Shown one piece after another: positions 1-64,000 of a stretch of DNA of 64,000 nt. The position numbers were made by a program, and so were the translations under genes. Source of the stretch: Nereocystis luetkeana (lineage: Eukaryota; Sar; Phaeophyceae; Laminariales; Laminariaceae); NCBI GenBank assembly GCA_031213475.1, contig JARUPZ010000013.1:10456794-10520793 (forward strand). The letters run 5' to 3'. The notes beneath the pieces are model-generated. The model was given only the letters and a program-made list of their open reading frames with translations. It did not search any database and had not been told where the DNA came from. Within the stretch, counting starts at the first letter, position 1; each line of letters opens with the position of its first letter.

Positions 1-182
1 TATCCGCTACCCGGTACGTGGTGAGTCGGACAAAGTTTGCAGCGGTCTTCCGAGCGGGAGACCGTCTCACGTCAATGACAGCATAACGACAACGCAACGC
101 CTACGACAAGGGTTTCTTGTCATCAACGACTCTTTTTCGCTGCTCTTTTTTTTTGTGAACGGTAATTGCCTTGGCGTTCCAG

Positions 183-2475
183 GGACAGCTTTTCATGGGT
201 GGGATGGACGAGAAGCTTCCGGTGTCGGACGGCCTAGTGATGGCGCTGGGGAAGGCCAACACCCTTAGGGGGAGGGGACGTGGCTCAGGAGGCCCGGTAA
301 GATATATACCGGGTATTGGGAACTCTAAAACCCTGTGCTCTAAGCCCTGTGCGTGATAGCAGTGCCGGCATGTAGCGGGGGGGGGGGTAAAAGGGAAGAC
401 ACGTGTGAGCAACCGGCTTGTTCAAAAGGCGTGTGTGTGTTCTTCACATTAAACCGTCCTTTTTACCCGTCGACATCCAGCACACCCAGTGTCCGTGCTG
501 ATTATTCATCCCATTCATAGAGAGGCGCAAACGCGCTGTCGTCACAAAATTAGGTCGTTGAGTGTAGAAGTTCCTGCCAATGGAGCTGGAAAGCAAGAGT
601 GGCGATGAAAAAACTAAAATGTAAAAACCCCAACATCGTGCCCTCGCTATCGACGGCGCGGGTGGTGGTGCCGATTGGCCACGGGGTTCCCCGCGTGTCT
701 GTTCGTATTGTAGGGGACGAATGACGGTCATTTTTTATAAATAGGCTATTGAGCCACCCCAGCTCGCAGTCGGTCAAGAAGAACCCCGAATGGACGAGTC
801 GTAAGTTGCCTATGTTGGTGAAACGAGGATCAGTGTATCTCACGACTGCCCTTGGAGCCCTTTGGAGGCACCTTACCCGAGTGTTTAGGTTTCCGTCCCC
901 CCAATCGAGCATTGCACGTCTCTCAGTTATCTCGCTGCCGAGGCAGTTTTTCTTCACATGGTGCCGTTTCTTCTGCCGGCTATGCTCTGCGTTCTGAGCC
1001 CGAGCGCAGCCCTGCAGGGAAAAGCCCCGAAAATCCGCCTCGCCTCCGAAAATCACCCGAACTCCCAATGTTGGAGATACCACGGGCAGCGTGACACACT
1101 TTTTGGTCCGGGCTGTGTGGTACCATGTAAGACCGGGATAAAGCACTGACGACGCCTGATGACGGCACTTTACGCAATCGATCGGTAGGCTGGGCGCTCG
1201 CCCTCCAAGAGGCTGGACAGCGCGAGAGAGGGCAGCCCCAAGGAGCCACACCGAGGTACTGGAGGCGTTGCGGCGGGGATGAGGGGGGGCACGTCCCCTG
1301 GTCCCCGTTCTCACTTCGCGTTTCAAGCAAGCACTTTCCTGACCGGTGAGGAGACTTTATGGCGTCTGGGGATACGCTGGGACATTCTTCAGGCTTTACT
1401 ATTCATGTGTAGGCATGCATGCTGATACTTTTTTATTATTATTTTTATCCTCCGGCGCACTGGTAAAACTAAAGCTTAAGCTCTTTCTTATACGTGCGTT
1501 GCGGCCACGCGGAGCGGGCGGTCACGGCGTTGCGTATATCCGTGTTCCGGTGCTCGTATAGCAAATATAAAGGGAGACCATGCTTCCTCGTATACCCAAA
1601 AGGTTGCCCACATCGAACATATTACTATTGAGGTCATCACATAGATAACCGCCCTTATGATATTGTTGTGTGGGATGAGTACAGATCCAACCCAGTAAAC
1701 CTGTGCTAGATAATGCACACTATACCCTCTCACCCGGAAACGTGAGCCAGATCATGGAGATCAGGGATATAGATGCAAGCGGTTGATTATCTATGTAATG
1801 GAGTGGGAATGATCTGTAGATGATCTGTAGATGATCTGTGCAATCACGCTCAATCACGCAGTTTGGCCTTTGTTGTGATCGTCGCTTTGGTATCGTCAAA
1901 CTTTCCCCTCCGAGGCCCCCAAGAGGGGTACTGCTGACAAACCCTACGCTCACCCGCTCGGTCAGCCACAGGCAGCAGGAACATCCTAAACACCAACCAA
2001 CCACGTCTTTTCGGGCGTACGTGTCATACCATGGATGTTTTCCTAGTGTTTTTTAGTTCGCAAGTGATTCGGGATGATGCGCTACGGCCCATAGTTGCCG
2101 TTCGTTTGCGTACTGGTACTGCAGTGCACGTATTATTTAGTACTTTTGTTTTCTTCCGTAGGGACGCTTTCGAGCCTGTGTTATGACTACGGGCCAGATT
2201 TCAGGGAAATCGACTAATGTGATAGCATCATCATCGTCGTGATCCGACTCCATGGAAAGCCAACCGATCACTGCCAACCGTAACTGATCTGTGCACGGTG
2301 ATTTCGCTCGGTAGGCCTTACCTTAGAGGAGAAGACCACCGTTCTACGGCTGCGGTCCCTTGTGAGGGATCACGTGTCTCGACTGTGCGGTGACCTGGGA
2401 ACGAGCGACATGTGGCGGAAATACGGGGCGTTTAACTCGGCCAACAACACTTTCGACTTCCACCCGGACTGGTGA
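183..2475 (+). CDS. Hypothetical protein, 3' part of a multi-exon gene
   Basis: Three exons join in phase. Exon 183-296 follows a pyrimidine-rich acceptor ending TTCCAG and stops at a GTAAGA donor (phase 0). A 31-nt microexon at 770-800 follows CTCGCAG and ends at a GTAAGT donor (phase 1). The terminal exon 2327-2475 follows CCTTAG and ends in TGA. The joined product is 97 residues and includes LFMGGMDEKLPVSDG in exon 1, SVKKNPEWTS in the microexon, and a basic/hydrophobic stretch ending in a Phe/Asn/Trp-rich tail (NTFDFHPDW). I do not recognise a family. The first visible exon begins at an acceptor, so earlier exons probably lie left of the window. The phase match across both introns and the coding-like composition are the support. 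The exact 5' end and function are unknown. Confidence 0.5.
440..550. repeat. Dispersed repeat, copy 1 (partner at 58.2 kb)
   Basis: The stretch around CATCCAGCACACCCAGTGTC, with its flanks (GTGTGTGT ahead of it, a Ser-rich CATTC/GAGAG tract and GTCACAAA after it), recurs in the same order at 58200-58325 with small changes. It lies in the intron between the first two exons of the gene at the left edge. No terminal repeats or coding content were seen. Confidence 0.5.
1625..1845. repeat. GATC-rich dispersed element, copy 1
   Basis: This copy carries the family's hallmarks: CAGATCCAACCCAG, then GTGCTAGAT, then CACCCGGAAACGTGAGC, followed by overlapping GATCTGTAGAT words. Further copies lie near 24.1, 25.4, 26.1, 27.8, 28.1, 34.0 and 40.7 kb. 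It lies in the last intron of the gene at the left edge. Confidence 0.55.
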
Positions 2476-3185
2476 GGCTGCCAGATACGAGACCGAAAAG
2501 AGGGTGAAATTAATTACGGCAAGAAATAATTAGCTTTCCCCCGCCAGGACGATTGTCGTTCACTTTTTTTTCACCTCGGAAATACGCCTGTCCTGTGGAA
2601 AACCTTTTCTGTTCTTGTCGCTGCTCCCCTTTCAGTAGGGTTTTGTACTCGATACGCTGGCATAGCGTTCAGTAGAATTGCTGGGTTTTTTTACAACATG
2701 CAGCAGCGTTTTTTTTCGCTTAAAAGTAGCATAATTTGACTTTATTTCGAGTAGAATAGGCAAAACTGGGGGAACCGGAAGAAGACGTTAAACAAAAAAA
2801 AATAGTCTCTGCGAGTAGAGGTGGCTCGGATTGTTGCTCTTGTCGACCTGGGAGCCGTACATCGCCAGGCATAGACAGCCGTATACGTTGCTTGAGCAGG
2901 AGTTTCGTATGCAGAAACGCTAAGCGGAGCAAAATACAGAAAAACAAACGACTCTTCGAGCGGTCCCGCACCTCGTCTACTGCGTTTAATGTGAAGTGTA
3001 TGCGCGCTGATCGTTTGCATGTGCGGTGACCGTTTGTATGCACGCTGATCGTTTGGGTGCGTTCGGACAGGTTCACCGAGCCCCTCGAAACCCGTCTGAA
3101 ATTTCAAGTGGGTGTTGCAAGGACGCAGATGTTCGTCTCCTTCGTCGACCGCTGCAGGATCAGAGATTTACGGGTGCGATGCACG

Positions 3186-3970
3186 CAGAGAGCCCACTCC
3201 ATGTAGGGGTGGTGGTTTATTAGTTTATGAGGTCTTTTCTCACATGAGGAGGTTCAAATTCACCACCCGAAACATAACTTCGAATAAGTTTATTCGCGCA
3301 ACCCGACGGACATTAACTATGCGCTGACCCTAGAACAATATATGACGACGCGTGCTACCATAAAGCCACTTTTTGGCGTTTTTTTCCCTGAAATTACTTG
3401 TCTCCTTAACCGAAATTCGTCGGAATACTTCTGTTTTTTTCACTTCTGTTGGTCTTGTATACCTATCGATACTGGTGATAGGCCATGGGGCCGGTCATTC
3501 AGGTGTCACTTTCAAAATATTTTTAAAAAACTTGCTGATACGTAGTACTATTAACAATAGTGTAGAGATCCTCCTCACGTAAGGAAGCCCCCGCCGCCGC
3601 TGCTGCTGCCTTGTCCGTTCCTGTCTCTTATGTAGCACCGTCCTGTCTTGTGGTTTTGCCCGTGTACGCGTACTTGTGTAGAAGGGGTTTCGCAACGGGC
3701 TTGTCCCCTATCCGATAATACGCCGTACACTATTCATACAGGAATACGAGTGCTTCTTGCTTGTTGATATACCGGGAACCTCAGAAACAGATTGGTGCAC
3801 TTACCTTAGGTTGCGTCCTACTGCTGTGGTAAAAGTACGATGCTATTTAATAAACGGTTACTAATAGTTGTTATATGGAGCTCAAACGTGCAGAAAACTG
3901 TTGCCTCAGAAGGCAAAAAGTGCAACCCCTACCTTTGGATGAGTCGCCGTGTTTTTTGTTGCTACGATGT
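3186..3970. repeat. Dispersed repeat, copy 1 (partner at 33.4 kb)
   Basis: Several blocks in the same order match 33385-33700: a CATGAGGAGG block followed by a diverged CACCC.AAACAT block, a block ending in GACCCTAGAACA (partner GGTCCTAAAACA), and a block with TTGCCTCAGAAGGCAAAAAG followed by GTGCAACCCCTACCTTT (partner TTGCCCCAGGAGGCAAAAA, GTGCGACCCCTACC). The spacing is longer in this copy, so one of the two carries insertions or deletions. The nature of the element is unknown. Confidence 0.45.
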
Positions 3971-4104
3971 CGCGCTCCGGGACGAGACGGCGCCTCTGCT
4001 GCATGGACCGGGGTTGGTGTGGTCGCGCGGAAAAGAACACGCGTAGCTGATGGGTGCACGAGGAAGGCCCTCGGTTTTGTCGGCCGATTTCGAGTTCTTG
4101 GTAA

Positions 4105-4330
4105 CTCTCCCCCGCCCTCCCTTCAGCGACTCGCCGAACACCGCAGGGCGCTTCACGCTTGTTATGAGCAACATATGCCTGGTCGGTGAAAGCCCGACGT
4201 GCTCCATCTGGGCATTGTAGGGATGTGAGGGTCTATGGTCATATGACTGTGGCCATACACGACATGATACACCTCTCCCCCTACCCCCCCATCACCCCTC
4301 CCACGAATCCGTCAGTTGAACGGCGGGGGG
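4105..4330 (+). repeat. CGTGCTCC family element, copy 1
   Basis: The block GACGTGCTCC...GGGCATTGTAGG followed by a GGTCATATGACTGTGGCCAT palindrome-like segment recurs at 30560-30780 on the same strand, at 46300-46440 inverted, and partly at 44470-44560 inverted. Copies share the preceding CGCCGAACACC...GCGCTTC segment and end in C-rich runs. No coding frame is conserved. Confidence 0.5.
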
Positions 4331-4984
4331 GGAGCGGAGAACGAGGGCCTGTTGTCTCACTAAAATCGTGGAAAGAAAACTGGATGTATCGTCGTCTGGG
4401 GATGTAGTCCAAATTAACCGTCATCGTTGCAACATCTGTGTTGGGCGCTCACGTCATTGCTTGATCCGTTCCCGCCAGTTCTGCATCTATGTACCACTTG
4501 TTGGGGTGTTGGGGTAAAGGCCTGGGATGCGCGATCCGAGGTACGAGAGAGAGACGGCTTCACGGTTTCGTATGCAACGAGTTTCCAGAGATACATGTGG
4601 GCGTTTAAAATATAGGAGAGAAGAGACACGCCATTTATTTATAGACGAAGAAAACCTCGGTGTACGGTCGAGGTCCATACGCATAGCCATTTAGGTTCCT
4701 GTCGAAGTTTTTCTGCCACCCGTTGCCTGTAACCCGTACACATGCAAGGGTTTTCCAAGGAAAAATGTAGGGTTTTTTTTTTTAGATAAGGGGCACGGGG
4801 TCTATTTTGTAAACGACGAAAACAACCTTGATGTACGGTCCAGGCCCGCCCGCCTAGGCGTGTAAGCGCAGGCGCGTCCCCTAGCATAGTTCCCTGCCGC
4901 CTACCACCCGCTGTGGCTGCAAAACACTTGCTAACCATCCTGGCCCTTTCGCCGTTCTCTTTTCCTCGGTCCGTCGATGTTCAG

Positions 4985-5236
4985 CGAAAATCCACCGCGC
5001 GACGTATGCCGCCGAGGTCCGTACTGCCTGCTGCCGATGACGACGAGGGCAGCAAGAAGGGGACTTTGAGTTCTCCTCCCCCGCTACCTACCAGGCATGT
5101 TCAGCCGCCCCCTCTGGAGAGAGTGGTGTCATCTCCAGGGCCTAGAGCGAAGGGAGACCTTGGTGGGGAAGGGCGGCGGGCGGGAGCGTCCCTTTCTCCC
5201 CCCCCTCTTCCCCAGCGCCGCATTGCAGTATCATAG
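4985..5236 (+). CDS. Hypothetical Pro/Arg-rich terminal exon
   Basis: An open frame runs in phase 0 from a pyrimidine-rich acceptor (TTCTCTTTTCCTCGG upstream, ending TTCAG at 4984) to a TAG at 5236, giving 83 residues. The product is rich in Pro, Ser and Arg, with an acidic patch AADDDEGSKKG and repeated PPPL motifs, as expected of a disordered tail. I do not recognise it and could not place an upstream exon; the frame also reads open back to about 4913. It could be the last exon of a plus-strand gene or a chance frame in a GC-rich patch. Confidence 0.3.
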   Translation, partial: RKSTARRMPPRSVLPAADDDEGSKKGTLSSPPPLPTRHVQPPPLERVVSSPGPRAKGDLGGEGRRAGASLSPPPLPQRRIAVS

Positions 5237-6164
5237 CGGGAGAGTTTTACATGGATGTACACGGTATGCACAGGTGTAGTTTTTTCTCGCGGAGTACTGC
5301 GTATGATGACCGCCCTGTTTTGCCTCTTTCATGGCGTTTCTTTGCAGCATTGCGAGAGAGTTTTTTACAGAAGTATATATGCGGGTGTAAGCGCATAACT
5401 GGTCTCATGCTTTGTTTATGTTTTTTTTTTTTTAACGAGTTTTAGTGGGTCGTATTCTCATAGGGTGCCTCGTGTGACGGCCGGTCACCCGAGCATCGAT
5501 CACTGATGGACACGGGAGAGAGTAGAAGGTTTGTCCGGGTCTTGGAGGATTTTTGGAGATAGGCGATGATGAGGTTTGTTCGCCGATTATCACACCGTGA
5601 TCGCGAGAGCTCCATTCGGAAGGGCTGTGCCTGGAAGGGCCTTTGAAAGCTGCTGGCGGCAGCTGCAGCGGCCCGTGAACTGGGTGAACAGCGCGTGAAG
5701 GCCCACCTAGACTGGTGTTGTCTTGACTGCTTTCTTGCTGTCTTTGTCGTACGTACGCGTAGTCAGCATCGTCTTGTACTCGAATGGATTCTAGCGGGGT
5801 TGTGGGGCTTGCGGTATATTTCGACTCTATGTTTCGTCCACATTACCTGGGCAGTGTTCTGCCCGCGATTATGTCTGTCACTATGATACCAGGTATGTAG
5901 GAATCGGCGGCGTTTGCCACGGAGTATCTGTAGTGAATCTCGTGTTTTCCCCATACGCGTCACGAGGCGCAACGTATGTCCTTGCTGAACATATTGGGAA
6001 TATATTATTCGTACATAATACTATTACGTGGTGAATCTCGTTATGATGAGTTACATGGGTTTATATACGTATAACGAGGCGGTGTATTATCCCAGGTACG
6101 CCATTTTTTCGTAGGGAGGATTGCGGAGCCGAACAAGCGCGCGATTTTTCTTTTTCAGGATTTG

Positions 6165-6435
6165 TGTTTATCGGTGGGGTATTCGGGGGTGCAACAGAGT
6201 GGTTTTGCTTCGTTTTTTCGCTCGCTTCCTTTTGATTGTTTGTGTGCTCTAAAGAAGTGTGGCATAACAAGCGCGTGCTTGTTCGCTTACGAGGTTTTTC
6301 TTTATCGATGGGGCATGAGGGGTGCAACAAGGTGGTTTCGCTTCGTGTTGTTTTGCTTGCTTCCATTCGATTGTTTTTTGTGTGCTATACGGACGTGTTG
6401 CTGTTTGGCCGCACAACAAGGCGGCTTCGTTTGGT
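6165..6435 (+). repeat. Two-unit direct repeat of about 140 bp
   Basis: The order GGGGTGCAACAGAGTGGTTT, CTTCGTTTTTTCGCT, GCTTCC..TTTGATTGTTT, TGTGTGCT recurs about 130-140 bp later as GGGGTGCAACAAGGTGGTTT, CTTCGTGTTGTTTTGCT, GCTTCCATTCGATTGTTT, TGTGTGCT, with a further partial echo (ACAACAAGGCGGCTTCGTTT) near 6412. Open frames run through it, but the T-rich, Phe/Cys-rich translation looks like low-complexity sequence rather than a gene. Confidence 0.5.
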
Positions 6436-7458
6436 TGTTTTCAGTGTTGGCGTTTGATGTTGTTCCCGTTTGTGTTGCCCTGCATGGCGCCCTTTCGGCT
6501 CTTCTTCCTCTGCTCTTCCCGTATTTATGTGCTCGTTGGGTCCGCGTTCGACAGTTTTCCAGGCGTTTTTGTATCGTTTTGTGTTGTTCTCGTGACCGCG
6601 ACGTGTTTGTATTATTTGTGTGATTTATGTCACGGCGGCAGCAGGGGTTGGCGGTTTGCGCACAATCAAAACCGTAGCTTTCCTGCTGTTTGAGTAGTAG
6701 GTCTCTGTTCTCAAAGGCTCTGAACGTTCGCCGGGGTGTGGCATACGGATCGTTATCGCTGCCCCGAGTTGTTGCCAGCATGTTGGATGCGAGAGCGATA
6801 CGCATGCTGTTTAGTCCGTTCTCGTTGTGCCGAAGAGGTGCTCAACTATGTTCAGCGCCCGCTGTGCTAAAGCGCCCCCATCGTGTCTTCTCGCACGAGC
6901 GTGTTTGTGCACGTATGATATGTACGTACGACGCCCGCTATTCTGCAGCTCGGGGATGGACGGTCGCATTGGTGTGGTGCTTCTCAGGGCCGTTATTATC
7001 GAAGAACGCTTGGTCCTAATTTCCTATTTTTTTTCACGTGTTTCCCAAACGAGGAGGGCGTTCCTGTTTTTCTCCCTCCTCTGCCTAATTTCCTGATTCA
7101 GGCAAATGTTTCTGTTTTTCCTGTTTTTTCTGTGTGTTTTTTCAAGGAAAGAGGGAAATCAGGATAACACGTTATTCGGTAGTAATGGCCTTTACAGTAG
7201 TAGCCGATGGCGGGGCATCCACATCGACTACGCCGGAGGTCCCCGTCTGTTCGCTACTTGTTGTACAATTATGGTTCCTCCCTGCAGCATTGAAGCTTAC
7301 CACTTAGTAGGCGCCATGGTTGACGCACACTGTGTAGGAGACGACGAGATACACGTATCCCTATCCATTGTCGACGGGGTTAGGCTTCGGCTCTACTGTA
7401 GTTACATCCGTCTCGTACACTGTAGTCCTCAATCATGGTGCCGAATAGTCGGTAGTCA

Positions 7459-7481
7459 CCCCCCCCCCCCCCCCCCCCCCC
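7459..7481 (+). repeat. Poly-C homopolymer run
   Basis: An uninterrupted run of 23 C residues. Similar C or G runs occur near 31.2, 46.3, 47.2 and 59.9 kb. Confidence 0.9.
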
Positions 7482-10400
7482 TCCCTGCCGTCTCTTTGAG
7501 AAAAGCGATTATTGGTTGTTGGTTCCCATCCATAGATATTCACGTAGAAGGTCGGCAGTTCAACGCGGGCTAGGCCGTGAGGAGGTGTGAGATATGGCGT
7601 ATGGCGCGAGTTGCTGCTGTAGGAGGCATTTCATTTTACTGCGGTTACCGACTGAATGAATGGCGGATGATTCTGGTGGACGAAATGCTTAACATCGAGA
7701 GACATTCGACCTCATGCCGGCGTCCTCGTGATTGTATGATTGTTCAAGCAAGGGCAAAATACTATAAGACGGTTGTTGGTGTCTTCACACTGACGAAAAT
7801 CGTTGAAGACCCTCACGTACCTTGAACTGAGGTGAGAAGTACGAGTACATTGTATGAGTGTCAGTAATATTGTGTTTGATACCCAACAACTACAGCATGC
7901 GAACTCCGAGGCTCATAACCTTTCGGTAGAAGCTGGACCAATTCGTACGCAGCCCTCGATGTATCCTTTGACAAAACACGCGTGGTGAATTGCATGTAGT
8001 CATAGGCCTAGATGGAGAGGTCTAGCATTTCTGCCCCGAGTTGTTGCCAGCGTGGGTCTGCAGGAGACTCGGGGGGAGAAGCGGAGGCCGCTGGCAGAGT
8101 AGCCGCTAGCATGGCATCATACGTTCTACTCGTTCATGCACGGTGTTACAAGCTATACACCGTGTAATTCACACCGCGAAAAAAAACAGGTTTGTTTTCA
8201 TCCAGAATGGTTCTCGGCCGATATGGGCTACGAAATTATTCTCGGCGCATGCTAAGGTAGAAATGCGCCTGCAACTTTTCCGAGTCTCCTCTCTTGAGGA
8301 ACTCTGTATGTCACCCATCAAACGCTGTCTCTCAAAACAAGTGCACACTCATCCCGGGGAGCAATCCCATCATGCCCCCCCCAGATCTGTGCCAAACACG
8401 ATTGACAAAATCGACTGGTAATGCATGCCTTATTGGGTGGTTCCTCGGCTGACAACCCCCCAGTCGGAAAGGTTGCCCTATAAGGTAAACAGAAATGTGT
8501 TGCAGATACGTAGCTCTATCGTACCACACGCGTCTAAGAGTCTAAGTTTTTTTTATGCGATGGGTTCGGGGGAGGAATACTCCAGTATACCAGGTATAAG
8601 AGTGCGTGTACAGTGTACAGTGCGAGAGATACCACAGGTCGGTGGCATACCGTGAAATGCCATGGTATACGGTGGGAAGTCGACGGGATGCCGTGGGGAA
8701 ATTATCTGGTGCCCACGGTGTTCCCTAATGCTCACATGCGTGCGTAGGAAGCAGCTACCTGGGGCCCGATATTGTGGTAAGTTACTCGTCAGACCCTTCA
8801 ACCTAATAGCAAAGGTTACGCTACTGTAGTCGACAGCATGGCAATGTCGTTGATTGACGCTGCATTACACTACATATACATGCGGTACCACAGCAATACA
8901 GGTGGCCGGGACGCCCCCCTTGCACAACATGGGCGCGGAGAACAATCCTTTGGTGGAGGCATTGAACAATGTAGCACACCTTTATGTAGGCCTTCCGAAC
9001 TGGGAAGTTGTCGACCTTGTGGAGTTTGTTACATTGACCTGGATGTTTTTTGCGCTCACGTAGGGCGGGGGGGGCGGCCACCTGTGCAGCGGTAGTAAGC
9101 TGAGCATCGATTGGGAGGTGAAAGGGAGTGCGGGAAGTAAAGTCCCCTGAAAAAGTAGACGTGAGATAAATGTCAAGTTAACGTACCTGATGAAAAATGT
9201 GTACCAAGGCCTCCCACCATGCTACCTGGTGCATTTGAGGGCAAACGAGCAGCCAACGCTATGCGTAGTCCTGCCTGTAGGCCAAGGACTAGAAGAGTGG
9301 ATGTGGCGACGAGTCCATGTGGAAACAAGAACACCGAAACAATAAATCCATAAATCGATCGGAAGACAACATGATGAAATGATGCACCGTACATGGATCA
9401 GGAACGTGGTGTAATTGATCAGGGTCCCGGCCAAAAAAGCACCTATACATCTGGTACGTACCGTGATTAAGCTGGATATTGTTCAAGACTTTTAGGTTGG
9501 TCCCAGTGAATGTGGTCCCGGCGAAAATATCGTACGTACCAGTATTCCCTATAAATACCAGGGTTGTTCAAGACTTTTAGAGCGTTGAATTCGCTCCTCT
9601 CAAACAGTACCAGGCGGGCCCGCAACAAGACCAGAACAAGCGCCACGACTGTCTATTATGCCTCCATGGGTATATTATACACGAATACTGGTGCCATCCT
9701 GTTTCTCGAGGTGAAGCGTTCCGTGCTATCCTATGGTCCGAGATCTCCCTCTGAACTGTCAGACCTATGCCAATGGGACAGCGAAGTTCCAAAAAAAAGT
9801 TTGAATTTCAAAGATACCTGCCAAACATTTCAGAATATGCTTCCTATGGACCACGTAAAAAAAAAAAAGTTCCTAACTTTTGGAAAAGCCCGGAAAAAAC
9901 AAATCTGGGGTCGATGTTGGGCCAACATCGGCTTGAGAAAACTCAGGCCGATCTTTGGTTCGAAGCGGCGAGATTCTGAGTCCTCGACAGACATCGATCA
10001 ACAAAACCAACGATTGCGTCATTAATTCTAAACAGAGTGCGCTCGTTAGGGGCTCCGACCCACCCTAGGGTCACCGTCTTCACACCATGGCCGGTGTCAT
10101 GTGGCGGGAGCTGACCAGGCGTACGATAAAAAAGCATTTGGCCGCTGGTTTGCACAAAACAGAAGACAAAACTTCTCCATCCGTCTTGAATGGCAAAAAA
10201 TAGACTTTTTTCAGGTTTAGGAGGATACCCCAGAACGCCGCCGGCAAGCTCTCGCCCCCTAGACCATGGGTCCACCTGATATCTTCGAGGCCGTCATCTA
10301 TATTCGTTGGCCTTGCCAGCTGCTGAGCGGGTTGGCCGTGGGCTGAGTCTATGTCGAGATCGAGCGTCGATCGTCGCACGAGCTGGTTTCTATCACCGTG

Positions 10401-11536
10401 TTGACAATTTGCAACCAGAAAAAAACAATTGCGCCACCTGCAGCCGTTGGGGGCGAAAAAATAAAAAATAAAACATTTTTTCCTTTTTTTTTCCACAGCG
10501 GCGGTACGAGAAATTTTTCGGCTGTTTTTTTTTGAAGCAAATATAGTTGAAAAAAACTTTTGAACTTCGCGTTTCCATTGGCATAGGTCTCAGATCGAAA
10601 AATATCAATTAAAAAAAGCTATTCATATATCCACAGCATACACCTAAGATAAGTGCCAAAAATGCGTACCTGACACGCCAACCTCGCAGCCACAGGTTGT
10701 ACAAGCTATCGGTAGCTAATGAAATCTACACGAGGCGGAAAGAAAGCGGAGGGTAGTACAACAACACTAATTCCAGCGACGGTCCGCGCGCCGCGACTAC
10801 GAACTAGCCTAAGCAACCAACACTCAAGGTGGCGCGTCACGGACCGCACAACGCAAACATTAAAACACCCACTACTCGAACGACGAGAAACCGGGAACCC
10901 ATACAAAGCATTAGATTGACAGGAAAAAAAAAAGACGCGCCCGCCCCGATCGGCTAACGCGCATCCTTTCATACCGTGCGCCCTTGCCAACCAACAGCAC
11001 ACCCAGCCCAAGCCCGTCGACACGAGGACACACGCTGATTCGCATTCTCCACAACTAAAGCGCCAACACCTCCTCACATGGCGAAGGAGGCGCAAAAAAA
11101 GTCAACAAAGGGCTCAACATCGTATCCCAGCATTTGACCGCTGCAAACAGATTTCTGCGGCGCTCTGGACGACCCCTGCGACGTCGAAACGCCGAGTGGA
11201 AACCCGTCGCCTGCAACAAAAAACGAACACCATACATCGCCCCCCCGCTTCGTCGACGAATCGACCCCAGCACACAACGGAAAACAGCACTAGGTGAGAG
11301 CTCGCAGGACGTGCCCGCCCACCCCCCGACAAAAACACAATTTTGTTGGCTACATACATTACGTCCCAGACCCCTAGCGTGCACCACCTTCACTCAGCCC
11401 CCAACAACACCAGACTAGAGCTTGCAGACCTTCCCGCCCCCGCCGGCCAGCCCTCGACAAGAAGACACGAAAAAAAGGTTACAGAACGCCCCCGACCCAA
11501 TACATAGCGCGCCGCAACCGCCCTCTACCCCCATCC

Positions 11537-12638
11537 TCAACACACGACCCGATCGCCTCGCTTGTTCGGCGTCTTGCGGCGATAAAGCGGCGCCATTCCC
11601 GGTAGCTTGTGCTTAGCGCAGTGCGACGCCCCGTTGCCGTCGTCCTTGACGCCGAACGAAGCGGAAATCTGGCAGTTCTCGAACACACACCGCCGATTGT
11701 GCACGTCCACCATGCCTTCCTCTTTATGCTTCGAGCACCGCGACCCCCTCTTATCCCCGGGCATCCCGTAGTACGGCTGGGTGTTGCACCCCTCGTACCC
11801 ACAGCGCCGAGACTTGATGTTTACCATCCCCGCCATCTGGTGCACGGCGCAGCGCGTCGCGAGGGTGCCCCCCTCTATGGCGTGCGTCGGCTGCGTCACG
11901 CAGCCGGGCTCGTCGCAGCGCCGGTTGATAACGTCCACCATGCCGGGACCCTTGTGCTTGCCACACATGCTAGGTTTCTTGTCTCCGTCGTTACCGTAAC
12001 TGGGGCGGGTGGAGCACCCAGGGTGGCTGCACCGCTGCCCCTTGGTCTTCACCATTCCCGGAAGCTTGTGCATTGCGCAGTGGCTCCCACCTCGGTTACC
12101 CTCCAGCCCATAGTAAGGCTGCACGGTGCACCCCGGGAATTCGCAGTGCCGGTGGACGATGTTGATCATACCTGGGTCCTTGTGCTTCGCGCACCTCTTC
12201 GCCTTGGGGTCGCCGTGCACCCCGTACGTGGGCTGGGTGAGGCAGCCCTCGAACTCGCACCGCCTGCTCTTGACGTCTACCATCCCGGGCAGCTTATGGA
12301 CCGCGCACCGCCGCCGCCTCTTCTCTCCCTCCGTCCCGTAGTACGGCAGCGTCGGGCACCCCGGATGCTCGCAGCAAGGAGCCTTTACGTCGACCATGCC
12401 CTCCATCCGGTGCTTGCCGCAGCGCCGCGCGCGCCTCTTTCCCTTGACGTTGTATGATGGGTAAGTGGAGCAGCCCTCGAAGTCGCAGCAGCGACTCTTG
12501 ATGTACTTGACGCTTACCATGCCCTCGGAGCGATGTGCGGAACACGCCGTCGGTCTCTTCTCGCCCTGTATGCCGAAGGATGGCCGAGTGGTACAGCCGG
12601 GGAACGCACACTCATTGCGGACCAGCAAGGCGATGTCC
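11537..12638 (-). CDS. EsV-1-7 repeat protein (nine Cys/His repeats)
   Basis: A 363-residue open frame (plus a few residues to the proposed acceptor) contains nine tandem repeats of about 38 residues with the pattern C-x4-C-x16-C-x2-H-x12, for example CEFEGCLTQPTYGVHG followed by CAKHKDPGM. This is the EsV-1-7 motif, named from a phaeovirus gene and found in large numbers in brown algae; one member, IMMEDIATE UPRIGHT, controls early sporophyte development in Ectocarpus. The Cys and His probably bind zinc, which is inference. Every repeat keeps the three Cys and the His; the last has one extra residue between the second and third Cys, and the first has a longer linker. No in-frame ATG precedes repeat 1; a good acceptor (GACGCTTACAG) at 12639 suggests an upstream exon carrying the start. 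The C-terminus after repeat 9 is short and basic. Confidence 0.85.
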
Positions 12639-14798
12639 CTGTAAGCGTCGTCGAGCGAGGTCGGAGGACAGTGTCTTGCGTGTTTAGCAGGGCTGCGACT
12701 TGGCCAACTAAAAGTCGCCGACTAGCAACTAGTTGGCTATGATACATCGGTGTTACAGATAATTGCGTGGGGTAAAATGCGAAGTTCTGCGTCTTTGCAT
12801 CATCTGACTGGCGTGCGTTCGCGGCTCAGCGCGAGCTGTATATTGATAGCGACTATATATGTTAGAAGTCAGTTAGTCGGCTTACTTCGCAAACCGACGA
12901 TTCACCAACATCAGGTCCCGACATGTTAAAGCCGTTTGTATATTACTACTGAATACAGACCGTATTTGCATTTCGGGGCAGTGGTAGCCGTGGAGTCCGG
13001 TCAGATCACAACCCCACGGAGCCTTCAGCATGCAAATCATGACATCGCAGCTGCACGGTTCCAGAACATTTTCACGAGTGGAGAGAGGGGCCAATTCGCG
13101 CGGCCTCCAAAATATACAGGCGGGGGGCTTTACGCGGCCTCTGAAAAATATAGGGTCCCCCCTTTCACGGCTCCCAAGCATACCGTAATAATGCGAGTAA
13201 ACGCCTCCCCACCCCCCGAACCGACTTTTCGAGCTCGATAATAATAAGAATCTCAGCGCCGAAAAGGGTGGCCGTAGACAGATCTCGTTCAGGATCGTCC
13301 GAACACGGGTCGTTTGGTGTTGGCGCCTTCTTTGTTACGGATTATCGAGCTCGAAAAGGCGGTGCGGGGGGAGGGGTGTCTACTTGCACCGTCACGGAAT
13401 ACGGCATGCCAGATTTTTTATCTGAGTCGAGCCGGAGATTCGCGCCACTCGACCGATCAAAAATAAAGCAATGCCCTATCTTAATATGCATACCCATTAC
13501 CAGGTGCACGTCATATGCCTTCCACTAGAGCGCACACAGTCGACGACAGCTACGAATATGCACCAGCGCGACTTCCAAGCGAGTGAACCACCCTTTCTTA
13601 CGAAACAATATGTGGCCAGTCAGTCCTAGATGGAACGGCGAAAAGTCTCGAGGTGACCAATCGCTCTGTGAGAAGGAGAGCGGCGAAGTCAACGGTTCTA
13701 GGGCCGACGTACATCACGAGCCGAGCGTTTCAAGGGCAACTTCAGCGAGGGCTAGTCGGTGGAAGCGCCACTTTTGGGCTGGGGGGCTAGGGAGGCGGAG
13801 AACAAGGATGCCGCCGTTCGAGTGTCGAGACGTACTTCATTGAGGAGTTTGGCGTCTGCAATGCTGTCGTACGTCACGAGTTTTACAAGCAAGAATCTGA
13901 TCCCAACGTTTGGAATAATATTTCCCATGCACCGCAGCAATCACAAAGGATATTTGCGTTCGTGGGTAGGAAAAAACACAACACACAGCAGTGAGCCTAG
14001 AGCTGAGAAAAGAGGGCACAAGTGGATATTCAACGGACAATCCGCCATCAGCGAGCACTGATCTAGACGTTATAATGGAGAAGGTCTTGCAAACCCTTTT
14101 TAGCACGTGGAAATTGAAATCGTCCGAAATTGACGAAAAACAGGAAGGGCACAAGGTACTCGATCTTGGCCAAACGCCAACACAATATATCGTGTACGCT
14201 GAGAGAGAAGTGCACCATCAACCAATCTCCCTGCGAGTATACCTGCGGGCCCACTCCTGTACGAGTATCATGTGATAAGTGCTTGCACCATCGATTTCAC
14301 TTGTATTTATTGTCTTGAGGTGTTGTATTTGCTTCATATTTATATTCGTACATATTTTCATAATTTACTCTCCCCGAGGTACACTATACTCTATGGAGTT
14401 ATTGGAGCCCGTCTTGTAGTCACGGGCTAGATTACGGCGACGAGCAAATGTGAGAACAGCAACAGCAGCAATCATCGTCCAACTACAAACTTTTGAATGG
14501 CAAAAAAGACGTATATCAAAATCAAATTAAAGCAACACCTTCAGAAATCTGCGCCCTCGTGCATCAACTCCTCCAACGACACTCCCGCTGCCTCACCCAC
14601 TACACCGTAGTCTTAATGCGACCTGGCCCAGATTTCGACAAAATTGGTGATTGTACACACTCACTCCTACTGGTAAGTTCATCTTCAATACGCGAGAAAA
14701 TCCCAGGCGGTCCTGGACAGGGAATGGATTAGGGATATTGTTTCAACTCAAGTATATTCCAACCATTGCGTCGAAGCCGGGCCACGGTCTCCCCCGTC
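12639..14798. other. Region between the EsV-1-7 gene and the Gln-rich gene
   Basis: Should contain the promoter and any first exon of the EsV-1-7 gene (minus strand) and the 3' flank of the Gln-rich gene. I could not identify the missing first exon. One open frame at 13970-14275 is listed separately. AT-rich DNA with weak core-promoter-like words is present, but none is distinctive enough to call. Confidence 0.3.
13970..14275 (+). CDS. Short hypothetical open frame, possible terminal exon
   Basis: The frame is open from 13970 to a TGA at 14275, with an ATG at 14075. The part from that ATG (66 residues) has a mixed, non-repetitive composition that looks coding: MEKVLQTLFSTWKLK, then a Lys/Glu-rich stretch and QYIVYAEREVHHQPI. 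No family is recognised and no convincing splice sites were found. Its position between two minus-strand genes and the lack of other exons keep confidence low. Confidence 0.25.
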   Translation, partial: EKTQHTAVSLELRKEGTSGYSTDNPPSASTDLDVIMEKVLQTLFSTWKLKSSEIDEKQEGHKVLDLGQTPTQYIVYAEREVHHQPISLRVYLRAHSCTSIM

Positions 14799-15575
14799 TC
14801 ACCTCCGTCTACGCTGCTCCGCTCTTCCTGGAGACTCCATTGACCCCACCATCCCATCCACAACCCCAACCCCGCCGCCCGGAGGAGGAGGAAGGCCTCC
14901 TCCGGCCATCTGCATCTGCATCTGCACTGGATGCGCCATCACTCTCCCCCCCAGATCAACTCCCAGCAGTCCCTGACTCCCCGCACCCCCCCCGCCAGCA
15001 CTGCTGCCGCTGTCCACGCCCAACCCCATTCCGCTTTGGCTACCGGTCCCTGACATGACAGCACCGCCCATCATTTCTGACGTTGCGGCCGCGAGCGCAG
15101 CCATCGTTGCCGCCGAGTCTGGCGGTCTCGGCCCCACTAGACGCGATTTCAGGCTTCGCCCGGCAGCGGACCCCCCGGTCAGGGATGCACTCGTGCCGCG
15201 GTTCTCGTGCTGCGGCTGTGCCGTCGGCAGCCACCCTTGGTGCCCCCCTCCCGCCGTCACCACCCCATGCATAACTTCCCCTGGGGTGGCGGTGGCGGCC
15301 GAGGAAGCCCCCACGCCAGGCAGGGGCGGACCTGAAGAGTGGGGAAGAGGAAGATGTGAAACGCTCGGGGTGGAAGATTGCGGGTTGCCGTGAGCCGCGG
15401 CAGCCATGCCGCCCATGCCCTCGTACCCGGCGCCACCCACCGTATAGAAACCCGCGCCGACGCCGGGTAGCCCTGGCGGTTGTGGTTGTTCTTGCTGTTG
15501 GGGTAGTTGGTGTCCAGATGGAGGCGCTACGTGAGGGTGCAGGGGGTGGGTGGGTTGAGCAGAATGCATAGCAAC

Positions 15576-15618
<43 letters not shown>

Positions 15619-15651
15619 GGTTGTGGTTGCTGCTGTTGTTGCTGTTGCTCG

Positions 15652-15684
<33 letters not shown>

Positions 15685-16693
15685 AGCTGCTGCTGTTGCG
15701 GGTGCTGCTGTCGCTGCGTTGGCGCCTGGGGGTGACTCGACGGAATTATTGCCGGCTGCTCATGCTGGACGGCGGCAGAGTGGTGCTGCAAAGCAGCCTG
15801 CAGCTGGGGCGGAGGTTGATGTTGGGGTAGAGGGACTTGGTGAGCCGCCGCCGCAGCTGCCGCCGCCGCCGCCGCCGCTGCTGCTGCCGCTGCCGCCGCA
15901 GCCGCAGCAGCATCAGCTTGATGCCCCGGCTGAGGAATAGACTGAGGAGGCTGTTGACCCGACGAGGACGCTTGCACCTGCTGGGGCCAGTGAGCCGCTT
16001 CCAAAGCCGGCGCTACTGGTGCTTGCATTGGTGTCGCAACCGAACCACCACCCACGCCAGCTTTGGCAACACCCGCAGTCGTCGCGGGTGCCGCAGAGCC
16101 TACAATCGGCAGAGTCTGAGGTAGGTAGGCGGGGTAGGAGGTTGCGGGCAGCCCTACCCCCCCGGCCGGGCCGAGAGCGCCTCCGATGAAGTAGTCGAAT
16201 TTTGTCCCAGGCGCCGACTGGGCGACTACTCCCATCATCCCCGCAGCATCTCCACCTCCAGCGGTGTCCGCCGCAGTCACCATCATCGGCAGGCCGATCG
16301 CGGGCGGGGCCGGACGGGGGCCCAGGTACGAGGTGTTGGTGTTGAACCTAGCATCGACGCCTACGGCGGCCTGTGCGACGCCTGGAGAAGCTGTAGTTGC
16401 CGCGGCTGAGGTGGCGTCCGATGCAGCACCCCGCATAGCGGCGAGCTCGCGCGCGGCAAGCTCGCGGGTTTCTTCGGTACCGCTCGGGGCGATGGGTTGC
16501 TGGTGTTGTTGTTCATGTTCCTGTTGTGGTTGCTGCTGTTGCTGTTGTTCCTGTTGCTGTTGTTCCTGTTGGTGCTGTTGTTGGTGCTGTTGCTGATGTT
16601 GTTGCTGCTGTTCTTGTTGCTGCTGCTGTTGTTGGTGTTGTTGCTGCTGCTGCTGCTGTTGTTGCTCGAGTTCCTGTTCCTGCTGTGGCTGTG

Positions 16694-16725
<32 letters not shown>

Positions 16726-17059
16726 GATTGGGGTTGGGGTTGGGGTTGGGCTTGCACTTGTGGTCGTGGTTGTGGCGGTTCGTGTTGCTGCTGCTGCTCG
16801 TGTTGCTGTGGTCCATGCTGCTGCTGTTGGCGCTGTTGGCCCTGCTCTAGTGTGTGTTCTTGCTGCAGCTGCTGACCGTGGCTTTGGTGTTGCTGGCCAT
16901 GCCGCTGCTCGGGCTGTTCCTGTTGCAGAGTGTGCTGCCCGTTCTCTAGCTCGAGGTGTTGGTTCGGCTGCTCGGGTTGTTGTTGCTGGTGCTGCGCTTC
17001 TATTTGCACTGGCTGTTCCTGCGGCTGCTGGGGTCGCTGCGGCTGCGACGCTTGCTGCG

Positions 17060-17103
<44 letters not shown>

Positions 17104-17387
17104 TGCAGCAAAAGCGGCTGCTGCTGCCCCCCTGCGTCGGAAATATCCTCGAAGGCACGCTTGCGGCCAGCCTCCGGCTGTCCCGTGGAAGTAGCATCGC
17201 GCAATTGCTGGTGGCACTCCCTGCACCAAAGCCCACCGGCCCGCAGACCAGACAGCCTAACGAACAAGTTGACTTCATGCAAAGAGCCTAGCTGCTCGAG
17301 CTGCTCCCGGGTGATCACCCGCAACTGACGGTCTCCGGTGCAACCGGACACAAGCCCACATGAGCCCAAGATGGGCGAGGCAGACAT
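14799..17387 (-). CDS. Gln/Ala/Pro-rich low-complexity protein, possible nuclear regulator
   Basis: One uninterrupted frame encodes 862 residues from the ATG at 17387. The first 100 residues are ordinary sequence with a CRECH motif and a basic patch (EAGRKRAFED) that could be a nuclear signal. Then come a poly-Pro run of about 14, several hundred residues of Gln-rich sequence with pure runs up to about 15, a middle segment rich in Ala/Gly/Thr, a poly-Ala run of about 23, a second poly-Gln block, and a Gly/Met-rich tail. Such composition is typical of transcriptional co-regulators and RNA-granule proteins, but that is inference; no domain is recognised. An upstream ATG at 17432 is in frame, but a strong acceptor (CTCTCTCATCTCTCGCAG) lies between the two, so I prefer 17387 with a spliced 5' leader. 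The reverse strand also reads open for long stretches because of the CTG/CAG repeats. Confidence 0.7.
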
Positions 17388-18366
17388 CTTCCGTGCTCCT
17401 GCGAGAGATGAGAGAGTTCGGCAACCGCGCATGTGGTAAGTTGGTTGGTGTGGTGCGGGCGTCTGGGGGGGTGGGTGGCCATTTTTTGTTGTTTTATCCT
17501 ACTGCGGGCCGTGTACATAGCACGCGCAGTATGCGTGCTGGTGTGCTGGTGTTTACGGGACGACCTCAGGGTGAAGCTGTGCGAATATTAGCCCAACAAT
17601 AGAGAAATGTTACTGGGATTAATAACTATCCATAATGCACGGAAATGCGTGCCATGCAGCGTCATCAATTAATAGCGGCTGCCGTCAAAAACTGATGACA
17701 ACGACGGTACGCTTGACGCTCTTCTATCTTAACGCAGACAAAAGCAGCACGCCATCCCTCCCTGCTTTCGAGTCGTATCGACAAAAAACACACAAATAGT
17801 ACGTATTCCACGACAATGGTTGTTGGTGGCATACGCCTCAACTAACCCTTATGGAACTGTCGACGGAAATATGACGACAACGAAAGACAACTGGCAATGA
17901 CCACACTATAGTAGGCACGCGAAGCAACGCTGGCAGTCAGGGGATGGTGCCTCAAATGTCGGAGCTCCAGTGCAAAAAGTTGCACAACACGCGCGTAGCA
18001 TGAACTATCGTATGCTGCACACTCAGGCTACAGCAGTAATACCAGGTACAGCATCATACTGCTATGGGAGAAGGCCGCACATATACCTGGCAATTTGTTT
18101 CACAGTGTTAGTAGCTGGGCAGTAATGTGGGGGCGTCTTTATGCGCGAAGGAGCGCAACAGGAGCCGGAAGGTTTGCGGCAGCGCAACATGAGCGGCAGG
18201 CGTGCTAGCCCCTCGCAGGACCCTCGGAGGGCCGCCGGAGGCAAAAAAACGTGATGCATGCGTGGATGTAGGCCCGAAAAACAATTGGCTCAAGAGTGAC
18301 GTCAGACGCCCAACACTGTTTTTTCCACCTACGGCCCCTGCTATTTTTTTTTTTTTTTTTTTTTTT

Positions 18367-18543
18367 CCATCCCATTCATTATCTTCGCACATCTTCTTCT
18401 CTCTCTCCTTCCAACTCGTAACTCAGATCCGGGGTCACATAGCAGGCTCTTCTCCCCCCTTCCCGCTACGGTACGTGCCTTCATTTTTATCGCGAGAAGA
18501 TTTCAGCCTTTTCTTCCCTCGTCGACTCGCATCGAATTGTGCC
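18367..18543 (+). repeat. Dispersed element, copy 1 (inverted copy at 25.8 kb)
   Basis: About 175 bp running from CATCCCATTCATTATCTTCG through AACTCAGATCCGGGGTCACA to CGACTCGCATCGAATTGTGC. A near-identical copy lies inverted at 25766-25940, and a third, interrupted copy at 32386-32762. A 25-base T run directly precedes this copy and an A-rich run follows the inverted copy, which would suit a poly-A tail of a retroposed sequence whose sense strand is minus here. Confidence 0.65.
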
Positions 18544-18731
18544 TACCCACGCTGCAAGGCGCTCTCAACAACTATACAGCAGCTATACAGCAGTACGGTG
18601 CCCTACTATACAGCAGTAGTACCTGGTACAGCAATACGATGTTGTTGTAATAGCGGTAAGGCCAAGATCTTCGCCCGTGGCGCTAGCCCTGTGTTTTAAC
18701 TATTAATATTAATAGCAGTGTGTAGAGCTTA

Positions 18732-18951
18732 GGGTGCGTTGTTTTAATATATCTGTAAGCTTGTTTGCGTGATTAAACGTTGTTTTCGGCCACGTTTTTG
18801 CACCGCGCTCAACGCAGTGGACAAACGTGGCCGAAAAGCTGAATCACACAAACAAGCTTCGCAGTGAGTTGAGCGCGGTGGACAAACGCGGGCGAAAACA
18901 CTGCTGAATAACACAAGCAAGCTCTATAGATAAAACTAAAACAACGCACCC
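18732..18951. mobile_element. Foldback (MITE-like) element with 15-bp terminal inverted repeats
   Basis: The left end GGGTGCGTTGTTTTA is the exact reverse complement of the right end TAAAACAACGCACCC. The 220-bp interior is itself repetitive: AACGTGGCCGAAAA and CAAGCTT(G/C) blocks recur in direct and inverted orientation, including GCGCTCAACGCAGTGGACAA and GAGCGCGGTGGACAAACGC. No coding frame. Size and symmetry fit a non-autonomous DNA transposon. Confidence 0.7.
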
Positions 18952-19022
18952 AACGCTCGTACGATCCATTATAAATATATACCAGGTATAATTTTTCCTA
19001 ATTTTATAAAATGTATATAAAA

Positions 19023-20755
19023 TGAATCTCGGCCGCTGTGAGCGAACCTTAAAATTCCGATTTTATCTTCAACTTTGTCTGAGACTCCGGACGCCTTCGC
19101 TTCCCTGCCTTCGTGCTTGCTTTTTCGACCGCTTTCCTCGAGGGTCGCGCGAGCCGGCCTCCGACGGGTGTTCTCCCGTGCGCGCGTCTCGGAGTCTCGC
19201 GCCACCGACGAGCCCGGCGACCCCGAACTTGAGGGATATTTGCTGGAAAAAGGAGACTCGGACGTTCTATTTTCTGTGGTCCTGGAAATTTGTTTAGGTG
19301 TTGTTGCTCCGCGAAGAGCTTCTCGTGACAGGCTTCATCTTACAATAGTAGCTTTTTACTCTCCGAGGTTCGATCTCTCGGTCTTGCTGATGCTACCGCT
19401 TTCTACTGACTGCCTCCCTCGGTCCTGCCTTTCTCGGTGGCTGCCTTCTCTTGCCCCCGTCTCTTCGCCGGACGACTACACGCGCCTTCTCGGGGTATTG
19501 CGCCGTTCTTGGTACCGGATAGTTGCATATATCCCGGTGACTTTGCTTTGTTGGTGTTTTTTTTATTAAAATTTTGATAACTCGGCACATCTTCTCTTTT
19601 TGCCCTACTATTGTTCTAAAAGGTACACGGGTGGCTCGTGTACTCAGCATCTGAACGATTGAAGGGTTCACCATTTGTTCGGAGGATTTTTTATTGGTTC
19701 AAACTGACAGTCCCGTTTACGACCACGAACTCGAAGAATATTTGCTGCGGTGAGGAGACACGGAGGCTCTATCTTCAGTTTGAGCGAAGCCTTCGCTTCC
19801 CATTTAGTCTTGAACTTTGTCTGGGACTCCGGACGCCTTCGCCTCCCTGCCTTCATGCTTGCTTTTTCGACCTCCATTGAAGGGTTCTACTGGCTTCGTG
19901 CTTGCTTTTTTTACCGCTTTCCTCGAGGGTCGCGCTCGCCGGCCTCCAACGAACGGGTGTTCTCCCGTGCGCGCGTCTCGGAGTCCCGCGCCGCCGACGA
20001 GCGCGGCGACCCCGAACTCGAGGGATATTTGCTGCGGAGAAGACACACGGAGCTTCTACTTTTTGTGGTCGTGGAAATGTGTTTTGCATTTATTGTTGTT
20101 CTAAAAAGGCTCCAAGGGTGGCAGGCGTGTCAGTCGTGTACTCAGTATCTGAACGATTGAAGGGTTCATAGTTTGATTGGAGGATTTCTTATTGGTACGC
20201 GCTGACAGTCCCGTTTCCATATGCGAGATCTACGCACTACGCACGCGCAGACGCGTGAACTGCAGTCAGTTGTGGACTCAGAATCTGAACGATTGAAGGG
20301 TTCACTGATTCTTTGTTCGGGGGATTTTTTACTGGTACAAACTGACAGTCCCGTTTTCGTGTGCGAGACCTACTACGTATATTGGCATATTGGCAGTCTC
20401 ATGCTATTCTTGGGTGCGATATCTATAAAAGCTTACCTGGTATTATTTACCTGGTATACTGCTGTATACGTGACAGACTTGATCTTGTCTCATTTTCTCT
20501 CCGAGGTTCGACCTCTCGGCCTTGCTGATGCTACCGCTTTCTCCCGACTCCCTTGCTTTGCGGGCCACCATCGGCCTGATCGACCACCTCGGTCTTGCCT
20601 TACTCGTTGGCTGCCTTCCTTCGCCCCTCTCTCTTCGATGGACGACTGCACGCGCCTTCTCGGGGTATCGCACCGTTTTTGGTACCAGATCGTAGGATAT
20701 TATCCCGGTGATTGCTGTGATGGTGTTTTATAACTCGGCACGTCTTCTGTTTTCG
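19023..20755 (+). repeat. Complex of interleaved long direct repeats
   Basis: Three blocks recur. Block A at 19023-19300 recurs at 19795-20110 (shared words GACTCCGGACGCCTTCGC, CTTTCCTCGAGGGTCGCGC, GGTGTTCTCCCGTGCGCGCG). Block B at 19360-19605 recurs at 20500-20755 (CCGAGGTTCGA, TTGCTGATGCTACCGCTTTC, GCGCCTTCTCGGGGTAT). Block C occurs at 19638-19720, 20140-20220 and 20277-20357 (ATCTGAACGATTGAAGGGTT, CTGACAGTCCCGTTT). The interleaving suggests a larger element duplicated and rearranged. Frames through it are open in places but differ between copies. Confidence 0.65.
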
Positions 20756-21004
20756 CCGGTGAATAATATATTGGGATAGAGACTGAGAATACTACCCATG
20801 TCGTCAGGAGTGGTACGAATACTTCTGTATTGCCGATCGATATCAGGTATCAGGCATCCGGCAGGTGCTCGATACTGCTCAGTATCTCGATTGCTGCCTG
20901 CTGTTCTCAGGATTGAGTGCGATCATGCGCGTACAGTACGCGTCCTGTTCTCGCAGTAATTGATGCGTATACTGCAAGTTGCTGTCTGCTGCGATGCCGT
21001 ACAT

Positions 21005-21165
21005 ACCGCTGCTGCTGCTGCTGCTGCTGTTGTTGTGCTGCTGCTGGTGTTGCGGCTGGGTCTGCACAGCAGCAGCAGCAGCAGCAGCAGCTGCAGCAAC
21101 CGACCGCAGCAGCAGCGATGCCTGCTACTACTCCTGCTGCTGCTGCTGTTGCTGCTATCTTTTAT
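21005..21165. repeat. Facing CTG and CAG microsatellites
   Basis: A run of CTG repeats near 21010-21045 is followed about 25 bases later by a run of CAG repeats near 21067-21095 and another CTG run near 21137-21160. The opposite runs can pair into a hairpin. Because the runs are open in several frames, Gln, Ala and Leu tracts appear on both strands; I do not take these as genes. Confidence 0.7.
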
Positions 21166-22798
21166 GTTGTGCTGCAGCTGCTATCGCTTTCGTGTGCGGG
21201 AGAGGTCGTCTCCTCTGCACAAGCGCCGTTGAGAGTAGGTATACAGCTCGCCTTAGAAAGGGGTGATATAGGCGTGGGTATTGGGTACTTGGCAACTGGG
21301 CAGCAAAAGGGCAGCAATACTACAGTATACTACACTATCATCGTGAACAAAATTAAAGCAATCTCAGTCCTGTGAGAAACCTCTCTTAACTGAGCTGATT
21401 TCTGCCCCCGACAGCAGCAACTGAGCTCCAAATTATCGATGATCTCCTGGCCCATAACATATACCCTGGTACCAGGTAGACGGTTGTGATTTCCGGGCTT
21501 CAGAGTACATGGCTGAAAAAGACAGAAATAATAACATCCCAAACAAATGCTATAAAAGTTGGTCTATAATTCGAGTGAGACAGATACGAAAACTGAGAAC
21601 TGACACTCGGCAGCGCCTTTTCCCTGAACCACTTGGCAGTGTCCTGATCCTGTTCGTAACAAGATCGAATGGTACATTTATGTCAACTTCCTTAAAAGTA
21701 ATCACACGACTTGGCACTGGGGTATATTTTCCTATCCGGAGCATGGGTGCCGGTAGGAGCCCTTGTTGTATTATACGAGTAACAAACAGGGTTTTTTCTA
21801 CCGGAAAACCAATTTAAAAAAATCTCGCGCTTCGTGCTCGCGCGCCTCGTTATAATAAAGCATGTTTTGAGTGTCGGGAGCACTTTTATGAGTCCGATAT
21901 TTCTCACCTGTGCAACAAAGAGCAAGAGTGCTCCAGCCGTCGCAGAGGTAAACAGAGTACTCAGACTGTAAAGCCTGCCTCGGCCCACCACTCCAACACC
22001 CAGCGCCGATGCGGGATAGCCACGTCGTTGAAGATTCCACTCACTGGTACTCGTACGGAGGCACTAGGATGGGCGGAGCATACTCATAACAGTACTTGAA
22101 TCCGATCGGTATCACTCTACGTTTGCTTCTCGTGAGGTGTACAGTTCGAGTGCTGCAAGTGGTATCCACGTTCCGAACTTTCACTCACCTAAGCGCTCGC
22201 CACGAGCCAGGCGGAGCGTCGCCTGCACACGCCGGCGAGGCGCGAAGCTGCCGGAGCGCGCGCCCCTAACCCGTTAAACTGTGAATGCCCCGGAAAAGAT
22301 ATAGAGACCCGGCTGCGTTGATTGGAGCCTTCGTTGATCGGACCAGGCCGGGGGTATGAAGCCCGTCTTGGGGACCCTGCCCAAACCTCCACCAGGTGAA
22401 AAATCGAGAATGAAGTCGAAGCACGATAGGAACCTTGCAGCTCGAGCGCGTGGCTGAGCGACTCGAAATCACACAGAGCTTTTGGGGAGAGTTATGGCAG
22501 CTTGGTGCCGAGGCGGGGGTCGCACTCGGTCGGGTACCCTTCTTGAATCGTGCGCAGACCTGGAATCACAGCCCACTCCACAGCCTACCGCCTCTCCCAC
22601 ACCTTTAGCCTCCAGAGAGAAGGGAAACCTGCTTGGCTCGTACTGATTTGATATATGTACTATTTTACAGGGTTTCGTAAGATATTAGCGAATATTCTAC
22701 ATCACTTTTTCACTTTTCACCCCGCCTTTTTTTTTGTGCGTGGATCGATCACACATGCACGAACGATCACATCACACCATCAGAAATCTCCGGCGAGC

Positions 22799-25700
22799 AT
22801 GGCTTTGTTCCAAGACAGTGCCCAAGGCACCACCTCCCAGGAAGGACGAAGAAGGGGTCGACCGGGAAACGCGAGAGTCCAGGTACAGCTCATGTACAGC
22901 AACAGTGACTTTTCTGGTATGCTATCAAGCCTTCTAAAGTTTCTATTTCCGTTGCACAGCAGTACGTACAGTTGAGTTTCTCTTGCGACAATTAAATTGA
23001 ATCATGCGGCACGTGAACACTATTTATGGACACAAATCAAGCTTCCTCGCTTGCTTCGAGATGATTCATACCTGGTGGGTACCAATACGTACACATCCCA
23101 AGCAAGTGATGTCCTCGACGAAAGCTTTACCTACCGGTTCGTGCCACGCTCGAGCTGGTGGGGTTCCCTTCGATGCATTGCCTCTGTTAATCCTTGCCGC
23201 CACACCACTTGGTATCTATTTTTATTTATGTGGCGGTTGGGTCTCTGTTGGCTCTAGCACAGCAGCAGCAGGAACAGCAGTACGTACGTAAAGAAGGGTC
23301 CGTAAGTTCGTCTGGAGCAGTATCGTTTGGAGCTCGTTCGAGGCTGGTTTGAACGTTTGGACCGCTTTGGGCTGGCTGTGAGACGTGAGACCCCCATCGC
23401 CAGTCCAAGGTCCGAGTCACGAGCGTCACAATGCGTTACCCGTCATGTGCCACCTGAATCTCGCCGAGTGCATGCGCTTATAGATATATTACACCGGGTG
23501 ACTATCGCATCGTACGCATGACTACTGCTGTTACGATCTTCACGTCATATCATACATGAAACCTGGCGGCGTGGGAGATACGGTGGTACGTACCACTTTG
23601 GACGGAAATGTACGGAATGTTTGGTATGCATATTTGAATGCCACCGCTCCTTAAATTTCCGTGCAGAGTAGTACTGCTTCAACACGGAAATTTGAATTTC
23701 AGTGCGGACGGTTTATTTAGTCTTGCAGCAGTTCTAGAACGTTGCGTAGAACGCTTTATTAATAGTAGTACAGCAGTTCTAGAACGTTGCGTAGAACGGT
23801 TTAGTCGTACAGCAGTTCTATTCATAGAACGCCGCGTAGAACGCTCCCGGATCTACAGCAAAGATGTCAGGAGACATGTCAAGCAACGCGAAATGTGCGC
23901 TGTCAATGGTGTATAGGGCCGAGTGTTCCACACTAAAACCTACCTGGTACGTACCTGGTAGTAATTTGGTGTCAGTCAAAGCATGTCACGGCAAAGTTAT
24001 TGTCTTGTCAAGGAGTGAAAGTGCTGTCTCCTGACATATTTGAGTAGGCTTCCACGCGTCGGATAGATCACTATCTACCTGGTATCTATCTACAGATCAC
24101 ATAGATAATCTATTGTAGGTCCTAAGCTGCCGTTATAATATGCTGTGCCGGACCTGTACACAGTGCAGATCCAACCCAGGAAACATGCTCAATCATGCTA
24201 ATTCTACTACGCGTACCACCCGGCAACATGAGCTACTGCTGTAGATCCTACCATACAGATCAGGAAGATGTCTGCCCATGAAGTGGGGATCTGATCTCTC
24301 TGATCTATTTGATCTGTCCGACGTGCGCATCCCCCCCCCACACACACAGCAGTCTCTGCCTGTTGGGGAAACTTGAATCTGGACAAATAGCGTCATGATA
24401 TTCCAATCTATCTGTCCGGAAATGTCCAGTAGAGTTCACCATTTATGAGATTCAAGATTGCGTCTGATTGGCTTGGGATCACGGAAAGGGTTGGGGCGGT
24501 CTAATTGGCTTAGGATTTTGGACCGGGTTGTAGATCTATTTCGTGCCGTTGCGGGCCGCCAACAAATAATTGTCGAATAAATGGCGAAACTCCCCTCGAA
24601 ATGACAGGAACGTTGGGATGTCCATATCCTTACCAATGAATACCGCTACTACGTACTTGTGTATTGTGTAGTGATCACGGTGTCGAAAAGGCTGTTCACA
24701 GCTACCAGGGGTACTGCTGTGTGTCCGTTTCAGCATGCCCCGCCGAATCACCCGGCTCTCCCGAGCCCCCGCGGCCGCGCGACCGAGCAATACTTCAGTA
24801 CACCAATGCTCCTGGAAGAGAGCGGTACCAAGCACGAAGCCGTGCTTGCGTTAGAGGGGCGGTAGGCTGCCAAAATACATACCTGGTACCTGGTACATAA
24901 TCTTACACACATCCATATCCATATCTATATCGCAGTGGCTCGCGTGTCAGGTGTATCCGAACCCCAAACGCCTGTCTGCAGGATCGCCTTCCCGAGAAAG
25001 TCTGTGTGCGGTTGCGGCCCAAATGGAAAATCGTTTTTCAAGGATCCTTGCAGCCTGCCATCAGGTGCCAGTCGTACGTTTGGAGCTGATCCGGAAAACG
25101 TTACACGGTACACACCCACCCGCCAGTGACGTTTGGTATGGTGTAAGGGTCATACGGTAGTCGGCGAATGGAGAAGTTGTGGTGTTTTTGGCTGTGTTCG
25201 AGCCCCGCTTGAAAAGCATGCCAAGGACTTTGGAACTTTCGAGTCGCGGAGAAAAGAACTATGAAGCATCGGCCACCGGCAACAACCCGGCGCTGCTGCT
25301 GAGCGGGTGATACGTTTAGAACCAGAGAAGTACGGTAAAGTGTGTAGAACTACACTGCAAACAGTTCTCACCTTCGTATTGCAGGACGGATCATGATCTA
25401 GATGATCTACTGCAGTTTTGTCACCTGCCGTTGGGAGAGGTTGTGCAGGATCTGCCTTATAAGGCAGATCGAATCCAAGAAGTATGTGCTAGAGTATGCA
25501 GACTATACGACTTCCACCCGGCAACCTGAACCAGTTCCTACAGGTCCGAGATACATCTGCCCTCCGAAGGGTTCAGATCATGATCGATTCGTAGATGATC
25601 TATAGATGAGATGATCTGTAGATGATCTGTCCGATATGTCAATGAGTGCTACAACAAGCTCGTAGTATGACGCTGTAATATGTTTGGTCGTAGTGCAGGT

Positions 25701-28700
25701 TGCTCAACCGAAGCGGTCGCGCTTTTATCGTTTTCTTACCACTCCCTCCCGAAGTATAAGGACCAGGCACAATTCGATGCGAGTCGACGAGGGAAGAAAA
25801 GGCTGAAATCTTCTCGCGATAAAAAGGAAGGCACGTACCGTAGCGGGAAGGGGGTAGAAGAGCCTGCTATGTGACCCCGGATCTGAGTTACGAGTTGGAA
25901 GAAGAGAGAGAAGATGTGCGAGGATAATGAATGGGATGAGCAAAAAAAAAGAAAAAAAAGGACCAGGTATATTGATTTTCAATGTACAAATGATCCTTAT
26001 ATTTCGTTGCAGAGTGGTACTTAAGTTTCATGTACTGTTGTTCGCATGGCTCATGTTTTGCCAGCGTCAGGGAAAAACGTAGTTGGGTCCATCCATGGGT
26101 TTATGGTTTGTACGGTTCCAGCACAGGTCATGTACAGATAGATTATCTACACCCTCCAACCTGCCGTTAAGATATGTTGTGCAGGATCTGTAGAGTACAT
26201 ATCCAACCCAGGAAACATGTGCTAGATCGTGCAGGATATACGGCTACCACCCGGCAACACGAGCTAGATCATACAGATCATGCAGATCAGGTATGCATAT
26301 ATCTGCCCTGAAAGATCTAGATCATGAACTGCGGCAATCGATTATCTGCCCGAGGGGTGAACGATTTCAACGAACGCGTCGCTCTCCTTTTTGCCAAAAA
26401 CCTTCCGGCCGTGATGCCTCCGCGCTTTGCAGCTTTCAAAGCGACTGACGTTTGCACTTCGACATGGGGCTAACGAGCTAGGCATAACAATGCGCCCGGA
26501 TGGGTTCGTGCGGCTCGACGAGCTCCTTGGCAATCGGCGCTTCAGCAGAGTCTCTAAGAGCCAGGTGGAAGACGTGGTGAGCTGGTATGCGAAGGGTGTC
26601 GCTGGTATCCAAAGCTCGAGTTTCGCTCGTCCCGCCACGATACGTGCTCGGAAACTCGTACGTAGAGGCCACGAGTATGGAGTGAACAAGGCCCAACGCT
26701 AACGACATGATTTTGATATCGTCTCCCTAAAGAAACACTCAATTGTACCAACTGGCACGTACACTAGATGAGAGTATATATATAGAGAGATAGATTATTG
26801 CACCCATTCTGAGTTTCCACGTTTCCAAACGTTTTTTTTCCCCATCCATTCTGAGTTTCCACATTTCCAAACAAACAACAACAGCAACAACAACGACGAC
26901 GAAAACAACAACTCAGCCATAGTGAGAAACGTTTGGGACGCTTCAAAGAGAAACAATAACTTTTGTCGTCTCTACACGCCTAATTCATGGACGCCTCTAT
27001 CAATGGGGGTGGCATGTTTTTGTCCAAAGTGTATCCAACTGACTATTAACAGGCTCCTCGAGTGAAGAAATGTGGGATTGCCCAATGTCACTGGGATATT
27101 TATTATACCTGGTACCTGGTATGTGTTTTACGCAGCTAGCTACCACTCTATTCGGAAAAGTAAGTACCGTATGTATATTGATACTTATACATGGGTTTTC
27201 CATGTTTTCCCGGACAGAGGTATTGTTTATCGGGTTGAGGTGGGGAAGGAAGGTCCTGCACTATAATCGAGTGAGGACCCTAAAAAAATGTACAGTAGAA
27301 TGAAATTTACCCCTGCCGTACGGTCTGTTTTAGTGGTATATTCGGAAGAGTTTTATAGAGAGAAACGCCGCCTTCGTACCGCCGTGGACGGAACTTTTGT
27401 CCTCCTTCCCCCCCCCCCCCCTGTCGTTCCACGCTCACGTCGGGGTGCAAGCCTGGAGCGTTGAAGTGGAAAATGGCAACTCGGGAAAAGACAAGTTTAG
27501 AAAACGGCAAGTCGGAAAACGTTTACCGTGTTTACCTAGCATTTTGGGTTTCTAAAGCATGGGGGGTGCGGCAAATACTTGCCATTGAGCAACCCTGCAA
27601 GCCATTTAATCACCGTTGTTAGGACATTGAGCGGGAAAAAATACACTCAAAATTTGACGGTTGCAGCATCGGCCGCTGATGGGGCGATGCTGACTTTGGT
27701 TGTCCGATTCACAATGGTTGAAAGCAAGGAGTCCTACGACACGGGTGGAATATGATTTTTTTCTCGTACCTGCTGCGATAGCACAATATACGCGCAGACT
27801 GTTTCAATGGTTGGTAACACCTTAAATGTGCACACATCGGACAGGTCAGATCAGATAGATCATGTAGATCAGGCTCTCACTTCATTGTCTAGATATTTCA
27901 GGGCACTTTTCTATATTCCTGATCTGTGTGCTCGTATGACCTGTATGATCTAGCTCGCGTTGCCGGCTGGGAATCGTATAATCTGAATGATCTACGTAGC
28001 ACATATTTATTGGGTTGAACATGTACCACTAAGCCCCCAAATACTATATAAATATTAAATACAAACGTTCCTTATATTTACGGACAGAGTGGTACTATGC
28101 ATTGGACAGATCACGATCTGTCTATCTGTCTATCTGTGGGCCGTCGATTATCTAGATCATCACGTGCCGTTCTTAGATGCTGTGCAGCATCTGTACAATG
28201 CGGATCCGATCCTCGAAGCATCTGCTATAGATCATGCAGATTGTACAGCTCCCGCCCTGCATCATGAACTACTGTATATCATACCTGGTACAAGATCAGG
28301 AATACATAGACTCCGAAACATGCAACCCTTGAGATGGGGATCTGATGTATCTGATCTATCTGATCTATCCGATGTGTGAAACTTTGTCTCTGGCTTCCAC
28401 AGGGGTTCACAACTTTGCGCAAGGGCGATGGTTTACCCGCGTGCATCCGCGCTAAACGGGAGTTGGTGACGAACGGGGTGAACCTCGGACTCGTTTGCTC
28501 AACCCTCCTCGCGCGATATTTTTTTGTCTCACACTGGTTCCAAGCAGATTGTCCTCCAAAACCAGGAATGGTAGTTCGTTCTGAACGGGTTAGTAGCTCG
28601 ATTGTTGTTGCAAACGCTTTCCGTTTTTTTTTTTCGCATTTTCCCCCACTTTTTTTTCGCTCCACCTGTTAAGGTGTCATCGGACGAAAAGGGACGCCTG

Positions 28701-31700
28701 ACACTAATTCCCGACGAGCGAGACGGCGGGTTTCTCATCCGGGCCAATCAGGGGCATTCCATGAAGGGACTGGTCGATGAGGAACAGCTGCTGACCAGAG
28801 TCGAGAGTGCGGCGGAAGTTCCCGTGTGTGTGCACGGAACGTTCCTCAGAAATTGGCCCAGGTGTGTGCAGCGAAAAGGGCCCGATACCGCTCTTAACCG
28901 TGCTGGATACGACTGAACCCTTTCCGGACTGCAGTTCCGTTTTGGGAACAAACTATTAATACTTGTTATTTGAGTGGTTCGTCCCCAAAACGGGACTGCA
29001 GTCCTAACCAACTATTACGGGGGACCATAGTAAACAGGACCAAATATTGTTAGTAGAAATAGGTAAATATATAGGTTTTTGTGTATACGTAGGTTCTATT
29101 AACTATGGTCCCCCGTAATACTTGTTATTTGAGTGGTTCGTCCCCAAAACGGGACTGCAGTCCTAACCAACTATTACGGGGGACCATAGTAATAGGACCA
29201 AATATTGTTATTACGGGGGACCATAGTTAATAGGACTAAAAGTTGTTGGTAAAATTTGTTAAATATATAGGCTTTTATGTATAACATAGGTCCTATTAAC
29301 TATGGTCCCCCGTAATAGTAGAAATAGGTAAATGTATAGGTTTTTGTGTATACCGTAGGTCCATATTAACTATGGTCCCCCGTAATACTTGTTATTTAAA
29401 TGGTTCGTCCCCATATCGGGGCTGCAGTCCTAACCAACTATTACGGGGGACCATAGTAAATAGGGCCAAATATTGTTAGTAAAAATAGCGAAATATGTAG
29501 GTTTTTGTGTGTATCGTAGGTCCTATTTAATATGGCCCCCCGTAATAGTGCAGTCGTAGCCAACTATTTATTAGTCGGACTGATGCCTGGCCGTTTCCCG
29601 AACGCGCCGACTATCCAACACATTGGGTTTCCAAACTCGTCGGAAGGATTTCTATATGCGGGTTATACGTGTTACTTATTGGGGGCGGGGCCCTCTCGGC
29701 CGGGGATAACTGATTTGGCTCGCTTCGTTCGCCTGACTTGAGTCGGCAAGTCGACTGTTCATCAGCTGGACTCGCCAGCCGACTTGCCGACTATAGTCAG
29801 TTATTACGGGGGACCATATTAAATAGGACCTACGGTACGCACAAAAAGCTATATATTTCGCTATTTTTACTCTCAATATTTGGTCCTATTTACTATGACC
29901 CCCCGTAATAGTTGGCTGACGGCATCTAGCGACTAGTTATCAGTCGTAAAACCCTGCCGACTCTAAATTCCAATGTGTAGGGAATTGAGAGGGAAGGCGT
30001 GTCGAAACGAAATGATGACTACATCATTGACCACACGAAGCCTGGTATCATAGTCAGAGCCGCTGGGGTAGGAGGTGTGGAAACAAATGGGTATGGCGAC
30101 GACTTAACGTGAGAATTGCTGTGGTTCGACGATATTATGTTGGAGAAAAAGATGCGCTCGCTCTCGTGCCAAAAGCCTCGACGACCTCAGGCCTCGAGAG
30201 AGACGAGCGAGGTCGATGCCAGAGTCCAGTTTGACCATGCCCATAGATGCGTCAAGACCCCTCCATTCTGCTACACAACAGCGCATGTTATCTCCGTGCT
30301 TCGTACAAGACAACAACAACAGCCACAGTCAATACCGTGTACGACTCAAGATAATACACTTGCGATTAGGATAGTACACGCTAGCGACGCGACGGCACAA
30401 CTCCCTCTGACGACTTTTCCAAGCTGTTTTCCTCGACAACGGAGAGGGTGTAGCTGCCGAGCGATGCGTCTATGGCACAAGACGTGGACGGGATCATCAT
30501 CACGAAGGCCGCCATTTTCGATGTGCATGCCTCACCCTTGCTTGGTGCAAGAAAACCCGCCTCAACCGCGGCGTGTTGTAGGATGCAGCTCACCCTTCAT
30601 GCGACTCACCAAACACCTCACGTTTCGCTTTGAGCTTGGTGCAAGCAATGTCCGCCTGCCCGGTGAAAACCCGGCGTGCTCCGTCCCGGCATTGTATATA
30701 CGGATGCGAGGGCCCATGGCCATACGACTACGGCCATGCATGGTAATGAGTACCCCCCACCACCACCCCCTGGTTCGAGGGAAGTCGGCTCCGAGTTCAC
30801 CCCAGGGGGTGTGTTGTCTCATCACCCTGGTACGGGGGGCCGTAGTAAATCGGACCTACGGTACACACAAAAACCTATACATTTCCCTATTTTTACGAGC
30901 AACATTTGGTCATATTTACTATTACGGGGGACCATAGTTAATAGGACCTATGGTACACATAAAAACCCATATATTTAACCATTTTTACTAACAATATTTG
31001 GTCCTATTAACTATGGTCCCCCGTAATAGTGTATGTACCCCAAACGTTTCTCACTGACGCAGCGGTCCTCAGCCATTGCACCTCGATCACTGAAACTTTC
31101 AAACTACTCCACCATCGATGCACTTCTGAGTACTTTTTTTCACGTGGCTCGTTAGGTGCTCGTATTTACCAGATACGGCCCATGGGATTGTTTCTTGTAG
31201 AGTACTGGTACCAGGTATCGGGTTAAGCTAATACCCCCCCCCCCCCCCCCTCCTCTAGAGCGGAAGCTCCGTCTTGAAAGGGATGCGTGGTCAATGGTCA
31301 AATTACTAAGGCAAGCAACAAATGAGTACGCCGCCGCCCCCCCCTCTAAATCGGGTGTTGGATCCCTCTCAGGGGTCCCAGAAGATGTACAGTACTGGTG
31401 ATGCTACGCCTATCGTACCACGGGTCTCCCCTCCCCATCCTTTGGGGGAGCAGTTGTAAAGGAGGTACCTACTGTAGTCCTTCCCCCCCTACGGAGGTTT
31501 GAGGGAATATGATCATGGGCACAGCAGTGGATATTCTCATCGTGTGCGATGTCCGAATGCGTTTTCCGATTCACGTGAGTTTTGTTCTTGTCTCGCTATA
31601 TTCTTCGATGTTCTGGATAGCAATCGTAGCAGTAGACGACCCCCCCACGCCTACCGCGCTCTGTGCCGGATGCACGCGGCAGACCAAGTTCCCGCGTTTG

Positions 31701-33849
31701 ATTTTCGGCTACTGCAGTCGACATGTAGTCTAGTCGCAAGGCTCTCCCAGTCGTAGAAAAATGATTGCACTGCTGTGGGACCGTCAAACAATATGTTCTT
31801 AGCTACGTACCGGGCATGCTATAGAGGCTACGTATGCCTTGCTTGCTACGTGGATGTGCCTTGTTAGCTTCGTGCGCATGATCGACTATATATCCCTTAC
31901 TGCGAAGCTACGCACGCCTTTGGACGCCTCCATTCCATGTTGTCCGTATGGCGTTCACCAGCATTCGGGAGGAAGGGCTGCGCTGCATGAACAGGACGCA
32001 TATGCACTTCGCCGCCGGCCTTCCTGGAGAGGCGGGCGTTATCAGCGGCATGCGGAAGTCGTGCAAGGTGCTCCTGCCGGCGACTGCTGCACAACGTAGT
32101 TGCTGTCGTTGTCGTCATATTCCCTCGTCGCCATACTCCAGCCCTTGGCCACCAGACAGCCCCCAACACCTCAAGAAGAAACGCATACCACCCTTGTTTG
32201 TTTGTCTGTTTTTTTTTCCTACAACCCATTTATTACCTCCGTTCTTCTGTTTCTCTATCCCTCCTATTACGGGGGACCATAGTTAATAGGACCTATGGTA
32301 TAGATAAAAGCCTATATATTTAACCATTTTTACTAACAATATTTGGTCCTATTAACTATGGCCCCCCGTAATACTAAATAGTCGGAACTCAGATCCGGGG
32401 CCACACAGCAGGCTCTCCTCCCCCCACTCCCTACTGCGTTTCGTGCCCTTGCTTTTTTTTCGCGATAAGGAGGCGTTCTACGACAGGGGTCCACCGTAAT
32501 GTTTCTGAGGCTCCTCACTTAACGAGGTCCATACCTCACCCGAAAACTGATTTCAGCAAAAATCAAACTGCCTCCCGACGAGTAATCCCATGGCCAAAGT
32601 TTACGAAAAACGCCATTTTTCGAAACACGACTGGCATTCCGACGATTTTGAGTTAAGGGACCTCGCCATTCAGAAAATATTTCAGCGGAAATGTGCTACC
32701 TCTATCGTAGAACACGTCATTCAATAGAAGACTTCAGCCTTTTTCTTCCCTCGTCGACGCGCGTCTTGCTAACGCCCTCTCCGGAGCAATTATTGGGCCT
32801 CGGGCAAGAACGTCAACCGTGAAACCAGCGTACTATTAATACGTAGTGCACGATGGGAAGACAGCGACCCGTTCCTTCTGCCCCTTCTTCCTGCGCTCCC
32901 CCCGCACTTTGTTACCGTGGTCTGTCAATCTCACGCGAGATTACGGTCTGTCAATCTCACGCGAGATTACGGGATACGGGGCCACGTTAGGGGCGGCCGC
33001 CGCTACTGGTCGCCGGCGCGGTGGGAATGATATCGTGTAGCACATGAGCATTCGATATGGACGCCTGGCGGGCGGAAAGCACGGCGATTTGGCGCACAGA
33101 ACCAAACATCCGATCCTATTATTTACGGGAGAAGATAGTACTCAGAACCAAATACGCTTAGTAAAAGTACTGGAATATATAGTTTTTTGTGGGTTTGATG
33201 GGTCCTGATTACTCTGGTCCCCTGTCAAAGTGGGACGACAAGCAGTTGTGCACTAGTTTTGTGGTTCTGAAACTTGGCACATCACCATAAAGCGGGGTGC
33301 GGAGTTGCGATGTAGTAGCCGGGAGATTGCCCCCGCTCCTCCTGATATGGCATGATTGCAATCGCGCGTTGGGTCATGTCGTTGAGCAATGCCACGGCAT
33401 GTGTGGGGGAGGTGGCTCATTTTTTTCTGAGCTCCTCGCATGAGGAGGGGCTCAATGTCTCACCCTAAACATGACGCCGAAGACAGTTATTTATGCACCC
33501 CGACCAGTTATTTATGTATTATACGTTGGTCCTAAAACAAAACTAGTATTAATGGTAAATTATCCTAAATAGTAACCAGTATACTAGTAGCAGCTCACTG
33601 GAGGAGCTCTACCGGCCAGAAAAGATTGCCCCAGGAGGCAAAAACAAGTGCGACCCCTACCTTTTGGGGATGAGCCCGTTTTTCTCCAGACATGTTTTGA
33701 CTGCATCTCCCCATGATGCTGCCCTCCGCCCCCGCCCCCACGCTTGGCACACACGTCATACCCCCAGGTGTTGATCTACGTGGATGTGGGAGCGGCCATG
33801 TCTGACGGTGTTGCGTTTTTCCGCTCGAGCAACAACGTCATCCTGACCT
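22799..33849 (+). CDS. TRPT1: tRNA 2'-phosphotransferase (Tpt1/KptA family)
   Basis: Five exons join in phase: 22799-22882, 26433-26576, 28674-28861, 31962-32067 and 33768-33849, all with GT and AG borders. The family removes the splice-junction 2'-phosphate from ligated tRNA, using NAD+, to finish tRNA splicing. The 201 residues decoded carry the conserved tetrad: Arg38 and His39 in FALRHG, Arg99 in LIRANQGHS, Arg193 in AFFRSSN. Also visible are the VQLSKRL start of the fold, PVCVHGTF, RTHMHFA and VISGMRKSC, all as in eukaryotic TRPT1. The ATG at 22799 opens an Arg/Gly-rich leader of 28 residues, as in animal homologues. Missing: the last segment (usual motif G-x-x-G-x-P-x-x-Y-F). If the final intron is not removed, the frame runs to TAA at 33944 with an unrelated tail (232 residues). 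Introns hold many MITE copies. Confidence 0.85.
23725..23850 (+). repeat. Short tandem repeat of a GTTCTAGAACG unit
   Basis: Three units of GCAGTTCTAGAACGTTGCGT plus AGAACG, spaced 40-55 bp, the third changed to GTTCTATTCATAGAACGCCG. Each unit contains the palindrome GTTCTAGAAC. Lies in TRPT1 intron 1. Confidence 0.7.
24050..24345. repeat. GATC-rich dispersed element, copy 2
   Basis: Begins near GTCGGATAGATCACTATC and ends near TGATCTGTCCGACGTG, so the ends are inverted. The interior has CAGATCCAACCCAGGAAAC and CACCCGGCAACATGAGC as in the other copies. Lies in TRPT1 intron 1. Confidence 0.6.
25386..25640. repeat. GATC-rich dispersed element, copy 3
   Basis: Contains GATCATGATCTAGATGATCT at the left, GTGCTAGAGTATGCAG and CACCCGGCAACCTGAACC inside, and GATGATCTGTAGATGATCTG followed by TCCGATATG at the right. 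Same organisation as copies 2 and 4. Confidence 0.6.
25766..25940 (-). repeat. Dispersed element, copy 2 (inverted relative to 18.4 kb)
   Basis: Reads GGCACAATTCGATGCGAGTC to CATTCATTATCCTCGCACAT (reverse complement), nearly identical to 18367-18543. An A-rich run (AAAAAAAAAGAAAAAAAAGG) follows, consistent with a poly-A tail in this orientation. Lies in TRPT1 intron 1. Confidence 0.65.
26115..26350. repeat. GATC-rich dispersed element, copy 4
   Basis: Contains GCAGGATCTGTAGAGTACAT, CCAACCCAGGAAACATGTGC, CACCCGGCAACACGAGCTAG and a run of AGATCATGCAGATCAG words. Ends about 80 bp before TRPT1 exon 2. Confidence 0.6.
27828..28030. repeat. GATC-rich dispersed element, copy 5 (inverted)
   Basis: Starts with the terminus CACACATCGGACAGGTCAGA and contains GATCTAGCTCGCGTTGCCGG, the reverse complement of the CCGGCAACACGAGC core of other copies. 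Lies in TRPT1 intron 2. Confidence 0.6.
28090..28380. repeat. GATC-rich dispersed element, copy 6
   Basis: Contains CACGATCTGTCTATCTGTCT at the left, CCGTTCTTAGATGCTGTGCA inside, and ends GATCTATCCGATGTGTGAAA, the inverted form of the CACACATCGGA terminus seen in copies 5 and 8. Lies in TRPT1 intron 2. Confidence 0.6.
28927..29003. mobile_element. Small foldback element (CTGCAGTCCCGTTTTGGGG arms)
   Basis: The left arm ACTGCAGTTCCGTTTTGGGA and the right arm TCCCCAAAACGGGACTGCAG are inverted copies flanking an AT-rich loop with TATTAATA. The right half (GTTATTTGAGTGGTTCGTCC onward) recurs at about 29121-29172 and 29390-29439, each time directly before an ATTACGGGGG element, so the two families have been duplicated together here. 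Confidence 0.6.
29014..29119. mobile_element. ATTACGGGGG MITE, copy 1
   Basis: 106 bp with near-perfect terminal inverted repeats: ATTACGGGGGACCATAGTAA at the left, and its complement ending CTATGGTCCCCCGTAAT at the right. The AT-rich middle contains ATATATAGGTTTTTGTGT. Flanked by TA. TRPT1 intron 3. Confidence 0.85.
29173..29386. mobile_element. ATTACGGGGG MITE, copy 2, split by a nested copy
   Basis: The outer element runs 29173-29209, is broken after AATATTGTTA, and resumes with TAGTAGAAATAGG at 29317-29386. Comparison with copy 1 (ATTGTTAGTAGAAATAGG uninterrupted) shows that the nested element went into a TA that is now duplicated on both sides. Confidence 0.85.
29210..29316. mobile_element. 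ATTACGGGGG MITE, copy 3, nested inside copy 2
   Basis: A complete 107-bp element from ATTACGGGGGACCATAGTTA to CTATGGTCCCCCGTAAT inserted in copy 2. It is therefore younger than copy 2 at this site. Confidence 0.85.
29440..29546. mobile_element. ATTACGGGGG MITE, copy 4
   Basis: Same termini as copy 1, with the right end changed to TATGGCCCCCCGTAAT. The middle has AAAAATAGCGAAATATGTAGG. TRPT1 intron 3. Confidence 0.8.
29813..29909. mobile_element. ATTACGGGGG MITE, copy 5
   Basis: Inverted in its middle relative to copies 1-4 (GGACCTACGGTACGCACAAA comes first). The right end TATGACCCCCCGTAAT differs at one base. Preceded by an unrelated small inverted repeat around GAGTCGGCAAGTCG / CCGACTTGCCGACT. 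Confidence 0.8.
30560..30780 (+). repeat. CGTGCTCC family element, copy 2
   Basis: Contains GCAGCTCACCCTTCATGCGA, CCCGGCGTGCTCCGTCCCGG, GGCCATACGACTACGGCCAT and a C-rich end (CCCCCCACCACC). The reverse complement of 46300-46440 aligns along its whole length. A 273-residue frame crosses it but also crosses two MITEs, so it is not treated as a gene. Confidence 0.55.
30830..30920. mobile_element. ATTACGGGGG MITE, copy 6, right end lost
   Basis: Left end TACGGGGGGCCGTAGTAAAT through AACATTTGGTCATATTTACT, then directly abutted by copy 7. The expected right terminus is absent, so a later insertion or deletion removed it. Confidence 0.75.
30921..31027. mobile_element. ATTACGGGGG MITE, copy 7
   Basis: Complete copy, ATTACGGGGGACCATAGTTA to CTATGGTCCCCCGTAAT, abutting truncated copy 6. 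TRPT1 intron 3. Confidence 0.85.
32266..32372. mobile_element. ATTACGGGGG MITE, copy 8
   Basis: Complete copy close to copy 7 in sequence (GGACCTATGGTATAGATAAA in the middle), right end CTATGGCCCCCCGTAAT. TRPT1 intron 4, about 200 bp after exon 4. Confidence 0.85.
32386..32762 (+). repeat. Dispersed element, copy 3, interrupted by about 258 bp
   Basis: Left part AACTCAGATCCGGGGCCACA through TTTTTCGCGATAAG (to 32469) and right part ACTTCAGCC, TTCTTCCCTCGTCGACGCGC (from about 32728) match copy 1 at 18.4 kb contiguously. The intervening segment is absent from copies 1 and 2. That segment shares ATTCCGACGAT and CGGAAAT-type words with 45.1-45.2 kb, so it may itself be a mobile sequence. Confidence 0.55.
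33119..33228. mobile_element. ATTACGGGGG MITE, diverged copy 9
   Basis: Starts near ATTTACGGGAGAAGATAGTA and ends near TACTCTGGTCCCCTGTCAAA. The termini and the middle (ATATATAGTTTTTTGTGGGT) are recognisable but diverged, and it shares GGGTCCTGATTAC with copy 11, suggesting an older subfamily. Confidence 0.6.
33385..33700. repeat. Dispersed repeat, copy 2 (partner at 3.2 kb)
   Basis: Shares ordered blocks with 3186-3970, most clearly GCCCCAGGAGGCAAAAACAA and GTGCGACCCCTACCTTTTGG. Lies directly upstream of the last decoded TRPT1 exon. Confidence 0.45.
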
Positions 33850-34019
33850 GTGAGATACGATGCGCGAAGTGCCAAGCACGGCAGCAGTGGCGTTCGGTAT
33901 TCCCTGGTGGCTGGAAACGCCAGGGCTATGAGTTGGCTGACTAAACGTCGCTGTACTGTAACTGGGACTGTGGACACCTCCTGCGATGCGGGTATACCAA
34001 CCACTCTTTGGCCAGACTA

Positions 34020-34300
34020 CCCACACCTCGGATATATCATCTACAGATCATTTACAGACCATCCGTTCCCACATTCCATGATCTAGATCCTTCCAAGGCA
34101 GATATATCTATTCCCGATCTTGTACGGCTGTTTAAGCTCATGTTGACGGTTGAGACCTGCGTATCCCGCGCGATCTAGAGCATGCTTGCCGGGTTGGATC
34201 TGCACTATACAGATCTTGCATAACCTCCCACAATGGCAGGTGAGGGACTAGATCATCTACTGTAGATAGATCAGATAGATCATCATCTGTCCGAGCTGTG
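34020..34300. repeat. GATC-rich dispersed element, copy 7
   Basis: Contains ATCATCTACAGATCATTTAC at the left and GATCAGATAGATCATCATCT followed by GTCCGAGCTG at the right, with CCGGGTTGGATCTGCACTAT in the middle, the inverse of GCAGATCCAACCC in other copies. Confidence 0.55.
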
Positions 34301-34319
34301 AAATTGTCACTGGGACTGA

Positions 34320-35530
34320 CGAGGCTCCTAAACTGAGGAACTACCACCTTGACCGGAAATATACGCCCCGTTTGGAACCTGACATGAGTACCACACCACG
34401 GAGCTTACATTCCCGGTCAGAGTGGTACCCGGTAAGGCATGCCTTATCGCTGGAACACCGCTGGTTTGTGTTTTATTATACATACTGAACTGAAGTATGT
34501 ACTATTAATAGGCCATGAGATTGTCCGTCGGGTGTTGCACGTTCAATTTCCCTTCCATGAGGCCGGGTTTTTGATGAAGCATGTAACCCCTATACTGTAA
34601 TCAAGTCATGACCCTCGGAGAAATTCGGCGCGCCTCTATCGGAGCCGCATGCGGTAATTTTGCGGACTTGTGTGCGTATTTGAAATCTGTCTGACTGGCG
34701 CGTGTAGTGGCTTCGGAAATAGTTTTTTTTTCGTTTACGAAGACTTGAAAAGCCAGGTGCTATTGATAGTATTGTAGTTGACTGACCTTCTTCACCCGAT
34801 CTATACCGGGGGAACATAGCAATCAGGACCTAATATGCCATCCCCTTTCTTTATCTACCGTGGGCGGGACCACTGCTGAAGCTAGCCTGGTAGACTGCGA
34901 TGCAACAACGACTGTGCATGACAACAGCGGAGTTTTCTTTTTTTGTCGAGTTTTGGGTTCCGCGCAGTCCCGTCCTTTCAGATCTGCAGCCAAGTTTTGG
35001 GAGCAAATTTACTTGGAGTTAGTGAGGGGTGTATTTTTCGCAGCGGTACAAGGGTTAAGACGGAGTGGGCGTGTAAGAAATGTGATGATGTAGGTGTCTC
35101 GTGAAAATACCCGCGGGTGGATGATGGCGCCCTGTGACCGTGAGGTTCACTTGCGTTGTTGTCAGAAGAAAGAGAGATGGTTGGAAAAATGGTGCTTATG
35201 TGGCCGCGCTCTAGAGAGCAGCGGTGGTGGAGAGTTACGTCAAGAGGGACGTAACCTTCGCTTGGTTGCTCTGATGAGTTGATCATAACCTATTCTTGCG
35301 TGACCCGGAGAGGTGCGATCATGTTCAGGTATCCTATGCTCCGGTACCCTGTGATATGGTATTCTACGAGTACCTTTTACCCTGAAATTATCACACCGAT
35401 AATCTTACGGCGTGTCGTTGTTGGTCCGTTGACGTCGGAATAATATATGAACAGGCAATTTGTCTATTGTGTGTTCTAACTGGGCAAACCTCCGAGCGGC
35501 GTGTACTCTCTCAGTTGCCCGCATATATCA
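34320..35530. other. Intergenic stretch between TRPT1 and the exonuclease gene
   Basis: The missing last exon of TRPT1 may lie in or before this stretch, but I could not find a frame with the expected C-terminal motif. A half MITE (CCGGGGGAACATAGCAATCA) sits near 34809-34840. Short frames at 34860-35280 have no family resemblance. Confidence 0.35.
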
Positions 35531-35539
35531 CGCCGCTAC

Positions 35540-35935
35540 GGGCGTTTTGTTCGTGAGAAGGGAGGACCCCAACTGGCAGTTCCTTCTAACGAAAAAAAAA
35601 TGCAAATATCCATGTTCCCGTTCGGGGAAACACAAACCCGCCGCATTATCCGTAGATCGAGTGACTGAAGTAGCCCAACAGGCAGTTACTTTTAGTGAAA
35701 AAATATCAATGTTCCCGTTCAAAAAAGGAAAAGCCGCCGCGATCTCCCGTGGACCGAGTGACCGAAATAGCCCAACAGGCAGTTCCTTCCAACGAAAACA
35801 TTTATCCGGGTTCTCGTTCGTGGAAGCACAAACCCGCCGCAATCTCTGCAGGTCGAGGTACTCCAGTAGCCCAACAGGCCGTTAACTCTAAAGAACACAG
35901 CTGCTCCATGTTCCCGTTCTGTGAAACACTTACGT
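35540..35935 (+). repeat. Tandem repeat, four units of about 100 bp
   Basis: Units carry GGCAGTTCCTTCTAACGAAA, then ATGTTCCCGTTC, then AAACCCGCCGC and GATCGAGTGACTGAAGTAGC, and recur at intervals of about 100 bp with GGCAGTTACTTTTAGTGAAA, GGCAGTTCCTTCCAACGAAA and GGCCGTTAACTCTAAAGAAC. The repeat ends about 230 bp before the first decoded exonuclease exon, so it may lie in its 5' leader or promoter. Confidence 0.65.
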
Positions 35936-36168
35936 AGATCGGTTGCAGTTCACACGTACCGACAGACCTTGCTATCTACGAGTAAATCCAACAACACGTG
36001 TCCCCACCTAATGGCTTCACTCGTTGTCGCTGTTACTTTTTCGTTGCTTTGTGTTTTTTCCGGTCTCTCGGACCGATTCTACAATTTGATGCCACTGGCA
36101 ACGAACGAACGGACGAACGAACGATCGATCGATCGATCGATCGTTTTTTTTTTTTTTCTCAACCAAAG

Positions 36169-39100
36169 CTGGCCAGGGCGGCACGCTCAGCCCGTCGTAC
36201 TTCTCCCGCGTCGACGGCGTCTCAGACTTCCGCCCCCAGAAGGGCAAATCTCCCGCCGCCCCAGAAGGGAGACAACCAGCTCGGCAGGCGTTGCACGGAA
36301 CCGCCCCCCCGCGACCTGTCCTTCCGCGTCCTCCAGACGCCCAGTGGGCGTCGGATATCTCCGGAACCTCCCTCCCAGATGAAGAAGCAGCCGGTAGAAT
36401 GCGACGACCGGAAAATGTTCCCGCGGCGGCTATCCCCTGGGACGACCAGGGGAAGACTACTCCGAACGCGGGTGCTTCGGGTGATCGGGCGGTGTCTCCG
36501 GGGCTGCTGCAAGACAGCAAGCTTTCCACGGTGAGGAGGGAGACACAAGTGCCGCCGAAACGGCCGAGGCGTAGGAGGAAGAAAGGGGCCGCGGCAGCCG
36601 GTCCCCCTCAGGCGAGGGGTGCCGGTAGTACTTTAGCGTTCGGTGGCAAGGGACCAGAACTCGGAACCCAGGCGGAGAGTGTTTCAGCTTGTGGTGACAA
36701 GGCGCGGGGATTCGGGACGCCTGGTGGCGGAGGTGGTGGTGGTGGTCGGGGTGGGGGTGGGGGGGTGCTTTCTGGGGAGCAGGAGGCGAGCTGCGGGAGT
36801 TTGGCGAAGGGTGGGAGTAGCCCGGGGAAGAAAGGCGCAGGCGGGCGTGAGGGTCGAACGGACGAGGCAGAGAGCGGTGCCTTTGGGAAGTGGGAGGCAG
36901 ACGAGGTCGATGTTTACGCCGTCCTCGACTTTGAAGCTACGTGCGAGGACCGAAGCATTGATGGGGGCAGGTGATTGCCTTCCTTTCGGTTTCGCTGAGA
37001 TGGTGTCGTGCCGTTGTTCTGTCGCGATGGGTGGGGCAGTAGGCTAGGCTGAGGCGTTGTGCTTTGTGCGGATGCATGGCCTTCGGGCGGGGCGAACTGA
37101 AGTGGCGGGTGGGTGACGACGTTTGGCCGACAGCAAGCGGACGGGAGTAGCACAGCAAACGGACGGGAGTAGCTTAGCGCATGCAGCAGCAGAAGTCGCA
37201 TGGTATGCCTAGTTTTATTGCATACTCGTCGGAACAACTATTAATAGGCGATATCGGGAAAAGTAAGTAGAATGACACCATTGAGCTTGCAGGGCTTCAA
37301 TCCCGTGACCGCTTCTACTCGATCGCGGTGTTAAATAGTCCCGCCAGCATTGCCTATCGCCATGATGGCACAACAAGACCGACCCAACATAAAAACTGTG
37401 CCGTACAGTAGTGGTTCGCCAGATTACCGCAAGTCCTGTTTTCTTGATCATCCCCTTCATGCACGTCATGCTCAAACGCTATCGCCCGCGGAAAACCGCA
37501 TCCTGCCCGCGCCCTGACCACCGTATAGCACTATCACACTATTACGGGGGACCATAATAAATAGGACCTGCGGTACACACAAAAACCTATATATTTCTCT
37601 GTTTTACTAGCAGTATTTGGTCCCATTAACTATGGTCCCCCGTAATGGGGTGATAAAATGACACACACCCAGGGACGAATCGCTGAGCCTGCTTCCTCTT
37701 CAAAAAAGGGTGGCATAGACAACCAGCACGGTGGCGTTGGAACTGCCTCATCGAGACGTTTCAAATGGCCGCATCGCTCGGTGTTTCAACTCTCCCCGTC
37801 GCCCGAGAAAATCGGCTTGCACGTTGGTCCGAGGGGGTAATGTTGTCTTTGTACCCGTGTGTTATCGTGCCTATGTCCTGAGCTATATCCCGGCGGGAGC
37901 GTTTTCTACTCCTTACGCTGTTTTTTTTTGTTTTTTGGCACAGATTTGGACCCCCAGAGGTGATCGAGTTTCCCACGGTTCTGCTGGATGCTCGGTCCCT
38001 GGAAGTCCTCGACGAGTTCCGCGCCTATGTCCGCCCCGTTAAGAACCCAACGCTCACCCCGTTCTGCACAGGACTCACCGGGATACAGCAGGTGCGTACC
38101 GTCTCGCGCCTCGCGCGGCCGGTAGCAGCGGCTGCGTGCACCCGGCACGTTCTCCACGTCGTTTGCGGTTGTAACCCGCCGAAAATACATACCATCACTG
38201 CGCCCCTTCTCCCCCCTTTGCCCCCTGCCCTGTCGGGTGAGGTGCGCCACCGTAACATGGCTGGCCAGGTCGATACAACACAGCACGTCGAAATATAATT
38301 TTCGCCTGCGAACATTTTCCTCCCAGCAGGAGACGTAAAAGGTCAGACGCTGCCACTCCAGGCCGTGGCATGTGAAAAGGGTCGGCGTTTTCATATTTTG
38401 CGTCGTTCGGGCGGATGTAAGGTCATCATTCCCTAACTGAACAATAACGTGTAGCGGATAGTGACAAAAGACGCGACGTTTCTGTTATCTGCTTATCGTG
38501 AATATTTTGTCACGAATCGTGCCATATTTCTTTGGAAAAAAGCTGGGAAATATATATATACCAAGTATAAGACGTTGAACATATAATTCCCTGGTATATA
38601 TACTTCGAAGGATCGAAGAAAATCGCGAATTCTTTTTTTCTGAACGCGACACCACGCCATCTTAGAAACGTCCCGAATCGTGACTCTGTCTCCAATTTTC
38701 TAATTTGGATTTTTTGTGTTAGTTGAGGTATGAAAGACCCTTGGCGGTGCGAGCGCTCTCGGGAAAGTTTGTTGGACGTCACACCCGAATGCTCCGCCCT
38801 TGACGAAGAACCACAGAGGCAATTACCGTAGAAGCAGTCCAGTTCGCACAGGGATGCCATGGCTGTATTGAGCGCTCGATTTTTCCGGAACGGGAAGGCG
38901 GCCAATACCGATCCTGGGAGGCGTTTTGGGGAACATCTGGTCGAGAAAGAGCCTTCCGAAGGTATATTGTTCGACTTTTGTCAGCACCCCCATCGCCTGT
39001 CGAGGAAAACGAGAGCTGACAAGCGATAGTAGCACCTCTGTGCGAACTGAACGCCCTCAACGGGAAGGCGCCTTCCAATCGATCTGGAAGTTTTGCGAGC

Positions 39101-42100
39101 CCCTCTCGGTAACGACTTGGGGGCATAGATCTTCCAGGGGCCGGGTTGCTGATTGTTCACGATTCTCGTGCCGCAGTACGAAAAGCTTCCGCTGGTGGGA
39201 TCAAGGCACAGGCGCAGACCCAACCCAACCGAAACCCCTATATCCCTAACCGCAGTAGCCCTATATAACCCAACCCGGACCCGAAACGGACCAAAAACGG
39301 GCCCAAAACGCGACTGCCCCTCGTCCGAGTTATACAGCTTTTTTTTCCGAGCTGTGAAACACGATCAGCGAACTGGACCACATTTTTCCTCCTCGTACAC
39401 TAATTGTGAGTTACACATTCCCGGAAAAGTACGCTAAACCGCTGCAAGATCTATATCCCAAGTCGTTGTCAGGTGTGCTGAGTTTTGCCGGAGCACGACG
39501 TTCTTATCGCCAACACCGCACATGCTGGAATTGGGGCTATCTGCAAGATTCCCCCCTACTTCCCGCTTCTGTCATACCCAGCAGCACATTGCTTTTCAAT
39601 AGTGGCGGCTGTTCCCCTCTGGTGGCGACGAACTGCCTTCCACGAAGCCCAGACCTGTACCCGCGAGGACGCTAAGGGGGAAAGTTGCGACGAGTTGATC
39701 TGGAAAGTAGAAGTGATGCTCAGGGCTGGTTCTCGTGTGGATGACATTATATTCGGTTCGATTTTTTTTATCTCATTTATGTTCGTGTCCGTTTTTGATA
39801 GATAAGCCGAGGAAATCAGCAATACACTTGGTCTAAATCAATCCAGAGTTTCTCCGGGAGGTACCCAGCTCGAATCGCTTCTCCAGAGGCGTAGTCGGGT
39901 TTTTAACCATCTCTTACGTAGAAAAATGCTGTACGTAGAAAAATGCTGTATCTATACCTTTCATAGCACACCTAACCTTTAGGCCTACCAATCTGCAGTG
40001 GGCAGTGTCGTGCTGTCTGCTTGCGTGTCTCTGCTATACATGCAAAATCTCAAGCTAGGGGCACTCGGGAGCGGATAATCCTCTTGCCCCTCCTACATGC
40101 CTCTTACGTAAATATGCCCTCACCTCGGGAGAGTCAATGACCATAAATACTTTAATTCCGTCGGTTGCTAACAAAACCCACGTTTCATTTATTCTGCGAA
40201 CTTGAAAAATATTAGCTTGAACAACAAATTCCCTTCGAGTCGAGAAAGAAAGCAAAAACCATCATTGAAGAAAGACGAAAACGCCTTCCAATCCCCAATC
40301 CGTCGTTTCAGGCTACGGTGGATGGCTCTGTGCTGTTCAAGGAGGCACTACATCAACACACGGAGTTTTTGAGGAGGCACTCGTGCCTTCCGGGGCAGGA
40401 GCGGTCTTGCCTCTTCATCACGTGCGGTAAGGTCCGCACGTGGGTGTTTCATCGTATGGCGGCGTTTGGTGTACAGTGGTGGTCCCTCGATAGTGTCGGT
40501 TGAGTATTGCCCGCTGCCCGCTGTAGTGCCTGTGAAATCGGTTGGCACAGATGGGATCAACCAGTGTGCAGAGCAGTGCCTGTTGCCGCTATAGTGCCGG
40601 TATTGTTGGCTGGTGCATACCGACAATGTAGAGGGACCATTTTACTGTACCCTCGACGACCTGCTGGGTCTGCCTGCGGCGGGTGGTATTGTGACACCCG
40701 CCTAGTCAGCCACGCGGCGGCACCGCTGTGGGTATAGTCAACGGTGCGTCAGAATGTTGCACACATCGGACAGATAGATCATCTAAAGATAGATCCTATA
40801 CTTGCCGCTTTGAGATGCCGTGCAGGAGCCGGGTGTCAGACGTAAGCCACCAAACAAGCAAGTGCGCAAGAGACGTGTCATGCAGATCCCCATCCAGCAA
40901 TAGATCCTCTACTAGATCGTGTAGACCATATGATATGAATCAGGGATCTATCTGTGTATCCCCTAAATCTAGATCATAGTATGGAGATCTGTATGGTCTG
41001 TCCGGTTTTTATAGAAGCAGAATACCTGCAGGGAAGGTCACGCCGAATACGCAGCACTTTTTCTACATTTGGCGCCATGCGATGCGTTCCGCTATGTAGC
41101 CTAGTCTTGCAGCGTTTCCGTGCATCGTACTCGACACTGTGGGCCACGCTTGCCTCCTGACCAATAGTAGGGAGTAAGCGGTATCCAGAGACATTGTAGG
41201 AAGAACTGCTTTCACCGAGGAAGCGTCATCGACAGGACACTCTCTAGGGTCACCTTTGCACGGGTCGTGCCGGTGATACGGCTGTCTGACGCGTTTCTCT
41301 GCCCCTCCGCTAAATGGTGACGAAGGAAACTGGGACCTGAAGACCATGCTGCCGACACAGTGCAAGTTGATCGGCACACATGTTCCTGCACACCTGAAAA
41401 CCTGGGCAAACATCAAGGACGTATTTCGGGTAAGACGATCATAATGACTCGGTTCATCCTTTTGGTATTACGGGGGGCCACAGTAATCAGGACCCATCAA
41501 ACACACAAAAACCGATATATTCCGGTATTTTTACGAAGCACCTTTGGTCCTGATTACCATGCCCCCCCGTTAAAGTGCACTGCACAGAAACCTGCACCCG
41601 ACTCTAGTTGCGAGCGCTTCATTCCCACAACGGGACTGCGGTCCTATTGGATGATAGGAATTTCGGTGAAAATCAACAACCAGTGGGGGTGATGAACCCC
41701 GTACATACCATGCGGGATAGAAATGAAGCCCAGCACCGGGGAGGGGAAAGGAAGACACCTGTGATCACGGCTGTAGCCCAGAACGCCGCTAAGCCAAAAT
41801 CTCTCACGATCAATAGTTGAGCTGGGAAGCAAAAGTGGTGGTTAAAATACAACTAAGTAAGTAGACACATCTCAAGCTCTCACGCAAGCCATCCGATGTG
41901 CACCGCTTGTGCGTGTTGACAGTGTGGCATCAACCATGCTGTAGCTGTATGGTGTACGTCGAAGCAGGTATACGAATCATTCGATTCTGATAACAGTGAA
42001 CTTGCGCTCTATGCTTTGGTGCTATCTGGCGGCCCGCCGAAAAATTAGACGCTGAAACGTTTCCGTTCGACCTGGCCCCAACGCATTCATGCTGGTGGTT

Positions 42101-42723
42101 CCTATTGGGATGGAACCCAACGGTCTCGTTTGCTTGCTGGTCTCTTCCCCATGGAGCATAGTTCCAAGGGAAAACACAAAAAAAATGACGGCACATTCCC
42201 CCCCCCCCCCGTTATATCGAAAAACAAACCAGTGAAGCAGAGTGAAGCGGGATTTTTGTACGAATGAAAAAAAAACAATATATAATATATATATTTTGTT
42301 TCGGTATATATATCAAACTCTCCCCCCCTGCCTGTGTCTCGAAAGTGGTTTGGGGGTACACGATCGAATTCACTTATTTTCGTGCTCCCCTGTACTTTTA
42401 CCTCATGAATATAAGATTTTTCACCAAGCACGACTGCTGCATCACGCGCCTTGCGTCTTTGGCGTCCGCAGAAGCACGCACCCCCCACATCGCCCAAACG
42501 GGGTGGTCGATCCCGTTCGGGCTTGGACATGGTGACCATGCTACTGAGGCTGGGGCTGGTGCTGGAAGGACGGCACCACAGCGGCCTCGACGATTGCAGG
42601 AACATCGCCAAGGTGGCCAGAGAGCTGTGTCGCCTGAGCGGGTGCGAACCATTGTCCTTCGTTCGGAATGGTACACCTGGTACTTCGGATATAAGCACGC
42701 GCGATCGTGAAGTGCCACACTAA
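36169..42723 (+). CDS. ERI1/ERI3-like DEDDh 3'-5' exoribonuclease
   Basis: Five exons join in phase: 36169(or an internal start)-36970, 37944-38091, 40312-40426, 41326-41429, 42472-42723, ending in TAA. The catalytic set is complete. Counting from the ATG at 36399 (396 residues): Asp177 and Glu179 in LDFEATCED, Asp282 in NWDLKTML, His349 and Asp354 in GRHHSGLDDCRNIA. Other family landmarks are EVIEFPTVLLDARSLEV, YVRPVKNPTLTPFC, LTGIQQATVDG and LFITCG. The match is closest to ERI3-type proteins; ERI enzymes trim 3' ends of 5.8S rRNA, histone mRNA or small RNAs, but which applies here is unknown. The Asp normally before Trp (GDWD) reads Asn. An N-terminal extension of 170-250 residues is Gly/Pro/Arg-rich and looks disordered. 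A T-rich acceptor near 36168 and an open frame upstream of 36399 suggest an earlier exon, so the start is uncertain. Confidence 0.85.
37541..37646. mobile_element. ATTACGGGGG MITE, copy 10
   Basis: Complete 106-bp copy, ATTACGGGGGACCATAATAA to CTATGGTCCCCCGTAAT, in intron 1 of the exonuclease gene. Confidence 0.85.
40745..41005. repeat. GATC-rich dispersed element, copy 8
   Basis: Starts TTGCACACATCGGACAGATA and ends near GGAGATCTGTATGGTCTGTC, with GAGATGCCGTGCAGGAGCCG inside. Lies in intron 3 of the exonuclease gene. With copies 5 and 6 it defines the terminus as CACACATCGGA. Confidence 0.6.
41467..41573. mobile_element. ATTACGGGGG MITE, diverged copy 11
   Basis: ATTACGGGGGGCCACAGTAA to TACCATGCCCCCCCGTTAA. 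Shares GGACCCATCAAACACACAAA with diverged copy 9. It begins 38 bp after the donor of exonuclease exon 4. Confidence 0.7.
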
Positions 42724-45639
42724 GCTTGCAGAGATGGGTATCTCGACGATATCCTCGATCTCGCGGCTGCCGTGTCTTCTTTTTCAGTTTTTGACAAAAC
42801 GTCCGTCGTTGTGTATTTATTGTAACACGGTTCGTTGTGCTGGCTGGAGGTCGTTGGGTCCGGTTGACGTGCTGTTTAACACCACGCAGCCGAGCCTGTA
42901 ACACAACAAAAAACATACATTTGTGGGTGGAGGTCGGGCGTATGCAGTACCTCCTTTGAGATTACCTGGTAGAGCATACATAGTTTCCCCATCGGATGGT
43001 GTAGTGAAGACAAACCATTGTAAACGCCTACTTCACGGGAAACCGGGAGACGGGGCAGCGTGGGGGCCGAGACAGAATCCACAACCGCCAACACAAGGAA
43101 AACGATTTTTTGCGGTGAATATTGTCCACGTTGCAAGCGTTGTTTGATAGTTTCCACTTCTTCCGCGCACGAGACCGTTGATGGCTACCAAAGGAACGTA
43201 TGTATTCCAATTTTCAATCTCGGAGAAATCTCATCAACTCTCTGTAAATCATTTCGAGACGCGCCCGCGTTTACGGAGACAACCTACTTGGAAAAACTGA
43301 GATGTGGGTTCGTTTATGCAGTGCCGTGGGTACCCCGACTAGAGAGAGGTGGGGTACGTACAGGTCTAAAACATCCATCTCCACTAGCATTCTCTCTCAT
43401 CTACGGTGGGATTATGTAGCGCTATTGACTGCGTAGGCGGGTCCAGTCGCCAGCCGATTTGGCTTCTCTTGATTGTTAGATTCTTTCGACTGTAGCATGC
43501 CGCCCCTTGACCCCTTTGGGACGCCGAAATAGCGCCCCGAAACAGTGGTCACCTTGGTGTTCATGAGCAGTACCGGTGGATCAGCTTGCGCCCGTGCCGT
43601 ACGACTCCTTCCATCCACCATCGTAGCTCGGACACCATGATGTAGGATACCATTCCCCCCAGTCACGCGGTAGCCTTTTGCTGTAGTCGTCACTTTATGT
43701 CGAATGTGTTCGCCCCTAAAGGCCCAAGTGGCTTACGGCGGGTGTCTACTCTTAACCCGGGGTACCTACTTTAGTAAAAGGATTTTACTTATTTACGGGA
43801 GACCGTAATAAATAGGGCCTACGGTGCGCACAAAAACCTATATGTTTCCTTATTTTTACGAACACTACTTGGTCCTATTTATTGTGGCCCCCCGCAATAG
43901 AAGATTTTTCCCGACGTAGAAAGTAGGAGACAAGGTAGATTATTTCCCCTGATGAAACGTAAAAAAAGGTGCAATATTGTGCCCACCTGAGGGTATCGGC
44001 GGTGTTGGTTCTGACCCTCTTCTGCCTGCCGCCTTTTCCGCCCTCGTTCGCACCAGGAGCCGGATTCGAGCGACGACTACGGGCAAGAGTAGGTAGCCCG
44101 AAACGTGCATCTTGCCGTATTTGGTGCCCATAAGTTTAAGAGGTTTGGTCTAAGCAACCACCCCGTGTGATAAAAATTATGTTTTTATTGTTGCTTTTTG
44201 TTTTCAGCCCGGGGTGGTGTCCTGCGATAGGGTGGCGTCTAAAGCACCCGGATAATGAAGAGCATGTTTTGTTCAAGTTTGTATTCATCACCGGGGGTGG
44301 TTTTTCGTGGGGGGTGATAGCGGTACGATAAGGAAGATTTCGTACTTTTGGCATACCTACCCAGGCAGCAGAGGGGACGATAACATAGGAGGTAAGGCAG
44401 CAAGCTGGGATGCCGCTACTTGGTACGTTTAGACACTCCCTAGGCAGATACCAGGGACGGGGGGCGGGGTAGTCATGTCATAAGCATGGTCGTAGTCGTG
44501 TGATTGTAGACCTTCGCATACCTACTATGCCGGGACGGAGCACGTCGAGTTTTCAGCTACCAGGCGTAGCAGCGGGGGTGAAATCCAGGGAGTGACCACA
44601 ACGCGCAAGAGCTCCGCTGTTACCACTGTACCCACACGGAGCACATACCTGGTAGATACTACCATATCTCGGCGGTGGCAATGCCTCCCCTTCGAAACTC
44701 GGGGGATACTGCAGTACGTAGCTTTGTGGACGGGCGTTAGAAAGATGCGGACGTGGCTACACTCGTGGGCCGAGGCGCGTCAGCAGGCAGGTGCATGCTA
44801 CGGGTATAGAGGCAATGCTTCTGTGGCTCCTCCCTTGAGGACGCAGTTCTCCACCTTATCACACCGGTGATAAGACAACGTCACCCTCTGGGATAGTTTT
44901 CAAAGCCGATTTTCTCCACAACAATGGAAGATGGTGGCTTTGGAAATGTCTCGCCGGGATAGATATTTCCACAGGCGCCTCGCTCTGCGTTGGTACCTTT
45001 CCCCCCGTTGTCGATAAACGCTGCCCGGAAATTCGTGCGAGGGGGTGTGTTATCTTATCACCCTAGTGTGATACCGTACGTCACCCAAGACCTGAATTCG
45101 AGGAAAACTTAAAAGTGCGACCTCCGGGATGGTCCTCGTACGAAAAATGGAGTAAAATCCGAATGGAATTCCGACGATATTTGGTGTGTTGGTCCTCAAG
45201 TGTAGCCCCACCAGGCGGAAATATTTTGGCCCGTATGTGCTGTATTTTGTGTACCCCTATCTATAAGTAGCAGGATAACAGACAGTACCGGCGCCACAGA
45301 CGCGTTCTGTCTGTGATGAAGCCCCCAGTCCCTTTTCAATGTTGTTTTCCATGCGCGAAGCGGAACCGTCGCGCGCCTGTGCGCTGCTCTTGTGGACCCC
45401 CAGGGTATTTTATGTGTTGGTATTGTTGGGAAAGCCTGCCGGCACAGGGGAGGTGGCATCTAGCGAACCCCGGTTGTAAACTAGACCCTTTGTAAAAAGT
45501 GTTGTGCTGTGATATCACCTGTAGTTGTTTCCCGCCGCGGGGTGGTTTTGCTTTTGTTTTCGCCGTGGGTGGTTTCCTGCGGTGGGGTTGTATCTTAGAA
45601 AAATCTCATGTCGTGGGGATCAACTCAAATACGGCAGCT
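42724..45639. other. Intergenic stretch after the exonuclease gene
   Basis: No exon is supported. It holds MITE copy 12, a partial CGTGCTCC element near 44470-44560, and a diverged relative (about 45.1-45.2 kb) of the segment that interrupts the repeat at 32.5 kb. A minus-strand frame at 43412-43693 (VTGGNGILHHGVRATMVDG and so on) has coding-like composition but no recognised family and no partners. Confidence 0.35.
43792..43898. mobile_element. ATTACGGGGG MITE, copy 12
   Basis: ATTTACGGGAGACCGTAATA to TTGTGGCCCCCCGCAAT. Both ends carry a few changes. The middle (GGGCCTACGGTGCGCACAAA) is standard. Confidence 0.75.
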
Positions 45640-46253
45640 CCGAAAATTGTTTTTCACAGCGGTTGGCCAAATAGTTTTGACAACTTTGATTACCTGGGAA
45701 ACGCGTCCCCGTGCTCGCTTGTGGCCGAAGATGTGGATGCTGGAAGCCGGGATGACCGAGAGGCTGTACATAGAAATGTAGTCCGTCACGTGGGGCCCGA
45801 ATAGGGCAGACTACGACAGGCTACGGCAGGCTCATCGCATGATGCTCCTCCGATGCCTCGGCCGGCAGGAACGGAAGGTCGAAGACCGTACCTTATTTTA
45901 CGCCGACCCGCCTTCGTCAAGTCAGACTCCGAGAGCAAAGCGGCGGCGGTGTGGTGCAAGGGCGAAGGATGTTGTTCGCAGGTTTCGTGGCACGTATGGG
46001 AGAGGAGGGCCAGTCGAGAAGAGTGGTCGGGGGTTGCTAAGGGCCACAGCGGGGGACAGGAGACGGATTGGGGGTGGTGCCCCAAGAAAAATCTCAAGAA
46101 GTTCGGCATCAAATCCGAGGGTGGTCCGAGGCAGCACAGAAAGCCGGCAGATGGTTTCAAGGGGTCGAGGACGGGGCGGAGGCCTTTTCATGTGGGGGTG
46201 GCATAATGCGTAAAGCGTCAGAGCGGCACGGGGCGGTTGTGACTGCGACTTGA
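45640..46253 (+). pseudogene. Decayed LINE reverse-transcriptase C-terminal remnant
   Basis: Pieces of the C-terminal part of a non-LTR retrotransposon polymerase occur in order but in different frames: DYLGN...AEDVDAGSRDDREAV near 45.69-45.77 kb, then MWMLEAGMTERLYIEM, a stop codon, and SVTWGPNRADYDRLRQAH, MMLLRCLGRQERKVEDRT and LFYAD, then a frame change, then KAGRWFQGVEDGAEAF and a final SERHGAVVT near 46.25 kb. The spacing and residues match what I know of algal LINE C-termini (the LLRCLG-x(5-8)-D-x-TLSYAD region and the KKAGKWF-type tail). At least one stop and two frame changes show that it is dead. Nothing upstream looks like the rest of the polymerase, as expected for a 5'-truncated copy. 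Confidence 0.6.
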
Positions 46254-46299
46254 ACCGCTAACAACACCAATGCCCGCGTGTGGGAAGGGGGGGGGGGGG

Positions 46300-46440
46300 G
46301 GGGTGGTGTACTCCGATCATGCATGACCGTAGTCGTATGACCATACACCCACGCATGCCTATAATGCCGGGACGGAGCACGTCGGGTCGGTGTACCGAGC
46401 GCGAAGCGCCGTGAGGTGTTCGGCGCGTTGCATGAAGGAT
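46300..46440 (-). repeat. CGTGCTCC family element, copy 3 (inverted)
   Basis: The reverse complement reads GGACGCAGCTCATCCTTCAT, then GACGTGCTCCGTCCCGGCAT, then GGTCATACGACTACGGTCAT and a C run, in the order of 30560-30780. It sits against the 3' end of the LINE remnant and is preceded by an 18-base G run. Confidence 0.55.
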
Positions 46441-49166
46441 GAGCTGCGTCCAGAACCGCTTGTGAGGTTGTCTATAATGCTTGAGGCGAGGAGAGGGGGT
46501 AGCCTTCAGCCACGCGGGGTTGTGCGTGCATTTATTGATGATTGCTGCTGCGTATTTACTGAGTTTTCGGGAGATGTGTGGATCGTCAGACAACGGTTTC
46601 GGGGATCTTGGGCCGTTTAGCATAAACGGTATACTCTTACCGTGTCATTGTTTGACGATCGTTTTGTATTTTTTGCGTTTTCTTGTGGAGAAGATTCCCA
46701 GCACGTTTTGTTTTGATATCTACCTCTGCTGAAGTACTGTCACGACTTGGAAACATTTTCGAGTCGACACTGATTAATTGGAGCAAAAACGAATGGGGGT
46801 CTTGCGCTGTTTGACAGAAAACAGTACCAGGTATCATGATGTTCTCACATTAGCCCACTTCCCTCAAATCCTGACTGTGATGATGAGGTCACATAACAGG
46901 CTGTAACAAAATTGCATCTCGAGGGAGAAAACGTACAAGAAATAGTGCGCACGGCAGTATCATACCAGTCCGTGAGGGAAACGGTACTAACGAGCTGTGG
47001 TAAATATACCATCCCGTATCACTCACAACCAAATAACACCAGGAACATATCCGTGGTATTATCTGCACACTCGAAAAAAAGAATAGGGAAAAGAAAGAAG
47101 AAAAGCACGTGAGAGGGAACAGATTCCGAAAAAAAAGGGTCACACAAATAAAACAAGGTGGCGCAGCTGACGCAGAATGGCAGGGTACGGCGGGGGGGGG
47201 GGGGTACCATCGACTTGGCAAGGAATAGGGCATAACAACAAACAAGAAAACCCAAAAATGCACCTTGACAGAAAACGGAACCTTCCGACACTGCAGTATC
47301 TCCCTTTTTCGGTTGTTGGGTTTGAGCTGATTTTCTACCGTGAACTGGCGTTAAAAATACCGGTATACCGTTTTGAGGTATTTTGGCAGGAAGACGGACA
47401 GACAGACAGACAGACGTTTTCGGAGTTACCGTTACAGAAGGCCCTACTGCTGTAAGGTAAGCCCCGAGAATTTCTGACAAAATCTTATTCTGTCACTCCA
47501 GAGGTTTTGGAACCTTTGACCGACCGCGGATCCGGTTTTGGCGACGAGATACTGTGGAAGGGGCCTATGAGAGAAATATCTCACCTACCAAACCTGACCA
47601 CCTTCTGAATGGCGGGAATAGCAACATGGCACACAACGCACAATACCCTTCATGAGATCTTATTATTTAAAAACTACCGGTATACCGTTTTGAGGTATTT
47701 TGGCGGGAAGACGTTCAGACAGACAGACATTCTCGGCGTTTCCGTTACAGAAGGCCCTACTGCTGGAAGGAAAACCCCGGGAACTTCTGAGAATTTTTCA
47801 TTCTGCCACTCCAGAGGTATTGGAGCCTGTTCTTTGACCGCCGACCCGGTTTTGGCGATGAGGTAAAGTGAAAGGGGCATGTGGGAGAAATATCCCACCT
47901 GCGAATCCTGACCACCTTCTGAATGGCGGAAATAACATGACAACCACGCACAATGTCCTTCATGAGGCCATACATGGTATTATTTTAACAACCCGTAGCA
48001 CGCGCGAACGGAGTATCACACAGCTTGCGAATATGAGTATCCGACGAAACGACCGATCTCACAGCATCCGGGGTGTCTTTGCTAAGCTCGATAAAAACCA
48101 CACGATGTCCTTTCGCGTATCGCGCCCGGATGTTGGGGTGTTGGTAGTTGGTACCCCCCGCCCTCCCGAGAAATATAATCTCCCGATAATGGTTCCACCG
48201 CTATTTCGCAAAACTCCAAGGGGGTGTACAAAAACTCTGGTCATAGGGTATATACTCTCGATGTACTCGGTATATACCATGGATGTACCCGGGTATAAAC
48301 CCGGGTTTGAGCCTTGTGAATAACCAGGCCTGGTACTGCACCCGGAAATACACACCAAATTATACCACCAGGTATACCGTACCACACACACCCTGGTAAT
48401 GGTAAATCTCTGTTTTTCAGCGAGTGATATTCCGCTGTCCCGTAGTCGGAATACTGCTGTACGTCGTCACCATCCCATCCGACGCTCTCCCCCCACCAAC
48501 GACCTGGCTCCGTGGCACGACATTTTTTGCCCGGTCTTGACGATACGCAACGAAAACTGCGAGCACAGCCCTCCGAAGAGCCCTCATTGGATGCATCGCG
48601 CATTAGCAAGCTTGAGCTGGGGTCTATCATGCCCAAACATGATGCCCACTCCTTCATCAACATATTGGGCGGCATCGCCAGCTCCGCAGGCAACTCCACT
48701 CAGCACCAGCAATCTTGCAGCATCACAAATACTCCGATATCTTGCCACCTCGCAAATATTCCGCTCTCAATCGTTTGCGTGGTTACACCACGCTAACAGC
48801 TGGGTTTTGTGAGGCGCTATAACGCCTGCTTCCGTTATTTTACAAGAAGGGGCGTCTGCCACTACCACAACTCTCCATTGAAGAAGGCGTATAGCACTAC
48901 ACCTTCTGGGGCAACCAATAGTATGTCTACTGTACTGTGCCGACATATAATGCCGTCGGTACCGCATGCGTTCCCTGCCATTTGAAAGTACAGTATTAAT
49001 ATGATACTGGTACACCGATAATCTCACAGAACACCGTACGCAGAACTGCAACGTGTTGCACCGCTGTATGCTTTTCCTGTCATTGAGACTACTGCTGTAC
49101 TGATATGGTACACCCGATAATCTTACAAACAACACCCGTATAGCTGCACCGTGCAATGGCCTGTCA
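46441..49166. other. Intergenic stretch with tandem repeat
   Basis: Contains the 47.35-47.99 kb direct repeat. A minus-strand frame at 48241-48699 (NEGSSEGCARSFRCVSSR, WWGESVGWDGDDVQQY) has a coding look and lies downstream of the Gly/Ser repeat protein on the same strand, but I could not join it by phase to that gene. The paired segments TGGTACACCGATAATCT (about 49009) and TGGTACACCCGATAATCT (about 49106) are a further short direct repeat. Confidence 0.35.
47352..47985 (+). repeat. Two-unit direct repeat with 317-bp period
   Basis: Units begin ACCGGTATACCGTTTTGAGG at 47359 and again at 47676. Both continue with ATTTTGGC.GGAAGAC, runs of CAGA, TTACAGAAGGCCCTACTGCT, CCACTCCAGAGGT, CCGGTTTTGGCGA, GAGAAATATC.CACCT and CCTGACCACCTTCTGAATGG. 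The high identity across the whole unit indicates a recent tandem duplication. No frame is conserved. Confidence 0.85.
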
Positions 49167-50462
49167 CTAAATCGAAACCGGCATGGAGCAACCGCCCCCG
49201 GCAGACCTAGCGTCAGCCTTATCACTCGTACCATCCAGCCGACGGAGTTGGCTCTCTCCCCCACCTTCTAGCCTCTCACCAGAGCGTTTCAACCGGCCCA
49301 TCCCCTCAGAATCCTCTACAGGCACTGCGTCGCCCACTCCCCCCGCCCACAAGTCTGCAATACAATCCCCACTAGGGTCCTTCCCGTTCGAAGCAAACAC
49401 CGAAAACGGGGACGCTCCAACGCCTCCTAGAGTTGTGCCACCGCCTCCGACACTACCCAACCCCCTGCCAACGCCCCCTAGCATTGTGCTACCGCCTTCA
49501 ACACTACCCAACCCCCTGCCGGAAACGCCACCAGAACTCCACATCCTATCCTTGCCATCACCCCTTAGAGTTGTGCTACCGCCTTCGGCACTACCCAATC
49601 CCCTGCCAGAAACGCCACCAGAACTCCACATCCTATCCCTGCCATCTCCCCCTAGAGTTGTGCTACCGCCTTCGGCACTGCCCAATCCCCTTCCAGAAAC
49701 GCCACCAGAACTCCACATCTTGTCCTTCCCATCGCCTCCTAGAACTGTGTTACCACCACCTACACTACCCAATCCCCTGCCCGAAACGCCACCAGAACTC
49801 CACATCCTGTCCTTGCCATCGCCTCCTACAATTGTGTTACCGCCTCCTGCGCTACCCAATCCCCTGTCGGAAACGCCTCCAGAACTCCATAGTTTCTCCT
49901 TGCCATCGCCTCCTAAAGTTGCCGTGTTACCGTCTCCGACACTACATAATCCCCTGCCAGAAACGCCTCCAGAACTCCATAGTTTTTCCTTGCCTACCGC
50001 CTGGACGGCCCCTGCGTTGCTAACATCGATGGAGCCGTCCACACTCGCCCCAGCTAAGGCGGCCGGGTTCCACGCGAGGGTAGAAACCGGAGGAGGGTTC
50101 GAGCAGCACCGAGCGAGCATCACCGCGGATGCAAGCTCATTTTCGTCAGCTGCGTCGAGCAAAACGCCATTCAGGTCTCTCCAACGCCTCAGTACGTGCT
50201 GGGTCGTCGGGTTCGACGGGAACGGCTCGTCGCCGATACGCGCGGCGTGCCCATCGCCCTCGTCAGAGACCCCCCGGGAGGCAGGCTGCCGAGCGAACGG
50301 AGGAATAGCCGGGAAACACAAGCGCGTGTCAGACGGACGCTTCCAGCGACGTCTGTAGTGCAAAAAATGGCCATCGTGGCAATCGTAGACGCGTGCTACG
50401 GCAAGGGTAGTTATAGCGCACAAAACAATATGAGGCCCCCTCGCTCGAAGCGTTCTGTACAT
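49167..50462 (-). CDS. Gly/Ser-rich tandem-repeat protein, hypothetical
   Basis: From the ATG at 50462 the frame runs 431 residues to a stop at 49167. The first 35 residues are basic then hydrophobic (VLCAITTLAVA), resembling a signal or anchor sequence. A mixed segment with RRWRDLNGVLLDAADENELA follows. The middle is about nine tandem copies of a 20-27-residue unit of type MWSSGGVSGRGLGS-x-GGG-x-T-x-LGGDGKD. The tail is acidic/basic without repeats. I do not recognise it. A T-rich acceptor-like tract ends directly at the ATG (GTTGTTGGACAAG), so this could instead be an exon continuing from 51377. The plus strand is also open across the same repeats (49183-50358, Pro-rich units LPNPLPETPPELH); I prefer the minus strand because its non-repetitive ends look more protein-like. 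One of the two is likely an artefact of repeat periodicity. Confidence 0.4.
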   Translation of the reverse strand: MYRTLRARGPHIVLCAITTLAVARVYDCHDGHFLHYRRRWKRPSDTRLCFPAIPPFARQPASRGVSDEGDGHAARIGDEPFPSNPTTQHVLRRWRDLNGVLLDAADENELASAVMLARCCSNPPPVSTLAWNPAALAGASVDGSIDVSNAGAVQAVGKEKLWSSGGVSGRGLCSVGDGNTATLGGDGKEKLWSSGGVSDRGLGSAGGGNTIVGGDGKDRMWSSGGVSGRGLGSVGGGNTVLGGDGKDKMWSSGGVSGRGLGSAEGGSTTLGGDGRDRMWSSGGVSGRGLGSAEGGSTTLRGDGKDRMWSSGGVSGRGLGSVEGGSTMLGGVGRGLGSVGGGGTTLGGVGASPFSVFASNGKDPSGDCIADLWAGGVGDAVPVEDSEGMGRLKRSGERLEGGGESQLRRLDGTSDKADARSAGGGCSMPVSI

Positions 50463-51376
50463 CTTGTCCAACAACAGATTTTGTGATGAAAAAAAAAAAC
50501 AAGCGTAACCCCGTTGGGGCGCCGAGATACCGACAAAACCAACGATTAATGGCCTTGGCGTGATCAACCGTCTACTATTAATAGCAGCGTAACAGTCCAG
50601 CACTACGGGTAGGCGCAAGGTTGCTCCGGTACCGGACGCATCTTTGCATGGTGACTCGGACACCAATCAGTATCATCTCCCAATCACGCAGTGGCGGCTG
50701 CTGTAACCGTCGACTCTCAATGTCGATTTTGTTTCCCTCTGAGGTCTGAAGAGGGCTATAAGATCGATACACAATCCCATGGGCCAGATGATCAACGAAC
50801 GATACCGTAAAATACACATCGGGTCCAAAAATACATGGTTTGCACATAGTAGTTCCTCGGTTGCAATTGTTGTCGCAAAGGTTGGGGAAACCCGTGAGTG
50901 AAAAAACATTGGGGCTCAAAAACGAAAGTGCGACAGCTACCGCAGCACGCCGTCGAAGCTGGGAATACTTGTTTGGAGACGCTACGATTCAGTCAGCGTT
51001 GTAGAGTACCAGGGTAGTGGGTTATCCAACCAACAGTATGTCTCCTTTATTTTGTGAGGGCGACTCGGTCTAGGCGTTAAGTGATCTCCGGGGTGAACCC
51101 CTCGCCACGCGCTATTGGTCAGAACAGAGGTTCACACACCTTGCCTTTTCTTATTATTTTCCCACCTGGAAAAATTGATGATAGCCGAGAATTGAACCCA
51201 CGCTACCATTGCTGACTGCGTAGAGTAGTAGGCTATCCCTTCTAATGAACAAGCGCTCTCCCTGGGCATAACTTTGATGCAGCGCCCCGCAGGGGCAGCG
51301 CCTGCTTGCGCACAAGCTTGCACGAGCTAAACCTAAACTTGCACACGTCATGGGAAGTCAAGCATAAACAACTTAC

Positions 51377-51745
51377 AGCAATGCCCACGTTTACCTGAAG
51401 AAGCGCTGCGAGCGTCGGTTCGTTCGTAATCGCCGCCACGTTGCCGCCGCCGAGCAGCTCGACCTCTTCTAAAACCTCCCCCAACGCTCGAAGGACATCG
51501 CTAGTCATAGGGGGCGACGGAACAGACGTCCTGCCTCGCCGCTTGCCCAATTTTGAGTCAGCCCGGCCCTGTGGAACATCGGTCGGTTGCGGACGGCATC
51601 TTGCCACCCTCATCAAGACCTGTTCGGCAGGGAGGACGTTGTTAAGATGGGACCATGGTGGAGTAGAATTGGTCTCTTGCGGCACACAGCTATGGCGACA
51701 GTGTCTTCGGCGTGCTTGAAGCGACAGAAGAGCTCTAAACGCCAT
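51377..51745 (-). CDS. Hypothetical exon with start codon
   Basis: The ATG at 51745 has a good context (GCCTCCCATGG) and the frame is open for 123 codons to a canonical GTAAGT donor after 51377 (phase 0); a weaker donor lies at 51395. The product begins MAFRALLSLQARRR and is Arg/Cys-rich in its first half, then has an ordered-looking acidic helix region (SDVLRALGEVLEEVELL, then ITNEPTLAALL). No family is recognised. The phase would allow splicing to the block starting at 50462, which would make one gene of about 550 residues, but this is only a possibility. It lies about 320 bp downstream of the RNase H1 stop codon on the same strand. Confidence 0.35.
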
Positions 51746-52062
51746 GGGAGGCAAACAGCAGTGAGCACATCAAGCGCAAATTAAGCGATCAGCTGTGTAG
51801 CAAGCAGGCACGGGTCGCCCCATATATCCAAACACGGTTGTAAACACTCCTATTAAGGTGGGGGAAATCCATGTGATATCATTTTGGAAACTGTAGTGAA
51901 GTTTGGCGGCTAATCCCGTTTTTGATACACTCTACGAATCCCGTTCCGTCCCTAACCAGGGCGCTCTCGCGTAAAATTCCATTCCGTCAATAGCAAATCC
52001 CAACAAAACAATCAAGGCACCGCCTCAAACATACAATAAATAACAAAAATACCAACGCTATC

Positions 52063-55000
52063 CTACGCACGCACGTTCAGCCGTCTCCAAGACCCCTCCT
52101 CGTACAGAATAGCCGCCGCGGCCCCTGCCGAACCCTCCGTCTTGCGCCAGGACGCGACATGCACCATAAACCGACGTTTGGATATTTCCCCAATTCCATC
52201 TGCCATGCGGCGGCCTTCTACGAGACCCGCGTCGGCCGAAGCCTGCGCCGCCCTCGCCTCAAAGCCAGCCCCAGCGACGTCCGAGGTGCCAAATATATCC
52301 ATCACGGTGGCGCCAAGAGCCGTGCTACTACCGCCGCCTGCTATGGTAGCTCGGGCGTCCGCCGCGACGGCAGCGTAAGCGGCTGTAGCGGCAGCCAGGG
52401 CCGCATCCTCGCTCGCGTTCTCAACGCTCGGGGACGCCCGCGAGGAAGAAGGACTGCTCAGGTCAACCAACAAGGGGGCTGAGGCGCCGGTACCCCCCGT
52501 GGGGTCTACGTCGACCAGGGGCAAAGGTTTTGGTGCACACTGAGTAGTGGAGAGCGGCGCAGCGCGGCCAGGGGGAGACCCATTAGCCGGTGGCGGGGCG
52601 GCGGCTACACTGTTACCATGAGGAAATCTCACGCCGGTAGAAGGGTTAAAGATTTCGTCGCCAGCCTTGCTGTCCATCGCGATATTGGCCAGGAGGTCGG
52701 CACGAGCGTTAAGGTTACGGGGCACGTGCTGCCACGTGCACTCCAGCTTGTTTTTCTTAACCGCCTCGCTAGCCTGGTGAGGCGTGTGGGTAACCGGGTG
52801 CGTGACGGGACGCAGACGTTAACGCGGGGGGGCGACAGGTTGTGTTGCGTGTGTGCGTTTGGGTGGAGGCAATCCATGACAAGGTCGGCCTCACATGCGA
52901 CCGGTCGTCAATACCAAAAGTTATTTCAGGTGGCAATGGACCCCGTCGATGAGCTCGAGTAATCTGCTGACCACCCAGAGACGATGGGGTCGACCACTCC
53001 AGAAACAAACCCTTCTGGCCGAGAAAAGAAGAATGCCGCCCGTAAAAAAAATCCCATCGCGCAATGCCTTCATACCCAACAATGACAACTCCGACTCCGT
53101 CATCTTCAGGATCACTTCACCTTGCGGTGAAGGTTCAAGAGCTTCGGCGCAGCCACCCTCCATCTTCCCATCATCTGGCACGCAATTGGAGGAGCGCGCA
53201 GCAGGCGAAATCACAGCTGTAAAAAAATAAGACGGTTTCCTCGAGTCAAGCAGACGCAGTTATGAGTCCGATCCCACGAGCAGCGCGGCTCGTGCGTGAT
53301 TCGAGCAAGCCGCCGCGTCACAGCACAGCATTGGTTGCCAGATGTGACTTCTCTCAGGGCGTTTTCCATTTTTTCCTTTTTTCTTCCACTCCATAATCAC
53401 GGACTAGATTATGGCCATGAGGTAACAACCACAACCACCACAAGCACAACAACAACGAGCACAGCAAATATGGGGTACCGCTAACCGCAGCCTCTACGTC
53501 CGTCTGCCTTGTAATCTCTTTCACACTGACCTGCTGGATTACTAGCATGGAGTCCCCCTTGACGATGAGCCGCTTGGCTCCTAGACGAACGGCCGCAAGG
53601 AGACCGAGAATCATCCCTTCGTACTCGGCCTCGTTGTTGGTCTTGTGGTCACCGATAAACTTGTACCCGCTGCACAAGAAACAGACAAACTGAGCCCGTT
53701 AGCAGCGCGCTCCCGTTTCGGGGACAAACTACTTGAATTTACTGTAGACCGAAGTATTCGTTTCTGTACAGTGCAGTTCTAAAAGGGCTAATTTCTATGT
53801 TTTTCAATCCGTCGGAGGATTTTTTTTGTTCTAAACGGAAGAACGTCTCTGTCATCGGAGATAATTTACCCCGCCAGCCGCGGTAAACAAAGTAGGGCGA
53901 CAATCAAAAAGCCTCACTACAGCGGTAGGAAATCCGGAAACTGTGATTGAAAACAAGCGACGTGTGTACAGGCAAGAGTGAGAACGGACCGCGAAAACGA
54001 CGGCAGTGCCACCAAGGTTAAGGTTTTTTTACCACACGAAAAAGAAACCCGCCATATAAAGACGACGCAGCTATATAGTGCTGCGCTACACCAAAGCTCC
54101 TGTCAAGGCCTTGACGGACAACTCTCTCTGCTGTCAAATATTAAATGACTGCGTTAGCTGGTAGATGTCCCGACTGAAGCGCGCGACAAGCAACCAGTCC
54201 CATCGACGACGCTCCTGTGCACGCATGCCTCTGTCCATAAAACGGGGGGAACCAGAAGACTTGAGAGACCGACCTTTGGGATTTACGCACAATAGTCGAC
54301 GATCATGACCACAATCACTATGATCGCCTAAATGCCACGTCGTTGCAGCAATGTCATGCCTGTGGTGGCGGGCGAAAGGCAGAGCCCGAAACGAAAAAGG
54401 TGCCAAATACGAAAACGCAACAAATACCTGGTACGACCTCGGAAAGGAAGAAAGACGTTGCGATAGAGTCAAGGGATGCCCCTTCACCCAACTTCAATTG
54501 GTTGTATTAATCTACAGGGTGCCCCCATGCGTCACGCCAGGGGTGCGAAACAGCAGGGGCATCCAAACGTGGTGAAACAGCAGTGCGGTGTTCGCTTCTC
54601 CCTCATACCCTCGACATTGCCATCCCCCGAGACACAATCTCCGCATGGGAGCTCCCACCGTTGCCTGCACGAGATCAATACAGCCCACTTCGCCCAATAC
54701 TGGGTTTCCTGAGCCCTTGGTAACTGCACTCCCGTTTTGACAACGAACAACTTGGAATTAGAGTCAAAACTAGGTGTATGTACAGCAGTGCAAGCTAGAA
54801 GGACTAAACGCCCGACGCGGCCTTGCCTCGGCACTGGGCAGACCAGGGTCATGTCGGAGGCACTTCACCCACTGTTTTTCTTGCCCTTTCGAACATCCAT
54901 CAACCGTTCAAGATTTCTCAACGCAGAAAAAAACAAAAACAATACCCTGGTACTCCGGAGTGCGATTTATAGCCCTGGTACGATTTCATAAACATATCCC

Positions 55001-58000
55001 GCCACAATATCCAAGCGGTGTGCCCTCCAAAACGTGGGAGTTTTTTCAAGCAGTGGAGCGTTCACGGAAACTGCCGCTACCGATACATTGTGAGCGGGCG
55101 AACCAAAACACGACCTGTACAGCTCCATGTTCTTGTCGTCGAAAATGACCGCCCCGGACCCGGACAAGCCCGGATTTCCCCTGCTACCGCCGTCGAACCA
55201 CATCGTCGCCGTCCCCGGCGGAGCAGCGCTGGGTGCGTCCGGAGTTACGGCAACTTCATTCACGTAGGCGTTGGCCTCCGCGGTTGACTTGAACTTCTTG
55301 AACTCGGCGCCCGAAAAGCCGTTGGTCTGGCCCAGAGAGCGGCATAGGAGGGGAGAGGGGTCAGCCATGCCTTCACGCCGATAGGACTGCACCCCCGGTG
55401 AGGGGACAAGTTATTAGAAATTTGAGTCACATGTACTGAAGTATGTTTCTGCACAGCGCGGTACTAAAAGGGTTACAAGTGCTAAAAATAATGAGGTTTT
55501 GGTACGAAGGAGGCGCGTGACGTCAGCTACCGAGGTAATGTCAGTTTACCTGAAGGGTTTTTCAGCCGTTCTTATGAAAAGGCTGGCGTCACAACGGCTC
55601 CGCAGGGTTGAATGTGCATCAAGGATTCTCTCGTAAAGTCAGCTCAACTGAACGTTTTTCACCCATCCTTATTCATAGGCCCTCGTCACAACGGGGTTCC
55701 GTAGGGGTGCGCGTGCGCCAACGATGTTCTCCTGCGCACCCGGCCTCAACAGTGTGGGCGTTGTACCCTCCCACCCCCATCCCCCCAGCGTTGCCCAAAC
55801 AAACCAGCAGTTCGGCTGCTGGTAGACAGGAACGCTAACCAATCACACCCCAACCCCAAACTGGCAAACCTGCTTGGACTAGAATGGCGTTTGCACGAGC
55901 TTCGCCAGGCTGTGACAGAAAGGGGTACGTACCGGTACGCCTTCGCCTGCCCTAAGAAGCAAGCCTCACCCTTGGCCCTGCCCGGGCCTAGTCTGGTGCA
56001 CGCTGATGCGCGCTGATGCACCCGGCATACCTCAGACGCGATTGCGCGAGCTACATCGTCGCCCTCTGGTCACTCGCACGACTGTCTGAGGGCTGCTGGA
56101 GGGTTTCGTGACAACTCCCATGGCCGACCTGATACCCCACCCTATGTTACCAGGAACTATTCAGTGCCTTACGCAGCGCCAAAGACCATGGAACATCAGA
56201 AGCCTTCGCTGCGAAAGAAAACTACTGCAAATCGACGAAAATAACGATATTTATAAACGAAAAAAAGCATACATACCCGAAAAAAATGAGTCGGTGCTTG
56301 CGGCTCTACCTCGAGAGTTTGCAGTAGTGCGAGCTCCAGCATAATGCGGAAAACGCAATCAGCTCCGGTACGTGGAATTCTGGAATTGTACCTTGGACTC
56401 GAGGTGAATGCGAAACATGCTACGCGCTGACGAAAGTGCGTATATTGACCTAAACACCGGAGATTTGGCATTTCAGCTGTGAGCGCATGACACATGACAC
56501 ACAACACTGGACAGAGCAGCGAAGAGGCATTCGTCCATTCGTCCGTAATGGAGTTTACAGCACGTGACCTTCTGCAGCTCTGCAGCTCTGGTAGGCTACT
56601 ATATACTGTAGTTACGCCTTAGAGCAAATAACAGGTATAGCGATAGCAGGTATAGCGATCAACAGGTGCTACGTTCGGGTATCCAAGCGATAAACAGGCA
56701 TAGCGATGAACACGCACAGCGAGAAACGGGCATAGCCATACTGTGAACACAAAGAGAAGCGCGGCCGTATCAACTATCAACCGTCTAGCTCGAGCGCGCA
56801 GCAGAACGACTACGGCAAGTCTCAAGACACTGCGCGCGACTCGTACACCCCCTTGCATTCGTACTCGTAGCCCAGACGTTATATTCTCCATTCCCCGACC
56901 TACTGTAGCTGCCCGCGTTGCTTCTCGGCCGATGCCGAATTCGTGGTGTCCAATCGTCACTTTTCCTCCCTCAAGTTCCGGAAGGAAAGGATAAAAAGAA
57001 AGCATCTACACGCTCTGATAAAGCAAGGGTGGACGCCATATTCACGACTACCTACGGGCTGCGTGGCGGCTCATGGAACAGCAACAAACGTACAAATCCT
57101 GGCACGTACTGGTAGTACAACTACTTTAGCGTTGCGGATATGACTGCGGTAAGTTATCATCGAAACTTCGAAACTCTTGCTGGCACGCTGGCTCTTCTTT
57201 CAGTGTGTGCACGTTTGACTCCGCTTATCGAAAAAAATATCGGAAACTCTTTTCAAATGCAAACAGTTCAAAATTGTTGCATTCATATTACACGGCACAG
57301 GTGAGGTGCCCACTTTTAAAACCATCCATCCGCTTTTACGACTTTTCGGGAGACAAGAACAGGTATATCGGGGTGTGACCAGAAAAACACTAGTATGGCC
57401 AGTAGTAAAATATGAGACCGTACCAGGTACTATTACGGGGGACCATAGTAAATAGGACCTACGGTACACATAAAAACCTCTATATGTCCCTATTTTTACC
57501 AACAGTATTTGGTCCTATTTCCTATGGTCCCCTGTAATAGAGATAAGACCACGATTATTGGCGTGTCACGGGGTGGTCCAAAAACGAGTACCCCACGGAA
57601 CCGATATTCGCGGCTGTTCTCGTAAAGTGGATAGCGGATGCGCCCGGTTTATGAGAAGCTACAGAAGTTCCTCTAGTATTAATAGGCAAAAAATCTCTAG
57701 AACGCTGCTGCTGTGATGTGGTGGTGCTGTTCGCTCGCGTCAGAATGAGCATGTGATACGTATTATCCCTGGTATCACTTGGGCTCCTTGCTATTAATAC
57801 AGGTACTTCAGGTGCGTCTCTATTCAGTAGTCAACGCTGACTAATACCAACTAGCTGTGGGTACAGGTACTTCTCTATTCAGTAGTCCGAGCTGACTAAT
57901 ACCAGGTGTCGGCGTAAAACTATTTATGAAACCATTTGCAGAGTAGAGAGCGTTCGGGGCTCGAAGCACCAATCTTCTCAAGCTGGCAAGTTCATCTCAC

Positions 58001-60145
58001 AAGCTGCTGGACTGCGTCTCGTCCTCGCCCTGTTCTACAGCAAGATCTACCCGCGACGTAGCTCCTAAAGTGCGCAGGCCGATCGCTCCTAAGCACTCGA
58101 CAGCAGATTAGTGTTGCGGGTAGGCTGACCACTTCTGAACCATCGGCTGCCTGGGCGGACTCACTATTCAACCATGTAACGCTTGAAGAACACCCTCGTA
58201 CTGGTGTGTGTGTCCTCCGCATTCAAACAGTTCTTTCTACCCGTGGACATCCAGCACACCCAGTGTCCGCGCTGCTGATTCTTCATTCCAGAGAGATTCA
58301 AGCTCTGTGGTCACAAAGCCACGACGCAGATTCGCTCGATTTAATTAACCGGGACACGGCCCAGCAGGCTAGATTCATCCTTGAATGAGAAAGAACGTGT
58401 TAATGTCAGGCATACCGGTAACCGACCCCGCACTTCTTATTGTTCCGGTATTTTCCGGAGGGTCGGCTTGGTGTTAATAGAGCTGTTTCCCAAGAAACAG
58501 GGGAGATGCGCCCCCAAAAAGTATGAGGGCACAGCAGTAGTAATGTCAATATTAATAGTTAATATTAATAGTAGCAATGGCGGTTTCGAAAGTACGAATA
58601 CCAGCATAGCAAATAGATGGTACAAGGTAGCAGGTAGTGCAGTACCTATACGTACAGCTGTAGTACCTGTGTACTACGCACCTGGTGCATATTGCTAGTA
58701 ATAGGATCTGTTCATACGTACCTGGAGTGTGTGTTCTACGCATTTAACTATTCTTCTACTCGTCGGTACGCAGACCTGGTACGAGGTGCTATGTACACTT
58801 TTTGACCTTTGTCACTTGGTCACTTTCATTTCTCGTGACAGTTGAAAATATGTTGATATTAAAATGGTACTATTAATGGTACAACCCGTCATCATCAACC
58901 GTTACATTCTTGCCTAACCGTAGCCGCCGCAGGCTCGTGAGAAGGTATCATAGAGGAGCGATTCTCCGTGGGCACTTCGGGAAGCAAAAACTCGGTCGAC
59001 AGCGGACACACGCGGCACTCGAACAGCTATTATAGCTACTATTAATACTACTTGTGGCTACACCCAGAGACCCAACCGGCACGAGACGCTACGTACAGCC
59101 AAACTTAGTTGCACTTCTTCTACTGACGCCATGTTTTTGTGTACTTCGGCTACTGCACACAGCCGTGATATTATGATACTTTGTCCCGAGCAGAGAGGTT
59201 GAGCTGTTCGCTTAGCTTATAATAAACCGAAGGAGAAACGGCATTCGCTCGCAATTTGTGCTGCTGCACAGTACACTGCTGTTGCTGTACACGCCCCAAT
59301 GTGTTCGAAAATTTAGAATGTGTTCGGGCCTTGGCATGAATATGCAAACGCCTTGAGCGTGGTATGTCTGTTCCATGATTTAATAATGACTGCCGTGTCC
59401 TCCTGTATTGACACTACTATTAATAAATACCAGGTACCAGGTCTTGCCCTGGTACCTGGTATACAGCAGTACAGCAGAACATACCTCCGAGTAGGTATAG
59501 TTGCGGCTTCGGCCAACGGCGGGCACAACCACCCTACAGTAGTCCCAACGGTGAGGTCTGTTTGGCTGCTGGTGTGGAGTAAGGTCGCTGCGCTTGGAAA
59601 ACCCTAGGTCGCTGTGCGTGCACACGTTCTATGATATACCTGGTACCTGGTTATCATCGTGCCTGTACGTGCATATATATGTGCACATAGATCTACGCGA
59701 GGTCCTGCAAGCAATGGTTTTTTTATCTCACATGTGTGCATCATCCAGTTATCGGCTATAGCACCAAGAGGCAGCCCCAAGACAGAAGTAGGCCCACCAG
59801 CAAGATAGATAGGTTGGCCCATATGTTGGGGCACGAGGCGCCTTGACAGAGGCTGCGCGAGATTCAACGCGATAGATCTCCGCAGGATCCAAGATACCAA
59901 CGTTCGATCCGGCTTCTCAGCAACAGCCTATGTACCCCCCCCCCCCCCCCCCCCACTTCCTCCAAAGGTTCATACGTAGAAGTGCGTCAAAATCAAACAT
60001 CGCGAGAAAGCCGCCGAAAAATGTCTACTGCTGCTGCTGTGTTGCTGGTACTCACTTTATTCACCACCTCCGTCCACGAGTGCACGACCACAGGGGCACC
60101 CCTCCCCTTCCGTATGCCGTAGCACGTGTCCAGTTTCTTCACCAT
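52063..60145 (-). CDS. RNASEH1: Ribonuclease H1 with hybrid-binding domain
   Basis: Five minus-strand exons join in phase: 60145-60056, 55326-55115, 53669-53531, 53174-53121 and 52773-52063, giving 401 residues. RNase H1 cuts the RNA strand of RNA-DNA hybrids, acting on R-loops and replication primers in nucleus or organelle. Residues 9-45 form the N-terminal hybrid-binding domain (YGIRKGRG, SWTEVVNK, TNGFSGAEFKKFKS), split by a 4.7-kb intron. The catalytic domain has all four acids: Asp75 in MWFDGGSRGNPG, Glu116 in TNNEAEYEG, Asp140 in KGDSMLV, Asp191 in NARADLLAN, with GRWRVAAPKL and WQHVPRNLN in place. After the domain comes an unusual C-terminal extension of about 190 residues rich in Ala, Ser and Pro. 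The ATG at 60145 has a good context (GGACCATGG); an in-frame upstream extension is possible and could hold a targeting peptide. Introns contain three copies of a roughly 95-bp repeat. Confidence 0.88.
53695..53790. repeat. CTCCCGTTT repeat, copy 1
   Basis: GCTCCCGTTTCGGGGACAAA, then ACTGTAGACCGAAGTATTCG and CTGTACAGTGCAGTTCTAAA, AGGGCTAA. Matches copies at 54715-54812 and 55385-55480; the left part resembles the foldback arm at 28.9 kb. Lies in RNase H1 intron 2. Confidence 0.55.
54715..54812. repeat. CTCCCGTTT repeat, copy 2
   Basis: TAACTGCACTCCCGTTTTGA, CAACGAACAACTTGGAATTA, GTGTATGTACAGCAGTGCAA, GAAGGACTAAA. Same order of blocks as copies 1 and 3. RNase H1 intron 2. Confidence 0.55.
55385..55480. 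repeat. CTCCCGTTT repeat, copy 3
   Basis: GGACTGCACCCCCGGTGAGG, GGACAAGTTATTAGAAATTT, CATGTACTGAAGTATGTTTC, GCACAGCGCGGTACTAAAAG. It lies 59 bp upstream of RNase H1 exon 2 in the gene's orientation. Confidence 0.55.
57432..57538. mobile_element. ATTACGGGGG MITE, copy 13
   Basis: ATTACGGGGGACCATAGTAA to CTATGGTCCCCTGTAAT, flanked by TA, in RNase H1 intron 1. Preceded directly by TACCAGGTAC. Confidence 0.85.
58200..58325. repeat. Dispersed repeat, copy 2 (partner at 0.44 kb)
   Basis: GTGTGTGTCCTCCGCATTCA, CATCCAGCACACCCAGTGTC, TTCATTCCAGAGAGATTCAA and GTCACAAAGCC follow the order seen at 440-550. RNase H1 intron 1. Confidence 0.5.
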
Positions 60146-60709
60146 GGTCCTCCCAGGCTCGGGAAGGTCGATCGCAGATGGATGGTGCCCAGGGCTCAAT
60201 ATTGGCAGGCACCTACCTACCCAGCCACCCCCCACGCCCCCCGCAAAATATTTTTCTCAAGCCTTGAAAAGGTGGTTCCATGATGGGGGTCATATTGTAG
60301 TTCCGCCGCATATTTTTCACATCGTACAAGATTCAGAGCTTTTGCACTTTGCACGATCCTGCCATCTGTTTCGCTTTCTCGGCAATGGAGGTCGTCATGG
60401 CTGGCTGTGAGGCTTCACAAAGTCACAAGGAGACTGCACGCTACAGCGCTGCTTCGAAGCATGCAATTCTTCGGGGGGGGGGGAGCGCGGGCAGATCAGA
60501 GGAAGCAGGACGCGTGTCGCCTCAGCAGCACGAGGTGCAGCCTCGATATTCGCGTGGCCGTTTGGAATCTTGCTTGTCACTGAGCGGAAATATAAGAATC
60601 GTTCACGAATAAGTAAAAATATAAAACGTTTCTTATATTTTCGTTCGCAGTGGGCATCAAGATAACACGTGCCCTCCGAGAACCAACGCCAAGCTGATTT
60701 CCTTGACAG
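60146..60709. promoter_or_regulatory. Divergent intergenic region, RNase H1 and the gene at 60.7 kb
   Basis: The only space between the RNase H1 start codon (minus) and the first decoded exon of the plus-strand gene. It should carry the RNase H1 promoter and perhaps a shared bidirectional one. Seen in it: a 10-base G run near 60.47 kb and a TATATTTT tract near 60.64 kb. I cannot define a transcription start. Confidence 0.3.
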
Positions 60710-62918
60710 CGGGGGAGAGTACAAACGCCAAGCGGCGCGCCTATGGGAAGGCATCGACGAGACCTTCCCAAAGATATCCTCCGTGTCGTGTGTCTCCTCC
60801 TTAATATTGAGAAAGTCGGGTCGGAAGTTCATCCCAGAGGGGTGTTCTCTGGCGGCGGTTTCAGGTGGTACCAGGTGGTACCAGGCACCGATTACCGTTA
60901 TCATTCTTTCCAGCCTCGATACTGCAGCACACAGCGAAACTTGGAGATCGTCATCGTCAAAAGGGATACTACCTGCGAATCAAGTCTACGAGGGTACGCC
61001 CCAACGGACACCAGACTCGAGTCCTCGGGACGAAACGTGAGTTTAAAGAAATTTGGTAGGTATCCAGTATACGGCATACTCGTAGTTGCAAAACCGAGGG
61101 CCGAGACCGCTGCGACGCGTACAAAGCGTTCACAACTAGGGGGGTGTAGCGTTGTAGCGTGCAGTATTACTGCTGTATTCCGTGGGTAGCTGAAGACCAA
61201 CACCGTGCGACAAGATTACTGGATGCAAGCTCTGGCTCGTGGTAAGTATTCGTGTGGAACATGGATCCACATAGCATCGTACCAAGCAGTTACTAACTGT
61301 TGTAGCTATCTGAGCGTCCGACGAATGCAACAATGTAACGTTGTGGATATAGCCCATATTCCGTGGTGTCACGCACGAGTGTACAGCCAATACTCTTTGC
61401 AAGGGACCCCGTGAAAATGGAAAACGGCGCACCAGATACCAGGCAAAAACAGCATACCAGTACGTACGTACCAGGTATAAATGTGTTACTACTCTGTGGC
61501 TCAATTTGGTGCGCACAATTTGGCCCATTTTGAGGAGCCAGGGCCCATAAAGTGGACCGATTCACCCTGTCTCTCACTTGATAAACACTGCATGGCTTGC
61601 CACAGAAATGAGTTACGAGTATGCCATCCTCGTGCCGTCGTTTCGTTCCCAGCATAACCATGCCGCGGTACCGGCCCTCTACTAAGGGACTTTCGGTGCC
61701 TTGAAAAGATAAGGTCCTCTTTATGGGACCCACCGTTGTACCAGGTATGTAGTGCTGTACCAGGTAGGGCCAAATCTGACAAGGGGCTTTGGGTTTTAGT
61801 CATAAGGGATACCTGGTATCTAATTCCGAATGCGCTATTGTACGTAGGAACCCTTCAAAGGGGCTACCTACTAACTGCTGTACTGGCACGGAATATCATA
61901 CTCACAATTTCATGGTGTTGGCTTAGATTGCGCAGGCGATTGGATAAACTTTTACCAGTAGCCCAACGGACTAACACCTTAACCGTGTGCAATGCAAAAT
62001 CGCCTATCTATGATGCGAACTCGTAGTAAGCAACAGAGACTGGCCCAGCTTGAGTTGCCTAAGTCTAGGGCGGAAACAATCCTAGAAAACCGCAGACCCT
62101 GTTGTAACAAGGAATATCGAGCGCATTTCACCCAGCCGAGACCTTAGTTCTGATCCACCCACAAGCATCGCCATGAAGGAGGAAAAACGAGAGATCACGA
62201 TCAAGACAGCTCAGCCAATCACAACAACTCAACTACAGTGCGCACATACTGTATAGCCATATCAGCGTAATTGCAGCTGCACTTCGCGGTTTTCGTGGAA
62301 ACCCGTCGCCCCCCCAAAACAGAGGAAGTCCCCGACGCCCCAGCGGTTGACCTCGCCACCGCAGACCCCTTCAAAACAATAGGCAATGCTCTACGTACAA
62401 CATCGCCATCGCTGCAGAGGCAGACTTCCAGCCAAGGCCGTCGTGGCTCCAGGGGCACAAAGTAGCTCACTACTACGGGGCACCATAGTAAATAGGACCT
62501 ACGGTTCACACAAAAACCTATAGATTTCGCTATTTTTACTAACAATATCTGGTCCTATTTACTATGGTTCCCCGCAATAGATACCAACAACTCGTTGGTC
62601 CGTCAATCGTCGGTGCCAGTGTGCCAACAACGCGTCGGCACGGGGAACGTCGAACACTCGCCAGTCCTGACCGTGGTCACCATTACGGCCGCCAGCAGCG
62701 GGGGGGGAGGAGGAGGCAGCCTCGGCCCGATCCCCATGGATTCTCCTTCAAGCCGCAATCTATCGAGTTTTTGTGGCGTTCCACTGACCACGCCCGATTC
62801 CTATGAAATGCAGGGTTCGCAATCCTGCACAAACTGCCCGCCCCATGAGAGCCTATCCCCCGACGATGAACCCCAAGTTGTATCGGTGTCACCACCCGTC
62901 ACCAACAGGGGAAGGCCA
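60710..62918 (+). CDS. Hypothetical multi-exon gene, partly resolved
   Basis: Three exons join in phase: 60710-60864 (after GATTTCCTTGACAG), 60928-61036 (after GATACTGCAG, donor GTGAGT) and 61190-61241 (donor GTAAGT). They encode 105 residues, including MGRHRRDLPKDILRVVCLLL, NIEKVGSEVHPRGVFSGGG, LEIVIVKRDTTCESSLRGY and LKTNTVRQDYWMQALAR. The sequence is non-repetitive and looks coding, but I do not recognise it. Later pieces are uncertain: coding-like frames occur at 62073-62246 (RNIERISPSRDLSSDPPTS), 62271-62462 (VFVETRRPPKTEEVPDAPA) and 62581-62918 (Ser/Pro/Gly-rich, ending TAG at 62921), but I could not find a set of junctions linking all of them. MITE copy 14 sits between the last two. 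The 5' end may lie upstream of 60710. Confidence 0.4.
62472..62578. mobile_element. ATTACGGGGG MITE, copy 14
   Basis: ACTACGGGGCACCATAGTAA to CTATGGTTCCCCGCAAT, with standard middle GGACCTACGGTTCACACAAA. It separates two coding-like frames of the 60.7-62.9 kb gene, so it is probably intronic or has disrupted an exon. Confidence 0.8.
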
Positions 62919-62921
62919 TAG

Positions 62922-63535
62922 CTGGCGACGAGCAGGAGATCGTGCCGAAACGCAAACGCTTCGCTATCAAACGGAAGGTTGTTCGACGCCTTAGCTTCCG
63001 CCAATTCCGAGGTAGCGTAGCCCCCGAGAAAGGTGCAGCACAAATCCGAGCGAGCTTCTCACCCGCCTGATCATGGCTAAGCGGATAAGGTTTAGGTTGG
63101 TGTACAGCAGTGTTTCCGCCTACACGGCCCGCAATTGTACACATTTTTGCCCTTTTATAGTACGTACGATGTATTTCCGATATTTCTTCGTGTAGCGCCC
63201 GTTATCACCACTCCTTTGGTGTCAGCCGGAGGCCGACCCCTTCCACTTTTTCCCACCCGCCTTCAAGCGTATATTAGCCTCCCAATAATATCAATACGTT
63301 CCTCTGCTGGAGTGTGTCTTGACGAGCCGCTTCCCTAGGCCCACGCAAGTGATTCAAATAAACATCCTTCCGACCTTCGAAACCTCGTCAGAATATTTTT
63401 CTCCCCGTCAACTTTCATTCACAGAAGGCGCTAATGCGTCGCAAGCCCACGCGCAAAGCCGCACTTGTCACAAAATAGTATCAAAGGCAAACAAGCGTCA
63501 CGATTGACATAGGTCACGCGTGCGGCGCAAAATTA
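62922..63535. other. Unassigned stretch
   Basis: After the TAG at 62921 no supported exon is seen. It would be 3' flank of the gene on the left. One ACAGCAGT word and no MITE copy were noted. Confidence 0.3.
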
Positions 63536-63539
63536 CACG

Positions 63540-63810
63540 AGAATTGGCACCAGTCACACAAGTTTTACAAAGCACATACCCGTAAGTATTCACATAGGCC
63601 GCGTAAGCGGCACAAGCCCCATAATAAGCTTCGCATCACAAGTCACAGAGGCGTCTCAAAACGCATACTGGTGAGTGTCACAACTCACATACTAGGTTAC
63701 GGAAATAGCACAAGTTATCGTATAAGCTTCTCGTCACAAGTCACAGAATCGTCACGAAACATGGGAGTGCCACGACTCACATGAACCACATAAGCGGCAC
63801 AAGTCACATA
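63540..63810 (+). repeat. Diverged tandem repeat, about three 90-bp units
   Basis: Units carry ATAAGCTTCGCATCACAAGT, CACAGAGGCGTCTCAAAACG, GTGTCACAACTCACAT and an AGCACAAGT end. The next begins ATAAGCTTCTCGTCACAAGT at 63721, with CACAGAATCGTCACGAAACA, GTGCCACGACTCACAT and GCGGCACAAGTCACAT. A weaker first unit starts near 63542. The repeat may continue past the window edge. Confidence 0.6.
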
Positions 63811-64000
63811 CCTGATACCAGGTACCAGATACGCATCACGAGTTATCCGAGTCACTCGAAGCGAACCCCGCGATCTCTCACATGGCACGGTCACAAAGTC
63901 CCAAAACCTTTCCTCGCTCAACCGAGCCTCCATACGGTTGATAGCTCATTAAACGTATTATGTGCCTTCCCTCCCAAGCACGGCCGTATGGTGCTTTACT

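Follow-up and report, generated by a model that had tools for sequence, protein, structure and literature searches.

A nine-module EsV-1-7 array gene of Nereocystis luetkeana and its probable glutamine-rich upstream exon

The window analysed here, i.e., a stretch of 64,000 nucleotides from Nereocystis luetkeana (contig C13, positions 10456794-10520793), carries on its minus strand an open frame of 394 codons (11537-12721) that is free of internal stop codons and encodes nine Cys/His modules. The array exon, as delimited by this open frame, by the Pfam match described below and by an acceptor AG at 12640-12639, spans positions 11537 to 12638 and runs through all nine repeats to the stop codon (TGA, 11537-11539). 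The first-pass annotation of this stretch had assigned no strand to the gene, and the end coordinate that it gave, 12638, is the first base past this plausible splice acceptor. A motif scan placed the cores of repeats 1 to 8 at 12533-12610, 12410-12487, 12296-12373, 12182-12259, 12068-12145, 11954-12031, 11840-11917 and 11726-11803, respectively, and that of repeat 9 at 11609-11689, all on the minus strand.

Eight of the nine modules conform exactly to the pattern C-x4-C-x16-C-x2-H, and the ninth has a loop that is one residue longer (x17). In a six-frame scan of the 64-kb window the strict pattern returned eight matches, all of them in the array frame, and the ninth repeat was the sole additional match when the loop was loosened to x14-19. 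Shuffling the residues of this protein 20,000 times gave no more than two motifs, compared with the nine observed. The earlier description of nine regular repeats in one frame is thus accurate as to number and frame, though not as to the loop of the ninth repeat, and a similar qualification applies to three further traits then listed: the near-constant 38-residue spacing is found in seven of the eight intervals, the first being 41; GM(V/I) follows the His in eight repeats, but the ninth reads GMA; and the C-terminal tail (11540-11593, minus strand, from the translation), described as basic and Cys-free, is indeed basic but ends in Cys (...RGDRVVC-stop). When one loop residue of repeat 9 is set aside for the column count, the only positions shared without exception by the nine repeats are C1, C6, C23, H26, G30 and M31.

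Pairwise comparison of repeats 1 to 8 (34 codons each, 28 pairs) gave mean identities of 57% at the DNA level and 49% at the protein level, with differences of 0.37, 0.35 and 0.56 at codon positions 1, 2 and 3, respectively. In view of these identities and of the bias of the differences to third codon positions, the array is old and has been kept by selection at the protein level. The calculated pI of the array is 9.4 and its charge is about +33 at pH 7.

Assignment to the EsV-1-7 family, proposed before from the repeat pattern, is borne out by the Pfam profile EsV_1_7_cys (PF19114), which matches the array protein in nine stretches that pass the search threshold, with an E-value of 3.5e-118 and a score of 385.6 bits, the cut-off being 25. 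The window gene is therefore a real and intact-looking member of a known family, which a 2017 paper reportedly defined. The only other Pfam match of the array protein, to the DM domain, lies below threshold (E 0.053, 13.9 bits versus 27), and a DM-domain reading of the array was accordingly rejected. The PDB yielded no relative of the array by sequence search and a single match at chance level (E 0.8) by profile search. Searches of IMG/VR returned no relative, either with the array or the family repeats as queries or with the N-terminal part of the protein predicted below; the negative result is weak, since these searches also missed the gene known from the virus EsV-1 itself. No relative was confirmed among prokaryote genome contigs with a single-protein query, PHROGs gave one weak match (E 0.058), and the Pfam family was detected in none of 14 control genomes. 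The family is described as expanded in brown algae (PMC12993054), and the expansion observed in the present genome agrees with this.

The array frame contains no Met ahead of repeat 1, which is preceded in its own frame by 37 residues; this lack of a start codon supports the missing 5' exon that had been postulated for the gene. A strong candidate for it can now be placed at 14803-17432. Upstream of the array, on the same (minus) strand, lies a stop-to-stop frame of 899 codons that is rich in Gln and carries at its end the donor GAG|GTGAGA (14802), which leaves over two codon bases and is thus of phase 2. With a score of 9.7 this donor ranks in the top 0.3% of the 8108 GT sites on both strands, as judged with a generic matrix that was drawn from general knowledge rather than trained on Nereocystis luetkeana, and that gives just 0.55 to an inferred donor of the RNase H gene in the window. 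No other donor on the minus strand between 17498 and 12640 comes within 1.5 bits of it, and among 177 open frames of at least 100 codons no other ends at a phase-2 donor of such strength. Three AG acceptors (12708, 12693 and 12639) are present in the open stretch ahead of the array; all three are of phase 2, the codons having been read by hand, and that at 12639 has, by eye, the most pyrimidine-rich tract. When 14803 is joined to 12638 the frame remains open over 1243 residues, with a composition rich in Gln, Ala and Pro followed by the nine basic C-terminal modules. The part missing from the earlier description is thus probably this long Gln-rich exon just upstream, which suggests that reading such loci exon by exon can miss the non-array part of EsV-1-7 genes. 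The N-terminal region of the predicted exon contains a basic patch (RKRAFED), followed by Gln-, Ala- and Pro-rich tracts, and the exon has no Pfam match. Of note, Cys pairs in the predicted N-terminus (GSCGLVSGC ... WCRECH; 17127-17387, minus strand) could form a further metal site.

The predicted intron would comprise 2164 bases (12639-14802, minus strand) with the splice signals GTGAGA...TTACAG. Within it lies a MITE-like dispersed repeat (13181-13384), recognized by its inverted arms (13207-13242 and 13341-13376, 92% complementary) and by its copies in the genome, which amount to 70 match rows, inclusive of the window itself and of single-arm matches, with 40 of 109 candidates scored; copies occur on many other contigs, and the longer ones are 70-79% identical. 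Two small frames, at 12882-13334 and 13837-14217, were considered as extra exons and rejected, as neither matches a Pfam family at cut-off and the former also overlaps the MITE-like repeat. Between 14798 and 12720 there are 57 alternative pairings of an ATG with a phase-2 donor; the highest-scoring of them reaches 7.2, compared with 9.7 for the donor at 14802.

A search of the genome (465 Mb, 1987 contigs) with the array protein returned 170 matching places with 105 of 452 candidates scored. Among the matches listed, a hand count gave at least about 75 further frames of the family, distributed over 15 contigs, some of which are adjacent parts of a single array. The place ranked second by score has 39% identity to the array, and among the matches listed no other place is above 43%. 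With the Pfam model, 1713 first-look candidates were obtained, and all of the 150 that were scored exceeded the cut-off. By eye, and again among the matches listed, many of the matching places bunch on a few stretches of contigs C1, C9, C14, C24, C25 and C26. Repeat counts in the other arrays that were read range from 4 to 41, some of them being lower bounds where loci are cut at their ends, so that nine repeats cannot serve as a hallmark of this gene and repeat number, put forward earlier as a distinguishing trait, has to be abandoned as such. The largest array read, with 41 EsV-1-7 repeats, is encoded by one uninterrupted frame of 1739 codons (L009, C12:3445000-3454900).

Sixteen of the loci read (L002-L009 and L011-L018), here termed HA type, share the Cys/His spacing and mostly the 38-residue period with the window array, but differ from it in that the residue following the last His is mostly Ala. 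Loop position 13 is mostly Asn (FN.EGSKKAAYCKQHAEDGMV-like) in 13 of the 16 and Gly in L011, L013 and L014; in the window array the loop likewise carries Gly, and the last Cys is mostly followed by HK or HR. HA-type loci have 12 to 213 residues ahead of repeat 1, counted in the same open frame, with a Met there in 14 of the 16. Furthermore, 22 of the 30 loci from the family search have a distinct array frame, none of them with more than 112 residues before it, although several of these repeat genes had already been counted.

HK-type loci were drawn from two sources, i.e., the similarity list, which supplied L010 (one of ten hand-picked regions), and a DNA pattern for HK-x-PGMV, which gave 18 matches versus 2 in the control, three of the 18 being the window gene. 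A repeat was found at seven of the remaining 15 pattern loci (L022, L025, L031-L034 and L036) and none at the other eight (L021, L023, L024, L029, L030, L035, L037 and L038). L033 and L011 are the same gene, otherwise of HA type, with 137 or 213 residues ahead of repeat 1, depending on the repeat-finding expression used. L025, L031 and L032 appear to be split by introns and were left out of scoring. The single-frame HK-type arrays, L010, L022, L034 and L036, each have 4-6 C-terminal repeats preceded by 303 to 572 low-complexity residues (L036 being cut at the locus end), and PF19114 is the only Pfam family that matches them at cut-off. A long stretch thus precedes the array in four of five single-frame HK-pattern arrays once L011/L033 is included. 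These four paralogues resemble the predicted window protein in combining a long low-complexity stretch with a C-terminal array that has mostly HK or HR, and differ from it in their smaller repeat number, in the lack of an intron between the two parts and in their unrelated low-complexity sequence. A second, degenerate HK-type pattern returned 29 places versus 2 in the control, four of them the window gene; of three other short stretches read from it, L077 and L078 look intron-split and L079 is without a repeat frame of 60 residues, and these, together with L025, L031 and L032, make up the HK-type places that are split by introns or unclear in frame. The same pattern also matches scattered contigs (C8:4548450-4549704, C21:1120866, C24:9071043, C27:7009520, C30:5904855 and C444:22156-24370).

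A grouping of the two types by overall similarity was tried and rejected. Mean best repeat scores against the window array, calculated for 20 loci, were 98.0 for L010, 91.8 for L014, 86.9 for L022, 85.9 for L036 and 69.8 for L034, so that an HA-type locus (L014) ranks second and an HK-type locus (L034) last, and no clean split emerges. The nearest unit to the window repeats came from L010 in five of nine cases and from L036, L002, L014 and L022 in one case each. As similarity scores do not cleanly separate the types, HA and HK are told apart by the residue that follows the last His and by the frame ahead of the array, and not by a tree.

Gln-, Ala- and Pro-rich make-up is common in activation or condensation regions. 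On balance, we lean towards the view that positions 17432 to 11537 constitute one two-exon, minus-strand host gene encoding a nuclear DNA-binding regulator. Its product, about 1243 residues long, would begin with a region containing a basic patch, continue through a long, probably disordered low-complexity middle rich in Gln, Ala and Pro, and finish with the nine EsV-1-7 modules as its C-terminal array. Three Cys and one His most likely hold a single zinc ion in each module, and one metal per module fits the invariance of these ligands in all nine modules. The basic array may bind nucleic acid, probably DNA in the nucleus, and the low-complexity part may recruit the transcription machinery or concentrate the protein. 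The analysis shows the nine modules, their family membership, the donor and acceptor signals, the open frame after joining, and four paralogues in which an array adjoins a long low-complexity stretch, whereas splicing, zinc binding, nuclear location, DNA binding and regulation are what we infer. The transcription-factor-like layout, i.e., a disordered activator joined to a zinc-module array, yields a concrete hypothesis. The N-terminus of transposases is the usual seat of DNA-binding domains. A nuclear DNA-binding regulator is favoured because of the invariant Cys3His set, the basic array and the Gln/Ala/Pro-rich part, and furthermore because the family has been hypothesised to represent zinc finger transcription factors (PMC12629598) and because the Ectocarpus Mariner-Tc1 transposase TcMar-2_Ec32 is described with an N-terminal EsV-1-7 domain (PMC12477816); the latter protein shares the domain with the window gene, but is a transposase.

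The proposed layout would be that of IMMEDIATE UPRIGHT (IMM, Ec-27_002610) of Ectocarpus, compared here by description only, which likewise has a 38-residue Cys-rich repeat in a C-terminal array, with five repeats as against nine in the window gene (PMC12853178). Mutation of IMM is described to alter the first division of the sporophyte initial cell (PMC7457493). The window gene belongs to a family that has many members in brown algae, one of which controls early development.

The same region may also be read as two genes, in which the Gln-rich frame ends at its TGA (14799) and a separate EsV-1-7 gene, with a short first exon of its own in the 12.7-14.8 kb interval, would encode mainly an array, as do most members of the family. 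Such an exon, ending at 12887 with the donor GAA|GTAAGC (score 7.2), fits the phase, but its longest form (13181-12887) touches the edge of the MITE-like repeat, and the donor at 14802 is stronger, stands exactly at the end of the 899-codon frame and has the right phase. The short leaders of the 16 HA-type loci, most of them with a Met, agree with two genes, and the 37 residues ahead of repeat 1 in the window array frame resemble these loci and count against a long partner; yet in L010, the locus nearest to the array of the window gene, a long low-complexity stretch forms part of the array frame. The predicted 5' exon is also without support from conservation, since its N-terminal 87 residues have a second-best match in the genome at chance level (E 0.27) and are thus shared with no other gene of this genome beyond chance. 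Weighing these points, we consider two genes rather unlikely and retain the single two-exon gene as the preferred model.

With either gene model the array might serve as a protein- or RNA-binding scaffold, its basic charge and the Gln tracts promoting assembly into condensates or RNA granules. RNA or protein binding is the main rival to a DNA-binding regulator, and although it is the less expected function it is a possible one: the sole other Pfam match, to the DM domain, is sub-threshold and the searches returned no solved relative beyond chance level, whereas the EsV-1-7 domain at the N-terminus of the Ectocarpus transposase (PMC12477816) argues against it. Recent acquisition of the gene from a phaeovirus, or its being part of an endogenous viral element, is very improbable, given that a scan of 31 of the 94 window frames of at least 120 codons detected no viral protein family (transposase families were likewise not found in these 31 frames), that the many other family frames are spread over 15 contigs, that the window gene probably has an intron and, with the weakness noted above, that no relative was recovered from IMG/VR. 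Decay to a pseudogene, which the lack of a start codon in the array exon could suggest, is just as hard to credit in the face of 394 codons without a stop, intact ligands in all nine repeats and changes biased to third codon positions.

New in this analysis are a gene model, which supplies the probable remainder of the gene, and a tentative division of the family into members that consist of an array only and members with a long low-complexity partner. It is conceivable, if doubtful at present, that the EsV-1-7 genes of brown algae fall into two kinds, i.e., array-only genes, many of them in tandem clusters, and scattered single genes that combine a long disordered, activation-like region with an HK-type array, the second kind representing a lineage-specific class of transcription factors that includes IMM. 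Should this be true, the window gene would have the largest array seen here of the latter kind. No Gln-rich EsV-1-7 member was met in the literature searched, which was mostly open-access text and offers no proof that such a member is unpublished.

Elsewhere in the window, a frame of 499 codons (49167-50666, minus strand), without a Pfam match, contains approximately six copies of a 29-residue Gly/Ser-rich repeat, corresponding to an 87-base tandem repeat. Exons of a host-like RNase H gene lie at 52063-55410 on the minus strand, where the RNase H1 N-terminal domain (PF01693) exceeds its cut-off, RVT_3 falls below its own, and the catalytic pieces were read by eye. Finally, pieces of an exonuclease gene are present on the plus strand at 36090-38298, with an RNase_T match (PF00929, E 6e-06) at 37882-38298 and a first exon located by eye near 36900.
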